Assembly: GCA_937924755.1 (NCBI GenBank) | Contig: CALEVZ010000028.1 | Coordinates: forward strand, 62,001 to 126,000 | Source of the DNA: an uncultured bacterium | Lineage (GTDB): Bacteria; Acidobacteriota; Thermoanaerobaculia; Thermoanaerobaculales; Thermoanaerobaculaceae | Reading direction: 5' to 3' | Length of the DNA stretch: 64,000 nt | Shown: piece by piece, positions 1-64,000 of the stretch | How the letters are laid out: each line of letters opens with the position of its first letter | How positions within the stretch are numbered: position 1 is the first letter of the stretch | The notes under the pieces: generated by a model | Seen by the model: only the letters and a program-made list of their open reading frames with translations | Told to the model about the DNA's origin: nothing | The model's database searches: none | Position numbers and translations under genes: made by a program

Positions 1-107
1 CTTGCCAGGAGGAACACCATCTGCAGCCCATGGCCATGTCCCGGCGATCGCCCCGACTCCCGCCGCTCAGCATAGCAGCTCGCTCCCCCCTCGGGACAAA
101 ACTCGTG

Positions 108-113
108 TAGAAT
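108..113 (+). promoter_or_regulatory. Candidate -10 element upstream of the S1-domain gene
   Basis: TAGAAT lies 53 bp before the chosen ATG at 167. No good -35 hexamer is visible 16-18 bp upstream. The same hexamer (TAGAAT or TACACT) precedes many genes in this window, which is the main support. Positions 1-107 hold no complete gene; the minus strand could encode the start of a leftward gene that runs off the window, but nothing is recognisable. Confidence 0.45.
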
Positions 114-166
114 AACTGGCCCGACCGTGCGGGCCACCCGCTCGGGCCATGCGGGAAGGATCGCCG

Positions 167-1588
167 ATGCTGGAAGAGAACTCCTCCACCCCCGACGCCC
201 AGAGCTTTGCTGAAGCGCTGGCCGAATCGTTTACCCACGACACCATCGAGGTCGGTCAACTGGTGAGCGGTGAAATCATGGCCGTCGCCGGCGACGTGGC
301 GCTCATCTCGGTGGGCGGCAAGACTGAGGCCGTCATGGACCGCTCGGAGCTGGGTGAATTGCGACCCGGCGATGGCCTCGATGCGGTGGTGGTGGCGCTG
401 CAGCCTGAGCTGCGCGTTTCCCATCGTTTGGCCATCGAGCGCCGGCAGCGCGAAGCCCTGCGCGGTGCCTACGCCAATTTGGTGCCGGTGGAGGGCAAGA
501 TCACCGGGCGTAACAAGGGTGGCTACGACGTTTCTATCGCCGGGATTCGCGCGTTCTGCCCTATGTCGCAGATCGATCTCGCCTTCCCCCGCAACGTCGA
601 CGCCTACCTGGGCAAGTCCTATCGCTTCCGGATCACCGAGTTGTCCGACGACCTCTCCACCATGGTGGTCTCCCGGGCGGCGGTGCTGAAGGAGGAGCGG
701 GAGCAGAGCGAGGCGCAGGCGTGGGAACGGATCACCACCGGCGCGGTGCTGGAGGGCGAGGTCAAGTCGATCCGTGATTTCGGGGTGTTCGTCGATCTCG
801 GTGGCGTCGATGGCATGGTGCATGTCAGCGAGCTTTCGCACCGCGCCAGTGTGCGCCCCTCCCAGGTGGTCAAACAAGGGCAGCGGGTTCGCGTCAAGGT
901 CCTCGAAGCAGACCGGGAAAAGCACCGTATCTCTCTCTCCATTAAGGCCCTGGAGGCTGACCCGTGGGCCGAGGCGAAGGACAGATTTTCCCCGGGCTCA
1001 TCCTTTACCGGTACCGTTGCGCGCAAGACCGAGTTCGGGATCTTCGTGGAACTTCTGCCCGGCGTCGATGGGCTGATCCACGTTTCCCAGCTTCCCCCGG
1101 GGCAGGGCATGGACGACGAAACCTTTGCTCGCGGCAACTCAGTTTCCGGGTGGGTCAAGGAGTTCGACCAGAATCGCCGGCGCATCTCATTGACCTTGAG
1201 GGAAATGGCCACCACCGACCCGTGGGCTGACGCCGCCGCTCGCTACCCCACCGGGACTCTGGTGGAGGGGGTCGTGGAACGTACAGCTTCGTTCGGTGTC
1301 TTCGTTGCCCTCGAAGCTGGTCTCACTGGTCTCATTCCCGCCTCGGAGGCGGACGTGCCCAAAGGCACCGACCTGGCCAGCCGTTTTGTTCCCGGCAGCA
1401 AGGTGTCCGCCGCGGTGCTGTCGGTGGACCCGGAGCGCAAGCGGCTTTCCCTGTCCGTCAAGAAGGCCAAGGAAAGCAAGGCCGCCAAGGAGTTCCGCAA
1501 GTGGTCCGAAGAGCGCCAGAGCGAGCGCCGCCAGGAGGTGACAGCGTTCGGCGCTGCCCTGGCCAAGGCCCTGGAGAGTAAACGTTAG
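167..1588 (+). CDS. S1 RNA-binding domain protein, S1-like (five OB-fold repeats)
   Basis: This 473-residue protein is built almost entirely of S1-type OB folds, which bind single-stranded RNA, usually in ribosomal protein S1 at translation initiation. Five repeats can be seen, beginning near residues 31, 110, 190, 280 and 370. The third (GVFVDLGGVDGMVHVSELS) and fourth (GIFVELLPGVDGLIHVSQL) are closest to the consensus. The C-terminus is basic and lysine/glutamate rich. I chose ATG 167 over ATG 149 because GGGAAGGA at 153-160 gives a good Shine-Dalgarno sequence with six-base spacing. The stop codon overlaps the convergent phoR stop. It may be ribosomal protein S1 itself or an S1-like paralogue; canonical S1 often has six repeats. 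Confidence 0.88.
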   Translation: MLEENSSTPDAQSFAEALAESFTHDTIEVGQLVSGEIMAVAGDVALISVGGKTEAVMDRSELGELRPGDGLDAVVVALQPELRVSHRLAIERRQREALRGAYANLVPVEGKITGRNKGGYDVSIAGIRAFCPMSQIDLAFPRNVDAYLGKSYRFRITELSDDLSTMVVSRAAVLKEEREQSEAQAWERITTGAVLEGEVKSIRDFGVFVDLGGVDGMVHVSELSHRASVRPSQVVKQGQRVRVKVLEADREKHRISLSIKALEADPWAEAKDRFSPGSSFTGTVARKTEFGIFVELLPGVDGLIHVSQLPPGQGMDDETFARGNSVSGWVKEFDQNRRRISLTLREMATTDPWADAAARYPTGTLVEGVVERTASFGVFVALEAGLTGLIPASEADVPKGTDLASRFVPGSKVSAAVLSVDPERKRLSLSVKKAKESKAAKEFRKWSEERQSERRQEVTAFGAALAKALESKR

Positions 1589-3294
1589 TTCCCTTTTTCG
1601 GGCTCTTGCCCCGAAGGCTCACCCCCGTGGCGGGGAAGCTGGACGACGACAGTGGTGCCGACTCCCTCCTGCGAGGTGAGGTGCACGGTCCCACCGAGTA
1701 CCTTCATGAGGTGCTTAACGATGGCGAGGCCGAGCCCTGAGCCGGTGCTCTGTTCATCCCGCCTGACGCGGTAAAAGCGCTGGAAAACAAAGGGGATTTC
1801 CTGCGCCGGGATGCCCACTCCCGTGTCGCTGACGGAGATCACTGCGCCGCCACCCTCGGCCGCGACCGACACTCTCACCTCGCCCCCGCGCCGATTGAAG
1901 CGAATGCCGTTGGAGACCAGGTTGGTGAGGACTTGCCCGAGGCGAACGGGATCACTCTCCAGCCAAACCGGCTCGCCCTCCACCACCAGGGTTACCTCCC
2001 CGGCGCCGGCCTCGCTGGAGAGATCCGCCACGACTTGACGGGCCACTGCGGTCACGTCGATAGGCTCGCGATGCAGTCGCACCTGGCCAGATTCAATGGC
2101 GGCCAGCTCCTCCAGGTCCTCGGCAAAGGTGGTCAACCGCTTGACCTGCCGGTTAAGGGCAGCGGCCAGTTCGGCCAGCTCTGGCTGCTCCGACACCTCT
2201 TCCGCCAGCCCCGCCAGCACCGTCAGTGGTGTGCGCAGCTCGTGCGCCAGATCGGCGACTAGGGCGCGGCGCGCTCGCTCCAGTTGGCGTTCACCGCGCA
2301 CATCCCGCAGCACGATGGCCGCCGCCAGTAGCGGGTGCGCCAGCGGGCAGACACGCACCGCCAGTTCCGCGCCCTCGGCGCCGGCGCAGGTGGTGAAGGA
2401 GGCGGCCCCCCCCTCCAGTGTCCCCTGCACGGCCCCCATCAGCTCCGGGGCCCGCACCGCCTCCACCAATGCCCGGCCGATCACCAGCGTCGACCCCAGC
2501 AGCCTTTCCGCCGCCGGGTTGGCAAAGCGCAAGCGCGCTTGAGAGTCAATGAGAACCACGCCCTCGCTGACCTCCGCCAGGGCGGCCCGCATCGCCTGCT
2601 GCGCCCGTTCCCCCTCCTCCCGCACGGCGCGAAAATGGCGGTCGGCGTCTTCGGCCAGGCTCTCCAAATCGGCGCCGGGGGGAAGATCCGACCACGGCGA
2701 CAGGTGGCGAGCCGCCCGCCGGTAAGCGGCGTGCTCCCAAGCCTGCGCCACGCCACCGGCGGCGGCGGCACACAAGACGACCACCAGCGCTGCAAACCAG
2801 GGAAATGGGAGATCTCCCGTCTCCGCCGCGGCGCGCGCGAACCCCAGCGTGCCCTCGGGTCCCACCACCGCCGCGGCGACATAAAGGCTCGGCCTGTCGG
2901 TGGTGAGGGATCGGCGACGCGCCGTCCCGACCCCTGCCGTCCTCGCCGCCTCAAGCTCGGGTTGGGCACTCTGGTTTTCCAGCCTGCCGAGAAGAGCCGC
3001 GGTGGCCCACGAATCCGCCCGCACCCAGCCGTCTTGATCGATGAGCGCCACATGAGAAGAGGAGGCCGTTGCCCATCGTCGGACCGTTGCGTCGGCGGCC
3101 GCCGCGGTCTCCGGCATTCCGGCCAGCAGCGGCACCGCCTCGGAAGCCAGTGCCGTTGCCACCGCCAGCAAGCGGGCGGTGGTCGCCTCCATCGCCGCGG
3201 CGTGGCGCTCCCTGGCCACACCGATCAGGCCGGCGAAACCTACCAGCGCGGTGACGATGAAGACTGTACCACCCGGCCTGCGCCGCAGCTTCAA
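1585..3294 (-). CDS. phoR: Phosphate-regulon sensor histidine kinase PhoR
   Basis: Membrane sensor kinase (569 residues) expected to phosphorylate the PhoB-type regulator encoded just upstream. An N-terminal membrane segment (about residues 9-27) and a second (about 165-188) flank a periplasmic region. A PAS-like stretch follows near 240-300 (GVVLIDSQARLRFANPAAE). The HisKA H-box is DLAHELRTPLTV, with the phospho-acceptor histidine. The ATPase domain shows the N box (LVSNGIRFN), DTGVGIP and GSGLGLAIVKHLM. It starts with TTG in a TTGA overlap with the phoB stop, so it is the last gene of the pst operon. The extracytoplasmic region is larger than in enteric PhoR. Assignment rests on domains and the pst neighbourhood. 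Confidence 0.93.
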   Translation of the reverse strand: MKLRRRPGGTVFIVTALVGFAGLIGVARERHAAAMEATTARLLAVATALASEAVPLLAGMPETAAAADATVRRWATASSSHVALIDQDGWVRADSWATAALLGRLENQSAQPELEAARTAGVGTARRRSLTTDRPSLYVAAAVVGPEGTLGFARAAAETGDLPFPWFAALVVVLCAAAAGGVAQAWEHAAYRRAARHLSPWSDLPPGADLESLAEDADRHFRAVREEGERAQQAMRAALAEVSEGVVLIDSQARLRFANPAAERLLGSTLVIGRALVEAVRAPELMGAVQGTLEGGAASFTTCAGAEGAELAVRVCPLAHPLLAAAIVLRDVRGERQLERARRALVADLAHELRTPLTVLAGLAEEVSEQPELAELAAALNRQVKRLTTFAEDLEELAAIESGQVRLHREPIDVTAVARQVVADLSSEAGAGEVTLVVEGEPVWLESDPVRLGQVLTNLVSNGIRFNRRGGEVRVSVAAEGGGAVISVSDTGVGIPAQEIPFVFQRFYRVRRDEQSTGSGLGLAIVKHLMKVLGGTVHLTSQEGVGTTVVVQLPRHGGEPSGQEPEKGN

Positions 3295-3977
3295 CGCTGC
3301 CCCCCGAAACGATAGCCGCTGCCGATCACCGTCTCGATGACCTCGCCAGCCAGTTTACGACGCAGCGTGCGGATATGTGCGTCCACCGTGCGCGCATCCA
3401 CCGCCGAGGCCAGTCCCCATACGGCGTCGAGGATTTGCTCCCGCGACGCGACGCGGCCCCCCAGGGAGATGAGATACCAGAGGATGTCCAGCTCCCGTTG
3501 GGTCAGGTGAACCGGTTTCCCCTCCCAACTGACGTGCCGGCGGTCCACGTCGACGATCAGCCGCCCGTCGTTGTACACCCCCTCCGGCACGCCCCGCTCC
3601 CAGCGCTGGCGACGCACCAAGGCCCGCACCCGCGCCAGCAGCTCGCGGGGAGAGAAGGGCTTGGTGAGGTAGTCGTCGGCGCCTTGCTCCAGCCCGGCGA
3701 CGCGATCGGCCTCGCTGGCCCGGGCGGTGAGCATCAGGATGGGCACCGTCCGCGTCGAGTCCCACCCGCGCAGCTCCCGACACAGGGTCATGCCGTCAGT
3801 ATCGGGCAGGTTCAGGTCCAGAATCACCAGTTCGGGCAGGTGCTGTTCGCAACCGCGCAGAAAATCCTGCCCTTTCAAGAACACTTCCACTTCGAACTCG
3901 CCGGTTCGTCGCAGTTGCCTGGCCACCAGCGAGGCGATGTCGACGTCGTCTTCGACCACGAAAACGCGCACGCTCAT
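3291..3977 (-). CDS. phoB: Phosphate-regulon response regulator PhoB (OmpR family)
   Basis: Two-domain response regulator of 228 residues. The receiver domain has the acidic pair near residues 9-10 (VVEDDVDIA), the phospho-acceptor aspartate in [13 protein letters not shown] near residue 53, and the conserved lysine in [15 protein letters not shown]-terminal winged-helix DNA-binding domain follows ([39 protein letters not shown]). It should bind PHO-box direct repeats, one of which I see upstream of pstS. Starts at ATG in an ATGA overlap with the upstream pstB stop, and phoR follows with a TTGA overlap, so kinase and regulator are translationally coupled. Confidence 0.95.
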
Positions 3978-4735
3978 CCAAACCTCCCGGACACGTAGGC
4001 CTCGGTCTGACTGTCCTTGGGGGTGGTGAAGAGCTCGACGGTAGGGCCGTACTCGACCAGCCGACCGAGGAGGAAGAAGGCCGTTCGGTCGGCCACTCTG
4101 GTGGCCTGTTGCAGGTTGTGGGTGACAATCACCACGGTGAGCGAGCGGCCCAGCTCCAGCACCAGCTCCTCCACCCGGGCCGTGGACAGGGGATCGAGCG
4201 CTGACGCCGGCTCATCGAAGAGCAGAGCCTCGGGGCGAACGGCCAGCGCCCGGGCGATGCAGAGGCGTTGCTGCTGGCCACCCGAGAGCATGGAGGCCTG
4301 GAGATTCAGGCGATCCTTCACCTCGTCCCACAGGGCGGCGGCGCGCAGCGCCTCCTCCACCCGCAAGGCGAGCTGCGCCGGGGAAAGCCGCTCGTGCAGC
4401 CGTGGCCCGTAGGCCACGTTATCAAAAATCGACGACGGAAAAGGGTTGGAGCGCTGGAAAACCATGCCCACCCGCCTTCGCAGGGCCACCGGATCGGCGC
4501 GGCTGGAGTAGATGTCCTGCCCATCGAGCAGCACGCGCCCGGTGAGGGCAAAGCCCGGGACCACGTCGTTCATGCGGTTGAGGCTACGCAGGAGGGTCGA
4601 TTTCCCGCACCCCGAGGGCCCGATGAAGGCCGTGACTCCGCGGGCGGGGATATCCATCGTCACCTCGTGCAAAGCCCGAGTGCCCCCATAAAAGCACGAC
4701 ACCTGCTGCAGGCGAAAGCGCACCTCCTCGCTCAA
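3974..4735 (-). CDS. pstB: Phosphate ABC transporter ATP-binding protein PstB (copy downstream of phoU)
   Basis: ABC ATPase of 253 residues that energises phosphate import. Walker A is [19 protein letters not shown], typical of PstB; the Q loop is [15 protein letters not shown]; the ABC signature is [16 protein letters not shown]; Walker B is [13 protein letters not shown]; the switch histidine lies in [10 protein letters not shown]. The start is TTG in a TTGA overlap with the phoU stop. It is the second pstB of the operon; the two are clearly diverged paralogues rather than a recent tandem duplicate, since N-termini and many surface stretches differ. Which one pairs with PstCA cannot be told from sequence. 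Confidence 0.95.
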
Positions 4736-5421
4736 TCGCGGCCACCCTCCGGTCGCTGGTGGCGAATGTCCTCACCCTCCACCAGGTAGACAACTTGCTC
4801 CGAGATGTTCGTCGCCTGGTCGGCCACCCGCTCCAGGGAGCGGGCGATCAGGAGCAACGCCAGGGCGCGGGGGATGGTGCGGGCGTCTTCCATCATGTAG
4901 GTGAGCAACTCCCGAAAGATTTCCTCGTGCATGGCGTCCACTTCATCGTCCTGGGCTACCACCCGGCGGGCTGCCGCCGCGTCGCCGGCCACGAAAGCGG
5001 AAATGGCATCGCGCACCATGGCCGAGGCCAGGCGCGCCATGCGGGGCATGATCACGAACGGCTTGAGGGGCGGCTGGCGGTTGAGCAGCAGTGCCTGCTC
5101 GGCGATGTTGACGGCGTGATCGGCGACCCTCTCCAGATCCGGGGCGATCTTGCCGGCCGTGATCACCAGGCGGAGATCGCGGGCCAGCGGACGTTCCCGT
5201 ACGATCAGTTCGATGATACGGCGATCCACCTCGATTTCCCGCTGATCGATCCCGACATCCCCGGCAATCACCGCGGAAGCCGCCGCGTCGTCCCGTTCCA
5301 CCACAGCGCGTACGGCGAGCGCCAGCTGTCGCTCCACCTCGCCTGCCATGGTCAGGAGCAGCCCCTTCAGACCTTCCAGTTCCTGCTCGATCCTTCTCTC
5401 CATGCTGCTCCTCCTAGCCAA
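4732..5421 (-). CDS. phoU: Phosphate signalling regulator PhoU
   Basis: All-helical PhoU of 229 residues, which links the Pst transporter to PhoR and keeps the Pho response off when phosphate is plentiful. Two PhoU repeats are visible: one around residues 20-110 ([34 protein letters not shown]) and one around 120-215 ([40 protein letters not shown]). The paired E-x-x-R-V-A-D-x-A-x-N-I signatures are the metal-binding motifs of the family. It sits between two pstB genes, overlapping the upstream one by 8 bp and the downstream one by 4 bp. Confidence 0.95.
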
Positions 5422-6178
5422 AGCGGCCGGTCAGGTACTCCTCGGTCAGGCGTTCTCGCGGTGCGGCGAACATGGCCGCCGTTTCCCCCTCCTCGATGAG
5501 TTTCCCCAGGTACAGAAACGCCGTGCGATGGGCAACCCGGGCCGCCTGCTGCAGGTTGTGGGTGACCAGCACGATGGTCACCTCCCGGGAGAGCTCCAGG
5601 ATGGTCTCCTCCAGCTTGGCGGTGGCGATGGGGTCGAGAGCCGACGCCGGCTCATCGAGCAATAGGATTTGCGGGCCCGAGGCGAGGGCGCGGGCGATAC
5701 ACAAACGCTGTTGCTGTCCCCCCGACAGCTCGAAGGCGGAGGCGTGCAGACGGTCCTTCACCTCGTCCCACAGCTGGGCACGCCGCAAGGAGGCTTCCAC
5801 CAGTTCTGCCAGTACGGCAGGATCGCGGACCCCCGCCATGCGCGGGCCGAAGGACACGTTGCGGGCGATGGACTGGGGGAAGGGGTTGGGTTTTTGGAAA
5901 ACCATCCCCACTTGCGAGCGCAGTTCTTCCAGGGGAAAAGAGGGATCGTAGGCGTCCCTCCCGTGCACCAGGACCTCACCGTTGCGAAAGAAGCCGGCGA
6001 GGTGATCGTTCATGCGATTGAAGCACCGCAACAGCGTCGACTTGCCGCACCCCGAAGGGCCGATGAAGGCGGTGATCTGTCGCTCGGGGATGGTCAGGTC
6101 GATGGCCTGCAGCACCGCCGTACTGCCGAAGCCCGCCAACAGCGAGCGGGTGCGCAACGCGGCCGGAGCGGTGGTCAT
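5414..6178 (-). CDS. pstB: Phosphate ABC transporter ATP-binding protein PstB (copy upstream of phoU)
   Basis: ABC ATPase of 254 residues with PstB hallmarks: Walker [21 protein letters not shown] loop VGMVFQKPNPFPQSI, signature [16 protein letters not shown], Walker [14 protein letters not shown], and the switch histidine in [10 protein letters not shown]. It lies immediately after pstA (ATGA overlap), the usual pstB position, so it is the more likely cognate ATPase of the PstCA channel. The other pstB follows phoU. Confidence 0.95.
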   Translation of the reverse strand: MTTAPAALRTRSLLAGFGSTAVLQAIDLTIPERQITAFIGPSGCGKSTLLRCFNRMNDHLAGFFRNGEVLVHGRDAYDPSFPLEELRSQVGMVFQKPNPFPQSIARNVSFGPRMAGVRDPAVLAELVEASLRRAQLWDEVKDRLHASAFELSGGQQQRLCIARALASGPQILLLDEPASALDPIATAKLEETILELSREVTIVLVTHNLQQAARVAHRTAFLYLGKLIEEGETAAMFAAPRERLTEEYLTGRFG

Positions 6179-7779
6179 ACGGCGGACCTCGACAGCCGCC
6201 GGCGCAGGCGAGCGCGCAACGCGACGGCCACCACGTTGAGCACCACCACCAGCGCCAGCAGTACCAGCGTGGTGGCGTACACCATGGGCTTGGCCGCCTC
6301 CACGTTGGGGGACTGAAATCCCACGTCGTAGATGTGGAACCCCAGGTGCATGAACTTGCGCTCCAAGTGCAAGTAGGGCGGCGTGCCGTCCAGGGGGAGC
6401 GCCGGGGCCAGCTTGACCACGCCGGTGAGCATCAGGGGCGCCACCTCACCGGCGGCGCGGGCCACCGCCAGGATCGTCCCGGTGAGAACCCCCGGCGCCG
6501 CATACGGCAGCACCACGTGGCGCAGAGTCTGCCAGCGGGTGGCCCCCAGGGCGCGCGCCCCGTCGCGAGTGGCGTCGGGGACCGACTGCAACCCCTCTTC
6601 GGTGGCCACCACCACCACCGGCACGGTGAGCAGCGCCAGGGTGAGCGACGCCCACAGGATCCCCCCCGTCCCGAAGGTGGGGGTGGGCAGCGAATCGGCG
6701 AACAACAGCCGGTCGATGGTACCGCCCACCCCGTAGACGAAGAAGGCGAGGCCGAAGGCGCCGAACACGATGGACGGCACCCCCGCCAGGTTGGCCAGGG
6801 CCAGCCGCACCGCCCGGGTAAACACTCCACCGCTGGCGTACTCGTTGAGATAGACGGCGGTGATGACTCCCAGCGGCACCACCGCGAAGGTCATGAGAAA
6901 GACCAAAAGGGCGGTCCCGAACAGTGCCGGGAAGATTCCACCCTCGGTGTTGGCCTCGCGCGGCTCGGCGGAAAGGAACTCCCACCACCGGGAGAGATAC
7001 AACTCCACGCGCGCCCCCAAGCCGAGCGCGTTGATCGGCACCGCGCGGACCACCCCCGCCGCCGGGACGGTCATCACCTGGCCACCAGCCGCGTTCATCA
7101 CCAGGGTGACCTCCTCGGCCTGGTGGCGCACCTCGGCGAGACGAGCTAAAAGGGGCGCTGCGTTCTCCTCCTCGTGCTGCCGAGCACGTTCCAGGGCGGC
7201 GAGGGCTCGCTGGCGACGCCGTTCGTTCTTCGCCCCCTTCGCCCGCGCCTCGTACTTCACCACCGGGGCGTGCAAGGCCGCCAGGCGATCCAGCACATGA
7301 CGTTCTTCCTCGACCAGCTCCCGGCCCCGTCGAATCGCACGCGCAACAGCGTCGCTGAAGCGCTCATCGGTGCCGCGAACGATCCCCTCGGGGGATCGCA
7401 ACTCGCCGGCGAACCCGTAGAAGTTGCCGTACTCCCGCCGTTCCACCAGCCACGCCGCGGAGGGGACCTCCCGAGCCACCACGGCGGCCTTGGGCACCCA
7501 GACGAAATCCTGCCCCTCCAGGTCGCGGTTGCCGGTCTTCAGCCTCCAGCGCTCGTGCCCGGGGTGGTTGGGGTCCGCCTCCCGCGTCCATACCTCCCCC
7601 AACAGCACTCGCCCATCGGCCAGGTGCAGTTGCACCAGCGGCCTGGGCCAGAACGCCTTGCCCGCCACCGCAGAGACCACCGCCACGAGTCCCACCACCA
7701 TCGCCAGGCTGATCAGGAGCGCGGCGGCGGCCAGCCAGCGGGCGGCGACCCCCTCTTTGAGCCAGGGGGTGTGCATCAT
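6175..7779 (-). CDS. pstA: Phosphate ABC transporter permease PstA, long form
   Basis: Inner-membrane permease of the phosphate transporter. I start at ATG 7779, in an ATGA overlap with the pstC stop, giving 534 residues; longer open-frame versions reach into pstC. After a first membrane helix (about 16-40) comes a large insertion of about 220 residues, probably periplasmic, including a charged coiled-coil-like stretch near residues 145-215. The permease core then follows, with the EAA-like loop WQTLRHVVLPYAAPGVLTG and helices to the end. The usual PstA is near 280-300 residues. Long PstA with an N-terminal insertion is known in some proteobacteria; here it pairs with an equally enlarged PstC. 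Confidence 0.9.
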   Translation of the reverse strand: MMHTPWLKEGVAARWLAAAALLISLAMVVGLVAVVSAVAGKAFWPRPLVQLHLADGRVLLGEVWTREADPNHPGHERWRLKTGNRDLEGQDFVWVPKAAVVAREVPSAAWLVERREYGNFYGFAGELRSPEGIVRGTDERFSDAVARAIRRGRELVEEERHVLDRLAALHAPVVKYEARAKGAKNERRRQRALAALERARQHEEENAAPLLARLAEVRHQAEEVTLVMNAAGGQVMTVPAAGVVRAVPINALGLGARVELYLSRWWEFLSAEPREANTEGGIFPALFGTALLVFLMTFAVVPLGVITAVYLNEYASGGVFTRAVRLALANLAGVPSIVFGAFGLAFFVYGVGGTIDRLLFADSLPTPTFGTGGILWASLTLALLTVPVVVVATEEGLQSVPDATRDGARALGATRWQTLRHVVLPYAAPGVLTGTILAVARAAGEVAPLMLTGVVKLAPALPLDGTPPYLHLERKFMHLGFHIYDVGFQSPNVEAAKPMVYATTLVLLALVVVLNVVAVALRARLRRRLSRSAV

Positions 7780-9929
7780 GCCGCCAGCCTCCCGAAGCGC
7801 TTGCGCAGACGCTCGGCCACCGCCGCGGCCACCATGTTGATGGCGAAGGTGAAGCAGAAGAGCAACAACGCAGTCAAGATCAGCACTCGATAGAGGGTGC
7901 CGCCGTAGGGAGCCTCGGGCAATTCCACGGCGATGGTCGCCGCCATGGTGCGCATGCCGTTGAAGGGAGACAGCGACATCAACGGGGTGTTCCCCGTCGC
8001 CATGAGCACGATCATGGTCTCCCCCACCGCCCGGCCCAGCCCCAGCATCACCGCCGCGAACAACCCTGGGCTGGCGGCAGGGATGACCACCGTGCGCGCC
8101 GCCTCCCACGGGGTCGCGCCCAGTGCCAGGGACGCCGCCACCAGGCTGGGCGGCACGTTGGAGAGGGCATCCTCGGCGATCGTGAAGATGATGGGAATCA
8201 CTGCAAAGCCGAGGGCAAACCCCACTACCATGGCGTTGCGTTGGTCATAGGTGACCCCCAGCCGCTGGTACAGCCAGTGGACCACGTCGCCGCCGAACCA
8301 TGCCTGGTGCAGGTGCGGTTCGAGAACAATCAAAACCGTGCCGGCGACCACCAGCATGCCCAAGACCACCACGAGCTCTCGTGCCCCGGACAGACGCCGC
8401 TGCCAGCGGGCCGGGGCCAGCGACCACACCACCGCCACCGCAGCCACGCTGGGCGCCGCCAGCAGCACGCCCGCGGAGATCAGCAGGTGCTCGCGCACCA
8501 GCGGTGCCAAAAACAGCGCCGCCAAGAACCCCACGACCACGGATGGCACCGCTGCCATCAGCTCGATCACCGGCTTGACCACCTCGCGCAGGCCCCGGGG
8601 GGCGAACTGATTGACGTACAGCGCCCCTGCAAGCGCCAGGGGGGCGGAAAAGAGAAGCGCGTACAGAGCCCCCTTGAGGGTGCCCACGATGAGCGGCAAC
8701 AGGGAGAGCTTGGGCTCGAACCCCGCCGAACCGCCGCTCGACTGCCATACCACATGGGCGCGTTCATACCCCTCGTAGCGCACCGGCAAAAATAGCGTTG
8801 CGAGACTCGCCTCGGGGTGGTGGAGCTGTAGACTCCAACGGTGTACCGCACCCTTTGCGGTCACAGCGAAGGCGCCATCCAGGCGCGGGGACAGGCGCGC
8901 CACCACGGCGTCGGCCGGATACCCGGGAAGAGCCAACAGGGTGCGCCGACTGGTCAGGTGCAGGATCTCCGCCGCGGTGATGCGCTGCACGAGAAAGCTC
9001 TTCTCCCGCTGCGACGGCGTCACCGCGATGACCCGACCGCTCCCATGGAACTGCGCCGCCTGGTCCAATCGCCATCCGGCCCCGGCCGCAGGCAGCGCCT
9101 GCCACGCCTCCACCTCGCCGCTCTCCCCGCCCAGCACCAGAGTCACATCGCCTAGAAGCACCGCCGCGGTGGTGGGGCGAAAACTCAGCGGAACACTGGC
9201 CGTTGGTTCCAGCAAGGACACCTCGGGGTCCAGGCGCTGAAACCACTGCAGTCCGTTCGCCGTGGCGACCCAGGCCTGCTCCCCCGACGCCGTCAGCGCT
9301 CCCGCCACCGCCGGACCCGCCACCGCGAGGTTGGTCGCCGACGTGCTCTTCTCGGAGAGGTGCACGACGCTCGCACCGTCCTCGGTGCCCACCAGCACCT
9401 TCGCACTGCTTCCCTCTCCCACCACGGCGAGCAGGTGTTTCCCGTCCCCCGCGGCAGTTGCGGCAATGGCCCGCAAACGCGGTTGCAAGACGCGCCTCTC
9501 GCCCTCCCAGATCACCCGCTGGCGCCAACTGAAAGCATGCAAACGGCCAACCCCGTCGACGGCAACCAGGAAGCGGCCATCCGCGGAGAAGAGGGCCTGG
9601 TGGACAGGCGGCTGGACCCCCTCCAGGGGTATGACCTCCACCTCGCCGTCGCGACCCACCAGGTGCAGAGAACCCTCCGCCCCCACCACGGTCACCCGTT
9701 CCCGGTACTCATCCTCGGCCGCGGCCAGGGGCACCCCCTGGGGAACGACGCCTTCGCTGCTGGCCCGGGGCGAGCGCAACACCGGAACGCTCTCGATCAC
9801 CAGGAAGAGGACGAGGAGAAACGTGGCAATGAGCACTGCCGCCCCGCCACCGGTGATCAACCCCGCCATCCAGCGGTCGATGGCGCGGGCGCGGGCCCGG
9901 AATCGCGCCGTGTCTGCCCTCACCTGCAC
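7776..9929 (-). CDS. pstC: Phosphate ABC transporter permease PstC with large propeller-like insertion
   Basis: Permease subunit of 717 residues, more than twice normal PstC. The first membrane helix is at about 27-47. About 330 residues of beta-rich, repeat-containing sequence follow (about 60-395), with segments such as LFSADGRFLVAVDG and LVLGGESGEVEAW that resemble WD or propeller blades; this region should be periplasmic. The transport core begins near 405 and carries the conserved loop EAARTVVIPAASPGLF and GLGRAVGET. SD GGAGG precedes two possible GTG starts, 9929 and 9923; the second has better spacing. A 70-bp gap separates it from pstS. The inserted domain might sense or hand over phosphate, but that is inference. 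Confidence 0.9.
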   Translation of the reverse strand: MQVRADTARFRARARAIDRWMAGLITGGGAAVLIATFLLVLFLVIESVPVLRSPRASSEGVVPQGVPLAAAEDEYRERVTVVGAEGSLHLVGRDGEVEVIPLEGVQPPVHQALFSADGRFLVAVDGVGRLHAFSWRQRVIWEGERRVLQPRLRAIAATAAGDGKHLLAVVGEGSSAKVLVGTEDGASVVHLSEKSTSATNLAVAGPAVAGALTASGEQAWVATANGLQWFQRLDPEVSLLEPTASVPLSFRPTTAAVLLGDVTLVLGGESGEVEAWQALPAAGAGWRLDQAAQFHGSGRVIAVTPSQREKSFLVQRITAAEILHLTSRRTLLALPGYPADAVVARLSPRLDGAFAVTAKGAVHRWSLQLHHPEASLATLFLPVRYEGYERAHVVWQSSGGSAGFEPKLSLLPLIVGTLKGALYALLFSAPLALAGALYVNQFAPRGLREVVKPVIELMAAVPSVVVGFLAALFLAPLVREHLLISAGVLLAAPSVAAVAVVWSLAPARWQRRLSGARELVVVLGMLVVAGTVLIVLEPHLHQAWFGGDVVHWLYQRLGVTYDQRNAMVVGFALGFAVIPIIFTIAEDALSNVPPSLVAASLALGATPWEAARTVVIPAASPGLFAAVMLGLGRAVGETMIVLMATGNTPLMSLSPFNGMRTMAATIAVELPEAPYGGTLYRVLILTALLLFCFTFAINMVAAAVAERLRKRFGRLAA

Positions 9930-9999
9930 CGTCCTCCCCAGCCCGGATCAGCTTCCAGCGCGGGATGCCCGACCATGATCCGCGACACTGCCAGCCCCC

Positions 10000-10965
10000 T
10001 CACTGCAACTTGGCCAACTCTTGCGCCACCACCTTGGACGGCAGTGGCAGGTAGCCGTCCTTGACAGCGATCTCTTGCCCCTCGCGGGAGAGCACGTAAC
10101 GGAGGAACTCGCGGGTGAGGGGATCCACCGGCCGGCGGGGATCTCGAACGATGTAGATGTAGAGATAGCGGGCCAGTGGGTAGCGTCCGTCCACGGCGTG
10201 TTCATAGGTGGGATCGTAGGGAGTGCCGCCCAGTTTCTCCGAAACCGGCACCGCTCGCACCCCCGAGGTCTGGTAGCCAATCCCCGAGTAGCCGATCCCG
10301 TAGAGATCTTCACTCACCCCCTGTACCACCGAAGCCGACCCGGGCTGCTCCTTCACCGTGTCCTTGAAGTCCCCCTTGAACAGGGCATGGTCCTTGAAAA
10401 AGCCGTAGGTTCCCGAGGCCGAGTTGCGGCCGTACAGAGAAATGGGGCGACCCACCCAGGTGCCCTTGAGACCCAGCTGACCCCAGGTGGTGAGATCGTG
10501 GGGGTAGCCCCCCTTTCTCGACTTGGAGTACATGGCATCGATTTCCGGCAATGACAACGCGGCAATGGGATTGTCCTTGTTGACGTAGAGCGCTAGGGTG
10601 TCGAGGGCGGCGCGGATCTGGGTAGGGCCAAAGGAGTACTTCTCTTCGATGGCGTCCTCTTCCAAGGGATTCATTTCCCGGGACATGGGGCCCAGCTGTG
10701 CGGTGCCAGCGATCAACGCCGCCGGGGCGGTGGATGACCCCTTGCCCTCCACCTGCACCCTGACGGTGGGGTGGTGGCGTCGGAACCCCTCCGCCCAGAG
10801 CGTCATCAGGTTATTCATGGTGTCTGAACCCACGGAGTTGAGGTTGCCGGACACGGTGGCCTGTTTCTGGTAGCGAGGCAGCGACGGGTCTACCGTCACC
10901 ACCTGGGCCGCGACCGGCACCGAGACGCCGAGCAGGATCGCTGCCAGCAGCTTGGTTGTGGTCAT
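10000..10965 (-). CDS. pstS: Periplasmic phosphate-binding protein PstS
   Basis: Solute-binding protein of 321 residues, exported by an N-terminal signal peptide (about residues 1-20, ending VPVAAQ). Phosphate-ligand signatures include VGSDTMNNLM, the GKGSSTAPAALIAG loop, LGPMSREMN, and GRNSASGTYGFFKDHAL, as in PstS-family proteins. It is the first gene of the operon. AGGAGGAG at eight to fifteen bases before the ATG is one of the strongest ribosome-binding sites in the window, fitting its need for excess over the membrane parts. A PHO-box-like repeat lies about 60-75 bp upstream. Confidence 0.94.
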   Translation of the reverse strand: MTTTKLLAAILLGVSVPVAAQVVTVDPSLPRYQKQATVSGNLNSVGSDTMNNLMTLWAEGFRRHHPTVRVQVEGKGSSTAPAALIAGTAQLGPMSREMNPLEEDAIEEKYSFGPTQIRAALDTLALYVNKDNPIAALSLPEIDAMYSKSRKGGYPHDLTTWGQLGLKGTWVGRPISLYGRNSASGTYGFFKDHALFKGDFKDTVKEQPGSASVVQGVSEDLYGIGYSGIGYQTSGVRAVPVSEKLGGTPYDPTYEHAVDGRYPLARYLYIYIVRDPRRPVDPLTREFLRYVLSREGQEIAVKDGYLPLPSKVVAQELAKLQ

Positions 10966-11023
10966 GGTCTCCTCCTAGGCAGGCGGCAGATTACTTTGCC
11001 GCCGCGGAAGTTTCATCACGAGA

Positions 11024-11041
11024 CGTGAAGACGGTGTGAAG
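11024..11041 (-). promoter_or_regulatory. PHO-box-like direct repeat between pstS and the divergent phosphatase
   Basis: Read on the minus strand, the site is CTTCACA-CCGT-CTTCACG: two 7-bp direct repeats separated by 4 bp, the 11-bp periodicity of PhoB and PhoP operators. It is closest to the GTTCACC-type repeats known from actinobacterial PhoP and less like the enteric CTGTCAT. It lies 59 bp upstream of the pstS ATG and 45 bp upstream of the divergent ATG at 11086. Candidate -10 hexamers sit about 30 bp to either side (TAATCT for pstS at 10988-10993, TACACT at 11073-11078), so one site could serve both genes. Confidence 0.6.
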
Positions 11042-11072
11042 AACCCCGGCCGAGCAGCCACCGCCAACCAGC

Positions 11073-11078
11073 TACACT
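11073..11078 (+). promoter_or_regulatory. -10 element placing a leaderless start for the phosphatase-like gene
   Basis: TACACT is followed by 7 bp and then the ATG at 11086. No Shine-Dalgarno is present, so transcription probably starts at the ATG itself. Confidence 0.55.
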
Positions 11079-11085
11079 TGCCACC

Positions 11086-12975
11086 ATGACCACGCGTGCC
11101 TTTCTTGGCGCAGGCCTGCTCGCTGCCCTCTCCTGCCACCTGCCGGCTCCCCACCTGGAGAGCTCCTCCTCCGGCGCCCGCCGGGTGGTGCTGCTCTCCC
11201 ACGACGGCATGGAGGCCGACCGCCACGCCGATCTCCTGACCCGGGGTTTCTATACCGACCCCGACGGCTTGGCGGCCTTCCCCGGCAGGGGGTTTTTCGT
11301 CCGCCAGGCGACACCGGTAAACCCCACTCTGACGGCGGTGAACCACGCCTCCATCGCCACCGGCGCCGTACCGGCTCGGACCGGCATCGTCGCCAACGTC
11401 TTTCACCTGCCCGGCAGGCCACTGACCGAAACGGTCTCGGGGTTCGACCACCCCTGGCAGGCTGAACCGCTGTGGCACGCCTTCCGGCGACAAGGGCGGC
11501 GGGCCGGCGTACTGCTGTTCCCCGGCGCCGACGGCGCCACCGCCGAGCGCACCGCCGACTTCGCCATGGTCTACGTCAACCAGCCGCTGTCGGCGCCGGC
11601 AGAGGTGGTTCGGTTTTCCGGGGCCTCCTTCGCCCCGGCGGGCACTCCGACGACGCCAGGGGACGCACCTCCTCGTCGGTTGCGGCTGCGAGTTCCCCTG
11701 ACCGGCGCCAACCTCCCAAAGGAAGTCGCGTTCGTCCTCACTGCCGTCGATACCATCACCGACGGGGTGGCCGCCTGGGACACCCTCGTCGTCGACGACG
11801 ACGACGATGAGAGAAATGGCGTCATCGCCCGACTGGGCGCGGGCCAGTGGTTTCCCCTCCGTCTCTCCGTCCCCCATCCCGACGGGGGAACCCGCACGGT
11901 CGGGGGCTGGTGCCTGCTGCAGCGCCTGGAGAGCGACCTGAGCCAGGTGGTCATCTACCGAGGAGCCTGGTATGCCACCGAAGCCTACCCGCGCTCCTAC
12001 CGCGAGCTGCTGGATCGCGAGGTGGGCTTCTGGCCCGGGCCAGGCGACAGTCGAGCTCTGGCCAGCAGACTGAACGGTGGGGAAGGTCTCACCCCCGATG
12101 ACTACCTCGCGCAGGTGGAGCGCTTTTCGTCCTACCTCAACGCCTGCGCCCGAACGACCATTCGCCATGAGGCGTTCGACCTGCTCCTCGCCTACCAGCC
12201 GATTATCGACGAGGTGCAACACGCGCTCCTCATCGTCGAGCCGCGCCAACTGATCTTCACCCCCGGCCTGGCCGCCACCGCCGACGAGGCCATCCTGGCC
12301 ACCTACCGCGTCGCCGACCGCGCCGTGGGAGAACTGGCTCGCGCCCTGGATCTGGAGCGCGACGCGCTGGTGGTGGTGTCCGACCACGGTATCGCCCCCC
12401 TGTGGGAGGTGGTGCATCTCAACGAGGTGCTGCGCCGCGCCGGCCTGGCAGAGGCGGAGGGTACGGGGGATCGCCAGCGGGTGAGCGGGCGTTCCCCCAT
12501 GGCGGCGGTGGGCGGCGGAGGCTGCGCCCACCTCTACGTCAACCTGGCCGGCCGCGAGACCGACGGCGTTGTCTCCCAGGCCGAGCGCGAGCAACTGGTA
12601 CGACGGGCGGCCCAGGCGCTGGCGTTGCTGGAGGTTGACGGTCAGCCGGTGGTGGCGGAGGTGTACCGCCGCGAAAAGCTGGGGCCCCTGGGCCTCGACT
12701 CGCCCCACTCCGGCGACCTGGTGGTGTTCATGCGCACCGGGTTCGCCGCCACCTCCCGCATCGGCGGGCCGCTGCACGAGCCCGCCTCCTACCACGGCCA
12801 GCACGGCCACCGCAACACCGCCGCCGGCATGGCGGCGGTGTGGATGGCGCGGGGTGCCGGTGTACCCGTCCGCACGCTCCGGGAAGCCTCCCTCACCGAG
12901 GTGGCGGCCTTCGTCGCCCATTTAGCCGGCGTCCAACCCCCCGCCCAGGCCGAGCCCTGGCGCAGCGGTCGGTAA
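11086..12975 (+). CDS. Alkaline-phosphatase-superfamily enzyme, phosphodiesterase/nucleotide pyrophosphatase-like, exported
   Basis: Protein of 629 residues with a hydrophobic export signal ending LLAALSC near residue 17, possibly a lipoprotein signal though the lipobox is imperfect. Metal-site motifs of the type I phosphodiesterase family are visible: the first aspartate in LLSHDGME (residue 40), a probable nucleophile threonine in NPTLTAVNHASIATG (residue 83), VVVSDHGI near 430, and HSGDLVVFM and HGQHGHRNTAAGM near the end. A long insertion separates the halves. Substrate is unknown: phosphodiesters or phosphomonoesters are possible. It is divergent from pstS across a PHO-box-like site, so scavenging of organic phosphate under limitation is a reasonable inference. 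Confidence 0.82.
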   Translation: MTTRAFLGAGLLAALSCHLPAPHLESSSSGARRVVLLSHDGMEADRHADLLTRGFYTDPDGLAAFPGRGFFVRQATPVNPTLTAVNHASIATGAVPARTGIVANVFHLPGRPLTETVSGFDHPWQAEPLWHAFRRQGRRAGVLLFPGADGATAERTADFAMVYVNQPLSAPAEVVRFSGASFAPAGTPTTPGDAPPRRLRLRVPLTGANLPKEVAFVLTAVDTITDGVAAWDTLVVDDDDDERNGVIARLGAGQWFPLRLSVPHPDGGTRTVGGWCLLQRLESDLSQVVIYRGAWYATEAYPRSYRELLDREVGFWPGPGDSRALASRLNGGEGLTPDDYLAQVERFSSYLNACARTTIRHEAFDLLLAYQPIIDEVQHALLIVEPRQLIFTPGLAATADEAILATYRVADRAVGELARALDLERDALVVVSDHGIAPLWEVVHLNEVLRRAGLAEAEGTGDRQRVSGRSPMAAVGGGGCAHLYVNLAGRETDGVVSQAEREQLVRRAAQALALLEVDGQPVVAEVYRREKLGPLGLDSPHSGDLVVFMRTGFAATSRIGGPLHEPASYHGQHGHRNTAAGMAAVWMARGAGVPVRTLREASLTEVAAFVAHLAGVQPPAQAEPWRSGR

Positions 12976-13008
12976 GCGGCGCGCTCCGCTGGGGCGGGTT
13001 ACCTTCCG

Positions 13009-14652
13009 CTACAGTTCGGTGGTGCCCGAGTACTCGCCGAACACCGAGACCAAGGTCGAGGCGATCTCGCCGATGGAGGCGTACGCCTCCACCGCCTTCA
13101 GAATGGGAGGCACGACGTTGGCCGTACCCTGCGCCGCCGCCGCCAGCTCGGCCAGGGCTCGGGACACGGCGGCGGCGTCCCGCCGCGCTCGCACCGCCTG
13201 CAGGCGCGCCACCTGCTCCTGTTGCACCGCCTCGTCGATCACCAGGATGGGGATGGGCTCCTCTCTTTCCACCTGGAAGCGGTTCACCCCCACCACCACC
13301 TGCTCCCCCGCCTCGATGGCGCGTTGCACGCGGTAGGCGGCTTCCTGGATCTCCCGCTGCTGAAAGCCCCTTTCGATGGCCGCCAGAGCGCCTCCCAGCG
13401 ACTCGATCTTGTCCAGATAGACGCCCGCCTCCGCCTCGATGCGATCGGTCCACTCCTCCACCAGCCAGGCGCCTCCAAGGGGATCGGCGACATCGGCAAG
13501 CCCTGATTCGTAAGCGATCACCTGCTGGGTGCGCAGGGCAATGCGCACCGATTCCTCGGTGGGCAGCGCCAGCGCCTCGTCGCGGGCGTTGGTGTGCAGC
13601 GACTGGGTGCCCCCGCAAACCGCCGCCATGGCCTGGATCGCCACCCGCACCACGTTGTTCTCCGGTTGCTGCGCCGTCAAGGTGGAGCCGGCGGTTTGGG
13701 TGTGGAAACGCAGCAGCCAGGAGCGGGGATCCCTGGCGCCGAACTCCTCGCGCATCATCCGCGCCCACATCCGGCGGGCGGCACGGAACTTCGCCACTTC
13801 TTCGAGAAAATTGTTGTGAGAATTAAAGAAGAACGACAGCCTGGGGGCAAACTCATCGATCTCGAGCCCGGCGGCCAACGCCGCACGCACATACTCGCGG
13901 GCATTGGCAAGGGTGAAGGCCACCTCCTGCACCGCCGTGGCGCCGGCCTCGCGAATGTGGTATCCCGAGATGGAAATGGTGTTCCACTTGGGCACTTCCT
14001 GGCGGCAGAAGGCGAAGATGTCGGTGATGATGCGCAGCGAAGGGCGGGGGGGGAAGCGGTAAGTACCGCGGGCGATGTACTCCTTCAAGAGGTCGTTCTG
14101 AATCGTCCCGTTGAGTTTCGTCCACGCCACCCCCTGCCGGCGGGCCACCGCCAGCACCATGGACAGCAATACCGCCGCTGTGGTGTTAATGGTCATGGAA
14201 ATGGACACCTGGTCCAGGGGAATGCCGGCCAGGAGGATTTCCATGTCCTCCAGCGTGTCGATGGCGACGCCAACCTTGCCCACCTCACCCAGCGCCAGCG
14301 GGTCGTCGGAGTCATAGCCAATCTGGGTGGGCAGGTCGAAGGCCACCGATAGTCCTGTCTGCCCCTGCGCCAGGAGGTAGCGGTAGCGTTCATTGGAAGC
14401 CGCGGCGGTGGAAAATCCGGCGTATTGGCGCATGGTCCACAGCCGCCCCCGGTACATGGAGGGGTAGACCCCACGAGTGAAGGGATACTCGCCTGGCAAT
14501 CCCAGTCTCTCGTCCAAACCCGGCGCGACGCTCCAGGGCCCGTAGACTGGCTGCACCTCGAAACCCGAGGAGTTGGTGAATCGGGCTCGCTCGGTGCGTG
14601 TGGCGGGCCTGTAGGATTCCTCTAACCATTTGTCGTAGAACGCCCTATCCAT
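13009..14652 (-). CDS. Methylmalonyl-CoA mutase, large (catalytic) subunit, stand-alone form
   Basis: TIM-barrel catalytic subunit of 547 residues that interconverts methylmalonyl-CoA and succinyl-CoA using adenosylcobalamin. Family motifs: [94 protein letters not shown]. The tyrosine of RQYAGF and arginine of PSLRII favour methylmalonyl- over isobutyryl-CoA. The protein ends after the barrel and lacks the C-terminal B12-binding domain, so a separate small subunit must exist; it is not in the window. I start at ATG 14652, with GGAGGGAGG about 10 bp upstream, instead of an in-frame upstream ATG. Confidence 0.92.
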
Positions 14653-14684
14653 TCCCTGGCACCTCCCTCCAGCGCCGCTGGACG

Positions 14685-14690
14685 AGTATA
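14685..14690 (-). promoter_or_regulatory. Candidate -10 element for the mutase gene
   Basis: Minus-strand TATACT lies 32 bp upstream of the ATG at 14652, leaving a short leader that contains the GGAGGGAGG ribosome-binding site. No clear -35 hexamer. Confidence 0.45.
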
Positions 14691-14732
14691 CCAACGACAA
14701 GACGCCCGGCATTTGGCATACTGAGACCCGCT

Positions 14733-16091
14733 ATGCAGCGGATCTCCGGCACCCTCGATCGCCTGAACCTGGGAGATTTGCTGGAGTGGCTCCACCTCAC
14801 CCGCGCGACGGGGCGCCTGCTGCTGGCGGCGGGCGCCACCACCCGATCCTTCGACATCGTCCGCGGCAAGGTGTCCTTCGCCTCGTCCTCGCGCGCCTCC
14901 GAGCGCCTGGCGTCGTGGCTCCTGCGACGGGACCTGGCGCCCCGCCGCGTGCTGCTGGTTGCCCTGGCTATCTCCCAGACGCGGGGGGAGATCTTCACCG
15001 AGGTGGTGGAGCGCCAGTTCGGCGTGTCACACGAAACCCTCATCGAGGCGGGCCGTTCCCTGGCCACCGCGCTGGCCAGCCGGCTGCTGCGCGAGGAGGT
15101 GATCTCGTTCCACTTCGACCCGGCCTGGCCGGTCACCGACCGCTTTCACGTCACCCTCGACCTGGAGTGCTCCAAGCTCATCATGCAGGCGGCCTACCGT
15201 GCCGACACGGTGCCACCGGCTGACCACCAGCCAGCTCCGCCGCTGTCCACCCTCGACCCAGAGGCCATCGAGAACCTCTTCTGGCACATCATCGATGACA
15301 TGGAAGACGAGCCCGTGGAGGCCAGCGCGGTGGTCCGTGCCCATCGGACGCTGCGGCAGGTGGGAGATGTGATGCACCGCTGGGTCTCCCAGGGTCCGCC
15401 CCTGCTGCCGGTCCCCGAAACCGAGGTGGCGCGCGCCCGCGTCCGTCTGGCCGCCGGCTCGCCGCCGCTGCTGGAAGATTCGCCCACCCTGGCCTGGGAT
15501 ATCCTGGCTTTGGTCAACGGTCTGGACGCCCCCGGCATGAGCCGAGCCAGCGGCGCCGCCGAGGCCTGGCAGCTGGCCGGGGAGGACGGCTCTCTGCTCG
15601 CCTCCCTGCTGCTGGACAACCCCCGCTGGCACCGCCCGGTCCGCAGCCTGGACGCCACCTTGCGGCGGGCGGCGCTGGCCCGCGCCGCCGCGGCGCGTCA
15701 CCTCGCTCCGGTGCTCGGCCTCAGCGCCGACAGCGGGGCCACCGCCGTGGCCCTGGGGATCGTGCTGCTCGACTTGGTTCTGGTCACCCTCGCCAGCGCC
15801 CCTCTGGCCAGCGTGTCCATGCAGGGGGCTGCCCTTCGCCGGCTTCTCCCCCTCCTGGGCCAGGCCGCTGCCGCCGCCGCCGGCTTCCCTCTCGCCATTG
15901 CAGCGGCCCTCACCGGAGAGCCATTTTCTCACCCTGGTGCGCGCCTGGCCCGCCTCACGGCGGCCATCACCGGAGATTTGGGGGGAGCTTTTCCCGCTGA
16001 GTCTCTGCCTCAGGAGACCGATGAGCCTGCCCTGGCTGCCGCCCTTGCCGCCGCTCACCACGCCGCGTCCATGGCCGGGGATGAAGGGTAG
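14733..16091 (+). CDS. DUF4388-domain protein with HDOD-like helical C-terminus
   Basis: Protein of 452 residues starting at ATG 14733; there is no in-frame homology before it. The first 110 residues match the DUF4388/PatA-N type domain: GTLDRLNLGDLLEWLHLTRATGRLLL, then a beta-rich part ending in a run of basic and aliphatic helices. The C-terminal third (about 270-420) is helical and alanine/leucine rich and looks like a degenerate HDOD domain, but I am not sure. Such proteins are usually associated with gliding, chemosensory or c-di-GMP signalling in delta-proteobacteria and acidobacteria. The role here is unknown. A CATACT hexamer lies ten bases before the start. Confidence 0.7.
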   Translation: MQRISGTLDRLNLGDLLEWLHLTRATGRLLLAAGATTRSFDIVRGKVSFASSSRASERLASWLLRRDLAPRRVLLVALAISQTRGEIFTEVVERQFGVSHETLIEAGRSLATALASRLLREEVISFHFDPAWPVTDRFHVTLDLECSKLIMQAAYRADTVPPADHQPAPPLSTLDPEAIENLFWHIIDDMEDEPVEASAVVRAHRTLRQVGDVMHRWVSQGPPLLPVPETEVARARVRLAAGSPPLLEDSPTLAWDILALVNGLDAPGMSRASGAAEAWQLAGEDGSLLASLLLDNPRWHRPVRSLDATLRRAALARAAAARHLAPVLGLSADSGATAVALGIVLLDLVLVTLASAPLASVSMQGAALRRLLPLLGQAAAAAAGFPLAIAAALTGEPFSHPGARLARLTAAITGDLGGAFPAESLPQETDEPALAAALAAAHHAASMAGDEG

Positions 16092-16100
16092 AATCGCGTC

Positions 16101-17138
16101 ATGCACGTGCTCGTGATCGGCGGCAGCCGGTTTATCGGACAGGCGGTGGTGCAGCGGCTGCTCATGGACGGGCACCGCATCACCCTGGTCAACCGCGGGC
16201 GAACCAGTGACCCCTTCGGAACGCGGGTCAATCGCGTGCTGGGCGACCGCTCGGATCCCGCCACCTTGCAGCGCGCCCTCGCCAAGCGTGACTTCGACGC
16301 AGTGATCGACGTCATCGCCTTCCGCGAGGAAGACACCCGCAACGCCGTGGCGCGGCTGAAAGGGCGCATTGGGCACTTCATTCACATTTCCACCGCCTCG
16401 GTCTATCTCATCCGGGATCGCCTTTTTCCGCCCTACCGGGAGGAGGACTTTACCGGGCGCCTGGCACCCAGGAGCGAAACCGCCAGCTCCTCCTGGCTGT
16501 ACGCCTACCACAAGCGGCAGTGCGAGGAGGTGCTCCAGCAGGCGTGGGAGAGCGACCAGTTTCCCGCCACATCCCTCCGTCTGCCCATGGTGGTGGGACC
16601 CGGTGATTATACCGAGCGCTCCCAGGCGTACCTGGAGCGGCTGGCGGACGGCGGACCCCTGGTGCTCCCCGACGGCGGGCTCAACTCCTGGGGGTTCGTC
16701 TGGGTGCACGACGTGGCGGAGGTGATCGCCGCCAACTTAGGGAATGCCAACTCCCTCGGTCGCGCCTACAACATCGCCCAAAGGGAAATCGTCTCGCTGC
16801 GCCAGTTCGTGGATACCGCCGCCGCTGCCATGGGCAAGCGCCCGGTGGTCGTCTCGGTGCCCTCCGAGTGGTTGCAACGCCTGCATCTGGGCATCGGCTT
16901 CTCGCCGTACTCCCACGAACACGACATCGTGCTGGACATCTCCGCCGCCCGCCGCGACCTGCTCTTCGAGCCGACGCCGTTCCCCCGCTGGTGCGAGCAG
17001 CTGGTGAACAGCTTCATGACGAGCTGGTCGGGATCCCCCTCGAAGCTTTACAGTTCTCGCCCGCTCGAGCTGCGCCTGGTGCAGGAACTGGCGCAGTTGC
17101 GCATTCCGGCGCTGGTGGCGCGCAGCGTCTCCGGCTAG
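16101..17138 (+). CDS. NAD-dependent epimerase/dehydratase family protein (extended SDR)
   Basis: Rossmann-fold protein of 345 residues. The dinucleotide-binding loop is VIGGSRFIGQAVVQRLL (residues 4-20), and the catalytic pair is Y-x-x-x-K in YAYHKRQCEE. HISTASVY supplies the active-site serine/threonine region. Members act on nucleotide sugars, or serve as mRNA-binding CSP41-like proteins; the pattern GGSRFIG and VNRGRT resembles the latter subgroup. TAGAAT lies six bases before the ATG and no Shine-Dalgarno is present, so the mRNA may be leaderless. The stop codon shares the CTAG tetranucleotide with the convergent rnc stop. Confidence 0.82.
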   Translation: MHVLVIGGSRFIGQAVVQRLLMDGHRITLVNRGRTSDPFGTRVNRVLGDRSDPATLQRALAKRDFDAVIDVIAFREEDTRNAVARLKGRIGHFIHISTASVYLIRDRLFPPYREEDFTGRLAPRSETASSSWLYAYHKRQCEEVLQQAWESDQFPATSLRLPMVVGPGDYTERSQAYLERLADGGPLVLPDGGLNSWGFVWVHDVAEVIAANLGNANSLGRAYNIAQREIVSLRQFVDTAAAAMGKRPVVVSVPSEWLQRLHLGIGFSPYSHEHDIVLDISAARRDLLFEPTPFPRWCEQLVNSFMTSWSGSPSKLYSSRPLELRLVQELAQLRIPALVARSVSG

Positions 17139-17887
17139 CTGCGGCCGGGGGCGGCGCCCGCCTTCGGCGGGTCGCCCTCCGCCGCCAGCAGCGCCAGCGC
17201 CGCCCGCGCCGCCTCCTGCTGGGCGGCCCGTTTGGAGGTGCCTCTACCCCGACCCGCCACCCGTCCCGCGAACTCCACCTCGAAGGTGTACAGGCGCCGA
17301 TGCTCGGGACCCTCCACGCTCACCTGCCGGTAGGTGGGCAGCGCCAGGCCCTGGCGCTGGGCCAGCTCCTGCAGCATCGACTTGGGCTCCTCCAGCGATA
17401 GCTCTCCGGAGTCGAGGGTTGCCAGCAGAGGGAGAAACAGCCGCCGCACGGTGGTGGAGAATCGGCGCCACCCGCCGTCCACCAGCAGCGCCCCCAGCAC
17501 CGCCTCGCAGGCATCGGCGAGCACCGCATCACCGAGACGAAAATGCAGCGATACCTCCAGCGCCTCACCGATTCCCAGCCGCTGCGCCACCTCGGCGAGG
17601 GTGCGCTCGCGCACCAGGGCCGCCCGACCGCGCGTCAGTTGCCCTTCGCTGGCGGCCGGCCAGGAGGTGAACAGCAACATCGCCACCGCATGGGAGAGGG
17701 CTGCATCACCGAGAAACTCCAGCCGTTCGTTGGACGGCGCCCCCTGCTCGTGGGCCGCCGAGGCGTGGCGCAGCGCCTGGGCGAGCAGCTCGGGGCGACG
17801 GAAGCGATATCCCAGCGCCCGCTGCACGCGCTCCAGGCGGTCCTGGCACTTTCCGGCCCCTCGCGGTTCGCGCCCCGCCTCACTCAC
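17135..17887 (-). CDS. rnc: Ribonuclease III
   Basis: Double-strand-specific endoribonuclease of 250 residues that matures rRNA and regulates mRNAs. The catalytic domain has the signature NERLEFLGDAALSHAVAMLL near residue 57 and the second metal site LADACEAVLGALLVDGG near 130. The C-terminal double-stranded-RNA-binding domain begins near 168 (KSMLQELAQRQGLALPTYR) and ends with ASKRAAQQEAA-like basic residues. Starts with GTG in a GTGA overlap with the stop of the upstream DUF504 gene, implying a two-gene operon. In many bacteria rnc pairs with era or lepB instead. Confidence 0.95.
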   Translation of the reverse strand: MSEAGREPRGAGKCQDRLERVQRALGYRFRRPELLAQALRHASAAHEQGAPSNERLEFLGDAALSHAVAMLLFTSWPAASEGQLTRGRAALVRERTLAEVAQRLGIGEALEVSLHFRLGDAVLADACEAVLGALLVDGGWRRFSTTVRRLFLPLLATLDSGELSLEEPKSMLQELAQRQGLALPTYRQVSVEGPEHRRLYTFEVEFAGRVAGRGRGTSKRAAQQEAARAALALLAAEGDPPKAGAAPGRS

Positions 17888-18138
17888 CCGTCAACCTCCC
17901 GCGGCCACAGCCGGCGTCTGCCAGCGAACACGGCAGCCACGCGGTGGAACGGCACGAACGTTCCGTCCTGCAGCGTCACTCCCCGCGCCCCCACCTCCGC
18001 GACGCTGGCGAAACTCAGCTCCTCCACCCGTTGGCCTCCCTCTCTCCGCACGCGCACCGACACCACCACCGAGGAAATGTCCTGCCTGCCGTCCCAGCGC
18101 AAGCGGTTGAGAAGATCTCGCAGGGGATTGCCCACCAT
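17884..18138 (-). CDS. DUF504/MJ1316-family protein, predicted RNA-end recognition
   Basis: Small basic protein of 84 residues. The N-terminal NPLRDLLNRLRWDGRQD and C-terminal VPFHRVAAVFAGRRRLWPRE match the DUF504 (MJ1316) pattern of an L-N-x-L-x-W-D opening and a P-x-H-R-I-x-x-I closing motif. Comparative work has proposed this domain as a recogniser of cyclic or unusual RNA ends; no enzymatic function is established. Much longer open frames in this frame run through murA and are rejected. Start ATG 18138 is chosen because TACAAT ends exactly seven bases upstream; ATG 18147 overlaps that hexamer. The stop overlaps the rnc start by 4 bp. Confidence 0.8.
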   Translation of the reverse strand: MVGNPLRDLLNRLRWDGRQDISSVVVSVRVRREGGQRVEELSFASVAEVGARGVTLQDGTFVPFHRVAAVFAGRRRLWPREVDG

Positions 18139-18145
18139 CGGCGGC

Positions 18146-18151
18146 ATTGTA
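18146..18151 (-). promoter_or_regulatory. -10 element for the DUF504-rnc operon
   Basis: Minus-strand TACAAT followed by seven bases and ATG 18138, without a Shine-Dalgarno: a leaderless arrangement. No clear -35. Confidence 0.55.
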
Positions 18152-18175
18152 GCGACGGTGCCCGACGCCCTTGCC

Positions 18176-18203
18176 TTGACGGCGCCGCCACGCCGGCTAG
18201 ACT
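18176..18203 (+). promoter_or_regulatory. Sigma70-type promoter of murA, leaderless geometry
   Basis: TTGACG (18176-18181), a 16-bp spacer and TAGACT (18198-18203) form a good housekeeping promoter. The GTG start of murA comes seven bases after the -10, so the predicted first transcribed base falls at the start codon. Confidence 0.7.
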
Positions 18204-18210
18204 CGCCGCC

Positions 18211-19482
18211 GTGGAAAAGTTCCGCGTCCGCGGGGGTGCCCGCTTGCTCGGCACGGTCCAAGTGTCCGGCGCCAAGAACGCCGCGCTCCCCTGTTTGGCG
18301 GCGACCCTCCTGACGGCGGAGCCGGTGCGCCTGTACGGCCTGCCCCGGGTGCGGGACATCGTCACCATGGAAAAGGTGCTGGCGACCTTGGGGGAATCCT
18401 GCCAGCACGAGAACGGCACCACCACCGTGACGGTGGGGGCCATCGAGGCCGCCCACGCGCCCTACGAGCTGGTGCGCACCATGCGCGCCTCGGTGCTGGT
18501 CCTGGGTCCGCTGCTGGCGCGTCGCCGCCACGCCAGGGTGGCGCTGCCCGGTGGCTGCGCCATCGGCGCCCGCCCCATCGACCTTCATCTCAACGGGTTG
18601 GTGCAGCTGGGAGCGACCGTCACGGTGCAGCGGGGCGACGTGGTGGCGCAGGCACCGGGGGGGTTGCGGGCCGCCAGGATCGAGTTTCCCCGCATCACCG
18701 TCACAGGCACGGAGAATCTGCTCATGGCGGCCACCCTCGCCCGTGGCACGACGGTGCTCCGCAACTGCGCCCGCGAGCCGGAGGTGGTGGACCTGGCCCA
18801 ACTGCTCACCGCCATGGGGGCACGCATCGACGGGGCCGGGACCGACACCATCGTCGTGGAGGGGGTGGGAGAGCTAGGCGGCGCCAGCCACCGCGTCATC
18901 CCCGATCGCATCGAGGCGGGTACCTACGTGGCGGCGGCGATCCTGGCCGGAAACGGGGTACGCGTCCAGGGGTGCATCCCCGAGCACCTCACCGCTTTCC
19001 TAGACACCCTGCGAGCAGCAGGGGCCAGACTCGAGGTGGAGAGCGACAGCATCTTCGTTCCCGGCCAGGGGGAACGGCTGCGCGCCGTCTCGGTGACCAC
19101 CGCCGAGTACCCGGCCTTTGCCACCGACCTGCAGGCCCAGTTTCTCACCCTCATGACCCAGGCTGAGGGAGAAAGCGCCATCACCGAGGCCATCTTCGAG
19201 AACCGCTTTCAGCACGTCCTGGAGCTCAAGCGCATGGGGGCCCACATCGAGGTGGCCGGACGCTGTGCCCGGGTGACTGGCCCCAGTCGGCTGGAGGGAA
19301 CGGCGGTGATGGCCTCCGACCTGCGCGCCTCGGCGGCGCTGGTGCTGGCGGCCCTGGTGGCGGAGGGCGAAACCATCGTCGACCGCATCTACCACCTTGA
19401 CCGCGGCTATGAACGGATGGACGACAAGCTCCGGGCGCTGGGCGCCCGGGTGGAGCGCTACAACCCCGGTCCCTACCAGTGA
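18211..19482 (+). CDS. murA: UDP-N-acetylglucosamine 1-carboxyvinyltransferase MurA
   Basis: Cytosolic enzyme of 423 residues that transfers enolpyruvate from PEP to UDP-GlcNAc, the first committed step of peptidoglycan synthesis. The N-terminal [17 protein letters not shown], the active-site loop [15 protein letters not shown] with the catalytic (fosfomycin-target) cysteine at residue 116, and C-terminal [23 protein letters not shown] and [19 protein letters not shown] are all diagnostic. Start GTG 18211 gives the family's usual length; the open frame continues upstream without homology. It heads a likely operon with the HIT protein and lytic transglycosylase. Confidence 0.96.
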
Positions 19483-19496
19483 GGGGAGGAGCGACC

Positions 19497-19841
19497 ATGA
19501 GCGAGTGCATCTTCTGCCGTATCGCGGCGGGTCGCGCCGCTGCCCGCATCGTCCTCGAGGATGAGGCCGCCGTGGTTTTCCACGATCTCCACCCGCAGGC
19601 GCCGGTGCACCTGCTGGTCATCCCGCGTCGACACGTGGTTTCCGTTGCCGAGGGAACCACAGAGGACCGCGAACTTTTCGGTCACCTTCTGCTTCTCGCC
19701 GCCCGCGCCGCCCGGCTAACGGGGGTCGCCGACTCGGGCTTCAGGATCGTCACCAACTGCGGTGCCAACGCCGGCCAGAGTGTCTTTCACCTCCACCTGC
19801 ACGTCCTTGGCGGGCGGGCGATGCGCTGGCCTCCCGGCTGA
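19497..19841 (+). CDS. HIT-family nucleotide hydrolase/transferase
   Basis: Protein of 114 residues of the histidine-triad superfamily, probably Hint-like, hydrolysing nucleoside phosphoramidates or AMP-linked substrates. CIFCRIAAG near the start is the zinc-type motif common to bacterial HIT proteins, and [10 protein letters not shown] near residue 99 is the catalytic histidine triad. GGGGAGGA just upstream supports ATG 19497, fifteen bases after murA. The protein ends soon after the triad, as in Hint homologues. Confidence 0.92.
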
Positions 19842-19845
19842 GCCC

Positions 19846-21966
19846 ATGGCCCAGCGGCTCTGCCCACCGACGTCCCGGCCCCTCTCTCTGCTGGTCCCGG
19901 CCCTGGTGACGGCCGTGGCGCTCGCCGCCGACGCGCCGCGGGCGAGTGAAACCGGCGAGCTGGCCACGCACGTGCGCGCCGCTCGCTGGGCCGAGGTCGT
20001 CGACGCGGCGGTTTCCCACCCGACGCCATGGCCCGCCGAGTTGGCGCTGGCGGTCGCGCGGGCCGAACGCCACCTGGGCAACCCCTCCCGCTCCCGTGAG
20101 ATCCTCCGCGCCGCCCTGCCCCAGTCGGGAGCTCTGGCCCCCGCTCTGCGCCTGGAAGACGCCGAGGCAGCCCTCGCCCTCGGCGAGGACCCCTGGTCGG
20201 TCGTGCGGCCCCTCCTGGCGGACGGCGTGGACGCGGGCGTTCGACGGGCCGCTGCCGCCCTCCTTCGCCGGGCCTGGGAAGAGTTGCCGGCAGAGACCCT
20301 CAAGCCGCAAAGAAACCGCCGACTCACCCCTACTCTCCGGCGCTTCCGGGACGCCATCATCGCCACGCGGCTGGGCGACCGCGCTCTGGCGTTGCAGGTG
20401 ATTGCAGAACGGGTCGACGACGGTCCGGCGGCGAGAGTGGCCCGATTCCTGGCGAGCGTTGGGGGGCTGTCGCCGGACGACCGGCTGCTGGTGGGCCAAG
20501 CTCTCCTGACGACCGGATTCTGGCGGGAGGCTGAGGAGTGGCTTGCTCGACAGCCCCCGCCCCAGAAGCCGGGCCAGCGTTATCAGCTCGCCTTCCTCTA
20601 CGGGCGGGCGCTGTACCGGCTTGGTCGCCTGGAGGAGGCTGCAGCCTCATTCCAGCTCGCCCTCGCCACCGCCGGAAACTCCGCCGAGGGGCACGCCGCC
20701 GCCGTACAGCTGGCCCGCTGCGGAGAACTCTTGGGGGACTGGGAGGCGGCGGGGGTGGCCTGGGAGCTGGCGCGGCAGGCCGATCCCTCGGTTTCGGTGG
20801 GCTGGGAAGGGGTGGCGCGCGCTGCCATCATGCGCGGCGTCGCCACCGGAGTGTGCGCGCCGCTGGCGGCCGCACCCGCCACCGCTCGTGGTCCGGTCGC
20901 CGAGCGCCTCGCCGCCGTGTGGCTGGCCCGCTCCCAAGTAGAACATGCGCGCGCCTGCCTGGCCTGTGCCGATCCAACCTCGCCCCGCGCGCGCTTGCTC
21001 GCGGCCGTGGCCGATGCTGTGGCCGGGCGTCTTGAGGAGGCTCAGCGGCGGATCGCCTCCCTGCTTGCCGACCCGGCGGCGGGGAGCTGGCGGGAGGTCG
21101 CCCTGCTGCTGCCGCCCTCTCCTGCCGACCCCTCTGCGGGTAAGCCGGAGGCGGAGAGAGATCTTCGCCGCCTGGCCGAGCTGGCCTCCCGCCGCGGCCT
21201 TGGCCCGGCGCGGGCGGCCCTCGCCGCCGCCTTGGCCAGCGATCCCGAGTGGGCAGAGGTTCTCACTCACCCGCCACCTTTGCCGGCCACGCTGCCCTCC
21301 GAGGTCCATGCCCTTGTGAAGGTGGGGCTGGAGCGCGAGGCGGCGCGCCTGTTCGCCCGTCGTTTTCCCTCGGCGGCACCCCGGGAGGCGGCGTGGAGTG
21401 CCGCCGCCCTGGGGGCGTGGGGCAACGGTCCCGCCGCCCTGGCCGCCGGCGAGCGTGTCTGGCGAGCGCTTGGCGCTTTCCCCGTGGGACTCTTGCCACC
21501 GACGGTGACGCGAACCCTGCTGCCAGCAGAGCTGGTGAGGGAGGTGGTCGCCGCGGCCGCCGAGGCGAAGGTGTCACCGGCCCTTCTCGCCGCCGTCATC
21601 CGGCAAGAGTCCCGCTTCGACGTCGCCGCCCTCTCCCCCGCCGGTGCCCGTGGCATCGCCCAGGTAATGCCCGAGACGGCGCGGCGCCTGGGTATCGGCG
21701 AGGATGACCTCTGGCGGCCGGAGCCCTCGCTGGCCCTGGCGGCCCGCGAGCTGGCACGCCTGCAAGATCGCTTCGGCCCCCGCCCAACGGTGATTGCCGC
21801 CGCCTACAATGCCGGCGATGCGGTGGTGGAGAGCTGGCTGGCCGTTCTCGGGGCGGACTGCGACGAGATTACCTTCACGGCGGCCATTCCTTATCAGGAA
21901 ACCTCGACCTACGTGCGAGCGGTACTGGAAGGCCTGAATTTGGCGTATCACCTGGAGGAGTCGTAG
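19846..21966 (+). CDS. Soluble lytic murein transglycosylase (SLT domain with helical repeats)
   Basis: Periplasmic peptidoglycan-cleaving enzyme of 706 residues. An N-terminal signal segment (LSLLVPALVTAVALAADAPRA) precedes a long alanine-rich alpha-helical superhelix with TPR-like repeats (about residues 40-540; for example ALYRLGRLEEAAASFQLAL). The C-terminal SLT domain starts near 555: AAVIRQESRFDVAALSPAGARG with the catalytic glutamate in QES, then IAQVMPETARRLGI, and AAYNAGDAVVESW. ATG 19846 follows the HIT stop by four bases. The 3' end overlaps the convergent SurA-like gene by 19 bp. Architecture is like Slt70. Confidence 0.92.
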   Translation: MAQRLCPPTSRPLSLLVPALVTAVALAADAPRASETGELATHVRAARWAEVVDAAVSHPTPWPAELALAVARAERHLGNPSRSREILRAALPQSGALAPALRLEDAEAALALGEDPWSVVRPLLADGVDAGVRRAAAALLRRAWEELPAETLKPQRNRRLTPTLRRFRDAIIATRLGDRALALQVIAERVDDGPAARVARFLASVGGLSPDDRLLVGQALLTTGFWREAEEWLARQPPPQKPGQRYQLAFLYGRALYRLGRLEEAAASFQLALATAGNSAEGHAAAVQLARCGELLGDWEAAGVAWELARQADPSVSVGWEGVARAAIMRGVATGVCAPLAAAPATARGPVAERLAAVWLARSQVEHARACLACADPTSPRARLLAAVADAVAGRLEEAQRRIASLLADPAAGSWREVALLLPPSPADPSAGKPEAERDLRRLAELASRRGLGPARAALAAALASDPEWAEVLTHPPPLPATLPSEVHALVKVGLEREAARLFARRFPSAAPREAAWSAAALGAWGNGPAALAAGERVWRALGAFPVGLLPPTVTRTLLPAELVREVVAAAAEAKVSPALLAAVIRQESRFDVAALSPAGARGIAQVMPETARRLGIGEDDLWRPEPSLALAARELARLQDRFGPRPTVIAAAYNAGDAVVESWLAVLGADCDEITFTAAIPYQETSTYVRAVLEGLNLAYHLEES

Positions 21967-22568
21967 CGCTGGATGCGCGCCCGCTCCGCCAGCTCGGCGG
22001 TCCAGCGCTCGACTTCCGCCGCCAGCTTGCGCTGCCGCAGCAGCGCCTCCAGCTGGGAACGCACCTCCTTCAGCGGCGGCGCTTCCCTGCCTTTTTCGGC
22101 CAGGGCGGGCTTGAGCTCGGTGAGGTAGGCGGTCTCGATCTCCTGGGGCGCCGGGCGCACGAACGGTCCGAATCGCTCGGCGGCGTACGCCTCCACGGTT
22201 GCCATGCGGCGCACCATGTCGCGCAGCAGTGACTCGGGCAGACCGGCGGCGGCGAGTTTGTCCGCCAACGCCTCGTCGCCGCCCGCCCGGGCCACCACCG
22301 CGGCCCACGCCGCCTCCAGATTCGGTCTGATGCGCGCCGCCAGGCCCGTGCGATCCAGATCCTGCCAGCGCAGGGACAGGGCGATGAGGGCTTCGGTGAC
22401 AGCTCGGCGATAGGCGACGTCACCTTCCTCGGGCGAGCGGGGAACGAGGCCGGCCAGTTCCACCAGTTCCACGTCGGAGGCCAGGATGGGCGTGCGATTG
22501 ACCACCGCCACCACCCTCTCCACCTCCAGCTGCGCCAACAGGGAAACTGCCAGCAGCAACGCAATCAC
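21948..22568 (-). CDS. SurA-like periplasmic protein, N-terminal chaperone domain only
   Basis: Exported protein of 206 residues with a short hydrophobic signal (ALLLAVSLLAQ) and a SurA-type opening VERVVAVVNRTPILASDVEL. The middle and C-terminal part is helical (about 70-200). No parvulin PPIase domain is present, so this is either a chaperone-only SurA homologue or a related outer-membrane-assembly helper. Start is uncertain: GTG 22568 sits six bases after TAGCAT, whereas an in-frame TTG at 22559 would have GGAGGG as Shine-Dalgarno. Confidence 0.72.
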   Translation of the reverse strand: MIALLLAVSLLAQLEVERVVAVVNRTPILASDVELVELAGLVPRSPEEGDVAYRRAVTEALIALSLRWQDLDRTGLAARIRPNLEAAWAAVVARAGGDEALADKLAAAGLPESLLRDMVRRMATVEAYAAERFGPFVRPAPQEIETAYLTELKPALAEKGREAPPLKEVRSQLEALLRQRKLAAEVERWTAELAERARIQRYDSSR

Positions 22569-22574
22569 CCCTCC

Positions 22575-22584
22575 ATGCTACACT
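22575..22584. promoter_or_regulatory. Divergent, overlapping -10 elements
   Basis: The ten bases ATGCTACACT contain TAGCAT on the minus strand (22575-22580), six bases from the SurA-like GTG, and TACACT on the plus strand (22579-22584), nine bases before the TTG of the NAD-synthetase amidase gene. The two hexamers share two base pairs. Confidence 0.5.
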
Positions 22585-22593
22585 TCCCTCACC

Positions 22594-23457
22594 TTGAAGA
22601 CCATTCCGCCGGCGACCGATGAATTTCCGGTGGCGCTTGCCCAGATCGCCACTCGACCCGGGCAGCCGCGCCACAACCTCCGGCGCCACCTGGAGGCCAT
22701 CTCCCGGGCGCGGAGCGCCGGGGCGCGGCTGGTAGTCTTTCCGGAGCTTTCGCTGTCGGGATACCTGCTCAACCACGGCGTCGCCGAGGCGGCGATGACG
22801 CTGGACGACCCACTGCTGGCGCCCCTGCGGGAGGCCAGCCGCGACCTCGCCATCCTCGTCGGCCTGCCCCTGCGCGAGGCCGGCGGGGGAATCTCCAACG
22901 CCGCGGTGCTGCTGGAGGGGGGGCGGGTGTGCGGCATCCACCGCAAGCTTTACCTGCCCACCTACGGCATGTTCGATGAGGGACGCTTCTTCGTCGCCGG
23001 CCGCCGGCTGGAGCCGCTCACCTTTAACTTCGGCACCCTCGGCGTTCTCATCTGCGAAGACGCCTGGCACCTCTCCTCCAGCGTCTTTTTGAGCCACCCT
23101 CCGGTGGACGCCATCATCGTCGTCGCCGGTGGCCCGTCGGAGATCGAGGATGGTCCCGTTCCCGCCGGCGCTCGGCGCTGGCACTGGCTGGTGGGAGCCA
23201 TGGCCATCACCTCGGTGACGCCCGTGTATTTCGCTAACCGCTGTGGCTGGGAGGAGGGGGTGCTGTTCGGTGGGGGTTCCTGGGCGGTGGATGGGCGCGG
23301 CGCTAGCCTCGTGGAGGCGGCACCCGCCTGTCAGGAGACCGTGCTGGTGGCGCCATTTTCCCGGCCGGCGGTGGCGTGGGCGCGCACCCTGGTTCCGGTT
23401 CCACGCATGGAGCGCTTCGAGCTCTGGCGAGCCGCCCTGGAGAACGCCGGTGCGTGA
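22594..23457 (+). CDS. Carbon-nitrogen hydrolase, probable glutaminase partner of NAD synthetase
   Basis: Nitrilase-fold protein of about 287 residues. The Glu-Lys-Cys triad is visible in VVFPELSLSGYL, IHRKLYLPTYGMFDEGRFF and VLICEDAWHL. The CEDAW form is typical of the glutaminase domain of glutamine-dependent NAD synthetases, which releases ammonia for NadE. nadE follows directly with an 8-bp overlap, so the two halves of a normally fused enzyme appear to be encoded separately. Start is not certain: TTG 22594 follows TACACT by nine bases; GTG 22630 is the alternative, and neither has a Shine-Dalgarno. Confidence 0.85.
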   Translation: MKTIPPATDEFPVALAQIATRPGQPRHNLRRHLEAISRARSAGARLVVFPELSLSGYLLNHGVAEAAMTLDDPLLAPLREASRDLAILVGLPLREAGGGISNAAVLLEGGRVCGIHRKLYLPTYGMFDEGRFFVAGRRLEPLTFNFGTLGVLICEDAWHLSSSVFLSHPPVDAIIVVAGGPSEIEDGPVPAGARRWHWLVGAMAITSVTPVYFANRCGWEEGVLFGGGSWAVDGRGASLVEAAPACQETVLVAPFSRPAVAWARTLVPVPRMERFELWRAALENAGA

Positions 23458-24277
23458 GCTTCCCGCCCTCCACCTGCCCTTGCTGGCCGAGGCGCTGCAG
23501 GGCTTCCTGGCCGAGGAACTGGCCGCCTCCGGGCTCACCGGCTACGTAGTCGGCCTGTCGGGCGGCATCGACTCCGCCGTGGCGGCGGCGCTGGCGGTGC
23601 GAGCGGTGGGGGCTTCCCGAGTCATCGCCATGGCCCTTCCAGGTCCCTCCTCGGATCCCCGCAGCCTGGCCGACGCCCACCTGGTCGCGGAGAGTCTCGG
23701 CATGGCGCTGGAGGTGCGCGACCTGTCGCAGCCCGCCCGGCAGCTGGCCGAGCTGCTGGGGTGTGGCGAGGACCGCCTCCGCTTCGGCAACCTGCTGGCG
23801 CGCCTGCGCATGGTGGCGCTGTTCGACCGCGCCCGCACGCTGCCGGCTCTGGTCCTGGGCACCAGTAACAAGTCGGAAATCCTCCTGGGGTACTCGACCC
23901 TCTTTGGGGACTCGGCGGCCTCCGTGCAGCCGCTGGGCGACCTCTGGAAAACCCAGGTCTTTGCGCTGGCCAGCTACCTGGAACTTCCCGAGGAGGTGAC
24001 CACCAAGCCCCCCACCGCCGACCTCTGGCCGGGGCAGACCGACGCCGGGGAGCTGGGCTTTGACTACCGGGATGCCGATCCCATCCTGTGGGCCCACCAC
24101 GAGGCTGGGCTGGACGCTGCCCGGCTGGTGGCGGCGGGGTTTGATCCCGTTCTGGTGGACCACGTGCTGGCCCTGTACCGGCGCAACCGCTTCAAGTGGC
24201 GGCCGACGGTGGTGGCGCGGGTCTCCGCCTCGGCCATCAACATCGATCGCATCCTTCCCCGCAACCCGGAGCGATGA
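23450..24277 (+). CDS. nadE: NAD synthetase, synthetase subunit
   Basis: ATP-pyrophosphatase-type enzyme of 275 residues that amidates nicotinate adenine dinucleotide to NAD. The PP-loop is VVGLSGGIDSAVAAALAV near residue 36; other motifs are VLGTSNKSEILLGYSTLFGD and PTADLWPGQTDAGELGF, then KWRPTVVAR near the C-terminus. Start GTG 23450 lies inside the end of the amidase gene, and longer frames have no homology. rsmI follows with an ATGA overlap. Also linked in pathway to nadD at 28.4-29.1 kb, although not in the same transcript. Confidence 0.94.
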   Translation: MRELPALHLPLLAEALQGFLAEELAASGLTGYVVGLSGGIDSAVAAALAVRAVGASRVIAMALPGPSSDPRSLADAHLVAESLGMALEVRDLSQPARQLAELLGCGEDRLRFGNLLARLRMVALFDRARTLPALVLGTSNKSEILLGYSTLFGDSAASVQPLGDLWKTQVFALASYLELPEEVTTKPPTADLWPGQTDAGELGFDYRDADPILWAHHEAGLDAARLVAAGFDPVLVDHVLALYRRNRFKWRPTVVARVSASAINIDRILPRNPER

Positions 24278-25152
24278 CCCGGAAGCGGTCCCCGCAGGCC
24301 GCTCAGCCACCAGGTGGCAGGTGCGGCTGTTTGCTCGTCGTTGCCACACCCATCGGCAACCTGGACGACCTTTCGCCGCGCGCCCGTGCGGCCCTCGCCG
24401 ACAGCGATCTCATCCTCGCCGAGGACACCCGGCGAGTGCGCAAGCTGCTGGCCCATTGCGGTCTCACCAAGCCGGCCCGATCCTTCCACGAACACAACGA
24501 ACAGCTCGTGCAGGCACGCGTGGTGGCCCTCATCGAAGAAGGCGCACGAGTGGCGCTGGTCAGCGATGCGGGTACGCCCCTGCTCGCCGACCCGGGGTTC
24601 CGCCTGGTGCGCCGGTGCCGTGAGCTCGGCATCCCGGTCCAAGCGGTGCCCGGCCCCAGCGCGGTGGTGACCGCTCTCTCGGTGGCTGGGCTCCCCCCGA
24701 TGCCGTTCACCTTCCTGGGGTTCTTGCCCCCCACGGCGGGGGCCCGCCGCCGCCTCCTCGGCCAGGCAGCGTCCCTTCCCCACACCCTCGTGCTCTTCCT
24801 TTCTCCCCACCGGCTGGCGGCCGAGCTTTCCGACTGCGCCACAGCGCTGGGAGAGTCTCGACCGGCGGCGCTATTGGCCGAGCTCACCAAGGTGCACGAA
24901 CGCTGCCTGCTGGCGCCGCTGGCCGAGCTGGCCGGCTCGGCGGAGGCCAGTGCCCCCCGGGGGGAATACACGCTGGTGGTGGCCCCCCCCACCGCCGCGG
25001 TCAGCGGCCAGGTCACCCCCGAAACGGTCCGCCGGCTGCTGGAGGACGGCCTGGCCCGAGGGCTTTCTTTGGCCGAAGCCCGGCGGCAGGTGGCCCGGCG
25101 GTTGGGAATTCCTCGCCGCCAGCTCTATCGCCTCCTGCTGGTCGAGAAATGA
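24274..25152 (+). CDS. rsmI: 16S rRNA (cytidine-1402-2'-O)-methyltransferase RsmI
   Basis: SAM-dependent methyltransferase of 292 residues (tetrapyrrole-methylase fold) that methylates the ribosomal P-site nucleotide C1402. Diagnostic motifs: VVATPIGNLDDLSPRA near residue 25, ILAEDTRRVRKLL, SFHEHNE, VALVSDAGTPLLADPGF, PGPSAVVTALSVAGLP and FLGFLP. The family's C-terminal basic helical part follows (SLAEARRQVARRLGI). Start ATG 24274 is in an ATGA overlap with nadE. The 3' end overlaps the convergent holA frame by about 140 bp. Confidence 0.95.
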   Translation: MTRKRSPQAAQPPGGRCGCLLVVATPIGNLDDLSPRARAALADSDLILAEDTRRVRKLLAHCGLTKPARSFHEHNEQLVQARVVALIEEGARVALVSDAGTPLLADPGFRLVRRCRELGIPVQAVPGPSAVVTALSVAGLPPMPFTFLGFLPPTAGARRRLLGQAASLPHTLVLFLSPHRLAAELSDCATALGESRPAALLAELTKVHERCLLAPLAELAGSAEASAPRGEYTLVVAPPTAAVSGQVTPETVRRLLEDGLARGLSLAEARRQVARRLGIPRRQLYRLLLVEK

Positions 25153-26143
25153 CCAGACCCAGCAGCACCTCGGAGAAGATGGCGAGGGCGGAGTTGCCTT
25201 CCCGCTCGCGCTCGGGAATCCAGCGGGACAGCGCTGCCAGTGCCCGGCGCAGCTCATCGTCGGAGTAGGCGGCGGCCAGCCGGAAGGCGCGGTGGCGTTG
25301 CCAGAGGGACGCGTCAGCCAGTTCGCACCCCGCCGCCGCCCCGATCTGCCGCTCCAGCAGTGGGTGAAGCCGTTTCTGAAAGGTCGTCGCGTACCAACGC
25401 GGGGCGGCGCACCGCCGAGCATCCAGCTCGTCGGCCAGACCGGCCCGGCGGGCGACTTCGCGCATGGCCAGGGCGTTTCGCAGCAGCCGGTGGAGGGTAG
25501 CGCCGAGGAGGGGGGCCACACTAGTCGGGGAGATTCGCTCCCCCCGCCAGTTGACCAGCTCACCTCCCGCAAGCAGAGCCGCCAGAAAGCGCGCCAGCCG
25601 TTCCCCCTTCCGCTCAAGCAGCGCCTTTTCCAGTTCTTCGATGGACCGCTCCGGAGGCCCCAATTCCGCGCGCAGCTTTTGGGCATCCAGCTGCCCGGCG
25701 AGGAGCACTCGCTCCGCCGTCTGCACCAGCTGGCGAGGCTTGAACCCGAAGTGGTCGAGCAGCACCTCCACCACCTCCTCGTGCGCCAGGATGGGCGGTA
25801 CGGTGCGCTTGAGCAGCCTTTTCAGGGTACGGCGCTGCTCTTCGGAGAGGCGGACGTCCTCCCACGGTTTCGGTGGGGCCGGCAGGGGCATCCAGGTGAG
25901 AGTACCGTGGGCCCGCACGTAGTCGGCCAGAACTCCCCTGGGCTCGCTGCTGGAGGCCAGGCACAGCAGCAGCGAGGTAGCCCGGTCCCAGGAGCTTCTC
26001 AGGCAGGCGAGGAGAGCCTCCGCCGCCCTCTTGCCCTTGTCCCGTTCCTTCCCCTCCAGTACCGCCGAGGCGTCGCGCACCACCAGCAGGCGCTCCGCCG
26101 CAAACAACGACGGCGAGGCCAGCTCGCCGGCCAGTCGGTCCAC
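25013..26143 (-). CDS. holA: DNA polymerase III delta subunit (HolA-like); true start probably CTG at 26275
   Basis: Clamp-loader delta subunit, divergent. From GTG 26143 the frame gives 376 residues, but 44 in-frame residues upstream look genuine: CPDDYLLEIERVAFETEW aligns with the start of the delta nucleotide-binding-like domain. That stretch has no ATG, GTG or TTG; it begins with CTG 26275, in a CTGA overlap with the dksA stop. Recognisable parts include SPSLFAAERLLVVRDAS, HFGFKPRQLVQTAERVLL and the C-terminal helical collar (LADASLWQRHRAFRLAAAY; EREREGNSALAIFSEVLL). After ISRP near residue 330 comes a proline/glycine-rich tail of about 45 residues overlapping rsmI, which may be non-homologous read-on. 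Confidence 0.78.
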   Translation of the reverse strand: MDRLAGELASPSLFAAERLLVVRDASAVLEGKERDKGKRAAEALLACLRSSWDRATSLLLCLASSSEPRGVLADYVRAHGTLTWMPLPAPPKPWEDVRLSEEQRRTLKRLLKRTVPPILAHEEVVEVLLDHFGFKPRQLVQTAERVLLAGQLDAQKLRAELGPPERSIEELEKALLERKGERLARFLAALLAGGELVNWRGERISPTSVAPLLGATLHRLLRNALAMREVARRAGLADELDARRCAAPRWYATTFQKRLHPLLERQIGAAAGCELADASLWQRHRAFRLAAAYSDDELRRALAALSRWIPEREREGNSALAIFSEVLLGLVISRPAGGDRAGGEEFPTAGPPAAGLRPKKALGPGRPPAAGGPFRG

Positions 26144-26271
26144 TTCGGCGGTATCGAGACGCTTCAGCTCACCACCCGGATGAGCGGAAGTCCACTCGGT
26201 TTCAAAGGCGACCCGCTCGATCTCCAGCAGGTAGTCGTCGGGGCAGGCGAGGAGGGCGAGCAGACGCGCCG

Positions 26272-26628
26272 TCAGAGCTCACCCCGGTCCTGCAGCTCCT
26301 GACAGGCGATGCAGTGCCGAGCCCAAGGGAGTGCCTGCAAGCGCGGTGCCTCGATGGGCTGGGAGCAGCTCACACACACTCCATAGCGGCCGTTGTCCAG
26401 CCGCGCCAGTGCTTCTTCGATCAGGCGCAGCATGCGCGCCTCGTTCTCCGAGACGTAAAAGGAGAAGTCGCGTTGGAATGCGCTGGTGGCACGGTCAGCG
26501 ATGTCGGGGGCGCCCGCCTCGCTCTCCTCGCTGGTGACCTGGCGGGCGCGGCTGACGCCCTCGAGCAACTCCCGGCGCTTGGCCTCCAGGTGCTCCCTGA
26601 TCACCTCCAGATCCAGCGTCCGGCTCAC
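26272..26628 (-). CDS. DksA/TraR-family zinc-finger protein
   Basis: Protein of 118 residues with a coiled-coil N-terminal half and a C-terminal C4 zinc finger, VCVSCSQPIEAPRLQALPW then CIACQ. DksA-type proteins bind RNA polymerase through the secondary channel and modulate transcription with ppGpp; the short TraR-like members vary in role. The acidic tip residues of the coiled coil are not clearly identifiable. Starts with GTG in a GTGA overlap with the rlmH stop, and also has its own TATAAT upstream. SD GGGAGG is present. Confidence 0.88.
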   Translation of the reverse strand: MSRTLDLEVIREHLEAKRRELLEGVSRARQVTSEESEAGAPDIADRATSAFQRDFSFYVSENEARMLRLIEEALARLDNGRYGVCVSCSQPIEAPRLQALPWARHCIACQELQDRGEL

Positions 26629-27143
26629 CGCTGCCTCCCTGGTGGCGAATTATACCTCACACCCTTCCCGCCGGCCTGGCCGCGGTGGTAAGCGCCGCCG
26701 GCGTTGAGATCGAGGACGCGAAAGAGTTGCTCCAGCAGCAGCACTCGGGCGAGGGCATGGGGAAGCGTCAGCGACGAAATGGCGAGCAGATGCTGGGCGC
26801 GCACTCGCACCGCAGGGCAAAGACCCAAGTCCGAGCCGATCGCCATCACCACCCTTCCCGAGCCCAGCCACACCGCCAGCGAGGCGGCCAGCCGCTCGGT
26901 GGTCAGCTGTTGCCCACCCTCATCCAGCGCCACCAGCCGATCTGACGGCCGCAGCAGCGCCAGCAGACGCTCCCCCTCCCGCGCCCGCGCCCGCTCGGGA
27001 TCCTGCCCTCGTCCCGCCTCGGGGCGAATCCGCACCACGTCGATGCGCACGAAGCGCCGAATGCGCTCGAGGTAACCGCGCGCGAGATTCTCCCACTCCG
27101 GCTCGCCGGCTCGCCCCACCCACGCAAGAAGAATCTCACCCAT
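26625..27143 (-). CDS. rlmH: 23S rRNA pseudouridine-1915 N3-methyltransferase RlmH
   Basis: SPOUT-fold methyltransferase of 172 residues. Typical parts: LVALDEGGQQLTTERLAASL, the SAM-binding stretch VVMAIGSDLGLCPAVR where the family usually has I-G-G, and SLTLPHALARVLLLEQLFR followed by AYHR, matching the family's closing Y-H-K/R. About 20 residues follow the closing motif, an unusual C-terminal extension. It overlaps the upstream regulator gene by 8 bp and lies in the ribosome-biogenesis run. Confidence 0.9.
   Translation of the reverse strand: MGEILLAWVGRAGEPEWENLARGYLERIRRFVRIDVVRIRPEAGRGQDPERARAREGERLLALLRPSDRLVALDEGGQQLTTERLAASLAVWLGSGRVVMAIGSDLGLCPAVRVRAQHLLAISSLTLPHALARVLLLEQLFRVLDLNAGGAYHRGQAGGKGVRYNSPPGRQR
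26649..26654 (-). promoter_or_regulatory. Consensus -10 (TATAAT) upstream of dksA-holA
   Basis: A perfect minus-strand TATAAT lies 20 bp before the dksA GTG, inside the 3' end of rlmH, with GGGAGG between them. No -35 match. It may provide an internal promoter so dksA and holA are also transcribed independently. Confidence 0.5.
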
Positions 27144-28059
27144 GGGGCTGTGCGCGCCAGCGAATCAACGTCCGGCGGGACACCCCGAGGACCCGCGACG
27201 CCCGCGACACGTTGCCACCCTCCTCCGCCAGCACCCACAGGGCGTAGGCCCGCGTGACCTCGGCCAGGGAACGACGCTGCTGCACCGCCCAGGCGATCAC
27301 ACGCTCCCAGCCGTCCGGGGGAAGCCCGAGGTGATGGGGCAGGATGAGCCCCGCCGCCGCGCTCAGGCAACCGCGCTGCAGAGCCGCTTCCAGCTCGCGA
27401 AAATTCCCCGGCCAAGGGTAGTTCAACATCAGTTCGGCACACTCCGGGTGGAGGGTGAACGCCGCCTTCATCAGTCGCCCCTGACGGCGCAGGTAGGATG
27501 CAGAGGCGGGAAGGATGTCCTCCCGGCGGGCCCGTAGCGGTGGAATGTGGGCATGGTACCCCGCCAGCCGGTGGTACAGGTCGCGGCGCAGCCGTCCGCT
27601 CTCCAGGCTCTCTGCCACCGCCTCCGTGGCCGTGGCCATCACCCGGGCGCGCAGGAAACGCGCCGCCACCCCGCCCACCGGAAAGAAGCGCCGCTCTTCC
27701 AGGGTGCGCAGCAGCGCCACCTGGACCTCCGGCGCCAGCGCCTCGATGCGGTCGAACACCACCGTGCCGTCCCCGGCCTGTTCCAGCCACCCTCGCCGGC
27801 CCCCTGTTGCATCCGTGAAGGCGCCCGGCGCGTGTCCGAACAGCTCCACCGCGGCCAGGCTGGCGGGCAAGGCGCCGCAATCCACCACCACCAGCGGTCG
27901 CCCGGGACGCGAACGCCGGTGAATTTTCTCCGCCAGCAGCGACTTTCCGCAGCCGGTTTCACCCTCAAGAAGCAGGTTGAGATCGGTTGCCGCCAGGCGC
28001 GTGAGGACCTTGACCACCGCCTCTGCTGCCGGACTTGCAGTGGCCAGGAGCGCTCGCAC
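27136..28059 (-). CDS. AAA+ enhancer-binding-protein-like regulator with degenerate sigma54 motifs
   Basis: Protein of 307 residues resembling the AAA+ and Fis-type HTH parts of sigma54 activators, without any receiver or sensor domain. Walker A is GETGCGKS near residue 35. The sigma54-contact loop normally GAFTGA reads GAFTDA. Walker B reads GTVVFDRIEAL, with arginine where the hydrolysing glutamate normally sits. LRRDLYHRLAGYHAHIPPLRARREDI is conserved. The C-terminal HTH is EGGNVSRASRVLGVSRRTLIRWR. Start GTG 28059 follows the rsfS stop by two bases; the ATG at 28107 lies inside rsfS. It may no longer activate sigma54. Confidence 0.8.
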   Translation of the reverse strand: MRALLATASPAAEAVVKVLTRLAATDLNLLLEGETGCGKSLLAEKIHRRSRPGRPLVVVDCGALPASLAAVELFGHAPGAFTDATGGRRGWLEQAGDGTVVFDRIEALAPEVQVALLRTLEERRFFPVGGVAARFLRARVMATATEAVAESLESGRLRRDLYHRLAGYHAHIPPLRARREDILPASASYLRRQGRLMKAAFTLHPECAELMLNYPWPGNFRELEAALQRGCLSAAAGLILPHHLGLPPDGWERVIAWAVQQRRSLAEVTRAYALWVLAEEGGNVSRASRVLGVSRRTLIRWRAQPHG

Positions 28060-28061
28060 GG

Positions 28062-28416
28062 TCAGCCGGTGCGCAGCAGCGCCGAAACCTCCGGCGCATC
28101 TCCCCACAGCCGTTCCAGGGCGTAAAAGGCGCGGCGCTCCTCATCGAAGATGTGCAACAAGAAATCCCCGTAGTCCATCAGAATCCACCCGCCGTGGGTA
28201 TACCCCTCGACGGCCAGCGGGCGCAGGCCGCCCTCTTTCAACACCCGTCCCACCTCATCCGCCACGGCCTGCGCCTGCCGCAGCGATCCCACGGAACAGA
28301 TCACGAAGGCATCGGCAATGGAGGTGTGCGACGCGACGTCCAGCACTGTGACGTGAAAGGCCTTTTTGGCCTCCAGCGCCGACAGCGCCAGACGCACCCA
28401 GCTCCACACGCCTTGA

Positions 28417-28427
<11 letters not shown>
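28062..28427 (-). CDS. rsfS: Ribosome silencing factor RsfS
   Basis: Protein of 121 residues that binds ribosomal protein L14 and blocks subunit joining during starvation. Family signatures: VLDVASHTSIADAFVICSVGS, RQAQAVADEV, and EGYTHGGWILMDYGDFLLHIF followed by RAFYALERLWGDA. Starts with GTG 28427 and overlaps the nadD end by 11 bp. The nadD-rsfS pairing is common in bacteria. Confidence 0.95.
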
Positions 28428-30083
<1,656 letters not shown>

Positions 30084-30108
30084 CTACTGGGACAGGGGTA
30101 GGATGGCC

Positions 30109-30366
30109 CTACGCCGCCGGGTCGATGACAATGAAACGCCCCATGCGGCCGCGGTCGCGGAAGCGGACGCGGCCCTCGACCAGAGCAAAAAGCGTGTCGT
30201 CGCTGCCGCGGCCCACGTGGGCGCCCGGCTTGAAGCGAGTTCCCCGCTGCCGCACCAAAATGGTTCCCGCCTTCACCAGCTGGCCGTCGCCGCGCTTGAC
30301 CCCCAGCCGCTGGGCGTGGGAATCGCGACCGTTGCGAGAGGAACCTTGCCCTTTCTTGTGCGCCAT
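30109..30366 (-). CDS. rpmA: 50S ribosomal protein L27
   Basis: Ribosomal protein of 85 residues near the peptidyl transferase centre. [20 protein letters not shown] is the standard opening, followed by [21 protein letters not shown] and [13 protein letters not shown]. No Firmicutes-type cleavable N-terminal extension is present. It lies nine bases after rplU. Confidence 0.98.
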
Positions 30367-30375
30367 CTTGCCTCC

Positions 30376-30693
30376 CTACGCCTCGATGGCGTCGATACGA
30401 ACCTCGAAGTAGTTCTGCCGATGCCCGGTGGTACGGCGATACCCCTTGCGTCGCTTCTTCTTGAAGACGATCACCTTGTCGCCGCGAAGGGGGCGTATCA
30501 GTGTGGCCCGCACCCGCGCCCCATCGACGATCGGCTTGCCGAGCTTGACCTGATCGTCGCTGCGAACCATGAGCACCCGCTCGAACACCACCTCGCTTCC
30601 GGGGGCTGCATCACTCCAAATCCGCTCCACGGCGAGGCGCTGGCCGACCTCCACCCGGTGCTGCTTGCCCCCTGCTTCCACGATTGCGTACAT
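30376..30693 (-). CDS. rplU: 50S ribosomal protein L21
   Basis: Ribosomal protein of 105 residues, starting MYAIVEAGGKQHRVEVG and ending with the family signature KKKRRKGYRRTTGHRQNYFEVRI. ATG 30693 is chosen over an upstream in-frame start because homology begins there and GGGGAG lies eight bases before it. First gene of the operon, with a strong promoter about 45 bp upstream. Confidence 0.97.
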   Translation of the reverse strand: MYAIVEAGGKQHRVEVGQRLAVERIWSDAAPGSEVVFERVLMVRSDDQVKLGKPIVDGARVRATLIRPLRGDKVIVFKKKRRKGYRRTTGHRQNYFEVRIDAIEA

Positions 30694-30734
30694 ACGCACA
30701 CTCCCCTTCGACCCGAAACCGCCGGGGAAAGCGG

Positions 30735-30763
30735 TTTTTAGCACAGAAGGAGGGAGCTGTCAA
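30735..30763 (-). promoter_or_regulatory. Strong sigma70-type promoter of the rplU operon
   Basis: On the minus strand a perfect TTGACA (30758-30763), a 17-bp spacer and TAAAAA (30735-30740) precede rplU. The leader of roughly 35 bases carries the GGGGAG ribosome-binding site. It is the best-scoring promoter by eye in the window, fitting a ribosomal operon. Confidence 0.75.
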
Positions 30764-30793
30764 CGTACATCGGGTCGACGAGGGGACTTGCGG

Positions 30794-31396
30794 CTAGCTC
30801 GACGACAATAGCGCGAGGAAATGGAGGGATCGCCCGAACAGCCAGTCGAGGGGTTTCGGATAAATTCGAAGATCTTCGCTCCAAGAGTTCACCCGCAGCC
30901 CAACGAGTTGAAAGAGCTCCATCCACTCGCCGCGATCCAAATAGTGTCCGGGAGAGGCCACCCCGAACCTGGCGTTGCCCACGCGATCCATGAACGCCAG
31001 GGTCAATTGCGCTCCCAAACCCTCCCTGAGATGGTCCTTGATGAGGATCACCCGAGGACTCACCCGCACCACCTCGCCCAGCAGGGCGCGGGCGTTGTCC
31101 GCATGGTGGAGCACATCCACCAGCATGGCGGCGTCGAAGGACCCATCGGGAAATGGCAACCGCCAGCCGTCGAACAGGGCGGTCGGCATCAGCGGGCGGC
31201 GCGCAAGCCAAACATCAACTCCGACGATGCGGAGTTCGCGGCGGGAAAGCTGTACTAACCGAGCGAGTTTCCCCGACCCCGTGCCGACATCGAGAACCCG
31301 TCCACCACTGGGAAGAAGCGTGGCCAGCTGCGCGGCCAGGACCCGGGCGCGGTGGTCGATCCCCCATCGTTCGTGGACCGCTTCGAAAAGCCCCAT
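30794..31396 (-). CDS. Class I SAM-dependent methyltransferase
   Basis: Methyltransferase of 200 residues with the SAM-binding motif I VLDVGTGSGKLARLV near residue 33, the acidic ribose-binding residue in IVGVDVW, and the motif IV region LPFPDGSFDAAMLVDVLHHAD. The C-terminus is hydrophobic and aromatic and could touch membrane lipid. Substrate unknown; relatives often modify polyketide, sugar or lipid acceptors. AGGAG precedes the ATG. It sits downstream of the glycosyltransferase remnant on the same strand, so it may once have belonged to a surface-glycan or lipid locus. Confidence 0.8.
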   Translation of the reverse strand: MGLFEAVHERWGIDHRARVLAAQLATLLPSGGRVLDVGTGSGKLARLVQLSRRELRIVGVDVWLARRPLMPTALFDGWRLPFPDGSFDAAMLVDVLHHADNARALLGEVVRVSPRVILIKDHLREGLGAQLTLAFMDRVGNARFGVASPGHYLDRGEWMELFQLVGLRVNSWSEDLRIYPKPLDWLFGRSLHFLALLSSS

Positions 31397-31482
31397 GATC
31401 TCCTACGCTGGCCGCACCGGCGGCGATCCCCGACCCCAGGTCCCGGCCGTCGATCGGTGCCGCCGATTGCCCCTCGTCTCCA

Positions 31483-31852
31483 TCATCGGGCGAGACTATA
31501 GATTTCCACTCCCGACTCCGCCACCACTGGTGGCCCCAGCCTTGCCTTGAACTCCAGGAAGGCCCTCCTGCCCACCTCACCGCGCCAGAAAGCGAGGGGT
31601 ACCCAGGCGCCAGGCGCTGAAATTCCGGCCAGTTGATCAGGAGATGCGTGAACCTTCGACCGTGCAGCCACTGGCGCACATCGGCCGGGGTGCTGGCCAA
31701 CTCGACCACCTCCGCCAAGGGCGAGCTGTCGTAATAGGACGGGGCGACGAACCGCCGGGGAAGCCATACCCGCGCGGCTCCCCGACAAACAGCACCGGCG
31801 CCGTCGCCGGCAACCCGCTGGCCGTTGCAAACGCCGGGAAGGGAAGAGAGAT
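31483..31852 (-). pseudogene. Remnant of a membrane glycosyltransferase (ArnT/PMT-like C-terminus), at least two frameshifts
   Basis: No intact gene occupies 31397-31920, but translated pieces line up as one C-terminus. From the 5' side: ATAPVLFVGEPRGYGFP in one frame (about 31758-31810), then RRFVAPSYYDSSPLAEVVEL and RRFTHLLINWPEFQRL in a second frame (about 31605-31757), then LAFWRGEVGRRAFLEF and VAESGVEIYSLAR ending at the 31483 stop in a third. These resemble the soluble C-terminal portion of dolichyl-phosphate-mannose-mannosyltransferase-like proteins. A TAG closes the first frame at about 31853, and the membrane part is gone. Function lost, unless the indels are assembly errors. Confidence 0.65.
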
Positions 31853-31908
31853 TTGGGGCTAGACCGCAGGCCGCTCCGAGCCGGGCGTGAAAGGGCGGGA
31901 GAACCTGG

Positions 31909-31914
31909 CACAAT
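31909..31914 (+). promoter_or_regulatory. -10-like element, leaderless start of the Crp-family gene
   Basis: CACAAT is followed by six bases and then GTG 31921, without a Shine-Dalgarno. Confidence 0.4.
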
Positions 31915-31920
31915 GGCAAG

Positions 31921-32622
31921 GTGGACAAGGGGTTGCTCGAGGCGTCCCTGCGCCGTATGCCGCTGTTTGCCACCGTGCCGCCGCCGGTGCTGGTGGAGCT
32001 GGTGGAGTTGGCGGCGGTGCGCAATGTGCGGACCGGACAGGTGGTCTTTCACGAGGGAGATGAGGCGAAAACCCTGCCGCTCTTGCTGTCGGGCCAGATC
32101 AAGTTGGCGCGCACCACGGCCGATGGCCGGGAGCAGGTGTTGCACTTGGTGCGCGCCCCCGCCTCCTTCGCCGAGGCGGCGGTCTTCGGCCCGGGTGTCT
32201 ACCCGGCCACGGCGGAGGTGACCAGGGGAGGGGTGCTGGCCGAAATCCCCCGCGCCGACCTGCTCGCCCTCCTGCGCCGGCGTCCCGAGGTGGCGCTCGC
32301 CATGCTCGCCTCCGTGTCGGTGTGGCTGCGGCGACTGGTGGACCTGGTGGAGGGGCTGTCGCTGCGCACCGTCGAGGAGCGGGTGGCGGGGTATTTGGTG
32401 TCGGCGGTGGCGCGCAGCGGCTGCGCCCTCGAGTCGGGGATCCGGGTGCGCTTGGAGGACCCCAAACGGCTGATAGCAGCCTCCTGCGGCACCGCCCCGG
32501 AGGTGCTCTCGCGTACCTTTCGCAAGCTGGAGGCCCGCCAGCTGCTGTGCGTGGAGGGCGCCGAAGTCACCATCCTGGATGCCCCTGGTCTACTCCGACT
32601 GGCCCGCGGTGAAAGCCGGTAG
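31921..32622 (+). CDS. Crp/Fnr-family transcriptional regulator
   Basis: Regulator of 233 residues. The N-terminal cyclic-nucleotide-binding-type beta roll spans about 15-130 (FATVPPPVLVELVELAAV; GQVVFHEGDEAKTLPLLLSGQIKLA). A dimer helix around 130-150 leads to a C-terminal HTH_Crp winged helix (RLIAASCGTAPEVLSRTFRKLEARQLL). No N-terminal cysteine cluster of the FNR type is visible, and the arginine-serine cAMP contact is not obvious, so the effector is unknown. Only 27 bases separate it from the YmdB-like gene. Confidence 0.9.
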   Translation: MDKGLLEASLRRMPLFATVPPPVLVELVELAAVRNVRTGQVVFHEGDEAKTLPLLLSGQIKLARTTADGREQVLHLVRAPASFAEAAVFGPGVYPATAEVTRGGVLAEIPRADLLALLRRRPEVALAMLASVSVWLRRLVDLVEGLSLRTVEERVAGYLVSAVARSGCALESGIRVRLEDPKRLIAASCGTAPEVLSRTFRKLEARQLLCVEGAEVTILDAPGLLRLARGESR

Positions 32623-32637
32623 CGCCAACGAGACGTG

Positions 32638-32643
32638 TATCCT
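32638..32643 (+). promoter_or_regulatory. -10 element, leaderless start of the YmdB-type gene
   Basis: TATCCT is followed by six bases and ATG 32650; no Shine-Dalgarno is present. Confidence 0.45.
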
Positions 32644-32649
32644 GCGGCG

Positions 32650-33441
32650 ATGCGAGTTCTGTTCGTGGGGGATGTGGTCGGCAAGGTCGGCCGGCAAATT
32701 TTGCGGGAGCAGCTGCGCCGCGTGCAGACCGAGGTAAGGGCCGACTTCACCGTTGTCAACGTCGAAAACGCCGCCGGCGGCTTCGGTCTGACCGGCGCGG
32801 TTTGGGACGAGTTGCGCCGCCTTCCGGTGGACGTGTTCACCTCGGGAAACCACATCTGGGACAAGAAGGAAACCGCGGCGCTGCTGGACGCCGAGCCTCG
32901 CCTGCTGCGTCCGGCCAACTACCCGGCCGGCAATCCGGGCCGGGGGTGGTGCGTGGTGCCCTCGGCGCGAGGGGTGCCGGTGGCGGTGATCAACCTCCAG
33001 GGCCTGGTGTTCATGAACGCCATCGACAGCCCGTTCCGGGTTGCCGATCAGGTGCTGGCCGAGATCGCCGGGCAGACGCGGGTGGTGGTGGTGGACATGC
33101 ACGCCGAGGCCAGCTCGGAAAAGCAGGCCATCGCCTGGTACCTGGATGGGCGCGTCAGTCTGGTGGTGGGCACCCACACCCACGTCCCCACCGCCGACGA
33201 GCGCATTCTCCCCCAGGGCAGCGCCACCATCACCGACTGCGGGATGACCGGACCCTACGGCGGAGTGATCGGCTTCAAGCCGGGGCCGGTGTTGGAGCGC
33301 TTTCTCTACGGCACCCCCCGCTCGCTGGAACCGGCGCGCAGCGGCGGTGCCCTCTGCGGTGTAGTTGTCGAGGTGGACGAGAACAGCGGACGGGCGAGCA
33401 GCATTCAGCGGGTCCGCAGCGAGGGGCCGGCCGGGCCGTAG
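32650..33441 (+). CDS. YmdB/TIGR00282-family metallophosphoesterase
   Basis: Phosphodiesterase of 263 residues of the calcineurin-like superfamily; Bacillus YmdB hydrolyses 2',3'-cyclic nucleotides and affects biofilm. Metal-binding motifs in order: VLFVGDVVGKVGR, VNVENAAGGFG, FTSGNHIWDKKE, VVDMHAEASSEKQAI and VGTHTHVPTADERILPQG, then GMTGPYGGVIG. ATG 32650 matches the family N-terminus; an upstream in-frame GTG is not needed. It may sit functionally near RNase Y or c-di-GMP signalling, but neighbours do not show this. Confidence 0.92.
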   Translation: MRVLFVGDVVGKVGRQILREQLRRVQTEVRADFTVVNVENAAGGFGLTGAVWDELRRLPVDVFTSGNHIWDKKETAALLDAEPRLLRPANYPAGNPGRGWCVVPSARGVPVAVINLQGLVFMNAIDSPFRVADQVLAEIAGQTRVVVVDMHAEASSEKQAIAWYLDGRVSLVVGTHTHVPTADERILPQGSATITDCGMTGPYGGVIGFKPGPVLERFLYGTPRSLEPARSGGALCGVVVEVDENSGRASSIQRVRSEGPAGP

Positions 33442-33512
33442 GCGCGAAGCCGATGGCTCGCGCGCCGGAGGTTGATGAAACCATGGCTGCCCTACCCCAG
33501 TAGAATCAAGGG

Positions 33513-36500
33513 ATGAAAGGAGTGCCCATGCCCGGACAGACGACGCGTTCACTCACCGTCGCGGTGGCACTCACCGCGGTCTCGGCGATCCTGGCCGTCG
33601 GACTGGTGGCGCCGGCGACCGGCGAGGCCCAGACCAAGCTACTGCGCTTCCCCGACATTCACGGCGACACCGTAGTCTTTTCCTACGGCGGCGATCTCTG
33701 GACGGCGCCCGTCACGGGGGGGACGGCCAAGCGATTGACCGCCCACCCGGGGCAGGAGCTGTTCGCCAAGTTCTCCCCCGACGGTCGCTGGATCGCCTTC
33801 ACGGGACAGTACGATGGCGACGAGCAGGTGTACGTGATGCCGGCCACCGGCGGAGAGCCCCGACAGCTCACCTACTACCCTGCCCGCGGCCCCCTGCCCC
33901 CCCGCCGAGGGTACGACAACCAGGTGTACGGCTGGACGCCGGACGGCAGCAAGGTGCTCTTCCGCTCCCTGCGCGACGCCGATGGCGGCCGGGTCGAAAC
34001 GGCGCTTTACACCGTGCCGATGACGGGAGGTCTGCCAGTGAAGCTGCCCATGCCCACCTCGGGGGCCGGTGACTTCTCTCCGGATGGGCGCAAGATGATC
34101 TACTCCCCACTGTTTCGCGACTTCCGCACCTGGAAGCGGTACGAGGGGGGGTGGGCACAAAACCTCTACATCTACGATCTTGCCACCCACCAGGTCAAAC
34201 CCGTGGCTCACTCCAAGCGCACCGAGCGGGACCCCATGTGGATCGGCGATGCCATCTATTTCGTATCCGACCGCGATGGCACGCTGAACCTCTACCGCTA
34301 CGACCTGGCCAGCGAGGCGGTCACCCAGCTCACCCGCTCCACCACCTGGGACGTGCGCTGGGCGTCCTCGGACAATCGGGGCAAGATCGTCTACGAGCTC
34401 GGCGGTGAGCTGACGGTGTTCGACGTGGCCGCGGGCGTGGAACGCCAGCTGGCCATCCACGTCCCCGATGACGGCCTCAACCGCCGGCCGGGACGCTACC
34501 CGGCGTCCAAGTTCATAGAGGGGTTCGACCTCTCGCCCAAGGGGGAACGCGCCGTCTTCTCCGCCCGCGGCGACGTCTTTTCCGTGCCCATCGAGAAGGG
34601 GCCGACCCGCAACCTCACCAACTCCTCCAACGCCTACGACCGGGATGCCGTGTGGTCGCCCGACGGCAAACAAATCGCCTTCATTTCCGACCGCAGCGGC
34701 GAGGATCAGGTGTACCTCGTCCCCCAGGACGGCTCCGGCCCGCCGGTACCGGTCACCACCGACAACGTCGGCCAGCTCGATAACCTGCGCTGGTCCCCCG
34801 ACGGCAAGCGGCTGGCGGTGGGGGACCACGACGGTAAGGTGCTGGTGGTTTCCGTGGCGGACAGGCGCCTCATCGAGGTGGCGGACGACCCCTTCGGGCG
34901 GACCTTCGATTACGACTGGTCACCGGATGGGCAGTGGCTGGCGTTTTCCTTAAGTGGACACAACGGTCAGCGCTCCCTCTACCTCTGGCGGGCTGCCGAT
35001 GCCTCCCTGCACCAAGTGACCGACGGCACCTTCAATTCGTTCTCGCCCGTCTTCGACCCCGCCGGCGATTTCCTCTTTTTCCTGTCCGACCGCCAGTTCG
35101 CCCCGCAGATCTCGACGGTGGAGTGGAACTTCGCCGGCAATCGCTCCACCGGCATCTTCGCCCTGGCCCTGCGGCGAGAGGTGAAGAACCCGTTCGCCCC
35201 GGAGTCCGACGAGGTCACCTTCGAGGACAAGAAGGAGGAGGGCAAGGGAGACGAGAAGGGGAAGGGCGACAAGGGTGACAAGGGGAAAGCCGGTGCTGTC
35301 AAGGAAGAAGCCAAACCCGAAACGAAACCCGTTCGCATCGAGCTGGAGGGGCTGGCAGGCCGGGCGGTGGCGGTGCCAGTGGAGGCGGCCAACATCCGGG
35401 GGCTGGCGGCCATCAAGGGTCACCTGCTGTTCTCCACCAGCGGTGCGCCCTTCTACGGCCGGGACTCGTACGAGAAGACCAAGCTGCACATCTTCGACTT
35501 CAAAGAGCGCAAAGCCTCCGAGCTGGTGGATGACATCCAGGGGTGGGCGGTGTCGGCGGACGGCAGCAAGGTGCTCGTGCAGCAGGGACGCTCCTACAAG
35601 CTCTACGACGCCAAACCCAAGGCCAAGGACCCCAAGTCGCTGTCCACCGCCGACATGTACGTGGATCGCGTGCCGGCCCAGGAGTGGGAGACGATCTTCA
35701 ACCAGGTCTGGCGCAAGTACCGCGACTTCTTCTACGTCAAGAATATGCACGGCTATGACTGGAAGGCCATCGGCGAGCAGTACCGCCAGCTACTCCCGCA
35801 CGTGGCGCACCGCGCCGATCTCAACTATGTCCTGGGGGAAATGGTCGCCGAGCTCAACGTGGGCCACGCCTACATACAGGGAGGCGATTTCGAACTGCCG
35901 GAGCGGCCCACGGTGGGATTGCCCGGGGCGCGCTTCGAACTGGACGACAAGGCCGGTCGCTATCGCATTGCCAGGATCTTCCCCGGCCACAACGAGGAGT
36001 CCCAGTACCGCTCACCCCTCACCGAGGTGGGGGTGGACGCGCGGGTGGGGGACTACGTGCTGGCCATCGACGGGGTGGAGCTGATGGGCAACGACAACCC
36101 CTACCGCCTGCTGCAGCACAAGAAGAACCCGGTCACCCTGACCCTCAATGACAAGCCGACGTTGGCCGGGGCACGCCAGGTCACCTACACCCCCATTGCC
36201 GACGAGTCGGCGCTGCTGTACCTCGACTGGACCCAGAGCAATCGAGAGAAGGTGGCCAGGGCCACCGGCGGGCGGGTGGGCTACATCCATATCCCCGACA
36301 TGGGCGCCTCCGGGGCCTACGAGTTCATCAAGTGGTACTACCCGCAGATCCGCAAAGAGGGGCTGATCGTCGACGTGCGCTCCAACGGTGGCGGCAACAT
36401 CTCCCAGTGGATCATCGAACGGCTGGACTCCAAATTGCTGGGAACGCGATTCGGCCATTTCAACGACCTCCCCAACACCTACCCCAACCAGGTCTTCCAC

Positions 36501-36878
36501 GGCCACATGGTCTGCCTCATCAACGCCACCTCGGCGTCCGATGGCGACATCTTCCCGGCCCGTTTCCGCAAGGCCGGCCTGGGGCCGCTCATTGGCAAGC
36601 GCACCTGGGGCGGGGTGGTGGGCATCACCGGCTTGGGCGGGTTGTTGGACGGCGGGGTTGCCTTCGTCCCCATCCAGGGCACCAACGACACCGATGGGAG
36701 CTGGATCATCGAGGGGTACGGGGTGGAGCCGGACATCGAGGTGGACAACGATCCCGCCACCGTCATCGCCGGGCGGGATCCGCAGCTGGAGCGAGCCATC
36801 GCCGAGGTGCTGGCGGCCATGGAACGGGAGCCCAGAAAGCTGCCCTCGCGCCCCCCGGATCCGGTGAAGACCAAGTAG
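33513..36878 (+). CDS. Tricorn-like S41-family periplasmic protease
   Basis: Large exported protein (1121 residues). A signal peptide (about 10-38) leads into two beta-propellers with repeated FSPDGRWIAFTG and WSPDGKQIAFISD blades (about 40-680). A lysine/glutamate-rich linker at about 572-605 interrupts the second half. A tricorn C1 helical region (WRKYRDFFYVKNMHGYDW), a PDZ domain (about 800-890) and the S41 catalytic core follow. The nucleophile serine is in INATSASDGDIFPARFRKAG, followed by GKRTWGGVVGI. It should degrade peptides. ATG 33513 lies six bases after TAGAAT; ATG 33528 with AAGGAG upstream is an equally good start. Confidence 0.93.
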   Translation: MKGVPMPGQTTRSLTVAVALTAVSAILAVGLVAPATGEAQTKLLRFPDIHGDTVVFSYGGDLWTAPVTGGTAKRLTAHPGQELFAKFSPDGRWIAFTGQYDGDEQVYVMPATGGEPRQLTYYPARGPLPPRRGYDNQVYGWTPDGSKVLFRSLRDADGGRVETALYTVPMTGGLPVKLPMPTSGAGDFSPDGRKMIYSPLFRDFRTWKRYEGGWAQNLYIYDLATHQVKPVAHSKRTERDPMWIGDAIYFVSDRDGTLNLYRYDLASEAVTQLTRSTTWDVRWASSDNRGKIVYELGGELTVFDVAAGVERQLAIHVPDDGLNRRPGRYPASKFIEGFDLSPKGERAVFSARGDVFSVPIEKGPTRNLTNSSNAYDRDAVWSPDGKQIAFISDRSGEDQVYLVPQDGSGPPVPVTTDNVGQLDNLRWSPDGKRLAVGDHDGKVLVVSVADRRLIEVADDPFGRTFDYDWSPDGQWLAFSLSGHNGQRSLYLWRAADASLHQVTDGTFNSFSPVFDPAGDFLFFLSDRQFAPQISTVEWNFAGNRSTGIFALALRREVKNPFAPESDEVTFEDKKEEGKGDEKGKGDKGDKGKAGAVKEEAKPETKPVRIELEGLAGRAVAVPVEAANIRGLAAIKGHLLFSTSGAPFYGRDSYEKTKLHIFDFKERKASELVDDIQGWAVSADGSKVLVQQGRSYKLYDAKPKAKDPKSLSTADMYVDRVPAQEWETIFNQVWRKYRDFFYVKNMHGYDWKAIGEQYRQLLPHVAHRADLNYVLGEMVAELNVGHAYIQGGDFELPERPTVGLPGARFELDDKAGRYRIARIFPGHNEESQYRSPLTEVGVDARVGDYVLAIDGVELMGNDNPYRLLQHKKNPVTLTLNDKPTLAGARQVTYTPIADESALLYLDWTQSNREKVARATGGRVGYIHIPDMGASGAYEFIKWYYPQIRKEGLIVDVRSNGGGNISQWIIERLDSKLLGTRFGHFNDLPNTYPNQVFHGHMVCLINATSASDGDIFPARFRKAGLGPLIGKRTWGGVVGITGLGGLLDGGVAFVPIQGTNDTDGSWIIEGYGVEPDIEVDNDPATVIAGRDPQLERAIAEVLAAMEREPRKLPSRPPDPVKTK

Positions 36879-36888
36879 CCAGGGGGTT

Positions 36889-36907
36889 GGGGGACCTCCG
36901 GTCCCCC
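36889..36907 (+). terminator. GC stem-loop after the tricorn-like gene
   Basis: GGGGGACC-TCC-GGTCCCCC forms a perfect 8-bp stem 11 bases after the stop codon. There is no following T tract, so it is not a classical intrinsic terminator; it may stabilise the 3' end or pause polymerase. Confidence 0.45.
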
Positions 36908-36979
36908 GCCCTCCCCCGCTTTCGGAAAGCACTGCTCGGTCCCGTTGCGCGACAACCACAGGTTGAGGAGAGAAACGAC

Positions 36980-37311
36980 GTGGATCAGTTTCCCGACTGG
37001 TTGCAGGGGTTGTCGGCGGCGGTGACGATGATCGACGAGAGGGGGCGGATCGTTGCCATGAACGGGCGCACCCAAAGACGTTTGCCTCCAGCGGCGGGCT
37101 CGCTCTGGTGGGGTCCAACGTCCTGGACTGCCACCCTAAACCCTCCCGTTCCAAGCCTGCACTCACACTGGCCGAAGCCACCGCCAATCACTACACCGCA
37201 GAAAAAGCCGGACAGCGCCGCATGATTTACCAGCTCCCCCGGTTTCGCGACGGGGAGTTCGCCGGACTGGCGGAGATCGCGGTGGCGCTGTCCCGCTTCG
37301 AGCGCTCCTGA
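36980..37311 (+). pseudogene. Frameshifted PAS-domain protein gene
   Basis: From GTG 36980 (GAGGAG about ten bases upstream) the frame reads VDQFPDWLQGLSAAVTMIDE and RGRIVAMNGRTQ, then becomes proline-rich nonsense near 37075. Another frame takes over as FASSGGLALVGSNVLDCHP, HYTAEKAGQRRMIYQLPRF and GLAEIAVALSRFERS, ending at 37311. Together these form a single-PAS cytoplasmic protein of about 110 residues of the D-R-x-G-x-I-x-x-M-N and L-D-C-H-P type. One indel near 37075 breaks it, by real mutation or sequence error. It lies upstream of a GGDEF-EAL gene, suggesting a former c-di-GMP sensory context. Confidence 0.7.
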
Positions 37312-37361
37312 CCCTCCAGGGGGCGGAGGGTTGCGCCCCGGCGTACACTGATGGGAGGATC

Positions 37362-39437
37362 ATGGGGGGGAGCCTCTTCCTCACCTTGGGCAGCTCGCTG
37401 GCCCTGGCTGCGGAGGCCACGGTGCTGGCCGCAGTGTTGGTGGCCTTCCACCGCACCTACCGGAGGGAGTACCTGCGCCTGTGGTCGTGGAGCTGGCGGG
37501 CCATGGCGGTGGGGGCGCTGGCCGCCGCGGCGTCGCTGCTCCTGCTCGGCCGGCTCCCCGCCTCCGGGCCGGCGCGCCTGTTGCTCACCGCAGTGAGCCT
37601 GACGGCCGCCTACTGGCACGCCCTGTGGTTACTGCTGGGCACCTGGGAGGTTTCCGGCAGAACCCCGCCGCGGGCGACGTTGCAACGTCAGGCGCTGCTG
37701 GCGCTGGCGGGCGTGGCGGTGGTCTCGACGCTGCTGTTCGCCTTCGATCCCGCCGCCGGAAAGGCGCGCTACCTCCTGCGGGTGGGGTTGAAATCCCTGG
37801 GCGTGGGGGTGGCGTTTCTCGCCGCTGGGGTGTGGGTGATCCGCACCGTGCGAGAAGGGTCGGCCCTGGGGCGGCGCATGGTGGGGTGGGGTTTTCTGGC
37901 CTTTGGCGTGCAGCAATTGCAGTACGTCGCCATCGGACTGCTCATCGTTGATGCGGAGGTGGCGCGTCGCCTGGCCGGTGCCTTCGCTCTTGCGGACCTG
38001 GTCATCCCGTTGGTCTTCGGCATCGGCATGGTGGCCTGGCTGCTGGAGGAGGAGCACGATCACGTGGTCAAGGCCACGCGGGCGCTGGAGCACCTGGCGC
38101 TGCACGATTCCCTCACCGATCTGCCCAACCGCACGCTGCTGCAGGATCGCCTGACCCAGGCGCTCGGGGCGGGGGCGCGCGCAGAGAACGCCACTGTCGT
38201 GGCCATCATCGACCTGGATGGGTTCCGGGAGGTCAACGATACCTACGGCTCCCGCTACGGCGACGAACTGCTGCGCAAGGTGGCGATCCGCCTGGCGGCG
38301 AGAACCCGACCGGGAGACACCCTGGCGCGACTGGGCGGCGACGAGTTCTGCGCCGTGCTCACCGGCGTGGATGCGGACGACGCGGTGGTCGCCGTGGAGC
38401 GCCTGCTCGCCGGGCTCGCTCGCCCCCTGCCGGTCTTCGAGCTGGAGCTGGAAACCCGCGCCTCGGTGGGGGTGGCCCTCCACCCGGCACACGGCAGCAC
38501 CGCCGCCGAGCTGCTCTCCAACGCCTCCCGCGCCCTCGCCGCCGCCAAGGCCGATCGCCAGGCGCGCATCGTCGTGTTCGATCCGCTGGGTGACGCGGCG
38601 CGTTCGGAGCGGGTACGGATCGAGTTGGCGCTGCCCCGGGCGCTGGCGGCGGGCGAGCTGATTCTGCGCTACCAGCCCATCGTACGCGTGGTCTCGGGGG
38701 AGGTGGCCGCCTTCGAAGCGCTGGTGCGCTGGGCCCACCCCACCGCCGGCGAGCTGCTGCCGGGGGCTTTCTTGCCGGCGGTGGAGACCTCGGGGCTGGA
38801 TCTGGAGGTCACCGAGTGGGTGCTGCGCACCGCGGTCACTGAGTTCGCCTGGTTGCACCGCGACGGCTTCGACCAGATCGAGCTGGCGGTCAATCTCTCG
38901 GCGCGGGTGTTTCAGCACCCCGCCTTTGCCATCCTGGCCGCCTCGGTGCTGGCGGAGAATGGCTTCGACCCGGCGATGTTGCACCTGGAAATCACCGAAA
39001 CCGCCGCCATGCACGACGCCGACGCGGCACTGGGGGCGTTCCGCGAACTCAAGCGTCTGGGCGTGCGCATCGCCCTGGACGATTTCGGCACCGGCTACTC
39101 CTCCCTCTCCTACCTGCGCTTCTTCCCCGTCGACATCCTCAAGATCGACCAGTCGTTCGTCAAGCGCCTGCGCTACGGCTCGGGGGACTCGGCGGTGGTG
39201 GAGTCGATCATATCCCTGGCGCGAACGCTGCGGCTGGGCGTCACCGCGGAAGGGGTGGAGCGCGAGGAGCAGGCCCGCTGGCTCGCCGAGCACGGCTGTG
39301 ACTTCATGCAGGGGCACCTGATCAGCCCCGCCCTGACCCTGGACCAGTGCCGCGTTTTCCTGCGCCGCCCGGGAGCGACTCCCCGCTGGCGAGCGCGCTC
39401 CCCCGCCATGGGTTTCCCGGACACGCCCGTTCACTGA
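37362..39437 (+). CDS. Membrane GGDEF-EAL protein (diguanylate cyclase/phosphodiesterase)
   Basis: Protein of 691 residues. Seven or so N-terminal membrane helices (about 5-230) form a MASE-like sensor. The GGDEF domain at about 235-410 is intact: LARLGGDEFCAVL, with a product-inhibition I-site RPGD five residues before it. The EAL domain at about 425-680 keeps catalytic motifs: AFEALVRW, NLSARVFQ, LEITETAAM, DDFGTGYSSLSYL, ILKIDQSFV and TAEGVEREEQ. Both c-di-GMP synthesis and hydrolysis look possible. GGGAGG precedes ATG 37362, and TACACT lies 12 bases upstream of the ATG. Confidence 0.92.
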   Translation: MGGSLFLTLGSSLALAAEATVLAAVLVAFHRTYRREYLRLWSWSWRAMAVGALAAAASLLLLGRLPASGPARLLLTAVSLTAAYWHALWLLLGTWEVSGRTPPRATLQRQALLALAGVAVVSTLLFAFDPAAGKARYLLRVGLKSLGVGVAFLAAGVWVIRTVREGSALGRRMVGWGFLAFGVQQLQYVAIGLLIVDAEVARRLAGAFALADLVIPLVFGIGMVAWLLEEEHDHVVKATRALEHLALHDSLTDLPNRTLLQDRLTQALGAGARAENATVVAIIDLDGFREVNDTYGSRYGDELLRKVAIRLAARTRPGDTLARLGGDEFCAVLTGVDADDAVVAVERLLAGLARPLPVFELELETRASVGVALHPAHGSTAAELLSNASRALAAAKADRQARIVVFDPLGDAARSERVRIELALPRALAAGELILRYQPIVRVVSGEVAAFEALVRWAHPTAGELLPGAFLPAVETSGLDLEVTEWVLRTAVTEFAWLHRDGFDQIELAVNLSARVFQHPAFAILAASVLAENGFDPAMLHLEITETAAMHDADAALGAFRELKRLGVRIALDDFGTGYSSLSYLRFFPVDILKIDQSFVKRLRYGSGDSAVVESIISLARTLRLGVTAEGVEREEQARWLAEHGCDFMQGHLISPALTLDQCRVFLRRPGATPRWRARSPAMGFPDTPVH

Positions 39438-39570
39438 TGGTCCCTTCCTGAGGACGGGCTTCCTCCATCCTCGACCACAACGTCGACCTTGCCGCGGGCA
39501 CGGTTCTTGCTAACTGACTGTTCAAGACCAGCGATCGCGCCCGGCGAGGACGCGGGACAGGGAGGCTGAA

Positions 39571-40260
39571 ATGCGACGCCAACCCCCCATTGCGGCAAAC
39601 GACGCCCCGCGCCGGCTGGCCGAGCTGGCCGAGGAGGAGACCCGGCATCGCCGCCTGCTTCGTCTGGGTCTGGTGGTGGCAGTCTCTCTCCACCTGGGGC
39701 TGCTGTTTCTACCGCTGCCCCAACCCAACGTGGCGGTGGCCGAGCGAGAGGTCACCCCGGTGCTGCACCTGGTGCCCATTCCCTCCTTTTCGCCCCCGCC
39801 TCCGCCCGACACGGTGCGAGTGCAGCGGCCGACCCGCGCCATCCCGGTACCCGAGGTGCTCTTCCCCGAACCGGTGGGGGAAAGCCATGAGGTCGACCTT
39901 CCACTCGTGGAGGAGGCCGGTTTCATCGACGATGTCGTGGCACCTCCGCCACCCGCGTCCGAGCCGGAGCGACCGCTTTATGTGGGCGGCCCGATCGCCC
40001 AGCCGGCCCGCCTTGCCCACGTGGAGCCCGTCTACCCTCTAGCTGCCCTGAAGGCCCGCCTGCCGGCAGTGGTTGTCCTGCAGGTTCTGCTAGGCAGGGA
40101 CGGCGGCGTGCGCGAGGTCACCGTGCTGCGGCCGGCGACCATGGGGATGACCGAGTCGGCAGTGGAGGCGGTGCGGCAGTGGCGCTGGGAGCCGGCACTG
40201 CTCCACGGCCGGCCGGTGGAGGTGTGGATGACCGTCACCGTGACCTTCACCGTCCGGTAG
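39571..40260 (+). CDS. TonB-family energy transducer
   Basis: Protein of 229 residues with one N-terminal membrane helix (about 29-50), a proline-rich periplasmic linker (about 70-145) and a C-terminal TonB domain: PVYPLAALKARLPAVVVLQV, LGRDGGVREVTVLR and AVRQWRWEPALLHGRPVEV. Such proteins pass proton-motive energy from ExbBD to outer-membrane receptors. No exbB, exbD or receptor gene is nearby. AGGGAGG precedes the ATG. A possible promoter TTGCCG-16-TAACTG lies at 39489-39516. Confidence 0.9.
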   Translation: MRRQPPIAANDAPRRLAELAEEETRHRRLLRLGLVVAVSLHLGLLFLPLPQPNVAVAEREVTPVLHLVPIPSFSPPPPPDTVRVQRPTRAIPVPEVLFPEPVGESHEVDLPLVEEAGFIDDVVAPPPPASEPERPLYVGGPIAQPARLAHVEPVYPLAALKARLPAVVVLQVLLGRDGGVREVTVLRPATMGMTESAVEAVRQWRWEPALLHGRPVEVWMTVTVTFTVR

Positions 40261-40291
40261 GCCTGCCGTGAGCCTGCCGTTGCGGGCGAGG

Positions 40292-40297
40292 TAGAGT
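40292..40297 (+). promoter_or_regulatory. -10 element, leaderless start of the Nudix gene
   Basis: TAGAGT is followed by seven bases and GTG 40305, with no Shine-Dalgarno. Confidence 0.45.
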
Positions 40298-40304
40298 ACG
40301 CGGC

Positions 40305-40943
40305 GTGCACGGCGACGCCCGCAGGCCTGACCGGGGGGACAACGCCAGTCCTCGGGAAGAAAAGATCAGCGGTGAGCGGGTGTACGCCGGGAGGGTGCTG
40401 AGCCTGGAGGTGGACCGGGTGCGACTCGCCGGCGGGGGTGAGGCGGTGCGCGAAGTGGTGCGCCACCCGGGGGCCGCCGTAGTCGTGCCCGTCCTCGACG
40501 ATGGCCGGGTGGTGCTGGTGCGGCAGTTCCGCTACGCCGTCGGGGAGACGCTTTTGGAGTTGCCGGCCGGCAAGCGCGACGGAGGCGAGGACCCGGCCGC
40601 CTGCGCGGCGCGGGAGTTAGCCGAGGAAACGGGCCTGCAGGCGGCGAGTCTCGAGTACCTGACCGGTTTCTACACCGCTCCCGGCTTTACCGACGAATTC
40701 ATCCATTGCTTCGTGGCCCGCGGCCTGACCCCCGCCGCCGGGACGGTTCGCGACGCCGACGAGGAGCTGGAGCTGCTGGCCGTGACCATCGACGAAGCCC
40801 GCCGCCTCATCGCCAGCGGCGAGATTCGCGACGCCAAGACCATCATCGGCCTGCTGCTGCTTGGGGCCGCGGAAATCCAATACCCCCGGCAACTCCTGGA
40901 CGGTGAGGCACTCCCCGCAGGTCACCCTCCGGGCGTGGTTTGA
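40305..40943 (+). CDS. Nudix hydrolase, ADP-ribose pyrophosphatase-like
   Basis: Protein of 212 residues. The Nudix box reads GKRDGGEDPAACAARELAEE followed by TG, matching G-x5-E-x7-R-E-U-x-E-E-x-G-U. Upstream beta strands (VYAGRVLSLEVDRVRL; VVVPVLDDGRVVLVRQFRYAVGE) and downstream FYTAPGFTDEFIHCFVA match ADP-ribose pyrophosphatases, which recycle ADP-ribose to AMP and ribose phosphate. The first 20 residues are not conserved, so a later start is possible, though the leaderless GTG 40305 fits. Confidence 0.9.
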   Translation: MHGDARRPDRGDNASPREEKISGERVYAGRVLSLEVDRVRLAGGGEAVREVVRHPGAAVVVPVLDDGRVVLVRQFRYAVGETLLELPAGKRDGGEDPAACAARELAEETGLQAASLEYLTGFYTAPGFTDEFIHCFVARGLTPAAGTVRDADEELELLAVTIDEARRLIASGEIRDAKTIIGLLLLGAAEIQYPRQLLDGEALPAGHPPGVV

Positions 40944-41058
40944 CGGCTGGCTGGCCAGCGGGGAGTGGCAACTCTCCCGGTGCCCGCCCGGCGGGCCTCC
41001 CCGGCGATCCGGGTGGTCGCTGTTGCGGCTGGGGAACACGATGCTCCCGCCGTAGCCC

Positions 41059-41265
41059 CTACCCGCGAACCGAAAGCAGGGCGCGACCCTTGCGCTCTTC
41101 CACCACCAGCTTACCCTCCCGAGCGAGCCAGCCCAACCCCAGATGCACCAGAAGCTTGGGTGCCTCCACATCGCGTTCGATGACCGTCACGCTCGCCGGG
41201 CCGTGCTCATTCAGGAGCCTCCAGATCAGCCCCGCAGTCGTTCCGATGTCCTCAATGGTCCACAT
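41059..41265 (-). CDS. Small winged helix-turn-helix protein (DUF2582-like)
   Basis: Protein of 68 residues, MWTIEDIGTTAGLIWRLLN onwards, with the pattern I-G-x-x-A-G-x-I-W and LGWLAREGKLVVEERKG of the small DUF2582 winged-helix family. DNA or protein binding is expected but targets are unknown. ATG 41265 has AAGGAGG nine bases upstream; a longer frame to 41433 is not supported. TACAAT on the same strand (41292-41297) is the likely -10. Confidence 0.75.
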   Translation of the reverse strand: MWTIEDIGTTAGLIWRLLNEHGPASVTVIERDVEAPKLLVHLGLGWLAREGKLVVEERKGRALLSVRG

Positions 41266-41291
41266 GATCACGTCCTCCTTCGCGAGAGACG

Positions 41292-41297
41292 CCATTG
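41292..41297 (-). promoter_or_regulatory. Candidate -10 element for the winged-helix gene
   Basis: Minus-strand TACAAT, 26 bases before ATG 41265, leaves a short leader containing AAGGAGG. The rest of the 259-bp divergent gap (41266-41524) holds a plus-strand TACACT at 41477-41482 for the GGDEF gene and nothing else recognisable. Confidence 0.5.
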
Positions 41298-41524
41298 TAC
41301 AGGCATCGGCGAATGGCGTCGGCGACCCTTGGGGAGGTGGTGCGGAAAAAGCTGCCGTCGCTGGCAACTCGTCGGCGCAATCGATTTCGCAGCAATTCAC
41401 TTTTCCGCCATGATGAGCTGTGCTCCCGATCACCCGTTGCCAGTCCTGCGAGAGGCGCTGGGGAGAATTGCATTGCTACACTCTCCCCAGCACGTGCGAG
41501 CCAGGGAGGCCGGCTCTGAAGCCC

Positions 41525-43840
41525 ATGGTTGACATGCCAGCACTTTCCCCGCGGCTGAAACGCCGGGAGGGGGCAGGGCGTCGTGCGCTGCTGGGGGCGC
41601 TCGCCGCGCTGGTGGGTGGTCTGCTCTACTTCCACGCGCTGCAGCTGAAAACCAGCTCCGACCGCATCGTTGGCATCGCCCTGGAACGCAGCAACGCTGG
41701 CCTGGTGGTGACCAGGGTGACGGAGGGCATGCCGGCGGCACAGGCAGGCCTGCGCGCCGGAGATGTGATCGTGGGATTGGGCGGCGTGCCGGTCGGCCGC
41801 GAATCGGAGTACGACCGGGTGGCCGCGTCGTTCCGCCGTGGGGAACCGGTGGAGTTCCACCTTCTGCGGGATAAAAGAGACCTCATCCTCGTCGTGACCC
41901 CGGGGGTACCGTTGCCTTGGGGTGCCTTCCTGTTGCAAGTGGTGGTCTCTCTGGCTTATTTGAGCCTCGCCCTGGTGGCCATTTCCCAGCGGGAGGGAGA
42001 CCTGCGGGCGCGGCTGCTGTTCGCCTTCGCTTACCTGGTGGCCGTGGAGGTGGCCCTGCCCTCCGTGGTGGTGGGTGATGCCGTGCTGTTGGCAGTCAAA
42101 GTGTGCGTGTTCTACCTGCTGAGTGGGGTGGAGATGGGCCTGGAGCTGCACCTCGCTTCGGTGATTCCTGATCGGCAAGCCTGGATGGAGAGTCGGCGCT
42201 GGGTGGTCCCCGGATTCTACGCGGCCGGAGGCCTGTTGGCGGTTTTCGCCATCTGGAGCTTTCTTGCCGGTCGCCTGCCCATTCTAGCGCCACCCCTGCT
42301 GGGGGCTGGAAAGGACGGCGCTCTCCTGCAGGCCATGCTACCTATCTGGGCCATCGGTGTGGCGCTGCTGGTAGGCTCCCAGGCATTGCACCACCCCAGC
42401 CCCACCGGGCGACATCAGGCGGGCCTGGTCCTGCTGGGGGTCGTCCCCTGGATGGCGTACGTCGTCGTCGGCGCGGCCCTGGACCTGAGCGGCAGGGCCA
42501 CCCCCTACTGGGTAGGGAACCTGGAGCCGTTCGCCCTCCTGGCCTACCCGGTGGCGGTGTTCGTGGCGATCTTCCGCTACCAGCTCTTCGACCTGGAGCT
42601 GGTGGTTCGTCGTTCCATGGTGTACGCCACCTTGACGGGGCTTCTAGTGCTGCTGTTTTACGCCGGCGTGGGAGCCGGGGGCGCTCTGGTAGCCCAGTTT
42701 TTTGAAGGAGAAGCCTCGGTCTGGGTGATTGCCGGCGCCACGCTGGTGCTGGGGTTGTTGTTCGCCCCCTTGCACCGCGGCGTTCAAAACTTCATCGAGC
42801 GCCAGTTCTTCCCCGAGCGCCTCCTGCTCCGGCAGCGACTCACCGCGCTCATCGCCGACCTCGTCACCCTGGGGAAGCTGCCGCTCATGGGCCAGCATTT
42901 GGTGAACCAGCTGCGCGATATCTTTGCCGTGCGCGGAGCCACTCTCCTGTTGGCGGAGCCCAGCTCCCGCCTGCTGCTCACCCTGGCGTCCAGCCGAATC
43001 GATACGACCCGGGCGTTCGAGGCCTCGTTCCTGCTCTCCCCCGACGACCCCGGCGTACAGCTGCTGGCGCGCGGCAACCGCCCCTTGCCCAGCGCCGTCT
43101 TGGCCACCAGGAGCGCGGCTTTGGCGCAGCGTTTGGAGTTTTTCGATGCGGCGCTCGCGGTACCGGTGCTCGCCTCCCGCCGGCTGGTGGGTCTCTTGCT
43201 GCTGGGGGAGAAGCTCGCCGGAGAGAAGTTTCGCGCCGAGGAACTGGAACTGCTGGAGCTGGTTTCCTTGAACGTCGGAGCGGTGTTCGAGAACGCTCGC
43301 CTGTATGAATCCGCCACCTTCGACGGGCTGACCGGGCTGCTGCGCCGGGAGAGGATTCTGGAGCAGCTGGAAAGGGAGCTCGCCCGGGCGCTGCGGTACA
43401 ACCGACCGCTGTCGGTGGGCATGGCGGACATCGACCACTTCAAGGCGGTTAACGACGCCTACGGACATCTGGTCGGGGACAGTCTCCTTTCCCTGGTGGC
43501 GCGCACCTTGAGCTCCGGCCTGCGCAGCACCGATGCGGTGGGTCGCTACGGCGGCGAGGAGTTTCTCCTGCTGCTACCGGAAACCGATGCGGCCGGCGCC
43601 CTGGTGGTGGCGGAAAAGCTCCGCCACCTGGTGGAGGGGCTGGAGTTGCGCACCGCGGAGGGGGAAAGTCTGCGGACCACCATTTCCATTGGCCTGGCGA
43701 GCCTCGAGGAGATGGCCCGTGGAGAACCAGTGACCGCCGCCACCTTCATCGGCCTGGCGGATGCCCGCTTACTGGCCGCCAAGCGAGGCGGGCGCAACAC
43801 CGTGGTCGCCTCCTCGTCGCACGCCGCAGTCCGATCATGA
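41525..43840 (+). CDS. PDZ-membrane-GAF-GGDEF diguanylate cyclase
   Basis: Protein of 771 residues with an uncommon order. One membrane helix (about 20-40) leads to a periplasmic PDZ domain (about 45-125; GLVVTRVTEGMPAAQAGLRAG, then GDVIVGLGG). Seven or eight helices follow (about 135-420). A GAF-like domain (about 450-590; FFPERLLLRQRLTALIADL then ASSRIDTTRAFEA) precedes GGDEF (about 600-765), which has VGRYGGEEFLLLLPE and an RSTD I-site five residues upstream. It should make c-di-GMP in response to an envelope cue bound by PDZ. ATG 41525 and ATG 41534 are both possible. Confidence 0.9.
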   Translation: MVDMPALSPRLKRREGAGRRALLGALAALVGGLLYFHALQLKTSSDRIVGIALERSNAGLVVTRVTEGMPAAQAGLRAGDVIVGLGGVPVGRESEYDRVAASFRRGEPVEFHLLRDKRDLILVVTPGVPLPWGAFLLQVVVSLAYLSLALVAISQREGDLRARLLFAFAYLVAVEVALPSVVVGDAVLLAVKVCVFYLLSGVEMGLELHLASVIPDRQAWMESRRWVVPGFYAAGGLLAVFAIWSFLAGRLPILAPPLLGAGKDGALLQAMLPIWAIGVALLVGSQALHHPSPTGRHQAGLVLLGVVPWMAYVVVGAALDLSGRATPYWVGNLEPFALLAYPVAVFVAIFRYQLFDLELVVRRSMVYATLTGLLVLLFYAGVGAGGALVAQFFEGEASVWVIAGATLVLGLLFAPLHRGVQNFIERQFFPERLLLRQRLTALIADLVTLGKLPLMGQHLVNQLRDIFAVRGATLLLAEPSSRLLLTLASSRIDTTRAFEASFLLSPDDPGVQLLARGNRPLPSAVLATRSAALAQRLEFFDAALAVPVLASRRLVGLLLLGEKLAGEKFRAEELELLELVSLNVGAVFENARLYESATFDGLTGLLRRERILEQLERELARALRYNRPLSVGMADIDHFKAVNDAYGHLVGDSLLSLVARTLSSGLRSTDAVGRYGGEEFLLLLPETDAAGALVVAEKLRHLVEGLELRTAEGESLRTTISIGLASLEEMARGEPVTAATFIGLADARLLAAKRGGRNTVVASSSHAAVRS

Positions 43841-43844
43841 AGGG

Positions 43845-45023
43845 TCAACCCGCGCCCAGCCAGGTTCCCAGCCCGGCCGCCAGCCGTTGCGCCCCCAGCG
43901 AGAACTCGTCGATTGTCGGCAGCAGTGAGACCACCAGGTAGCCGTCCCGCGGGAACTCGAAAAAGTAACCAGGCTGCACGGCGACGCCGAACTGCTCGAG
44001 CAACGAGAGGATCAGATCTTCTTCGCTCCCCAGCGAGGGAACTCGTACCACGGCGCTCCAACCTCCCTCAACCGCAGGTACGCTGACCGCCGGTAAGAGG
44101 GCGAGGAGACGGCGGAGTTCAGCCAGGTTGTGCCGGCAGCGGTGGCGGATCTGGTCGCGCACCCTGGCGCCATGTTGCAGAAGAGAGGGCAACGCGTGCT
44201 GCACCGGGGTGGCCACGGAGAGAAAGGTGTCGGCGATGAACTCCAGCTTCTCCAGTGCCGCCCGGCGAGCCGGAGGTGGGCCGGAGGTGATGATCCACGC
44301 CAACTTCAGTTGGGGAAGAGCGGCCAGCTTGGAGAGGCCTCCCAAAGTGAACGTGAGCGTGCTTTCGCACCTGGCGAAGGAGCGGGGGATCGACGCCGTC
44401 TCCAAGGGAAAGGAGTAGAACACCTCGTCGGCGATCAGCGCCCAACCCCGGGTGGCGCACAGACTCTCCAACGCCGCGGCGTCCTCCTCGCGCACCAGCG
44501 AGCCGGTGGGGTTGTTGGGGTGGACGATGACCACCGCCTTGACCTCCGGGGGGGCGGTTGAAAACTCATCCAAGTCGAGACTCCAGCCCCCCTCCTCGCA
44601 CAGCGCGTAGGGCAGCGCCCGGACTCCCTCGAGCCGCGCCAGGTGCTCGAACAGTGGGTAGGAGGGGGTAGGGACCAGCACCGCGTCACCGGGGTCGCAG
44701 AGCAACTTGAAGAGGAATGTGTAGGCCTCGGAGGTGGAGGCGGTGAGCACGATGTGCGCCGGGTCAACCGGGGCGCCGAGCTCGCCGCTGAGGGCGCTGA
44801 CAGCCTCGCGTGCCCAAACGAGACCCAGGGGATCCGGCCGATACGACAGCCCTGCCGGCTCGGCGAGGGGCGGCAGCAAGTCGGGGGGGTAGTCGAACCT
44901 ACATTCGGTGGGGTTGCTGACCGTGAGGTCGATGAAGTTGCCGGCACAACGCTGTCGTGCGATGGTGATCCGGTTCGGGGCGAGCTGGTCGGGCACCCGA
45001 CGGGAGAAGATGAGTTGGGTCAC
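43845..45023 (-). CDS. Class I/II pyridoxal-phosphate aminotransferase
   Basis: Fold-type I aminotransferase of 392 residues. Conserved points: LTVSNPTECRFDYP near the start, LTASTSEAYTFLFKLLCDPGD, VPTPSYPLFEHLA, VHPNNPTGSLV with the substrate-site asparagine, LIADEVFYSFPLE with the PLP-binding aspartate and tyrosine, and LGGLSKLAALPQLKLAWI with the Schiff-base lysine. The substrate cannot be told; the opening resembles enzymes annotated for alanine, aspartate or arginine-pyruvate transamination. Starts at GTG 45023, six bases after a GAGAAT hexamer. Divergent from the acyl-CoA dehydrogenase. Confidence 0.9.
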   Translation of the reverse strand: MTQLIFSRRVPDQLAPNRITIARQRCAGNFIDLTVSNPTECRFDYPPDLLPPLAEPAGLSYRPDPLGLVWAREAVSALSGELGAPVDPAHIVLTASTSEAYTFLFKLLCDPGDAVLVPTPSYPLFEHLARLEGVRALPYALCEEGGWSLDLDEFSTAPPEVKAVVIVHPNNPTGSLVREEDAAALESLCATRGWALIADEVFYSFPLETASIPRSFARCESTLTFTLGGLSKLAALPQLKLAWIITSGPPPARRAALEKLEFIADTFLSVATPVQHALPSLLQHGARVRDQIRHRCRHNLAELRRLLALLPAVSVPAVEGGWSAVVRVPSLGSEEDLILSLLEQFGVAVQPGYFFEFPRDGYLVVSLLPTIDEFSLGAQRLAAGLGTWLGAG

Positions 45024-45050
45024 GCCGGAATTCTCGCACGCATACCCTGC

Positions 45051-45056
45051 TAGAAT
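45051..45056 (+). promoter_or_regulatory. Candidate -10 element for the acyl-CoA dehydrogenase gene
   Basis: TAGAAT lies 24 bases before ATG 45081; GGGAGG lies between, so this gene has a short leader and a ribosome-binding site. Confidence 0.5.
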
Positions 45057-45080
45057 CTCGCCCTCGATCGGGAGGACGCG

Positions 45081-46277
45081 ATGAAAGAACTGCTGCCCAA
45101 GAAAACCCAGGAGTTTCAGGCACGGGCAAGGGAGGTCGCCGAAAAGTACGTTCGCCCAGTGGCCGCCGAGCTCGACCGCACCGGCGAGTACCCCTGGTCG
45201 GTGATCCGCGCCTTGCAGGAGTATCAGCTGATGGGCATCTGGGTACCCGAGGAGTACGGTGGTCAGGGCGCCGGAGTGCTGGACATGTGCGTGGTGGTGG
45301 AGGAGCTATCCCGTGCCTGCGGCGGTGTGGGCGTGGCGTACGCCGTCAATGCCCTGGGCAGTTTCCCAATCATTCTCGGCGGTACCGAGGAGCAGAAGCG
45401 CCGCTACCTGCCCGACATCACCACCGGCGCCCGCCTGATCGCCTTCGGGTTGTCGGAGAAATGGTCGGGCTCCGATGCCGGTTCGCTCATCGCTCGCGCC
45501 GTCTCCGATGGCGATGATTACGTCATCAACGGCGAAAAGAAGTGGAACACGAACGGCAACGCGGCGTCCATCTACACCGTGTACGCCTCCACCAACCCCG
45601 AGCGCGGCACTCGCGGGGTCTCGGCTTTCATCGTGGAGAAGGGCACGCCGGGGTTCGAGATCGGCAAGCGCGAGGACACCATGGGCATCCGCTGCGTGCC
45701 CGTGCATGAGCTTTATTTCCGCAATTGCCGGGTGCCAGCCACGCAGCTGCTGGGCGGCAAGGAGGGGATGGGCTTCGCCAACGCCATGATGACTCTGGAC
45801 CGCGCCCGGCCCGGCGTGGCGGCCCAGGCTGTGGGGCTGGCCCAGGGGGCGTTCGAGTGGGCAGTCCGCTACGCCTCCGAGAGGCAACAGTTCGGCCAGT
45901 CGGTCATGTCGTTCCAGGCCAACCAGTTCCTTCTCGCCGACATGGCCACCCAGATCGAGGCGGCGCGCCAGCTGGTGTACACCGCCGCCCGCGCCATCGA
46001 CGCGCAGCTTCCCAACCCTTCCAAGCTGGCCGCCATGTGCAAGGTGTTTGCCACCGATACCGCCATGCGGGTCACCACCGACGCCGTGCAGCTCTTCGGC
46101 GGTTACGGCTACTGTCGCGATTACCCCATCGAGAAGTACATGCGGGACGCCAAGATCACCCAGATCTACGAGGGCACCAACCAGATCCAGCGGGTGGTCA
46201 TCGGCCGCGCCCTCACCAAGGAGGCGGGGGCCATCGCCGGACACCTGGAGGTCAAGGTGGAGCATTTCCCGAAGTAG
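45081..46277 (+). CDS. Acyl-CoA dehydrogenase
   Basis: FAD-dependent enzyme of 398 residues for the first step of beta-oxidation or branched-chain degradation. Motifs: LMGIWVPEEYGGQGAG, FGLSEKWSGSDAGSL, VINGEKKWNTNGNAA, RCVPVHELYFRNCRVPATQ, and the C-terminal LFGGYGYCRDYPIEKYMRD followed by QIYEGTNQIQR, whose glutamate is the catalytic base position of short/medium-chain enzymes. Chain-length preference is not readable. Together with the mutase at 13 kb it suggests fatty- or amino-acid catabolism through propionyl-CoA. Confidence 0.94.
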   Translation: MKELLPKKTQEFQARAREVAEKYVRPVAAELDRTGEYPWSVIRALQEYQLMGIWVPEEYGGQGAGVLDMCVVVEELSRACGGVGVAYAVNALGSFPIILGGTEEQKRRYLPDITTGARLIAFGLSEKWSGSDAGSLIARAVSDGDDYVINGEKKWNTNGNAASIYTVYASTNPERGTRGVSAFIVEKGTPGFEIGKREDTMGIRCVPVHELYFRNCRVPATQLLGGKEGMGFANAMMTLDRARPGVAAQAVGLAQGAFEWAVRYASERQQFGQSVMSFQANQFLLADMATQIEAARQLVYTAARAIDAQLPNPSKLAAMCKVFATDTAMRVTTDAVQLFGGYGYCRDYPIEKYMRDAKITQIYEGTNQIQRVVIGRALTKEAGAIAGHLEVKVEHFPK

Positions 46278-46343
46278 CTGGGTCGCTCTCCCGGGCTCCG
46301 GCACCCACCGCTCGGGTCGGTGGGAGAGCGTGAGTTCCACCCA

Positions 46344-46802
46344 TCACTCCGGTATCCAAGCGCGCAGGCGCGCGCCGGTGTCGCCGTCCACCAGGCCGGT
46401 GGCAGCCTCCAGGATGGTGCGGGCGATGCCGACGACGTCCTTCTCCCCGTGCCAGTGCTGAGCCAGCAGTGCGCCGTCCAGCCGCGAGGCCAGGCGATCC
46501 ACCACCAGCGCCGCCAGCACCAGGTCATCGCAGTACCCGGCGGGGCCGAGGACGCCCTCGGGGATGAGGTCAAAGGGGGCGACGATGTACTTGAGGGCGG
46601 AAAAGATCGCCACTCGTTCCCGCTCCTGCACGCGGGCATCGAGGCCCAAGTTGGTGAGCAACAGGAACAGCTCGGGGAGGTGCGGGTACAGGCCGGCGCA
46701 GGGGTGACGCCGGCCTTCCTCCGAGGCCAGCCAGGTTGCAACTCTCTTCTGCAACTGGTGGTAGTAGGTCTGCATGCCAGTGGCGTCGGCTGAAGTCGAC
46801 AT
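46344..46802 (-). CDS. DUF1232 (YkvA-like) domain protein
   Basis: Protein of 152 residues. The central ALKYIVAPFDLIPEGVLGP then GYCDDLVLAALVVDRL is the DUF1232 signature: a short hydrophobic hairpin with a conserved D-x-I-P and a downstream D-D. Function of the family is unknown. A TACACT hexamer (minus strand 46819-46824) lies about 17 bases upstream of the ATG. Downstream of it on the minus strand nothing follows within its operon. Confidence 0.8.
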   Translation of the reverse strand: MSTSADATGMQTYYHQLQKRVATWLASEEGRRHPCAGLYPHLPELFLLLTNLGLDARVQERERVAIFSALKYIVAPFDLIPEGVLGPAGYCDDLVLAALVVDRLASRLDGALLAQHWHGEKDVVGIARTILEAATGLVDGDTGARLRAWIPE

Positions 46803-46844
46803 GCTCCCTCCCTGTGCCAGTGTACGAGGAGCCGTCCGTCGGGT

Positions 46845-49800
46845 TCACGAGGGCGGTGGGGGGACGGTGGGGTTGGAGACCGAGCTGCGCGGTTTGCCGA
46901 GCTGCGCGGCGGTGCGGTTGCGCCCGCCGTGTTTGGCGACGTAGAGGGACTCGTCGGCCAGGCGGACCAGCTCTGCCGGTTCCATGTCGGCGGTGGGCCG
47001 AACGGTGGCAACCCCACAGCTGATGGTGACCACGCCAGCGACGGCGGAGGCGGGGTGCGCGATACCCAGGGCCTCGATCCGGCGGCGCAGCGCCTCGGCC
47101 AGCTTGAAGGCGCCCGATCGGTCGGTGAGCGGCAGGATCACGGCAAACTCCTCGCCCCCATAGCGCGCCACCGAGTCACCGGCGCGGGGTAGGCCGTCGG
47201 CCAGGGCGTGGGCAACGGCGTGCAAGCATTCGTCCCCCCGCTGGTGCCCGAAGGTATCGTTGAACTCCTTGAAAAAGTCGATATCCACCATGATCAGCGA
47301 CAGGACACTCCCGCCGCGAATGGCGCGTCGCCACTCGTGATCGAGCCGCTCATCGAACCGGCGGCGGTTGGCAATCTCGGTCACCGGATCGAGGTAGGAC
47401 ATCTCCCGGAGCAGCTCGTTGGCCTCGCTCAACTCGCGGGTGCGGGCGGCAACCAGGGCCTGGAGCTCCGCCTCCCGCCGGTGGTAAGCGCGGGAACGGT
47501 TGGCCAGTACCGCCATCACCACTCCCCCGGCCAGCAGCGCATACAGAGCCACCGCCCACCACCTGCGCCACGGGGGCGGTATGACCTCGAAGGTGAACTC
47601 CGCGGGCCCGGTCACGTTGCCAGCCCAGTCGCGCCCCCAGGCCCGGAAGGTGTAGCTCCCCCCTGCCAGAGGCCCCACCTCGCGCCGGTACTCGCTGCTC
47701 CACGTCGACGGCTCCGCCTCCAGGGGTTGCAACTGTGTGCGGTAGCGGGTATCGCCAACGCGGAAGAGGGACAGAAGGGAAGTCTCGAAAATGAGCTGGG
47801 CGCGGTCCCAGGGCACGCGGGCGCGGTCGGCGATGCGCTGTCCCTCGCCGCCGGCGTACCACACCTCAAGGAGCAACGGTTTGGCGGTCCTGTCATCCTC
47901 GGCGGCGGCGGGGTCGTAGATCGAGGCTCCGCCGGCGGTGCCGACCCAGATGCGACCACGCCAGTCCACCACGCCCGCCCCGCGGTTGCCCTGGTTCGAA
48001 ACCAAACCGTCATCGACAGTAAACGTGATCACCTCGAACTCGTCCCGAGCCTCAGGTCGCCACCGCAGGCGCGCGACGCCGCGGTTGGTGAGCAGATACA
48101 CCGCTCCGTCGCGGTCCTGGAGGATCTGGTAGATGACGTTGTTGGGCAAGGCCGGGGAGCTCTCGTCGGTGAGAGTGGGCAGCTGGCGTGGGAGCGGCGA
48201 GAGGTCCAGGCGGGAAACACCCCCCCCGTCGGTGCCGATCCACAGCTCTTGGCTGCCGCTGGGCACCGTGATCACCTGGAGCGACTGGACCGAACGGTTG
48301 CGCAAGGCAACCTCCACCCGGGAGGTGGTGCCGGCGCTGTAGCGCACCAGGCCGCCGCCGGTGCCTATCCACATCACCCGCGCTCCCGACGGGTCATGGG
48401 TTTCCAGCATCGCCTGCACTGAGGGGTGAGGAAGCTCCAGGCCGGAGGGGGGGCCATGCCAGCGATCCTGGCGGTAGACGGCAAGGCCTTCTCTGGTCCC
48501 CACCCACACTTCGGGTAAGCCATCCCTTCCGCGGGTTTCTGCCAGTGCCTGCACCATGTCGCTGGGCAACGCCCGAAAACGCCGGTTGAAAACCTGCCGC
48601 CGGCCTCCCGCCAGGCGCGCCAGCCCGCCGTGTCGGGTCCCCACCCACAGCACGGCCCGGTTCTGCTCGTCCCGGGTTGCCAGCAGGCACTGCACGGCGT
48701 TGCTGGGCAGTTCCCCCTCTTGCTCGAGAAACCTGCTCCAGCCTCGCTGGTCAAGGCGCACCAGACCTCCTCCGTCCAATCCAAACCAGGCGACAGGTGA
48801 GGACTCTCCCTCTCCAATCACGAGCAGCGTGGTGACCGGCATCGACGAACCGTCGGCGGGTGGGAGGAGGGACCCCCAGCGTCCGTGCATCATCCGCACC
48901 AACCCTCCGGAGCGGGTGCCGACCCAGATCGCCTTGCCGCCCCTCTCCCACCCCACTGCCGCCAACGCGTAAATGGCGTTGGAGGGCAGCCCCGAGCCGG
49001 TATCGACCACCGTAATGCCATCATCCGTCACCGCCGCCAGGCCGCCGCCGTCGGTCCCCACCCATACGGGGGCGGGTTCGCCGTGACTGGCCAGGCTAGT
49101 AACGAACGGGCTGGGCAGCCCATCAGCCTCGGTGAACGACCTCCAGCGGCCGGCCCGCCGGCGAAACACCCCGGCCCCGTAGGTTCCTACCCAAAGCTCT
49201 TCTCCCTGAGTGGTTTGCCGTTGAAAAAAGGAGTTGGCCGAAACACCGGCCAGCGCGGGCTCGACCGCGAAGCGGTCTGTCCCCGGGGCAAGCACCGCCA
49301 CGCCCTTCTCTGTGCCCACCCAGAGGGAAGCCGGCTCTGAGCCGGCGGTCTGACTGACGTGCACACCCCACACCTGCTCGGAGGGGAGTCCATGTGCCAC
49401 CCCGTAGAACTCCCAGGCGCCGCCCGACCATCGGGCAAGGCCACAACCGTGGGTTGCCACCCACAGCGCCGGTGGGTCGAGGGTTTCAGCCAGCGCCGTG
49501 ACGCGGGCGCCGGCGGGGTGGGGGCAGGGCGGCGAGCGATCCTCCCAACGTTTTTGGACGAACCTGTACAGGCCCCCTGCCTGGGTGCCGAACCACAGGG
49601 AGCCATCGCTGGCCGACAGGATCGCGCGAACGAAGTTGGACTCCATGCGGTCCGGCATGTCGACCACGTGCCACCCGCGGCCGACGGTCCAGGCCGCGCC
49701 GTCCTGGGTGCCGATCCAAAATCGCCCCTGGGCGTCGATGGTGATGGCGTGGACGGTGTTTTGCGGCAGGCCGTCGCGGTCCCGAAACACCTGCAAAGCC

Positions 49801-49916
49801 GGCCGCGCTGCCGCTGCCGGATCGAACTCGCTGGCCGCCCCCACCAGCGGGTGGGCTGCCAGCGTGGCGATCGCGGCGAGAACCCCGGCAAAGGCGCGTG
49901 CGAGAGTGGTGTTCAC
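46845..49916 (-). CDS. Two-component-regulator-propeller GGDEF protein
   Basis: Exported then membrane-anchored diguanylate cyclase of 1023 residues. A signal peptide (about 1-28) precedes two seven-bladed Reg-prop propellers (about 35-660) with repeated W-x-G-T-x-x-G-G-L/V blades. The Y_Y_Y domain (about 690-765; LAGGSYTFRAWGRDWAGN), a membrane helix (about 775-797) and a short coiled coil follow. GGDEF (about 840-1000) has VARYGGEEFAVILP with I-site RAGD five residues earlier. Likely senses a periplasmic ligand such as a glycan. GTG 49916; TAGAAT on the same strand at 49938-49943. Confidence 0.92.
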   Translation of the reverse strand: MNTTLARAFAGVLAAIATLAAHPLVGAASEFDPAAAARPALQVFRDRDGLPQNTVHAITIDAQGRFWIGTQDGAAWTVGRGWHVVDMPDRMESNFVRAILSASDGSLWFGTQAGGLYRFVQKRWEDRSPPCPHPAGARVTALAETLDPPALWVATHGCGLARWSGGAWEFYGVAHGLPSEQVWGVHVSQTAGSEPASLWVGTEKGVAVLAPGTDRFAVEPALAGVSANSFFQRQTTQGEELWVGTYGAGVFRRRAGRWRSFTEADGLPSPFVTSLASHGEPAPVWVGTDGGGLAAVTDDGITVVDTGSGLPSNAIYALAAVGWERGGKAIWVGTRSGGLVRMMHGRWGSLLPPADGSSMPVTTLLVIGEGESSPVAWFGLDGGGLVRLDQRGWSRFLEQEGELPSNAVQCLLATRDEQNRAVLWVGTRHGGLARLAGGRRQVFNRRFRALPSDMVQALAETRGRDGLPEVWVGTREGLAVYRQDRWHGPPSGLELPHPSVQAMLETHDPSGARVMWIGTGGGLVRYSAGTTSRVEVALRNRSVQSLQVITVPSGSQELWIGTDGGGVSRLDLSPLPRQLPTLTDESSPALPNNVIYQILQDRDGAVYLLTNRGVARLRWRPEARDEFEVITFTVDDGLVSNQGNRGAGVVDWRGRIWVGTAGGASIYDPAAAEDDRTAKPLLLEVWYAGGEGQRIADRARVPWDRAQLIFETSLLSLFRVGDTRYRTQLQPLEAEPSTWSSEYRREVGPLAGGSYTFRAWGRDWAGNVTGPAEFTFEVIPPPWRRWWAVALYALLAGGVVMAVLANRSRAYHRREAELQALVAARTRELSEANELLREMSYLDPVTEIANRRRFDERLDHEWRRAIRGGSVLSLIMVDIDFFKEFNDTFGHQRGDECLHAVAHALADGLPRAGDSVARYGGEEFAVILPLTDRSGAFKLAEALRRRIEALGIAHPASAVAGVVTISCGVATVRPTADMEPAELVRLADESLYVAKHGGRNRTAAQLGKPRSSVSNPTVPPPPS

Positions 49917-49974
49917 CAGTGCTGGAGTCCCTCGGCTATTCTACCTGCCCCGCCTTGGCGTATCCTGCCCGGCC

Positions 49975-50500
49975 ATGGGTGTCCCCATCGTCCTCGAGAT
50001 CGAGGGCGCACGCCGGCAGGCGGTGGCGGCCGCCGGCCGGTGAAAAACGTCAACGCCCGCCTGCTGGGAGATTGCCTGAAGGTCTCTGCACCCCTCCATC
50101 TGGACGAGGAGAACTTGCAGGCGATGATCCCCAAGCTGGCCCGCCGGCTGGTGCGCCGATGCCGCGCCCTGGAGGTCAACGGGAGGAATCGGCCAGCGCC
50201 GTGGTTCACCGGGTGGCGTCCGCCTTCCCGTCGCCGCCGGCGGTGGCCCACGTGTGTTTGGTCACATCGCAGACTCAGCGGTGGTGGAGCTACAGCAGGC
50301 GCGCCGGTACTGTTCGCCTGAACACGGCGTTGCGCCTCATGCCCGCCGGGTGCTGGAGGTGGTGGTCGCCCACGAGCTGGCTCAGGCCTTTCACCCCGAC
50401 CACGGGGCGGATTTCCGGGCGCTCCTGCGCCGGGTCTGCCCCACCGTCGAGGGCGCCGATGCTTTCCTGGCGGGGGCCCTGTGGGTGGCGCGGCGCTGGT
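49975..50500 (+). pseudogene. Decayed YgjP/DUF45-like metal-dependent hydrolase, three frameshifts
   Basis: Pieces of one SprT/YgjP-like metalloprotease occur in successive frames. MGVPIVLEIEGARRQAVAAAGR opens at ATG 49975 and hits a stop at 50043. Next comes VKNVNARLLGDCLKVSAPLHL in another frame to about 50185. Then [16 protein letters not shown] and [15 protein letters not shown] follow in a third to about 50345. Finally [19 protein letters not shown] appears in the first frame. The zinc motif HExxH has become HELAQ. TATCCT eight bases before ATG 49975 may be a surviving leaderless promoter. The last fragment continues in frame into the next open frame. Confidence 0.65.
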
Positions 50501-51225
50501 CGTCGCCGCCGCCGGTGGAACGGCGGTTCTCCCACTTGGAGTGCTTCCAGCGGGGCACGCAGGGGCGCACCCGGGTCCTGCTGGAGGGGGAGGGATGGCG
50601 TGGCCGGGTGGTGATAGATGATCACGTCTTCACCATCGGCTCCGGCAACAGCAGGAGCCAGCATAGGCACGCCGTGCGCCTGGTCTCCAGCCCACGCCTG
50701 GTGTTGTCCGATTTCCTCCTGCGGCGGGAAAACCTCCTCTTCGATCGAGTTGGCGAGCTGTCCGGCGGTCAGGATATCGACTGCGAGGAAGATTTCGACT
50801 TCGCCCGCGCCTATCTCCTGCGGGGCAGCGACGAGGCCAAGGTGCGGGGGGTTTTCTCCGTCGCGGTCCGCCATTTCCTGCTGCATGACGTCGGCCGCAC
50901 AATCGCGGTGGAAGGACGGAACGACACTCCCTTGGCACACATGGGGAAGCTGCTGCGGCCGGAGAAGGCCAGGACATTGCTCCACACCACCCAGGAACTG
51001 GCGCACCTGCTGGGGGCTCGAGCGTTCCCGCGCACGAGTGTGGCGTTGAGCACGGCCGCGAAGTTCACCCAGGCCAGGAATACCCAGTTGGGAGACCTTC
51101 ACCAACGCCTGCTCGCCAACGTGCCCCAGCCCCCCACCCCGGAGGCCGTCGCCACTCCCTTGCTGCCGCGGCGGTTGCGGCGAAAAAGAGCGTTACGGTA
51201 TAAGGTATCAGCCCACCCCCGGTGA
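50254..51225 (+). CDS. Uncharacterised open frame: YgjP C-terminal fragment joined to a partial hypothetical protein
   Basis: Open frame of 323 residues. Residues 30-85 are the tail of the decayed YgjP-like hydrolase. From about 105 a different protein begins: [20 protein letters not shown], then [20 protein letters not shown] and [19 protein letters not shown]. This resembles the cytoplasmic part of small hypothetical membrane proteins with an F-D-x-x-F/Y-L-L-R-G-x-D pattern, but the expected N-terminal membrane segment is missing. GTG 50254 is simply the first start codon and is probably not real. I consider it either a second remnant or a chimeric product; expression is doubtful. Confidence 0.4.
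51175..51204 (+). promoter_or_regulatory. Candidate promoter of purE-purK
   Basis: TTGCGG (51175-51180), an 18-bp spacer and TATAAG (51199-51204) lie in the end of the preceding open frame. A leader of about 80 bases follows, with AGGAG eight bases before purE. I see no purine-riboswitch core in the leader. Confidence 0.4.
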
Positions 51226-51292
51226 CCATGAGGGCGCCGGCGGGCGAGGAGGGCGCGCGCTGGCCCCTGGCGAGCCGCGAGGAGTCACGGCA

Positions 51293-51793
51293 ATGAACGA
51301 ACCCCAAATAGCGCCTGCACCGCTGGTCGGTGTCATCATGGGCAGCACCAGTGACTGGGCAACCATGCAGCACGCCACTCACCTTCTGGAGGAGCTGAAG
51401 ATCCCCTGGGAGGCCCGGGTGGTTTCCGCCCACCGCACGCCCGACTGGTTGTTCGAGTACGCCGAGGGGGCGGAGGGCCGCGGGTTGCGCGTCATCATCG
51501 CCGGCGCCGGCGGTGCCGCTCACCTGCCCGGCATGACCGCCGCCAAGACGACTCTGCCCGTGCTGGGCGTCCCGGTGCAAAGCAAGGCCTTAAACGGCCT
51601 CGACTCGCTCCTTTCCATCGTGCAAATGCCCAAGGGCGTGCCCGTCGGCACCCTGGCCATCGGAGAGGCCGGGGCGGCCAACGCGGCGCTGCTGGCGGCC
51701 GCCATCCTCGCCCTGTCGGATTCGGCTCTGCGGGAGCGGCTGAGCGCCTTTCGCCAGCGGCAAACCCAGCAGGTCATGGAGAGCTCGCTGTGA
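51293..51793 (+). CDS. purE: N5-carboxyaminoimidazole ribonucleotide mutase PurE
   Basis: Class I PurE of 166 residues; it converts N5-CAIR to CAIR in purine synthesis. Motifs: [21 protein letters not shown] near residue 10, [15 protein letters not shown] with the catalytic histidine, [25 protein letters not shown] and [24 protein letters not shown] overlap with purK means both subunits of AIR carboxylation are translationally coupled. AGGAG lies upstream. Confidence 0.97.
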
Positions 51794-52941
51794 AGCCCCT
51801 CCTGCCCGGAGGGACGATAGGGGTGATCGGGGGCGGACAGCTGGCCCGCATGCTGGCCCTGGAGGCCCGCCGGATGGGCTACCGGGTGGCGGTGCAGGAC
51901 CCTGATCCCCAGGGGCCCGCCGGACAGGTGGCGGACGTCGCCATCGGCGCCCGCTTCGACGACGAGGAAGCGGCCCTGGCCCTGGCGCGGGCCAGCGACG
52001 TGGTCACCATCGACATCGAGCAGGTGCCGGCGCCGCTGCTTAAGGCGGTGGAGCGCCTCCGTCCGGCTCACCCCTCGGCAGCGGTCATGGAGGTGATCCA
52101 GGACCGGGCCGAGCAGCGCCGCTTCCTGCAACGGCACGGCTTTCCCCAGGTGCCCCACGGTGTCGCCGGCAGCCCGGGGGAGCTGGAGGGGGCGGCGGCC
52201 GTCACCGGCTACCCCGCCGTCCTCAAGGTGACCCGGCAGGGGTACGACGGGCGGGGCCAGGCGCAGGTCGAGGGCCCAGGGGAGCTGGGCCCCGCCTGGG
52301 AGCAGCTGGGCCGCCGGCCGGTGGTGGTGGAGCGGTACCTGGAGCTGGAGAGGGAGGTCTCCGTGGTGCTGGCCCGCTCCCCTGCCGGGGAGATGGCGGT
52401 GTTCCCCCTGGCGGAAAACCTCCACCGGCGTCACATCCTGCACACCACCTGGGTGCCGGCTCGCGTCCCCGCCCCCCTCGCCCGGCGGGCGGTGGAGCTG
52501 GGCCGAGACATCGCCGTCGCCCTGGACCACGTGGGTGTGATGGCGGTGGAGATGTTCCTCACCCGGGATGGCCAGCTGCTGGTCAACGAGATCGCCCCTC
52601 GCACCCATAACAGCGGCCACTTCACCTTCGGCGCCTGTCTTACCTCCCAGTTCGAACAGCACGTGAGGGCCATCTGCAACCTCCCGCTGGGAGCTACAAA
52701 CCTGGTGCACCCGGCCGTGATGGTGAATCTGCTGGGGGACCTGTGGGCCCACGGGGAGCCACCCTGGGAGCGGGTGTTCGCCCACCCCGGGGTCAAGCTA
52801 CATCTGTACGGCAAGGCTCGCCCCTTTCCCGGACGCAAGATGGGGCACTTGCTGATTCTCGATGAGGACCTCGAACGCGCGTCCCGGCTCGCGGAGGAGC
52901 TCCTCGACGCACTGGCGGCAGGGTATGCCGATACTCCTTGA
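51790..52941 (+). CDS. purK: N5-carboxyaminoimidazole ribonucleotide synthase PurK
   Basis: ATP-grasp enzyme of 383 residues that carboxylates AIR to N5-CAIR using ATP and bicarbonate. Motifs: [34 protein letters not shown] (family usually F-E-x-V-P), [46 protein letters not shown]-like [23 protein letters not shown] and [15 protein letters not shown]. Start GTG 51790. Needs bicarbonate, which makes the carbonic anhydrase two genes downstream notable. Confidence 0.96.
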
Positions 52942-53019
52942 GGGTTGGTCCGCCGGCGCCGCCGACCCGCCGGCCGCTGGCAACCACCGGCCCGCCCGGC
53001 GGAGGGGGCAGGAGTGGCA

Positions 53020-54009
53020 ATGGTAGCCGATGCGAGGGCGGAGGAACTCGCGCGGGCGGCGGAAACCCTGCGCTGCGGCGGGCTCGTCGCCTTCCCTACC
53101 GAAACTGTGTACGGCCTGGGCGCCGATGCCGGCAACCCGGCGGCGCTGGGCCGCATCTTCGAAGTCAAGGGCCGGCCCCGCACCCATCCCCTCATCGTTC
53201 ACCTCCCCACCGCCGAGCACCTCCCACGGTGGGCCACGGGTGACCTGGCGGTGGCCAGCCGGCTGGCGGAGCTATTCTGGCCCGGGCCGCTGACCCTGGT
53301 GGTGCGGCGCCAGAGGTGGGTCCTGCCGCTGGTCACGGGGGGGGCCGACACGGTGGCCCTGCGGGTGCCCGCCCATCCCCTCGCCCTGGCGCTGCTGGCG
53401 CGCTTCGGCGGCGGCCTGGCCGCCCCTTCAGCCAACCGTTTCGGCTGCATTTCTCCCACCACCGCCGAGCACGTACGAGCGGGGCTGGGGGGTGCGGTGG
53501 ATTTGGTACTGGACGGCGGCCCCTGCGCCGTGGGGGTGGAGTCCACCATCCTCGACCTTTCGGGGACGATTCCCGCCATCCTCCGACCCGGCGGTGTGCC
53601 GAGGGAACAACTGGAAGAGGTCCTGAGACGCCCCATCGCGGTCCCATCCCGCCCCACCGTCCCCAGTCCCGGCCAGCACGACCGTCACTACTCTCCGCGT
53701 GCCCAGGTGGTGCTGGTGAGCGCCGCGCACCTGGCCGAGGAGGCGCGGCAATGGGTCGCCGCCGGTCGCCGGGTGGGGGTGCTGCTGCCCGCCGAGGTCC
53801 CGTTCGCCGTGACAGGCCTTTGGGGAATCGTGGACGTGCCGCAAGACACCGCCGAGTACGGGCGGCGGCTATATGCCATGTTGTTCGAGCTGGACCAGCG
53901 AGGGTGCGACCTCATCCTCGCATCCTTGCCGCCGGCGGTGGGCCTGGGGGCCGCCATCGCCGACCGCCTGCGCCGCGCCGCTGGCCAGGGTCAACCCGCT
54001 CTGGTCTGA
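53020..54009 (+). CDS. L-threonylcarbamoyladenylate synthase (Sua5/TsaC type)
   Basis: Protein of 329 residues with the YrdC catalytic domain (about 1-200) and a C-terminal Sua5 domain (about 215-325). It makes threonylcarbamoyl-AMP from threonine, bicarbonate and ATP for tRNA t6A37. Motifs: GGLVAFPTETVYGLGADAGN, KGRPRTHPLIVHL, FWPGPLTLVVRRQ, VALRVPAHPLALALL, AAPSANRFGCISPTTAEHV and LRPGGVPREQLEEVL, with HYSPRAQVVLV beginning Sua5. ATG 53020 follows GGAG; the upstream in-frame start at 52945 overlaps nothing conserved. Like PurK it consumes bicarbonate. Confidence 0.95.
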   Translation: MVADARAEELARAAETLRCGGLVAFPTETVYGLGADAGNPAALGRIFEVKGRPRTHPLIVHLPTAEHLPRWATGDLAVASRLAELFWPGPLTLVVRRQRWVLPLVTGGADTVALRVPAHPLALALLARFGGGLAAPSANRFGCISPTTAEHVRAGLGGAVDLVLDGGPCAVGVESTILDLSGTIPAILRPGGVPREQLEEVLRRPIAVPSRPTVPSPGQHDRHYSPRAQVVLVSAAHLAEEARQWVAAGRRVGVLLPAEVPFAVTGLWGIVDVPQDTAEYGRRLYAMLFELDQRGCDLILASLPPAVGLGAAIADRLRRAAGQGQPALV

Positions 54010-54072
54010 CCCGGCGGCTTTCTCCTGGCGCCGCGGGTTTTTCAGAACAGGAGGGCGCGGTTGAAGCCACGC

Positions 54073-54078
54073 TACACT
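54073..54078 (+). promoter_or_regulatory. Candidate -10 element for the LCIB-type carbonic anhydrase gene
   Basis: TACACT predicts transcription from about 54085, just before the leader hairpin at 54090-54110. No -35 match. Confidence 0.45.
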
Positions 54079-54089
54079 GTCGGCGAGGG

Positions 54090-54110
54090 TCCGGCACCGT
54101 CCGTGCCGGA
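54090..54110 (+). promoter_or_regulatory. 5'-leader stem-loop of the carbonic anhydrase gene
   Basis: TCCGGCAC-CGTCC-GTGCCGGA is a perfect 8-bp inverted repeat with a five-base loop. It would be the first structure of the mRNA, 33 bases before the TTG start. It could stabilise the 5' end, regulate translation, or be an operator. Confidence 0.45.
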
Positions 54111-54143
54111 TCCGCCGAGAAGGGAAAGCGAGGGTCACCAGCC

Positions 54144-54851
54144 TTGCCTGAGGAGCTCTTCCCGGGGGCGCAGCCACAACATCTCTACCATGAGATGGTG
54201 CGACGCCTCCTTGCCCCACTCGGGTTTACCGCGGCCAATACCATCGCCTGCGTAGGGGTGTGCCGGGACGAGTTGACCTCCTCCTTCGTGGACGGTGTGC
54301 AGCGCCTCTGGGGGGAGGCGTTCAACCTGGGCAGCCTGGCGGGCATGGCGTTTTTGGGCAGGACCGGGCTGGCCGCCGCCATCAGCCACGCCCCCACCGG
54401 CTTCGATCGACAACGCTTTCTTTTCTTTGCCCTGTCCCACCTGGGCGTGGGCGAGGATGGGGAGGTGGGGATGTGCGTGCGCCCGGGCCAGAATACCCCC
54501 ACGCCCGCCTGTGGCGCCCTCATTGCCTTCCGCAAGGAGCTGTTGTCGGGCCAGGTGAGCCTGGAGCTGGACCCGGAAGATCTGGAGTTGAGCCTGCTGC
54601 GCCGGCGCCTGTACCCACGCCTGGTGGATCGGCCGGTACCCCCCCTGGCGGAGCTGACGGAACTGGCCCTCGAGGTCACCCTGGAGGATCTGGAGCGGGC
54701 CATCGCTCTCACCGTGGATCCCCGCGAGGCCGACTACGCCGTTTTCACAGGGATTCAGATCCACGCTCCCGGCGGCCACCTGGTGTGGCCGGGGAGCTCC
54801 TACGCGGTGATTGCCGGCCAGCGCCATCCCCTTGCCCTGGCAAAGGCGTAG
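54144..54851 (+). CDS. LCIB/C-type (theta-class) carbonic anhydrase
   Basis: Protein of 235 residues matching the limiting-CO2-inducible B/C family of algae and bacteria. Motifs: TIACVGVCRDELTSSFVDGV, LWGEAFNLGSLAGMAFLGRTG, AAISHAP and TPACGALIAFRKEL. From TTG 54144, candidate zinc ligands are Cys36 or Cys40, His82 and Cys123, with the Arg41-Asp42 pair of beta/theta enzymes; which cysteine binds metal cannot be decided here. It should interconvert CO2 and bicarbonate. Homology begins at ELFPGA, so the TTG start (GAGGG nine bases upstream) is preferred over ATG 54195. Next to bicarbonate users PurK and TsaC. Confidence 0.87.
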   Translation: MPEELFPGAQPQHLYHEMVRRLLAPLGFTAANTIACVGVCRDELTSSFVDGVQRLWGEAFNLGSLAGMAFLGRTGLAAAISHAPTGFDRQRFLFFALSHLGVGEDGEVGMCVRPGQNTPTPACGALIAFRKELLSGQVSLELDPEDLELSLLRRRLYPRLVDRPVPPLAELTELALEVTLEDLERAIALTVDPREADYAVFTGIQIHAPGGHLVWPGSSYAVIAGQRHPLALAKA

Positions 54852-55014
54852 GACAACCGACTGGCCAATCCTCCTCCGTCGCGGCCTGGCGCCGGTCGCC
54901 TGCCTCAGGCCCGTTTTGCGCCCTTCTGAGGCGGCCCCCTGGCCGTGGGGGGCAAGACTTTTGCGCTCACGTCCCTTGAACGTGTGCCAGCTGAGGCCGG
55001 CTTTAGGCTGTGCG

Positions 55015-55031
55015 GGTACCCTATAGGTACC
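55015..55031. repeat. GGTACC-CTATA-GGTACC inverted/direct repeat
   Basis: Two GGTACC palindromes flank CTATA, in the 238-bp gap (54852-55089) between the carbonic anhydrase gene and the tRNA. Nothing else recognisable is in that gap. It could be an operator or chance. Confidence 0.35.
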
Positions 55032-55089
55032 GCGTTCGAGGGGCTGGAGTCCCGCCGCACTGTAAGTGGTGTTGTGGCAATAATTTCTG

Positions 55090-55165
55090 TGGCGCGCCGG
55101 GAGGGATTCGAACCCCCAACCGCCTGATCCGAAGTCAGGTGCTCTATCCGTTGAGCTACCGGCGC
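55090..55165 (-). tRNA. tRNA-Arg (anticodon TCG), CCA encoded
   Basis: The minus strand folds as a cloverleaf of 76 bases. The acceptor stem is GCGCCGG with CCGGCGC; the D arm starts GCTC; the anticodon stem is CCTGA/TCAGG with loop CTTCGGA, giving anticodon TCG at 55130-55132; the T arm contains GGTTCGAATCC. Discriminator G and CCA are encoded (55090-55093). It reads CGA and, by wobble, other CGN codons. A TACAAC hexamer eight bases upstream of the 5' end is a possible -10. Confidence 0.96.
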
Positions 55166-55274
55166 CCGGCGACGTTGTACCACAGTCCCGGCTGGTCGGG
55201 TGAGGTTCCCCCGGTGGCGGAGGTCGAGAGGTGCTCGATTTCCGTCCTTGGCCGGATACGGCGGGCGGATTCCT

Positions 55275-55297
55275 GACGAGGCCGGGGGGGCCTCGTC
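55275..55297. repeat. Perfect 9-bp stem-loop with G-only loop
   Basis: GACGAGGCC-GGGGG-GGCCTCGTC lies between the tRNA gene and the small gene at 55366. It is upstream of both. No T tract follows on either strand. It could act as a terminator-like pause, operator or leader structure for the gene at 55366. Confidence 0.45.
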
Positions 55298-55365
55298 GGT
55301 CCAGCAGGGGGGGCGACAGTTGCATCTCCGCCCGGGGATGCCCAAACTGGTGGGGGGTTGAACCC

Positions 55366-55632
55366 ATGCGGGAGCAACGATTCGGCATTGACTACGACGT
55401 CGAGGGGCAGTTCCCCAACCGTTACGAGCTGCCTCGCTTCGAGGGCACCGACGTGTGGCTGTCCGAGGACGGAGGGCGCTGGGTGGTAATTATCGACGAG
55501 CGTCACCACGCCCGCGGCCTCAAGGGGGTCGACGAGTACGAGCGCGACATCCTCACCAAGGTGGTGCGCGTGCTGGAGTTCGCCAGCGAGGAGGAGCGCG
55601 GGGAATGGCTCAAACGGCAGCTGGGGGGGTGA
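55366..55632 (+). CDS. Small hypothetical protein upstream of a saccharopine-dehydrogenase-family gene
   Basis: Acidic protein of 88 residues that I do not recognise: FGIDYDVEGQFPNRYELPRF, then VWLSEDGGRWVVIIDERHHA and a C-terminal helix EYERDILTKVVRVLEFASEE. No signal peptide or membrane segment. The stop is followed after four bases by the next ATG, so co-expression and possibly a joint function with the lysine-dehydrogenase-like enzyme are likely. ATG 55366 is chosen by codon pattern; the frame is open further upstream. Confidence 0.6.
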   Translation: MREQRFGIDYDVEGQFPNRYELPRFEGTDVWLSEDGGRWVVIIDERHHARGLKGVDEYERDILTKVVRVLEFASEEERGEWLKRQLGG

Positions 55633-55636
55633 GGCT

Positions 55637-56779
55637 ATGAAAATTGCGGTGTTGGGTGGGGGACGGGTGGGCGGGGCCATTGCCGTCGATCTGGCCCGCC
55701 ACGGCGAGTTTGAAGTGACCGTGGCGGATGTCTCGGGGGGGGCGCTGGAGAAGGTGAAGGCGTCGGCGCCGGTGGCCGTGGTGCAGGCGGACCTGGCCGA
55801 CGCGGCGGCGGTGCGAGCGCTGGCGGAGGCCCACCACCTGGTGGTGGGGGCGGTGCCCGGCCACCTGGGGTTTGCCACCGTGCAGGCGGTGCTGGAGGTC
55901 GGCCGCCCCATCGTGGACATCTCGTTCTTCCCCGAGGATCCCTTTCTCCTGGACGGGCTCGCCCGCCAGCGGGGCGTGCCGGCGGTGGTGGACGCCGGGG
56001 TGGCGCCGGGGTGTAGCAACCTCATCCTCGGCCGGGTGATGAGCCTGCTAGAGCAGACGGAGCGCTTCGTCTGCTACGTGGGCGGCTTGCCGGTGGAGCG
56101 GCGCTGGCCCTGGGAGTACAAAGCGCCCTTCTCCCCCATCGATGTGATCGAGGAGTACACCCGGCCGGCGCGGGTGATGGCGGGGGGGCAGCTGGTCACC
56201 CTGCCGGCCCTGTCGGAGGGAGAGCTGCTGGACTTTCCCGGGGTCGGCACCCTGGAGGCGTGCCTTACCGACGGGCTGCGAACCTTGTTGGTGACCTGCT
56301 CCGGGGTGCGTGAAATGCGGGAGAAGACGCTGCGCTACCCGGGGCATTTCGAGAAGATGCGCATGTTGAGACAGCTGGGACTCTTCTCCAACGAGCCGGT
56401 GCAGGCGGGAGGGGTGACGATCCGCCCCATTGACCTCACCACCCGGCTGCTGTTTCCCATGTGGGAGCTGCGGGAGGGAGAAGAGGACCTGACGGTGATG
56501 CGGGTGATCGTGGAGGGGCGGCGCAACGGCGGGAGGGAGCGCCACACCTTCGAGCTCCTGGACCGCTACGACGCCGCCACCGGGACGACGTCCATGGCTC
56601 GCACCACGGGGTTTACCTGTACCGCCCTGGTGCGGCTGCTCTCGCGCGGGCACTTCGCCGCCATGGGAGTGGCCCCGCTGGAACTGGTGGGGGCAGAACC
56701 TGGCTGCTACGAGTTTGTCATGCGGGAGCTGGCCGCCCGCGGGGTGCTCCTGCAGGAGGCGGTAGAAGCTATTCCTTAG
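55637..56779 (+). CDS. Saccharopine dehydrogenase-family protein (lysine 6-dehydrogenase-like)
   Basis: Rossmann-fold oxidoreductase of 380 residues. MKIAVLGGGRVGGAIAVDLA is the nucleotide-binding loop; VVGAVPGHLGFATVQAVLE, VDISFFPED and VVDAGVAPGCSNLILGRV are characteristic of the saccharopine/lysine-6-dehydrogenase group. The C-terminal part (about 125-350) carries PWEYKAPFSPIDVIEEYTRPA. Likely acts on lysine or a related amino acid with NAD(P). The 3' end overlaps the convergent ThDP enzyme by 11 bp. Confidence 0.85.
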   Translation: MKIAVLGGGRVGGAIAVDLARHGEFEVTVADVSGGALEKVKASAPVAVVQADLADAAAVRALAEAHHLVVGAVPGHLGFATVQAVLEVGRPIVDISFFPEDPFLLDGLARQRGVPAVVDAGVAPGCSNLILGRVMSLLEQTERFVCYVGGLPVERRWPWEYKAPFSPIDVIEEYTRPARVMAGGQLVTLPALSEGELLDFPGVGTLEACLTDGLRTLLVTCSGVREMREKTLRYPGHFEKMRMLRQLGLFSNEPVQAGGVTIRPIDLTTRLLFPMWELREGEEDLTVMRVIVEGRRNGGRERHTFELLDRYDAATGTTSMARTTGFTCTALVRLLSRGHFAAMGVAPLELVGAEPGCYEFVMRELAARGVLLQEAVEAIP

Positions 56780-58511
56780 ACGAGGTGTGGCTTTTCTGTC
56801 CCGGCAACCGCCGCCCCACGGCCCTGGCCACCATGCGCAGGCGCTCCCGCCAGGGCAGCCGCCACAGGTTAGTCACCACCACCCCCTTGGTGAAGTAGGT
56901 CTTGCGAGAGTAGTCGACGGCCACCTCCAGCAGCACCGGCTGACCCTCCCGGCCCCGCCGCAACGCCTCGCCCAGCACCTCTTCCACCTCCTCGTCCCGC
57001 TCCGCCCGCAGGTAGGCGGCGCCGGTGGCCTGGGCGATGGCGTCGGCGCGGTAGGGGGAGAGCACCGAGCAGGCCGCGCGGTTGAAGGTGGTGCGCTGGA
57101 ACTGGGCGATCTGGGCCAGCTCCCCGTCCCGCAGTAGACACGCCACCACCCCGGCGCCGTAGGCGGCCGCTGTGGCCAGCTCCAGGCCGGTCATGAGGAA
57201 CGCCCCGTCGCCGGCGAAGGCGACCACGTCCCGCTCAGGCCGCGCCAGCTTGGCCCCCAGGGCGGCGGGTACCGCGTACCCCATGCAGGAGTAGTCCACC
57301 GGGGCGAGGTAGCGGCCGGGGGCGTCCAACCGCAGATGTTCCATGGCGAGGAAGGTGCCGTTGCCGCTGTCGGTGGTGACGATGGCCCGGGGGGCGAGAC
57401 GCTCCAGCGTGGTGAAGAGGCGGTGGGGGGTGACCCTGCCCTTGCTGGGGTGGCGCTCCCACTGCTCGCGGACGCCGGCGTGGCCGGCCGCAATGGTTCG
57501 CGCCTGCGCCTCGTCCGGGCGGCGCGGGGTGAGCGAGGACCCCAGAGCGGTGAGGAACGCCGCAGCGTCGGCGGTCACGGTGAGGCGGGCCGCAACGTTG
57601 CGATTGAACACCTCGGGGTTGATGTCCACGTGAATGACTGTCGCCGGAGGGGTCAAGCCGTAACTGCCGGTGCCCACCTCGGAGAAGCGGCAGCCTACCG
57701 CCAGGAGAGCGTCGCAGCGGGAGGTGAGCTTGCGCACGAAGGGGGGGGCAGCGGCCCCTAAGCCGTTCCACAGGAACAGCGGGTGGTTTTCGGGAAACAC
57801 CCCCTTGCCCTGGATGGTGGTAGCCACCGGGGCCTGCAGCACCTCGGCCACCCGCACCAGGGCGTCGCCGGCGGCGCGGGCACCGTACCCGGCGTAGATG
57901 ACCGGCCGTCGGGCGCCGTCGAGGAGAGCGGCGGCCTGGCGCACCGCCGCCTCGTCCAGGGGAGGGGTCGGCAGCGGCTCGGGGATGCGCAGTTCTCCGA
58001 TCTCCTGCTGAATGAGGTAGAAGTTGGCCGGGATCTCCACCGCCACGGGGCCGGGGGTGCCCGCCCGGGCGAGGGCAAAGGCATGCCGCAGGAGCGGGTA
58101 GATCTCTTCGGGCTGCTGGGCGCGGCGGGCCGACTTGGTGACCGGCGCCAGCAGCGCCAGCTGGTCGATGTCGTGCAGCTGGTAAGCGGCGCCGGTGTCG
58201 ATGCGGATGCCGCAGGTGAGCACCACCATGGGGATGCCGTCCATGTACGCCTCGGCAATCCCCGACAGGGCGTGGGTCACCCCGGCCCCGGGCACCAGGT
58301 TGGCCACCCCCACCCCGCCGCCGGCCCGCGCCAGGCCATCGGCGGCAAAGGACGCCGCCTGCTCGTCGGTAACCAGCACCGGGGTGATCTCCCGGCGGCG
58401 GTCCAGGGCGTCGTACAGCTCGATGTTGTGGGTGCCGGGGATGCCAAAGGTGTGGGTGACCCCCTCTTCCACCAGGGCCTGGACGACCACCTCCGCGGCA
58501 GATTGACGCAT
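56769..58511 (-). CDS. Thiamine-diphosphate-dependent enzyme, acetolactate-synthase-like
   Basis: Protein of 580 residues with all three ThDP domains. The PYR domain has FGIPGTHNIELYDAL and the catalytic glutamate in VTDEQAASFAADGLARA, then NLVPGAGVTHALSGIAEAY. A central Rossmann domain follows (about 190-330). The PP domain has FAGDGAFLMTGLELATAAAYG, the GDG-x-F motif that binds ThDP and magnesium. Could be a decarboxylase, carboligase or acetolactate synthase large-subunit paralogue; no small regulatory subunit is near, and GIPGT rather than the usual G-Y-P-G-G differs from true IlvB. It follows the GMC gene by three bases. Confidence 0.85.
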   Translation of the reverse strand: MRQSAAEVVVQALVEEGVTHTFGIPGTHNIELYDALDRRREITPVLVTDEQAASFAADGLARAGGGVGVANLVPGAGVTHALSGIAEAYMDGIPMVVLTCGIRIDTGAAYQLHDIDQLALLAPVTKSARRAQQPEEIYPLLRHAFALARAGTPGPVAVEIPANFYLIQQEIGELRIPEPLPTPPLDEAAVRQAAALLDGARRPVIYAGYGARAAGDALVRVAEVLQAPVATTIQGKGVFPENHPLFLWNGLGAAAPPFVRKLTSRCDALLAVGCRFSEVGTGSYGLTPPATVIHVDINPEVFNRNVAARLTVTADAAAFLTALGSSLTPRRPDEAQARTIAAGHAGVREQWERHPSKGRVTPHRLFTTLERLAPRAIVTTDSGNGTFLAMEHLRLDAPGRYLAPVDYSCMGYAVPAALGAKLARPERDVVAFAGDGAFLMTGLELATAAAYGAGVVACLLRDGELAQIAQFQRTTFNRAACSVLSPYRADAIAQATGAAYLRAERDEEVEEVLGEALRRGREGQPVLLEVAVDYSRKTYFTKGVVVTNLWRLPWRERLRMVARAVGRRLPGQKSHTSSKE

Positions 58512-58514
58512 CGG

Positions 58515-60008
58515 CTACACCTCCCGCCAGCGCGCCCGCACCGCCTCGGCGACGCGGTCGGCGAAGGCCATGATGGTCACGTACGGATTGATCTCGGCGC
58601 AGTTGGGGAACAGCGACGAGTCGGCCACATAAAGCCACGGTACGCCGTGCACCTGCCCCCAGGAGTCGGTCACCGAATCGGCGGGACTGGCCCCCATGCG
58701 GCAGCCGCCCATCAGGTGGGCGCTGGCGATGGAGATGCGCCCCGGCTGCAGGCGCCGCCGGGTAATGAGCTCGTCCAGGTGGTCCTGCTCGTGCCGCTCG
58801 ATGAGAAACTTCTCCCCCGCCGGGGCGTGCACGCGCTGGGCGCCAGCGGCAAAGAAGATGCGCGCCGAGACCTTCATGGACTCCAGCAGGGCCTCCAGGA
58901 CCGGCTCGCTGAAGCGGTACTCCACCACCGGTTCACCGGCCCGGTCCAGGGTGACGCGGTTGTCGGGCAGCGCTTCATCCAGCGCCAGCACCAGGATCAT
59001 CTGCAGCCGGTCCATGCGGTGCATCAGCTGCGCATGTTCTTCCCCGAAGCCGATGAGGTTCTTGGCGGTGACGAAGGGAAAGTACATGCAGGTTTCCAGC
59101 AGGAAACCGCGCTCGGCAAAGTGATCGCAGTAAAAACTTTTGGGGTGACCGTAGTAGTTGGTGATGGAGCGGGGATGCTCCCCCACCAGGATGAGCGCCG
59201 GGTGGGCGGTGAAGTAGCGGCCCAGCGCTGGCAGTTGCCGGCCGAGGCCGGAGCGTAGCAGCAGCGCCGGGGAGTGCACCGCGCCCCCTGCCACGATCAC
59301 CACCCGGGCCCGCACCAGATGCTCGCCGGGCTCCCAGGGGGAGGGCAAGCCGAAGGATCGCTCCTCCACCACCGCGCGCAGCACGCCGCGGCCCTCGATT
59401 CTCTGCACCTTGCAGTTGGTAATGACCTGTACCCCCTGCGCCTCGGCGGCGGGGAGCTGCACCCGGTGGGTGCCCTGCTTGGCGGCGTTGGGACAGCCCA
59501 GGTTACACAGCCCCGCCCCCTTACACCCCTTGACATTGATGGGAAACTGCTCCACCCGGAACCCCAGGCGTTCGCAGGCCGCCTGGAACAGCCGGTTGTT
59601 GTCGTTGAGCCGCTCCTCCTCCAGCAGGTGGACGTTGTTTTCGCGAATGTACTTCAGTGAACGCCTGCGGAGATCTTCCCAGGTGAGGCCCGGCACCCCC
59701 CAGCGCTTTACCGGCCGCTCCGGGATCATCAGGGAGGTGCCGGTGTACACCACCGTAGAGCCGCCGTAGGCGCGGCCGAAGGCCAGGGTCATGGTGCGGT
59801 CCCGGGTGAACACGCCGCCGGACTCGAAGTACAGCCTGCCGGCCATTTCAGTCTCGCGGCCGGTGTACTCGTGTTCGGCGAGCCTGGGCCCCCACTCCAG
59901 CACGGCAATGCGGGCTCCCTCCCGGCAGAGGGGGGCCAGTTCCTTGGCGGCGGCGCCGCCGCCGGCGCCGGAGCCGATGATGACGATATCGAAGGTGTGT
60001 TCACGCAA
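58515..60008 (-). CDS. GMC-family FAD oxidoreductase
   Basis: Flavoprotein of 497 residues. FDIVIIGSGAGGGAAAKELA is the FAD-binding loop near the start; AFGRAYGGSTVVYTG and GCKGAGLCNLGCPNAAKQ, with several cysteines, are typical of bacterial membrane-associated GMC enzymes; VVIVAGGAVHSPALLLRSG is the second GMC motif. HLMGGCRMGASPADSV and NPYVTIMAFADRVAE carry the C-terminal His/Asn active-site pair. Start TTG 60008 overlaps the end of the small-subunit gene by 8 bp; longer frames run through that gene and are rejected. Oxidises an unknown alcohol or polyol. Confidence 0.9.
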   Translation of the reverse strand: MREHTFDIVIIGSGAGGGAAAKELAPLCREGARIAVLEWGPRLAEHEYTGRETEMAGRLYFESGGVFTRDRTMTLAFGRAYGGSTVVYTGTSLMIPERPVKRWGVPGLTWEDLRRRSLKYIRENNVHLLEEERLNDNNRLFQAACERLGFRVEQFPINVKGCKGAGLCNLGCPNAAKQGTHRVQLPAAEAQGVQVITNCKVQRIEGRGVLRAVVEERSFGLPSPWEPGEHLVRARVVIVAGGAVHSPALLLRSGLGRQLPALGRYFTAHPALILVGEHPRSITNYYGHPKSFYCDHFAERGFLLETCMYFPFVTAKNLIGFGEEHAQLMHRMDRLQMILVLALDEALPDNRVTLDRAGEPVVEYRFSEPVLEALLESMKVSARIFFAAGAQRVHAPAGEKFLIERHEQDHLDELITRRRLQPGRISIASAHLMGGCRMGASPADSVTDSWGQVHGVPWLYVADSSLFPNCAEINPYVTIMAFADRVAEAVRARWREV

Positions 60009-60405
60009 GGAGGTACTCGTTTCCGGTCGGAGACGGGGTGTAGGCGAAGGAGGCCCCCAGCTCCGCCTGGCCGTAATACCCCATGAACAGAAGGGTCTTG
60101 AGCCCCCAGAACCCCTGCCGCAAGCGAGCAGGCGCCTCGTCCTGCAGCCAGCGCAGGAAGCGATCCTGCCGCTCCCCCGGCAACTGCGAAAAGGTCCTTC
60201 CCCAGCGCAGCAGCGGCGCCAACCGCAGGAGGGTGAGAAAGGCGCGGATCTGGGCCCGTACGCCGGGGGGACGCTCGGCCAGGGCATTGGCGATGATAGT
60301 GCGAAAGCGCGCCCGACCGGCGTCGTCGAGATTCGCGAGGGGGGGGACGACGCGCCGACCGACAAGGTGGAGAAAGGACCACTGGCTCTCGTTCAACGGT
60401 GCCAC
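60001..60405 (-). CDS. Gluconate 2-dehydrogenase subunit 3-like small subunit
   Basis: Helical protein of 134 residues with SQWSFLHLVGRRVVPPLANL near the start, RQDRFLRWLQDEAPARLRQ, then GFWGLKTLLFMGYYGQAEL, the pattern of small subunits that accompany GMC dehydrogenases. No Tat or Sec signal is seen, unlike the classic periplasmic gluconate dehydrogenase small subunit, so this complex may be cytoplasmic. Start GTG 60405 is tentative. It overlaps the GMC gene by 8 bp. Confidence 0.75.
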   Translation of the reverse strand: MAPLNESQWSFLHLVGRRVVPPLANLDDAGRARFRTIIANALAERPPGVRAQIRAFLTLLRLAPLLRWGRTFSQLPGERQDRFLRWLQDEAPARLRQGFWGLKTLLFMGYYGQAELGASFAYTPSPTGNEYLLA

Positions 60406-60466
60406 GACACTATTAGACCCCGGCGACGGCGCCAGCGCAAGCGGCTGCGGGGATGTCGATGCCGGC

Positions 60467-62938
60467 TTACCGGGTGCCGTTGACCGGGACCGCTGGCAGA
60501 TCCCACACCAGGGAGGCGTACTCGCGGATGGAGCGGTCGGAGGAGAAGCGACCCATGCCGGCGATGTTGCGGATGACGGCGGCGGCCCAGGCGCGACGGT
60601 GGCGGTAGAGCGCCGCGGCCCGCCGCTGGGCCTCCAGGTAAGGTCGAAAGTCGGCCAGCACCAGGTAGCGATCGCCGTGGTGCATGAGGGAGGCCCACAG
60701 GTCGTGCAGCACGCCCGGGTCGCCACCCACCAGAGCGCCGCGGTGCAGCACCTCCAGCGCCCCTCGGAGGTCGGGATCGGCCTCGTAATACTCCCACGGG
60801 TTGTAGCGCCCCGAGGCTCGCAGCTCCGCCACCTCCTCGGCGGTAAGGCCGAAGATGAACATGTTCTCCGCACCGATCGCCTCCAGCATCTCCACGTTGG
60901 CGCCGTCCAGGGTGCCGATGGTGAGGGCGCCGTTCAACGCCAGTTTCATGTTGCCGGTGCCCGAGGCCTCCAAGCCGGCGGTGGAAATCTGCTCCGAGAG
61001 ATCGGCGGCGGGGATGATTTTCTCGGCCAGGGTGACCCGATAGTCGGGAAGGAACACAACCTTAAGGCGCCCGGCAACCACGGGGTCGCGGTTGACGGTG
61101 TCGGCGATGGCGTTGATGAGACGAATCACTCGCTTGGCCATGTGGTAGGCGGGGGCGGCCTTAGCGGCAAAGATGAAGGTGCGCGGGGTTAGCTCGGCGT
61201 TGGGATCGATCTGCAGGCGGTTGTACAGCGCGATAATGTGCAAGGCGTTGAGGAGCTGCCGCTTGTACTCGTGCAAGCGCTTGACCTGGACATCGAACAG
61301 AGAAGCAGGGTCGACATCGACTCCGGTGAGCTCGCGGATGGTGCCGGCCAGCGCCACCTTGTTGGCGTGCTTGATGGCCAGCACCTCGTCCTGGAAGTCT
61401 GAATCCTCGGCGAAGGCGCGCAGCTGTTCGAGACGGTCCAGATCCCGCGGCCAGGAGTCGCCGATGCGCCGGGTAATGGCCTCGGCCAGCGCCGGGTTGC
61501 AGGCCAACAGCCAGCGCCGCGGGGTGATGCCGTTGGTGATGGAGACGAACTTCTCCGGCCACAGCTCGGCGAAGTCCCGCGCCAGATGGCGGCGCAGCAG
61601 GTCGGTGTGCAGGCGGGCCACGCCGTTGACCCGGCGGCTGCCGGCCATGGCCAAGTTGGCCATGCGGAAGCGGTAGTCGCCGTTGTCCTGGAAAATGGAC
61701 ATGCGGCCGATGCGATCCGCCTCCCCCGGAACACGCAGCCGGACCTCGTCCAAAAAGCGGCGGTTGATCTCGTGAATCACCTGGACGTGGCGCGGCAGCA
61801 GACGCTGCATCTGCTCCGCCGGCCAGGTCTCCAGCGCCTCGGGCAGCAGCGTGTGGTTGGTGTAGTTGCACACCCCCGTGGTGATCTCCCAGGCCTTGGC
61901 CCAGGGCAGTCCCGCCTCGTCGACGAAAAACCGCATCAGTTCGGCAACCGTCAAGGCCGGGTGAGTGTCGTTGAGCTGGAAGGCAACCTTGGCGGGGAAG
62001 GAACTCCAGTCGCCATCCCGGTGGCGCTCGAAACGGTTGATGACATCCCGCACCGCGCATGCCACCAAAAAGTACTCCTGCGTCAGGCGCAGCTCGCGCC
62101 CGGCCTCGGTGTCGTCGGGGGGGTAGAGCACGCGAGTGATGGCGGCGGCGCGCTCGCGCTGCTCCACGGCGCGCAGGTAGTCGCCGCGGGAAAAGATCTC
62201 GAAGTCGAACTCCTCCGGCGCCTCTGCCCGCCACAGCCGCAGCACGATCACCGTTTTGGTGCCGAACCCCGGGATCAGAACGTCGTAGGGCACGCCGAAG
62301 AGGTGCCGCGCCGGCAACCAGCGGGGTTGGTGCTCGCCATTGGCGGCAACCCCCCAGTCCACGTGCCCACCCATGAACACCTGCACGGTCAGATCTGGTC
62401 GGTGAATCTCCCACGGGTAGCCGTTCTTGAGCCAGGTGTCGGGCACCTCCTCCTGCCAGCCGTCGCGGATCTTCTGGCGGAAGATGCCGTAGTCGTAGCG
62501 CAGCCCATAGCCGTAGACGGGCAGGTCCAGGGTGGCCATGGAGTCGAGGAAACACGCCGCCAGCCGGCCCAGACCGCCGTTGCCCAGTCCCGCATCGTCT
62601 TCGGCATCCAGCAGCTCGTCCAGGGACAACCCCAGGCTGCCCAGCGCCTCCTGGACCGGCTCGAAAAGCTCGGTGGCGATCAGGTTGTTGCGCAGCAGCC
62701 GCCCGATCATGTACTCCATGGAGAGGTAGTTGACGATCTTGGGTTGGGCCCGCCGCCAGGCGCGCTGGGTGTCCAGGCGACGGTTGACCAGGGTTTCTCG
62801 CACCGCCAGGCACAACGAGGTGAGATGATCCAGGCGCGAGGAGCGCTCGAACTCAACCCCGCGCTGGAAGCGAAGGTAGTGCAGAAAACTGGCACGGACA
62901 CTGTCGGGCGTGACGAGAAAGCTCGACGAAACAGCCAC
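60467..62938 (-). CDS. glgP: Glycogen (alpha-glucan) phosphorylase
   Basis: PLP enzyme of 823 residues that releases glucose-1-phosphate from glycogen or maltodextrins. Motifs: RLAACFLDSMATLDLPVYGYGLRY, GYPWEIHRPD, VAFQLNDTHPALTVAELMR, TNHTLLPEALETW, KFVSITNGITPRRWLL, QVKRLHEYKRQLLN, KAAPAYHMAKRVIRLI and EASGTGNMKLALNGALT followed by IGTLDGANVEM, containing the PLP lysine. Full length, as in GlgP/MalP. Starts at GTG 62938. It lies 61 bases upstream of the small-subunit/GMC/ThDP run and could share its transcript. Confidence 0.96.
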   Translation of the reverse strand: MAVSSSFLVTPDSVRASFLHYLRFQRGVEFERSSRLDHLTSLCLAVRETLVNRRLDTQRAWRRAQPKIVNYLSMEYMIGRLLRNNLIATELFEPVQEALGSLGLSLDELLDAEDDAGLGNGGLGRLAACFLDSMATLDLPVYGYGLRYDYGIFRQKIRDGWQEEVPDTWLKNGYPWEIHRPDLTVQVFMGGHVDWGVAANGEHQPRWLPARHLFGVPYDVLIPGFGTKTVIVLRLWRAEAPEEFDFEIFSRGDYLRAVEQRERAAAITRVLYPPDDTEAGRELRLTQEYFLVACAVRDVINRFERHRDGDWSSFPAKVAFQLNDTHPALTVAELMRFFVDEAGLPWAKAWEITTGVCNYTNHTLLPEALETWPAEQMQRLLPRHVQVIHEINRRFLDEVRLRVPGEADRIGRMSIFQDNGDYRFRMANLAMAGSRRVNGVARLHTDLLRRHLARDFAELWPEKFVSITNGITPRRWLLACNPALAEAITRRIGDSWPRDLDRLEQLRAFAEDSDFQDEVLAIKHANKVALAGTIRELTGVDVDPASLFDVQVKRLHEYKRQLLNALHIIALYNRLQIDPNAELTPRTFIFAAKAAPAYHMAKRVIRLINAIADTVNRDPVVAGRLKVVFLPDYRVTLAEKIIPAADLSEQISTAGLEASGTGNMKLALNGALTIGTLDGANVEMLEAIGAENMFIFGLTAEEVAELRASGRYNPWEYYEADPDLRGALEVLHRGALVGGDPGVLHDLWASLMHHGDRYLVLADFRPYLEAQRRAAALYRHRRAWAAAVIRNIAGMGRFSSDRSIREYASLVWDLPAVPVNGTR

Positions 62939-63046
62939 TATTCGCGATCCCGGAACGTCAAAAGCGGAAGGCCGAGCACGGCGACCGACTCCACAACAGG
63001 GGATTATACGCGAGACGAGGGGCGGCGAGTCCGCCTGTCCACCTGA

Positions 63047-64000
63047 TTACCTGACCGACGCGAACAGCTCCACAAACCGCGGGGAAAAGGCCACTCGGTC
63101 GGGGTCGAAGGTGGGGTCCACGGCGCGGCAGGCGCGCACCTCGGCCCTGGCCCGCTCCAGCAGCGAGGAGTCTTGCTCGCCGCTATCCACCCACAGGGAA
63201 AACAACGCCGCGCCCCGGAGCAGGTGCGCCACCTTGGCGCTTTGGGAGTCGGTGATGGGGGCGTTGTCCAGCAGCGCCGCAGTGGCGGCGTAGTCGCCGG
63301 CGAAGAACGCCTGCACCGCCTCCTTCAGCGCCGCCGGTGGCGCCGGCGCCTTGGCGACCGCGACTGGCGCCACGCCGCCACCGCCCATCACGGCCGGCGG
63401 CGGCCCCAGGGCCAGCTCGTCGCGCAGCGCCTGCTCGGCGACGACGAGGCGGTCGCGGACCTCCCGCAAACGCTCGAGGGGGACCGAAGCGTCCTGCTCG
63501 CGGGCCGCCCGCGCCGCCCGCACCAGCTCGGCACGCCGCTGCAACACCGCCGCCGAGGAGGGGTGCGGCCGCTCCAGCAGCTCGCTCACGTCACGGGCAA
63601 TGGCGCGCAGCTCGGCGCGCAGCGCCGCCCGCGCCGCCTCGTCGTCGGCCTGCCGCTGGTGCCGACGGGCGAGGCCCATGAGCTCCTTGGCCACCTCCCG
63701 GTAGGCGCTCTCGGCGGCAATGGCAAACTCCCGCGCCTCGCCGACCCGGTAGGGGGAGCGACCCTCGTTGAGGGCATCCCGCGCCAACGCCAGACGGGCA
63801 TCCGCCTGGTGCAACTTGCGAGTGAGCTGGGGGTTGGCGCGCAGCGCCGCGTCCACGTCGGCATCGGCGCGCAGCACCTCCACCTCCCGTGCCGCCGCCT
63901 CGGCGCGGCCGATGGCCTCGCCGGCGGAGTATGGCGCCCCTTGAGCGTCGACGGAGCGGGCCGTTGCCATCGCCAGGGCGAGGGCGAACACGATGGGCAG
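63047..64000 (-). CDS. Exported helical/coiled-coil protein, 5' end outside the window
   Basis: At least 314 residues. The frame is open to the window edge, and residues before 63991 (VFALALAMATARSVDAQG) look like the second half of a signal peptide, so the start codon is likely beyond position 64000. The mature part is alanine/arginine/glutamate-rich coiled coil (about 25-175; RAEAAAREVEVLRADADV, DARLALARDALNEGRSPYRV), then a proline/glycine linker near 210-225. A TPR-like C-terminus follows (AFFAGDYAATAALLDNAP; HLLRGAALFSLWVDSGEQD). I do not recognise a family. Probably periplasmic or envelope-associated. Confidence 0.7.
   Translation of the reverse strand: MPIVFALALAMATARSVDAQGAPYSAGEAIGRAEAAAREVEVLRADADVDAALRANPQLTRKLHQADARLALARDALNEGRSPYRVGEAREFAIAAESAYREVAKELMGLARRHQRQADDEAARAALRAELRAIARDVSELLERPHPSSAAVLQRRAELVRAARAAREQDASVPLERLREVRDRLVVAEQALRDELALGPPPAVMGGGGVAPVAVAKAPAPPAALKEAVQAFFAGDYAATAALLDNAPITDSQSAKVAHLLRGAALFSLWVDSGEQDSSLLERARAEVRACRAVDPTFDPDRVAFSPRFVELFASVR

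Follow-up and report, generated by a model that had tools for sequence, protein, structure and literature searches.

A sigma54-activator-like AAA+ protein encoded behind rsfS in Acidobacteriota: a candidate natural pseudo-ATPase with a conserved sigma54-contact loop

What sets sigma54 transcription apart is that an activator ring must hydrolyse ATP for it to proceed. What, then, might a protein of the activator type do within a run of ribosome genes when the residue that hydrolyses ATP has been replaced? The question is raised by a gene in a 64,000-nucleotide stretch of DNA, called the window below, from an uncultured member of the Thermoanaerobaculaceae (Acidobacteriota; contig CALEVZ010000028.1, positions 62,001 to 126,000). 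The original prediction placed an AAA+ plus Fis-HTH protein lacking a sensory domain between rsfS and rlmH; the open reading frame, its place and the Pfam matches agree. Sigma54_activat (PF00158, E 8e-45), AAA_lid_14 (PF25601, 3e-11) and HTH_8 (PF02954, 2e-6) were identified, and the Pfam search returned no sensory domain. No family-specific equivalog reached its cut-off in Pfam and NCBIfam, the assignment being to sigma54 activators. A longer mechanical frame of the gene starts at 28107, within rsfS. The GTG at 28059 fits better as the start because it lies two bases after the rsfS stop (28062), same-family orthologues begin there, and the model has low confidence for residues 1-15 of the long form. 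Residue numbers given here are counted from 28107. The predicted loop GAFTDA and the Walker B arginine in place of the catalytic glutamate were both read in the protein, whose features are as follows.

27136 to 28059, minus strand: sigma54-activator-like AAA+/Fis-HTH protein, candidate pseudo-ATPase, 307 aa (ORF; PF00158, PF25601, PF02954)
27940 to 27963, minus strand: Walker A, GETGCGKS, residues 49-56; lysine intact, serine where activators usually have glutamate
27808 to 27825, minus strand: L1 sigma54-contact loop, GAFTDA, residues 95-100; the same in 15/15 same-family orthologues
27748 to 27762, minus strand: Walker B, VVFDR; Arg120 in place of the catalytic Glu (codon CGC, 27748-27750)
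27568 to 27588, minus strand: RxDxxxR trans (R-finger) motif, RRDLYHR, residues 174-180; intact (motif definition from PMC3419264)
27154 to 27219, minus strand: C-terminal Fis-type helix-turn-helix, GGNVSRASRVLGVSRRTLIRWR (Pfam HTH_8); strongly conserved in the family

The AlphaFold model of the long form had a mean pLDDT of 89. The nearest solved structures were NtrC1, ZraR and FlrC, and the best PDB matches were 1ojl by sequence (E 2e-49) and 1ny5 by structure (E 1e-23). The features by which sigma54 activators (bacterial enhancer-binding proteins, bEBPs) are recognized are present, namely AAA+ with the activator lid, a GAFTGA-type loop, the Walker A lysine, RxDxxxR and the Fis HTH, with the exception of the Walker B Asp-Glu pair, which reads D-R.

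The gene order around the AAA gene is obg-nadD-rsfS-AAA-rlmH-DksA-like-holA, the holA match being weak.

30737 to 30763, minus strand: sigma70-type promoter, TTGACA-N12-TGTGCTAAA, at the head of the rplU-rpmA-obg-nadD-rsfS-... run; conserved in the family
28417 to 29088, minus strand: nadD (TIGR00482)
28062 to 28427, minus strand: rsfS, ribosome silencing factor, the constant upstream neighbour (PF02410, 5e-30; TIGR00090; synteny)
26625 to 27143, minus strand: rlmH, 23S rRNA methyltransferase, the downstream neighbour in the family (PF02590)
26272 to 26628, minus strand: DksA/TraR-type zinc-finger protein, the conserved next gene (PF01258; TIGR02420 below cut-off)

We call the zinc-finger protein DksA-like rather than DksA because its score fell under the DksA equivalog cut-off; it could be a DksA-like factor associated with this operon, and such a gene follows rlmH in the family and at many other rsfS loci. 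The TTGACA-type promoter before rplU was matched by a simple pattern in 9/12 relatives and recognised by eye in the others. It overlaps the GTG (30744) that the mechanical frame takes as the start of rplU; the gene itself probably starts at an ATG some 50 bases further downstream. No sigma54 promoter was found at the operon head, and the whole window had 4 one-mismatch hits versus 1.9 expected. From the gene order and the conserved promoter before rplU, we infer that the AAA gene is expressed along with the ribosome genes. Because this is its basis, a tie of the protein to translation capacity, as originally suggested, is plausible at the level of co-expression only. Our literature search found no report linking rsfS with a sigma54-activator-like regulator.

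When the window protein alone was used to search the genome contigs, generic activators came back and no orthologue in synteny. An orthologue 51-57% identical to the window protein was found in 14 other genomes of the family. The gene lies in the same operon in every same-family genome in which rsfS was found (15, the window's included), with the order from obg to the DksA-like gene kept in all copies and holA following where the contig extends far enough; in the two same-family genomes without the AAA gene, rsfS was undetectable too. Comparison of the motifs at this position, proposed as a check on the original prediction, bore it out in the family: GAFTDA was present in 15/15 copies and Walker B was D-R in 14 and D-H in one. 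The Walker A lysine and RxDxxxR were each found in 15/15 and the sensor-I asparagine in 0/15. Artefact or sequencing error as the source of the motif changes was ruled out by the same substitutions in 15 family genomes. For rsfS-linked genes compared in nine close pairs, of which four belong to the window's family, dN/dS came to 0.09-0.22; selection on the gene is therefore purifying, and it is no decaying pseudogene.

Across the class, a same-strand AAA gene lies downstream of rsfS at 69/98 loci, in 15 families, and is absent from all 20 loci of the sister family f2, from f6 and f10 and from most of f8. In f3, f8 and f12-f18 rlmH is not adjacent and the AAA gene is the last of the run where inspected; in f12 and f18 (L184, L207) the run stops after it and HD-domain-like and enoyl-CoA hydratase-like frames, as judged by eye, are convergent. 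The rsfS-AAA linkage also occurs in other classes, and the comparison set comprised 98 usable rsfS-linked copies from the 39 families of the phylum in which the linked gene was found. A search for the Acido-1 RNA, taken as a marker of the phylum, gave no hits and lacked a positive control. The arrangement differs on a Myxococcota contig (L082), where a full-length activator (frame of about 720 aa) is convergent with the rsfS-rlmH pair. In the class tree, all 67 of the 67 usable copies formed one clade versus 110 other activators, same-genome paralogues included (SH 0.987). A free search for the phylum tree placed 97/98 linked copies together, and a tree with all 98 united was 74.8 log units better than the search tree (p-AU 0.928). 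The simplest account is one origin, vertical inheritance and many losses.

Glutamate occupies the Walker B acid position in 108/110 ordinary activators. In the 98 linked copies this position is R in 28, E in 27, H in 20, G in 8, D in 6, N and Q in 3 each, and A, L and M in one each, so that it is neither E nor D in 65 copies and one of the two in 33. The glutamate has indeed been lost, as predicted: the change is fixed in the window's family and recurs in the phylum. GAFTGA with D-E at the same place, named at the outset as the pattern that would speak against the prediction, was seen in f11, f27, f37, f47, f59 and f62 and never in the window's family. Among the linked copies the tree requires at least 9 changes between acid and non-acid at this position, compared to only 2 each for the loop and the R-finger; the direction of the Walker B changes is unproven, although the outgroup is almost all Glu. 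A GxF[T/S]xA-type loop, which occurs in 84/110 ordinary activators, was retained in 62 of the 65 non-acidic copies and RxDxxxR in 63. When 20 diverse copies were aligned, four of the six loop positions and all three trans residues were invariant (7/9 in all; P 1.5e-6, hypergeometric, 31/314 columns invariant), and the Walker A lysine and the catalytic Glu fell outside the invariant columns. Retention of the R-finger is weak evidence by itself, because none of the 110 ordinary activators departs from the motif either. The subclade of f8 and f12-f18 has arginine for the Walker A lysine in 24/25 copies. Further decay was observed in f20 and f46 (L239, L264), in which the loop is also gone (GTATDV, GVATGV) and so, as aligned, is the Walker B Asp. 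In f22 and f50 (L241, L269) the R-finger is also lost as aligned, the alignment being uncertain, and Walker A is retained.

The original prediction also took GAFTDA to be degenerate and inactivating, and this part is contradicted. L008, an activator of this genome that is canonical in other respects, combines GAFTDA with an intact D-E; a D. vulgaris survey classed GAFTDA as function-compatible (PMC4641369); and NorR G266D, whose loop reads exactly GAFTDA, bound the enhancer, formed rings, hydrolysed ATP and opened the promoter (PMC2941729). On these grounds we ruled out GAFTDA as inactivating. Asp was present at the variant position in 6/110 ordinary activators sampled. VfmH, which also has a GAFTDA loop, hydrolyses ATP, its link to sigma54 being unknown (PMC10714721).

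The consequences of losing the Walker B glutamate are best known from PspF. A Vmax of 39.5 per min falls to 0.15 in E108A and 0.07 in E108Q, about 0.4% and 0.2% respectively, with a lower Km (PMC3419264, Table 1). The ATPase of PspF K42A is undetectable, and Walker B and R-finger mutants show complementation in trans (PMC3419264). With the glutamate lost throughout the window's family and repeatedly in the phylum, efficient ATP hydrolysis by the window protein is unlikely. The window protein likely does not remodel sigma54, although loss of the glutamate does not settle the matter, because PspF E108Q forms constitutive hexamers, needs ATP and its loop to bind the sigma54 holoenzyme, activates the holoenzyme on pre-melted DNA and supports slow transcription (PMC4132715). 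On duplex DNA, E108D behaves much like the wild type (PMC4132715). No Arg or His at position 108 was found in the PspF Walker B mutant work (PMC4132715, PMC3419264).

The search for rpoN, suggested with the original prediction, found it in the window genome (PF04552, 7.8e-64), which also encodes 11 other full-length sigma54 activators. As rpoN is present in 138/148 class genomes as well, a missing sigma54 was ruled out as an explanation. Co-occurrence of the AAA gene with rpoN is uninformative because rpoN is near universal. The sister family f2 and several others keep rpoN without the rsfS-linked gene, from which it follows that sigma54 function is independent of it. No partner activator with a dead R-finger and a live ATP site was present among the ten other activators whose R-finger was read by the motif scan, in which L006 was unparsed and some motifs were missed in others.

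The reading that we tentatively prefer, at a little under an even chance, is that the AAA protein is a pseudo-ATPase derived from a canonical sigma54 activator, and that it modulates sigma54 transcription without efficient hydrolysis. Its gene, descended from one for a canonical enhancer-binding protein, would have stood behind rsfS since early in the phylum. Made along with the ribosome genes, the protein would probably bind ATP, would bind specific DNA and would form or join activator rings, its loop contacting the sigma54 holoenzyme without efficient hydrolysis. It might tune sigma54-dependent transcription as a non-hydrolysing subunit in rings mixed with a canonical activator of the genome or, by another route, as a tether or antagonist of the holoenzyme. 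The activator fold, conserved HTH, intact Walker A and trans R-finger, family-invariant GAFTDA, replaced Glu, purifying selection and co-directional place in a run of ribosome genes with a housekeeping-type promoter at its head are all apparent at the level of sequence. An invariant loop speaks for a function that still involves sigma54. The catalytic residue has been lost repeatedly and the sigma54-contact part kept, a pattern suggestive of a regulator that holds on to the transcription machinery but does not drive it. The loop and R-finger could, however, be conserved for the sake of the oligomer and not for contact with sigma54; the R-finger discriminates little and the loop is also lost in f20 and f46. 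Families such as f2 do without the gene yet keep rpoN, the analysis linked no sigma54 promoter or enhancer to the protein, and some E-to-Q type changes still give slow, productive activity. A broader proposal, which we regard as doubtful, is a phylum-wide class of natural pseudo-ATPases in which ATP binding (or none) and an intact loop would hold, prime or block the holoenzyme, or poison or complete mixed rings, scaled to ribosome synthesis.

The main rival is a DNA-binding regulator independent of sigma54, in which AAA+ would serve as an ATP-gated oligomerisation scaffold and sigma70 promoters, perhaps that of its own operon, would be repressed or activated. The loss of hydrolysis, the conserved sigma70-type promoter on the gene run and an HTH that ranks with the best-conserved parts of the family are consistent with it, as is the action of VpsR and the NtrC proteins of R. 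capsulatus and Caulobacter at sigma70 promoters (PMC10274813). These precedents lack the GAFTGA loop, whereas nearly all non-acidic copies here retain it and so depart from the sigma54-independent type of bEBP, and no conserved operator was apparent by eye at the operon head beyond the promoter. We consider this account possible, if unlikely. That the protein is still an active sigma54 activator with slow or compensated catalysis, the Walker B replacement being tolerated, is improbable: the behaviour of PspF E108D and E108Q, the acidic residue in a third of linked copies (33/98) and the intact loop, Walker A and R-finger of the window protein would allow it, but Arg or His reverses the charge at the catalytic position, the sensor-I Asn is missing from all 15 family copies as well, and hydrolysis is implausible in the related subclade that lacks the Walker A lysine (cf. 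PspF K42A). A functionless relic held by its operon context (rsfS-rlmH transcription/translation coupling) would accord with repeated catalytic decay and with outright loss in f2, f6, f10 and many families elsewhere, but is very improbable given the full-length frames, the low dN/dS and the near-invariant HTH and loop.

The protein resembles the bEBPs ZraR (1ojl), NtrC1 (1ny5) and PspF in fold, domain order, loop, Walker A, RxDxxxR and HTH, and differs from them in the change of Glu to Arg, the lost sensor-I Asn and a Ser at the equivalent of the Walker A Glu43. It has no sensory domain, unlike ZraR and NtrC1; PspF also lacks one. An altered Walker B is shared with the laboratory mutants PspF E108Q and E108A and NtrC1 (3m0e), which lose hydrolysis, keep the ATP-bound state and, in E108Q, keep sigma54 engagement. 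In contrast to those mutants, the change here is natural, conserved and mostly to Arg, His or Gly, replacements for which we found no published test. A lineage that repeatedly loses hydrolysis and keeps the sigma54 loop would offer in nature what the E108Q trap offers in the laboratory. It would also be a candidate negative or accessory sigma54 regulator built into a ribosome gene run, and a convenient case for testing the role of the loop without hydrolysis. Mixed activator rings, reported or proposed for HrpR/HrpS, FleQ/FleT and VnfA1/VnfA3, offer a model for a subunit of this kind. VpsR and the R. capsulatus and Caulobacter NtrC proteins are likewise derived from activators and have given up canonical sigma54 activation, but they have lost the GAFTGA loop (PMC10274813), the reverse of this lineage, which appears to lose hydrolysis and keep the loop.
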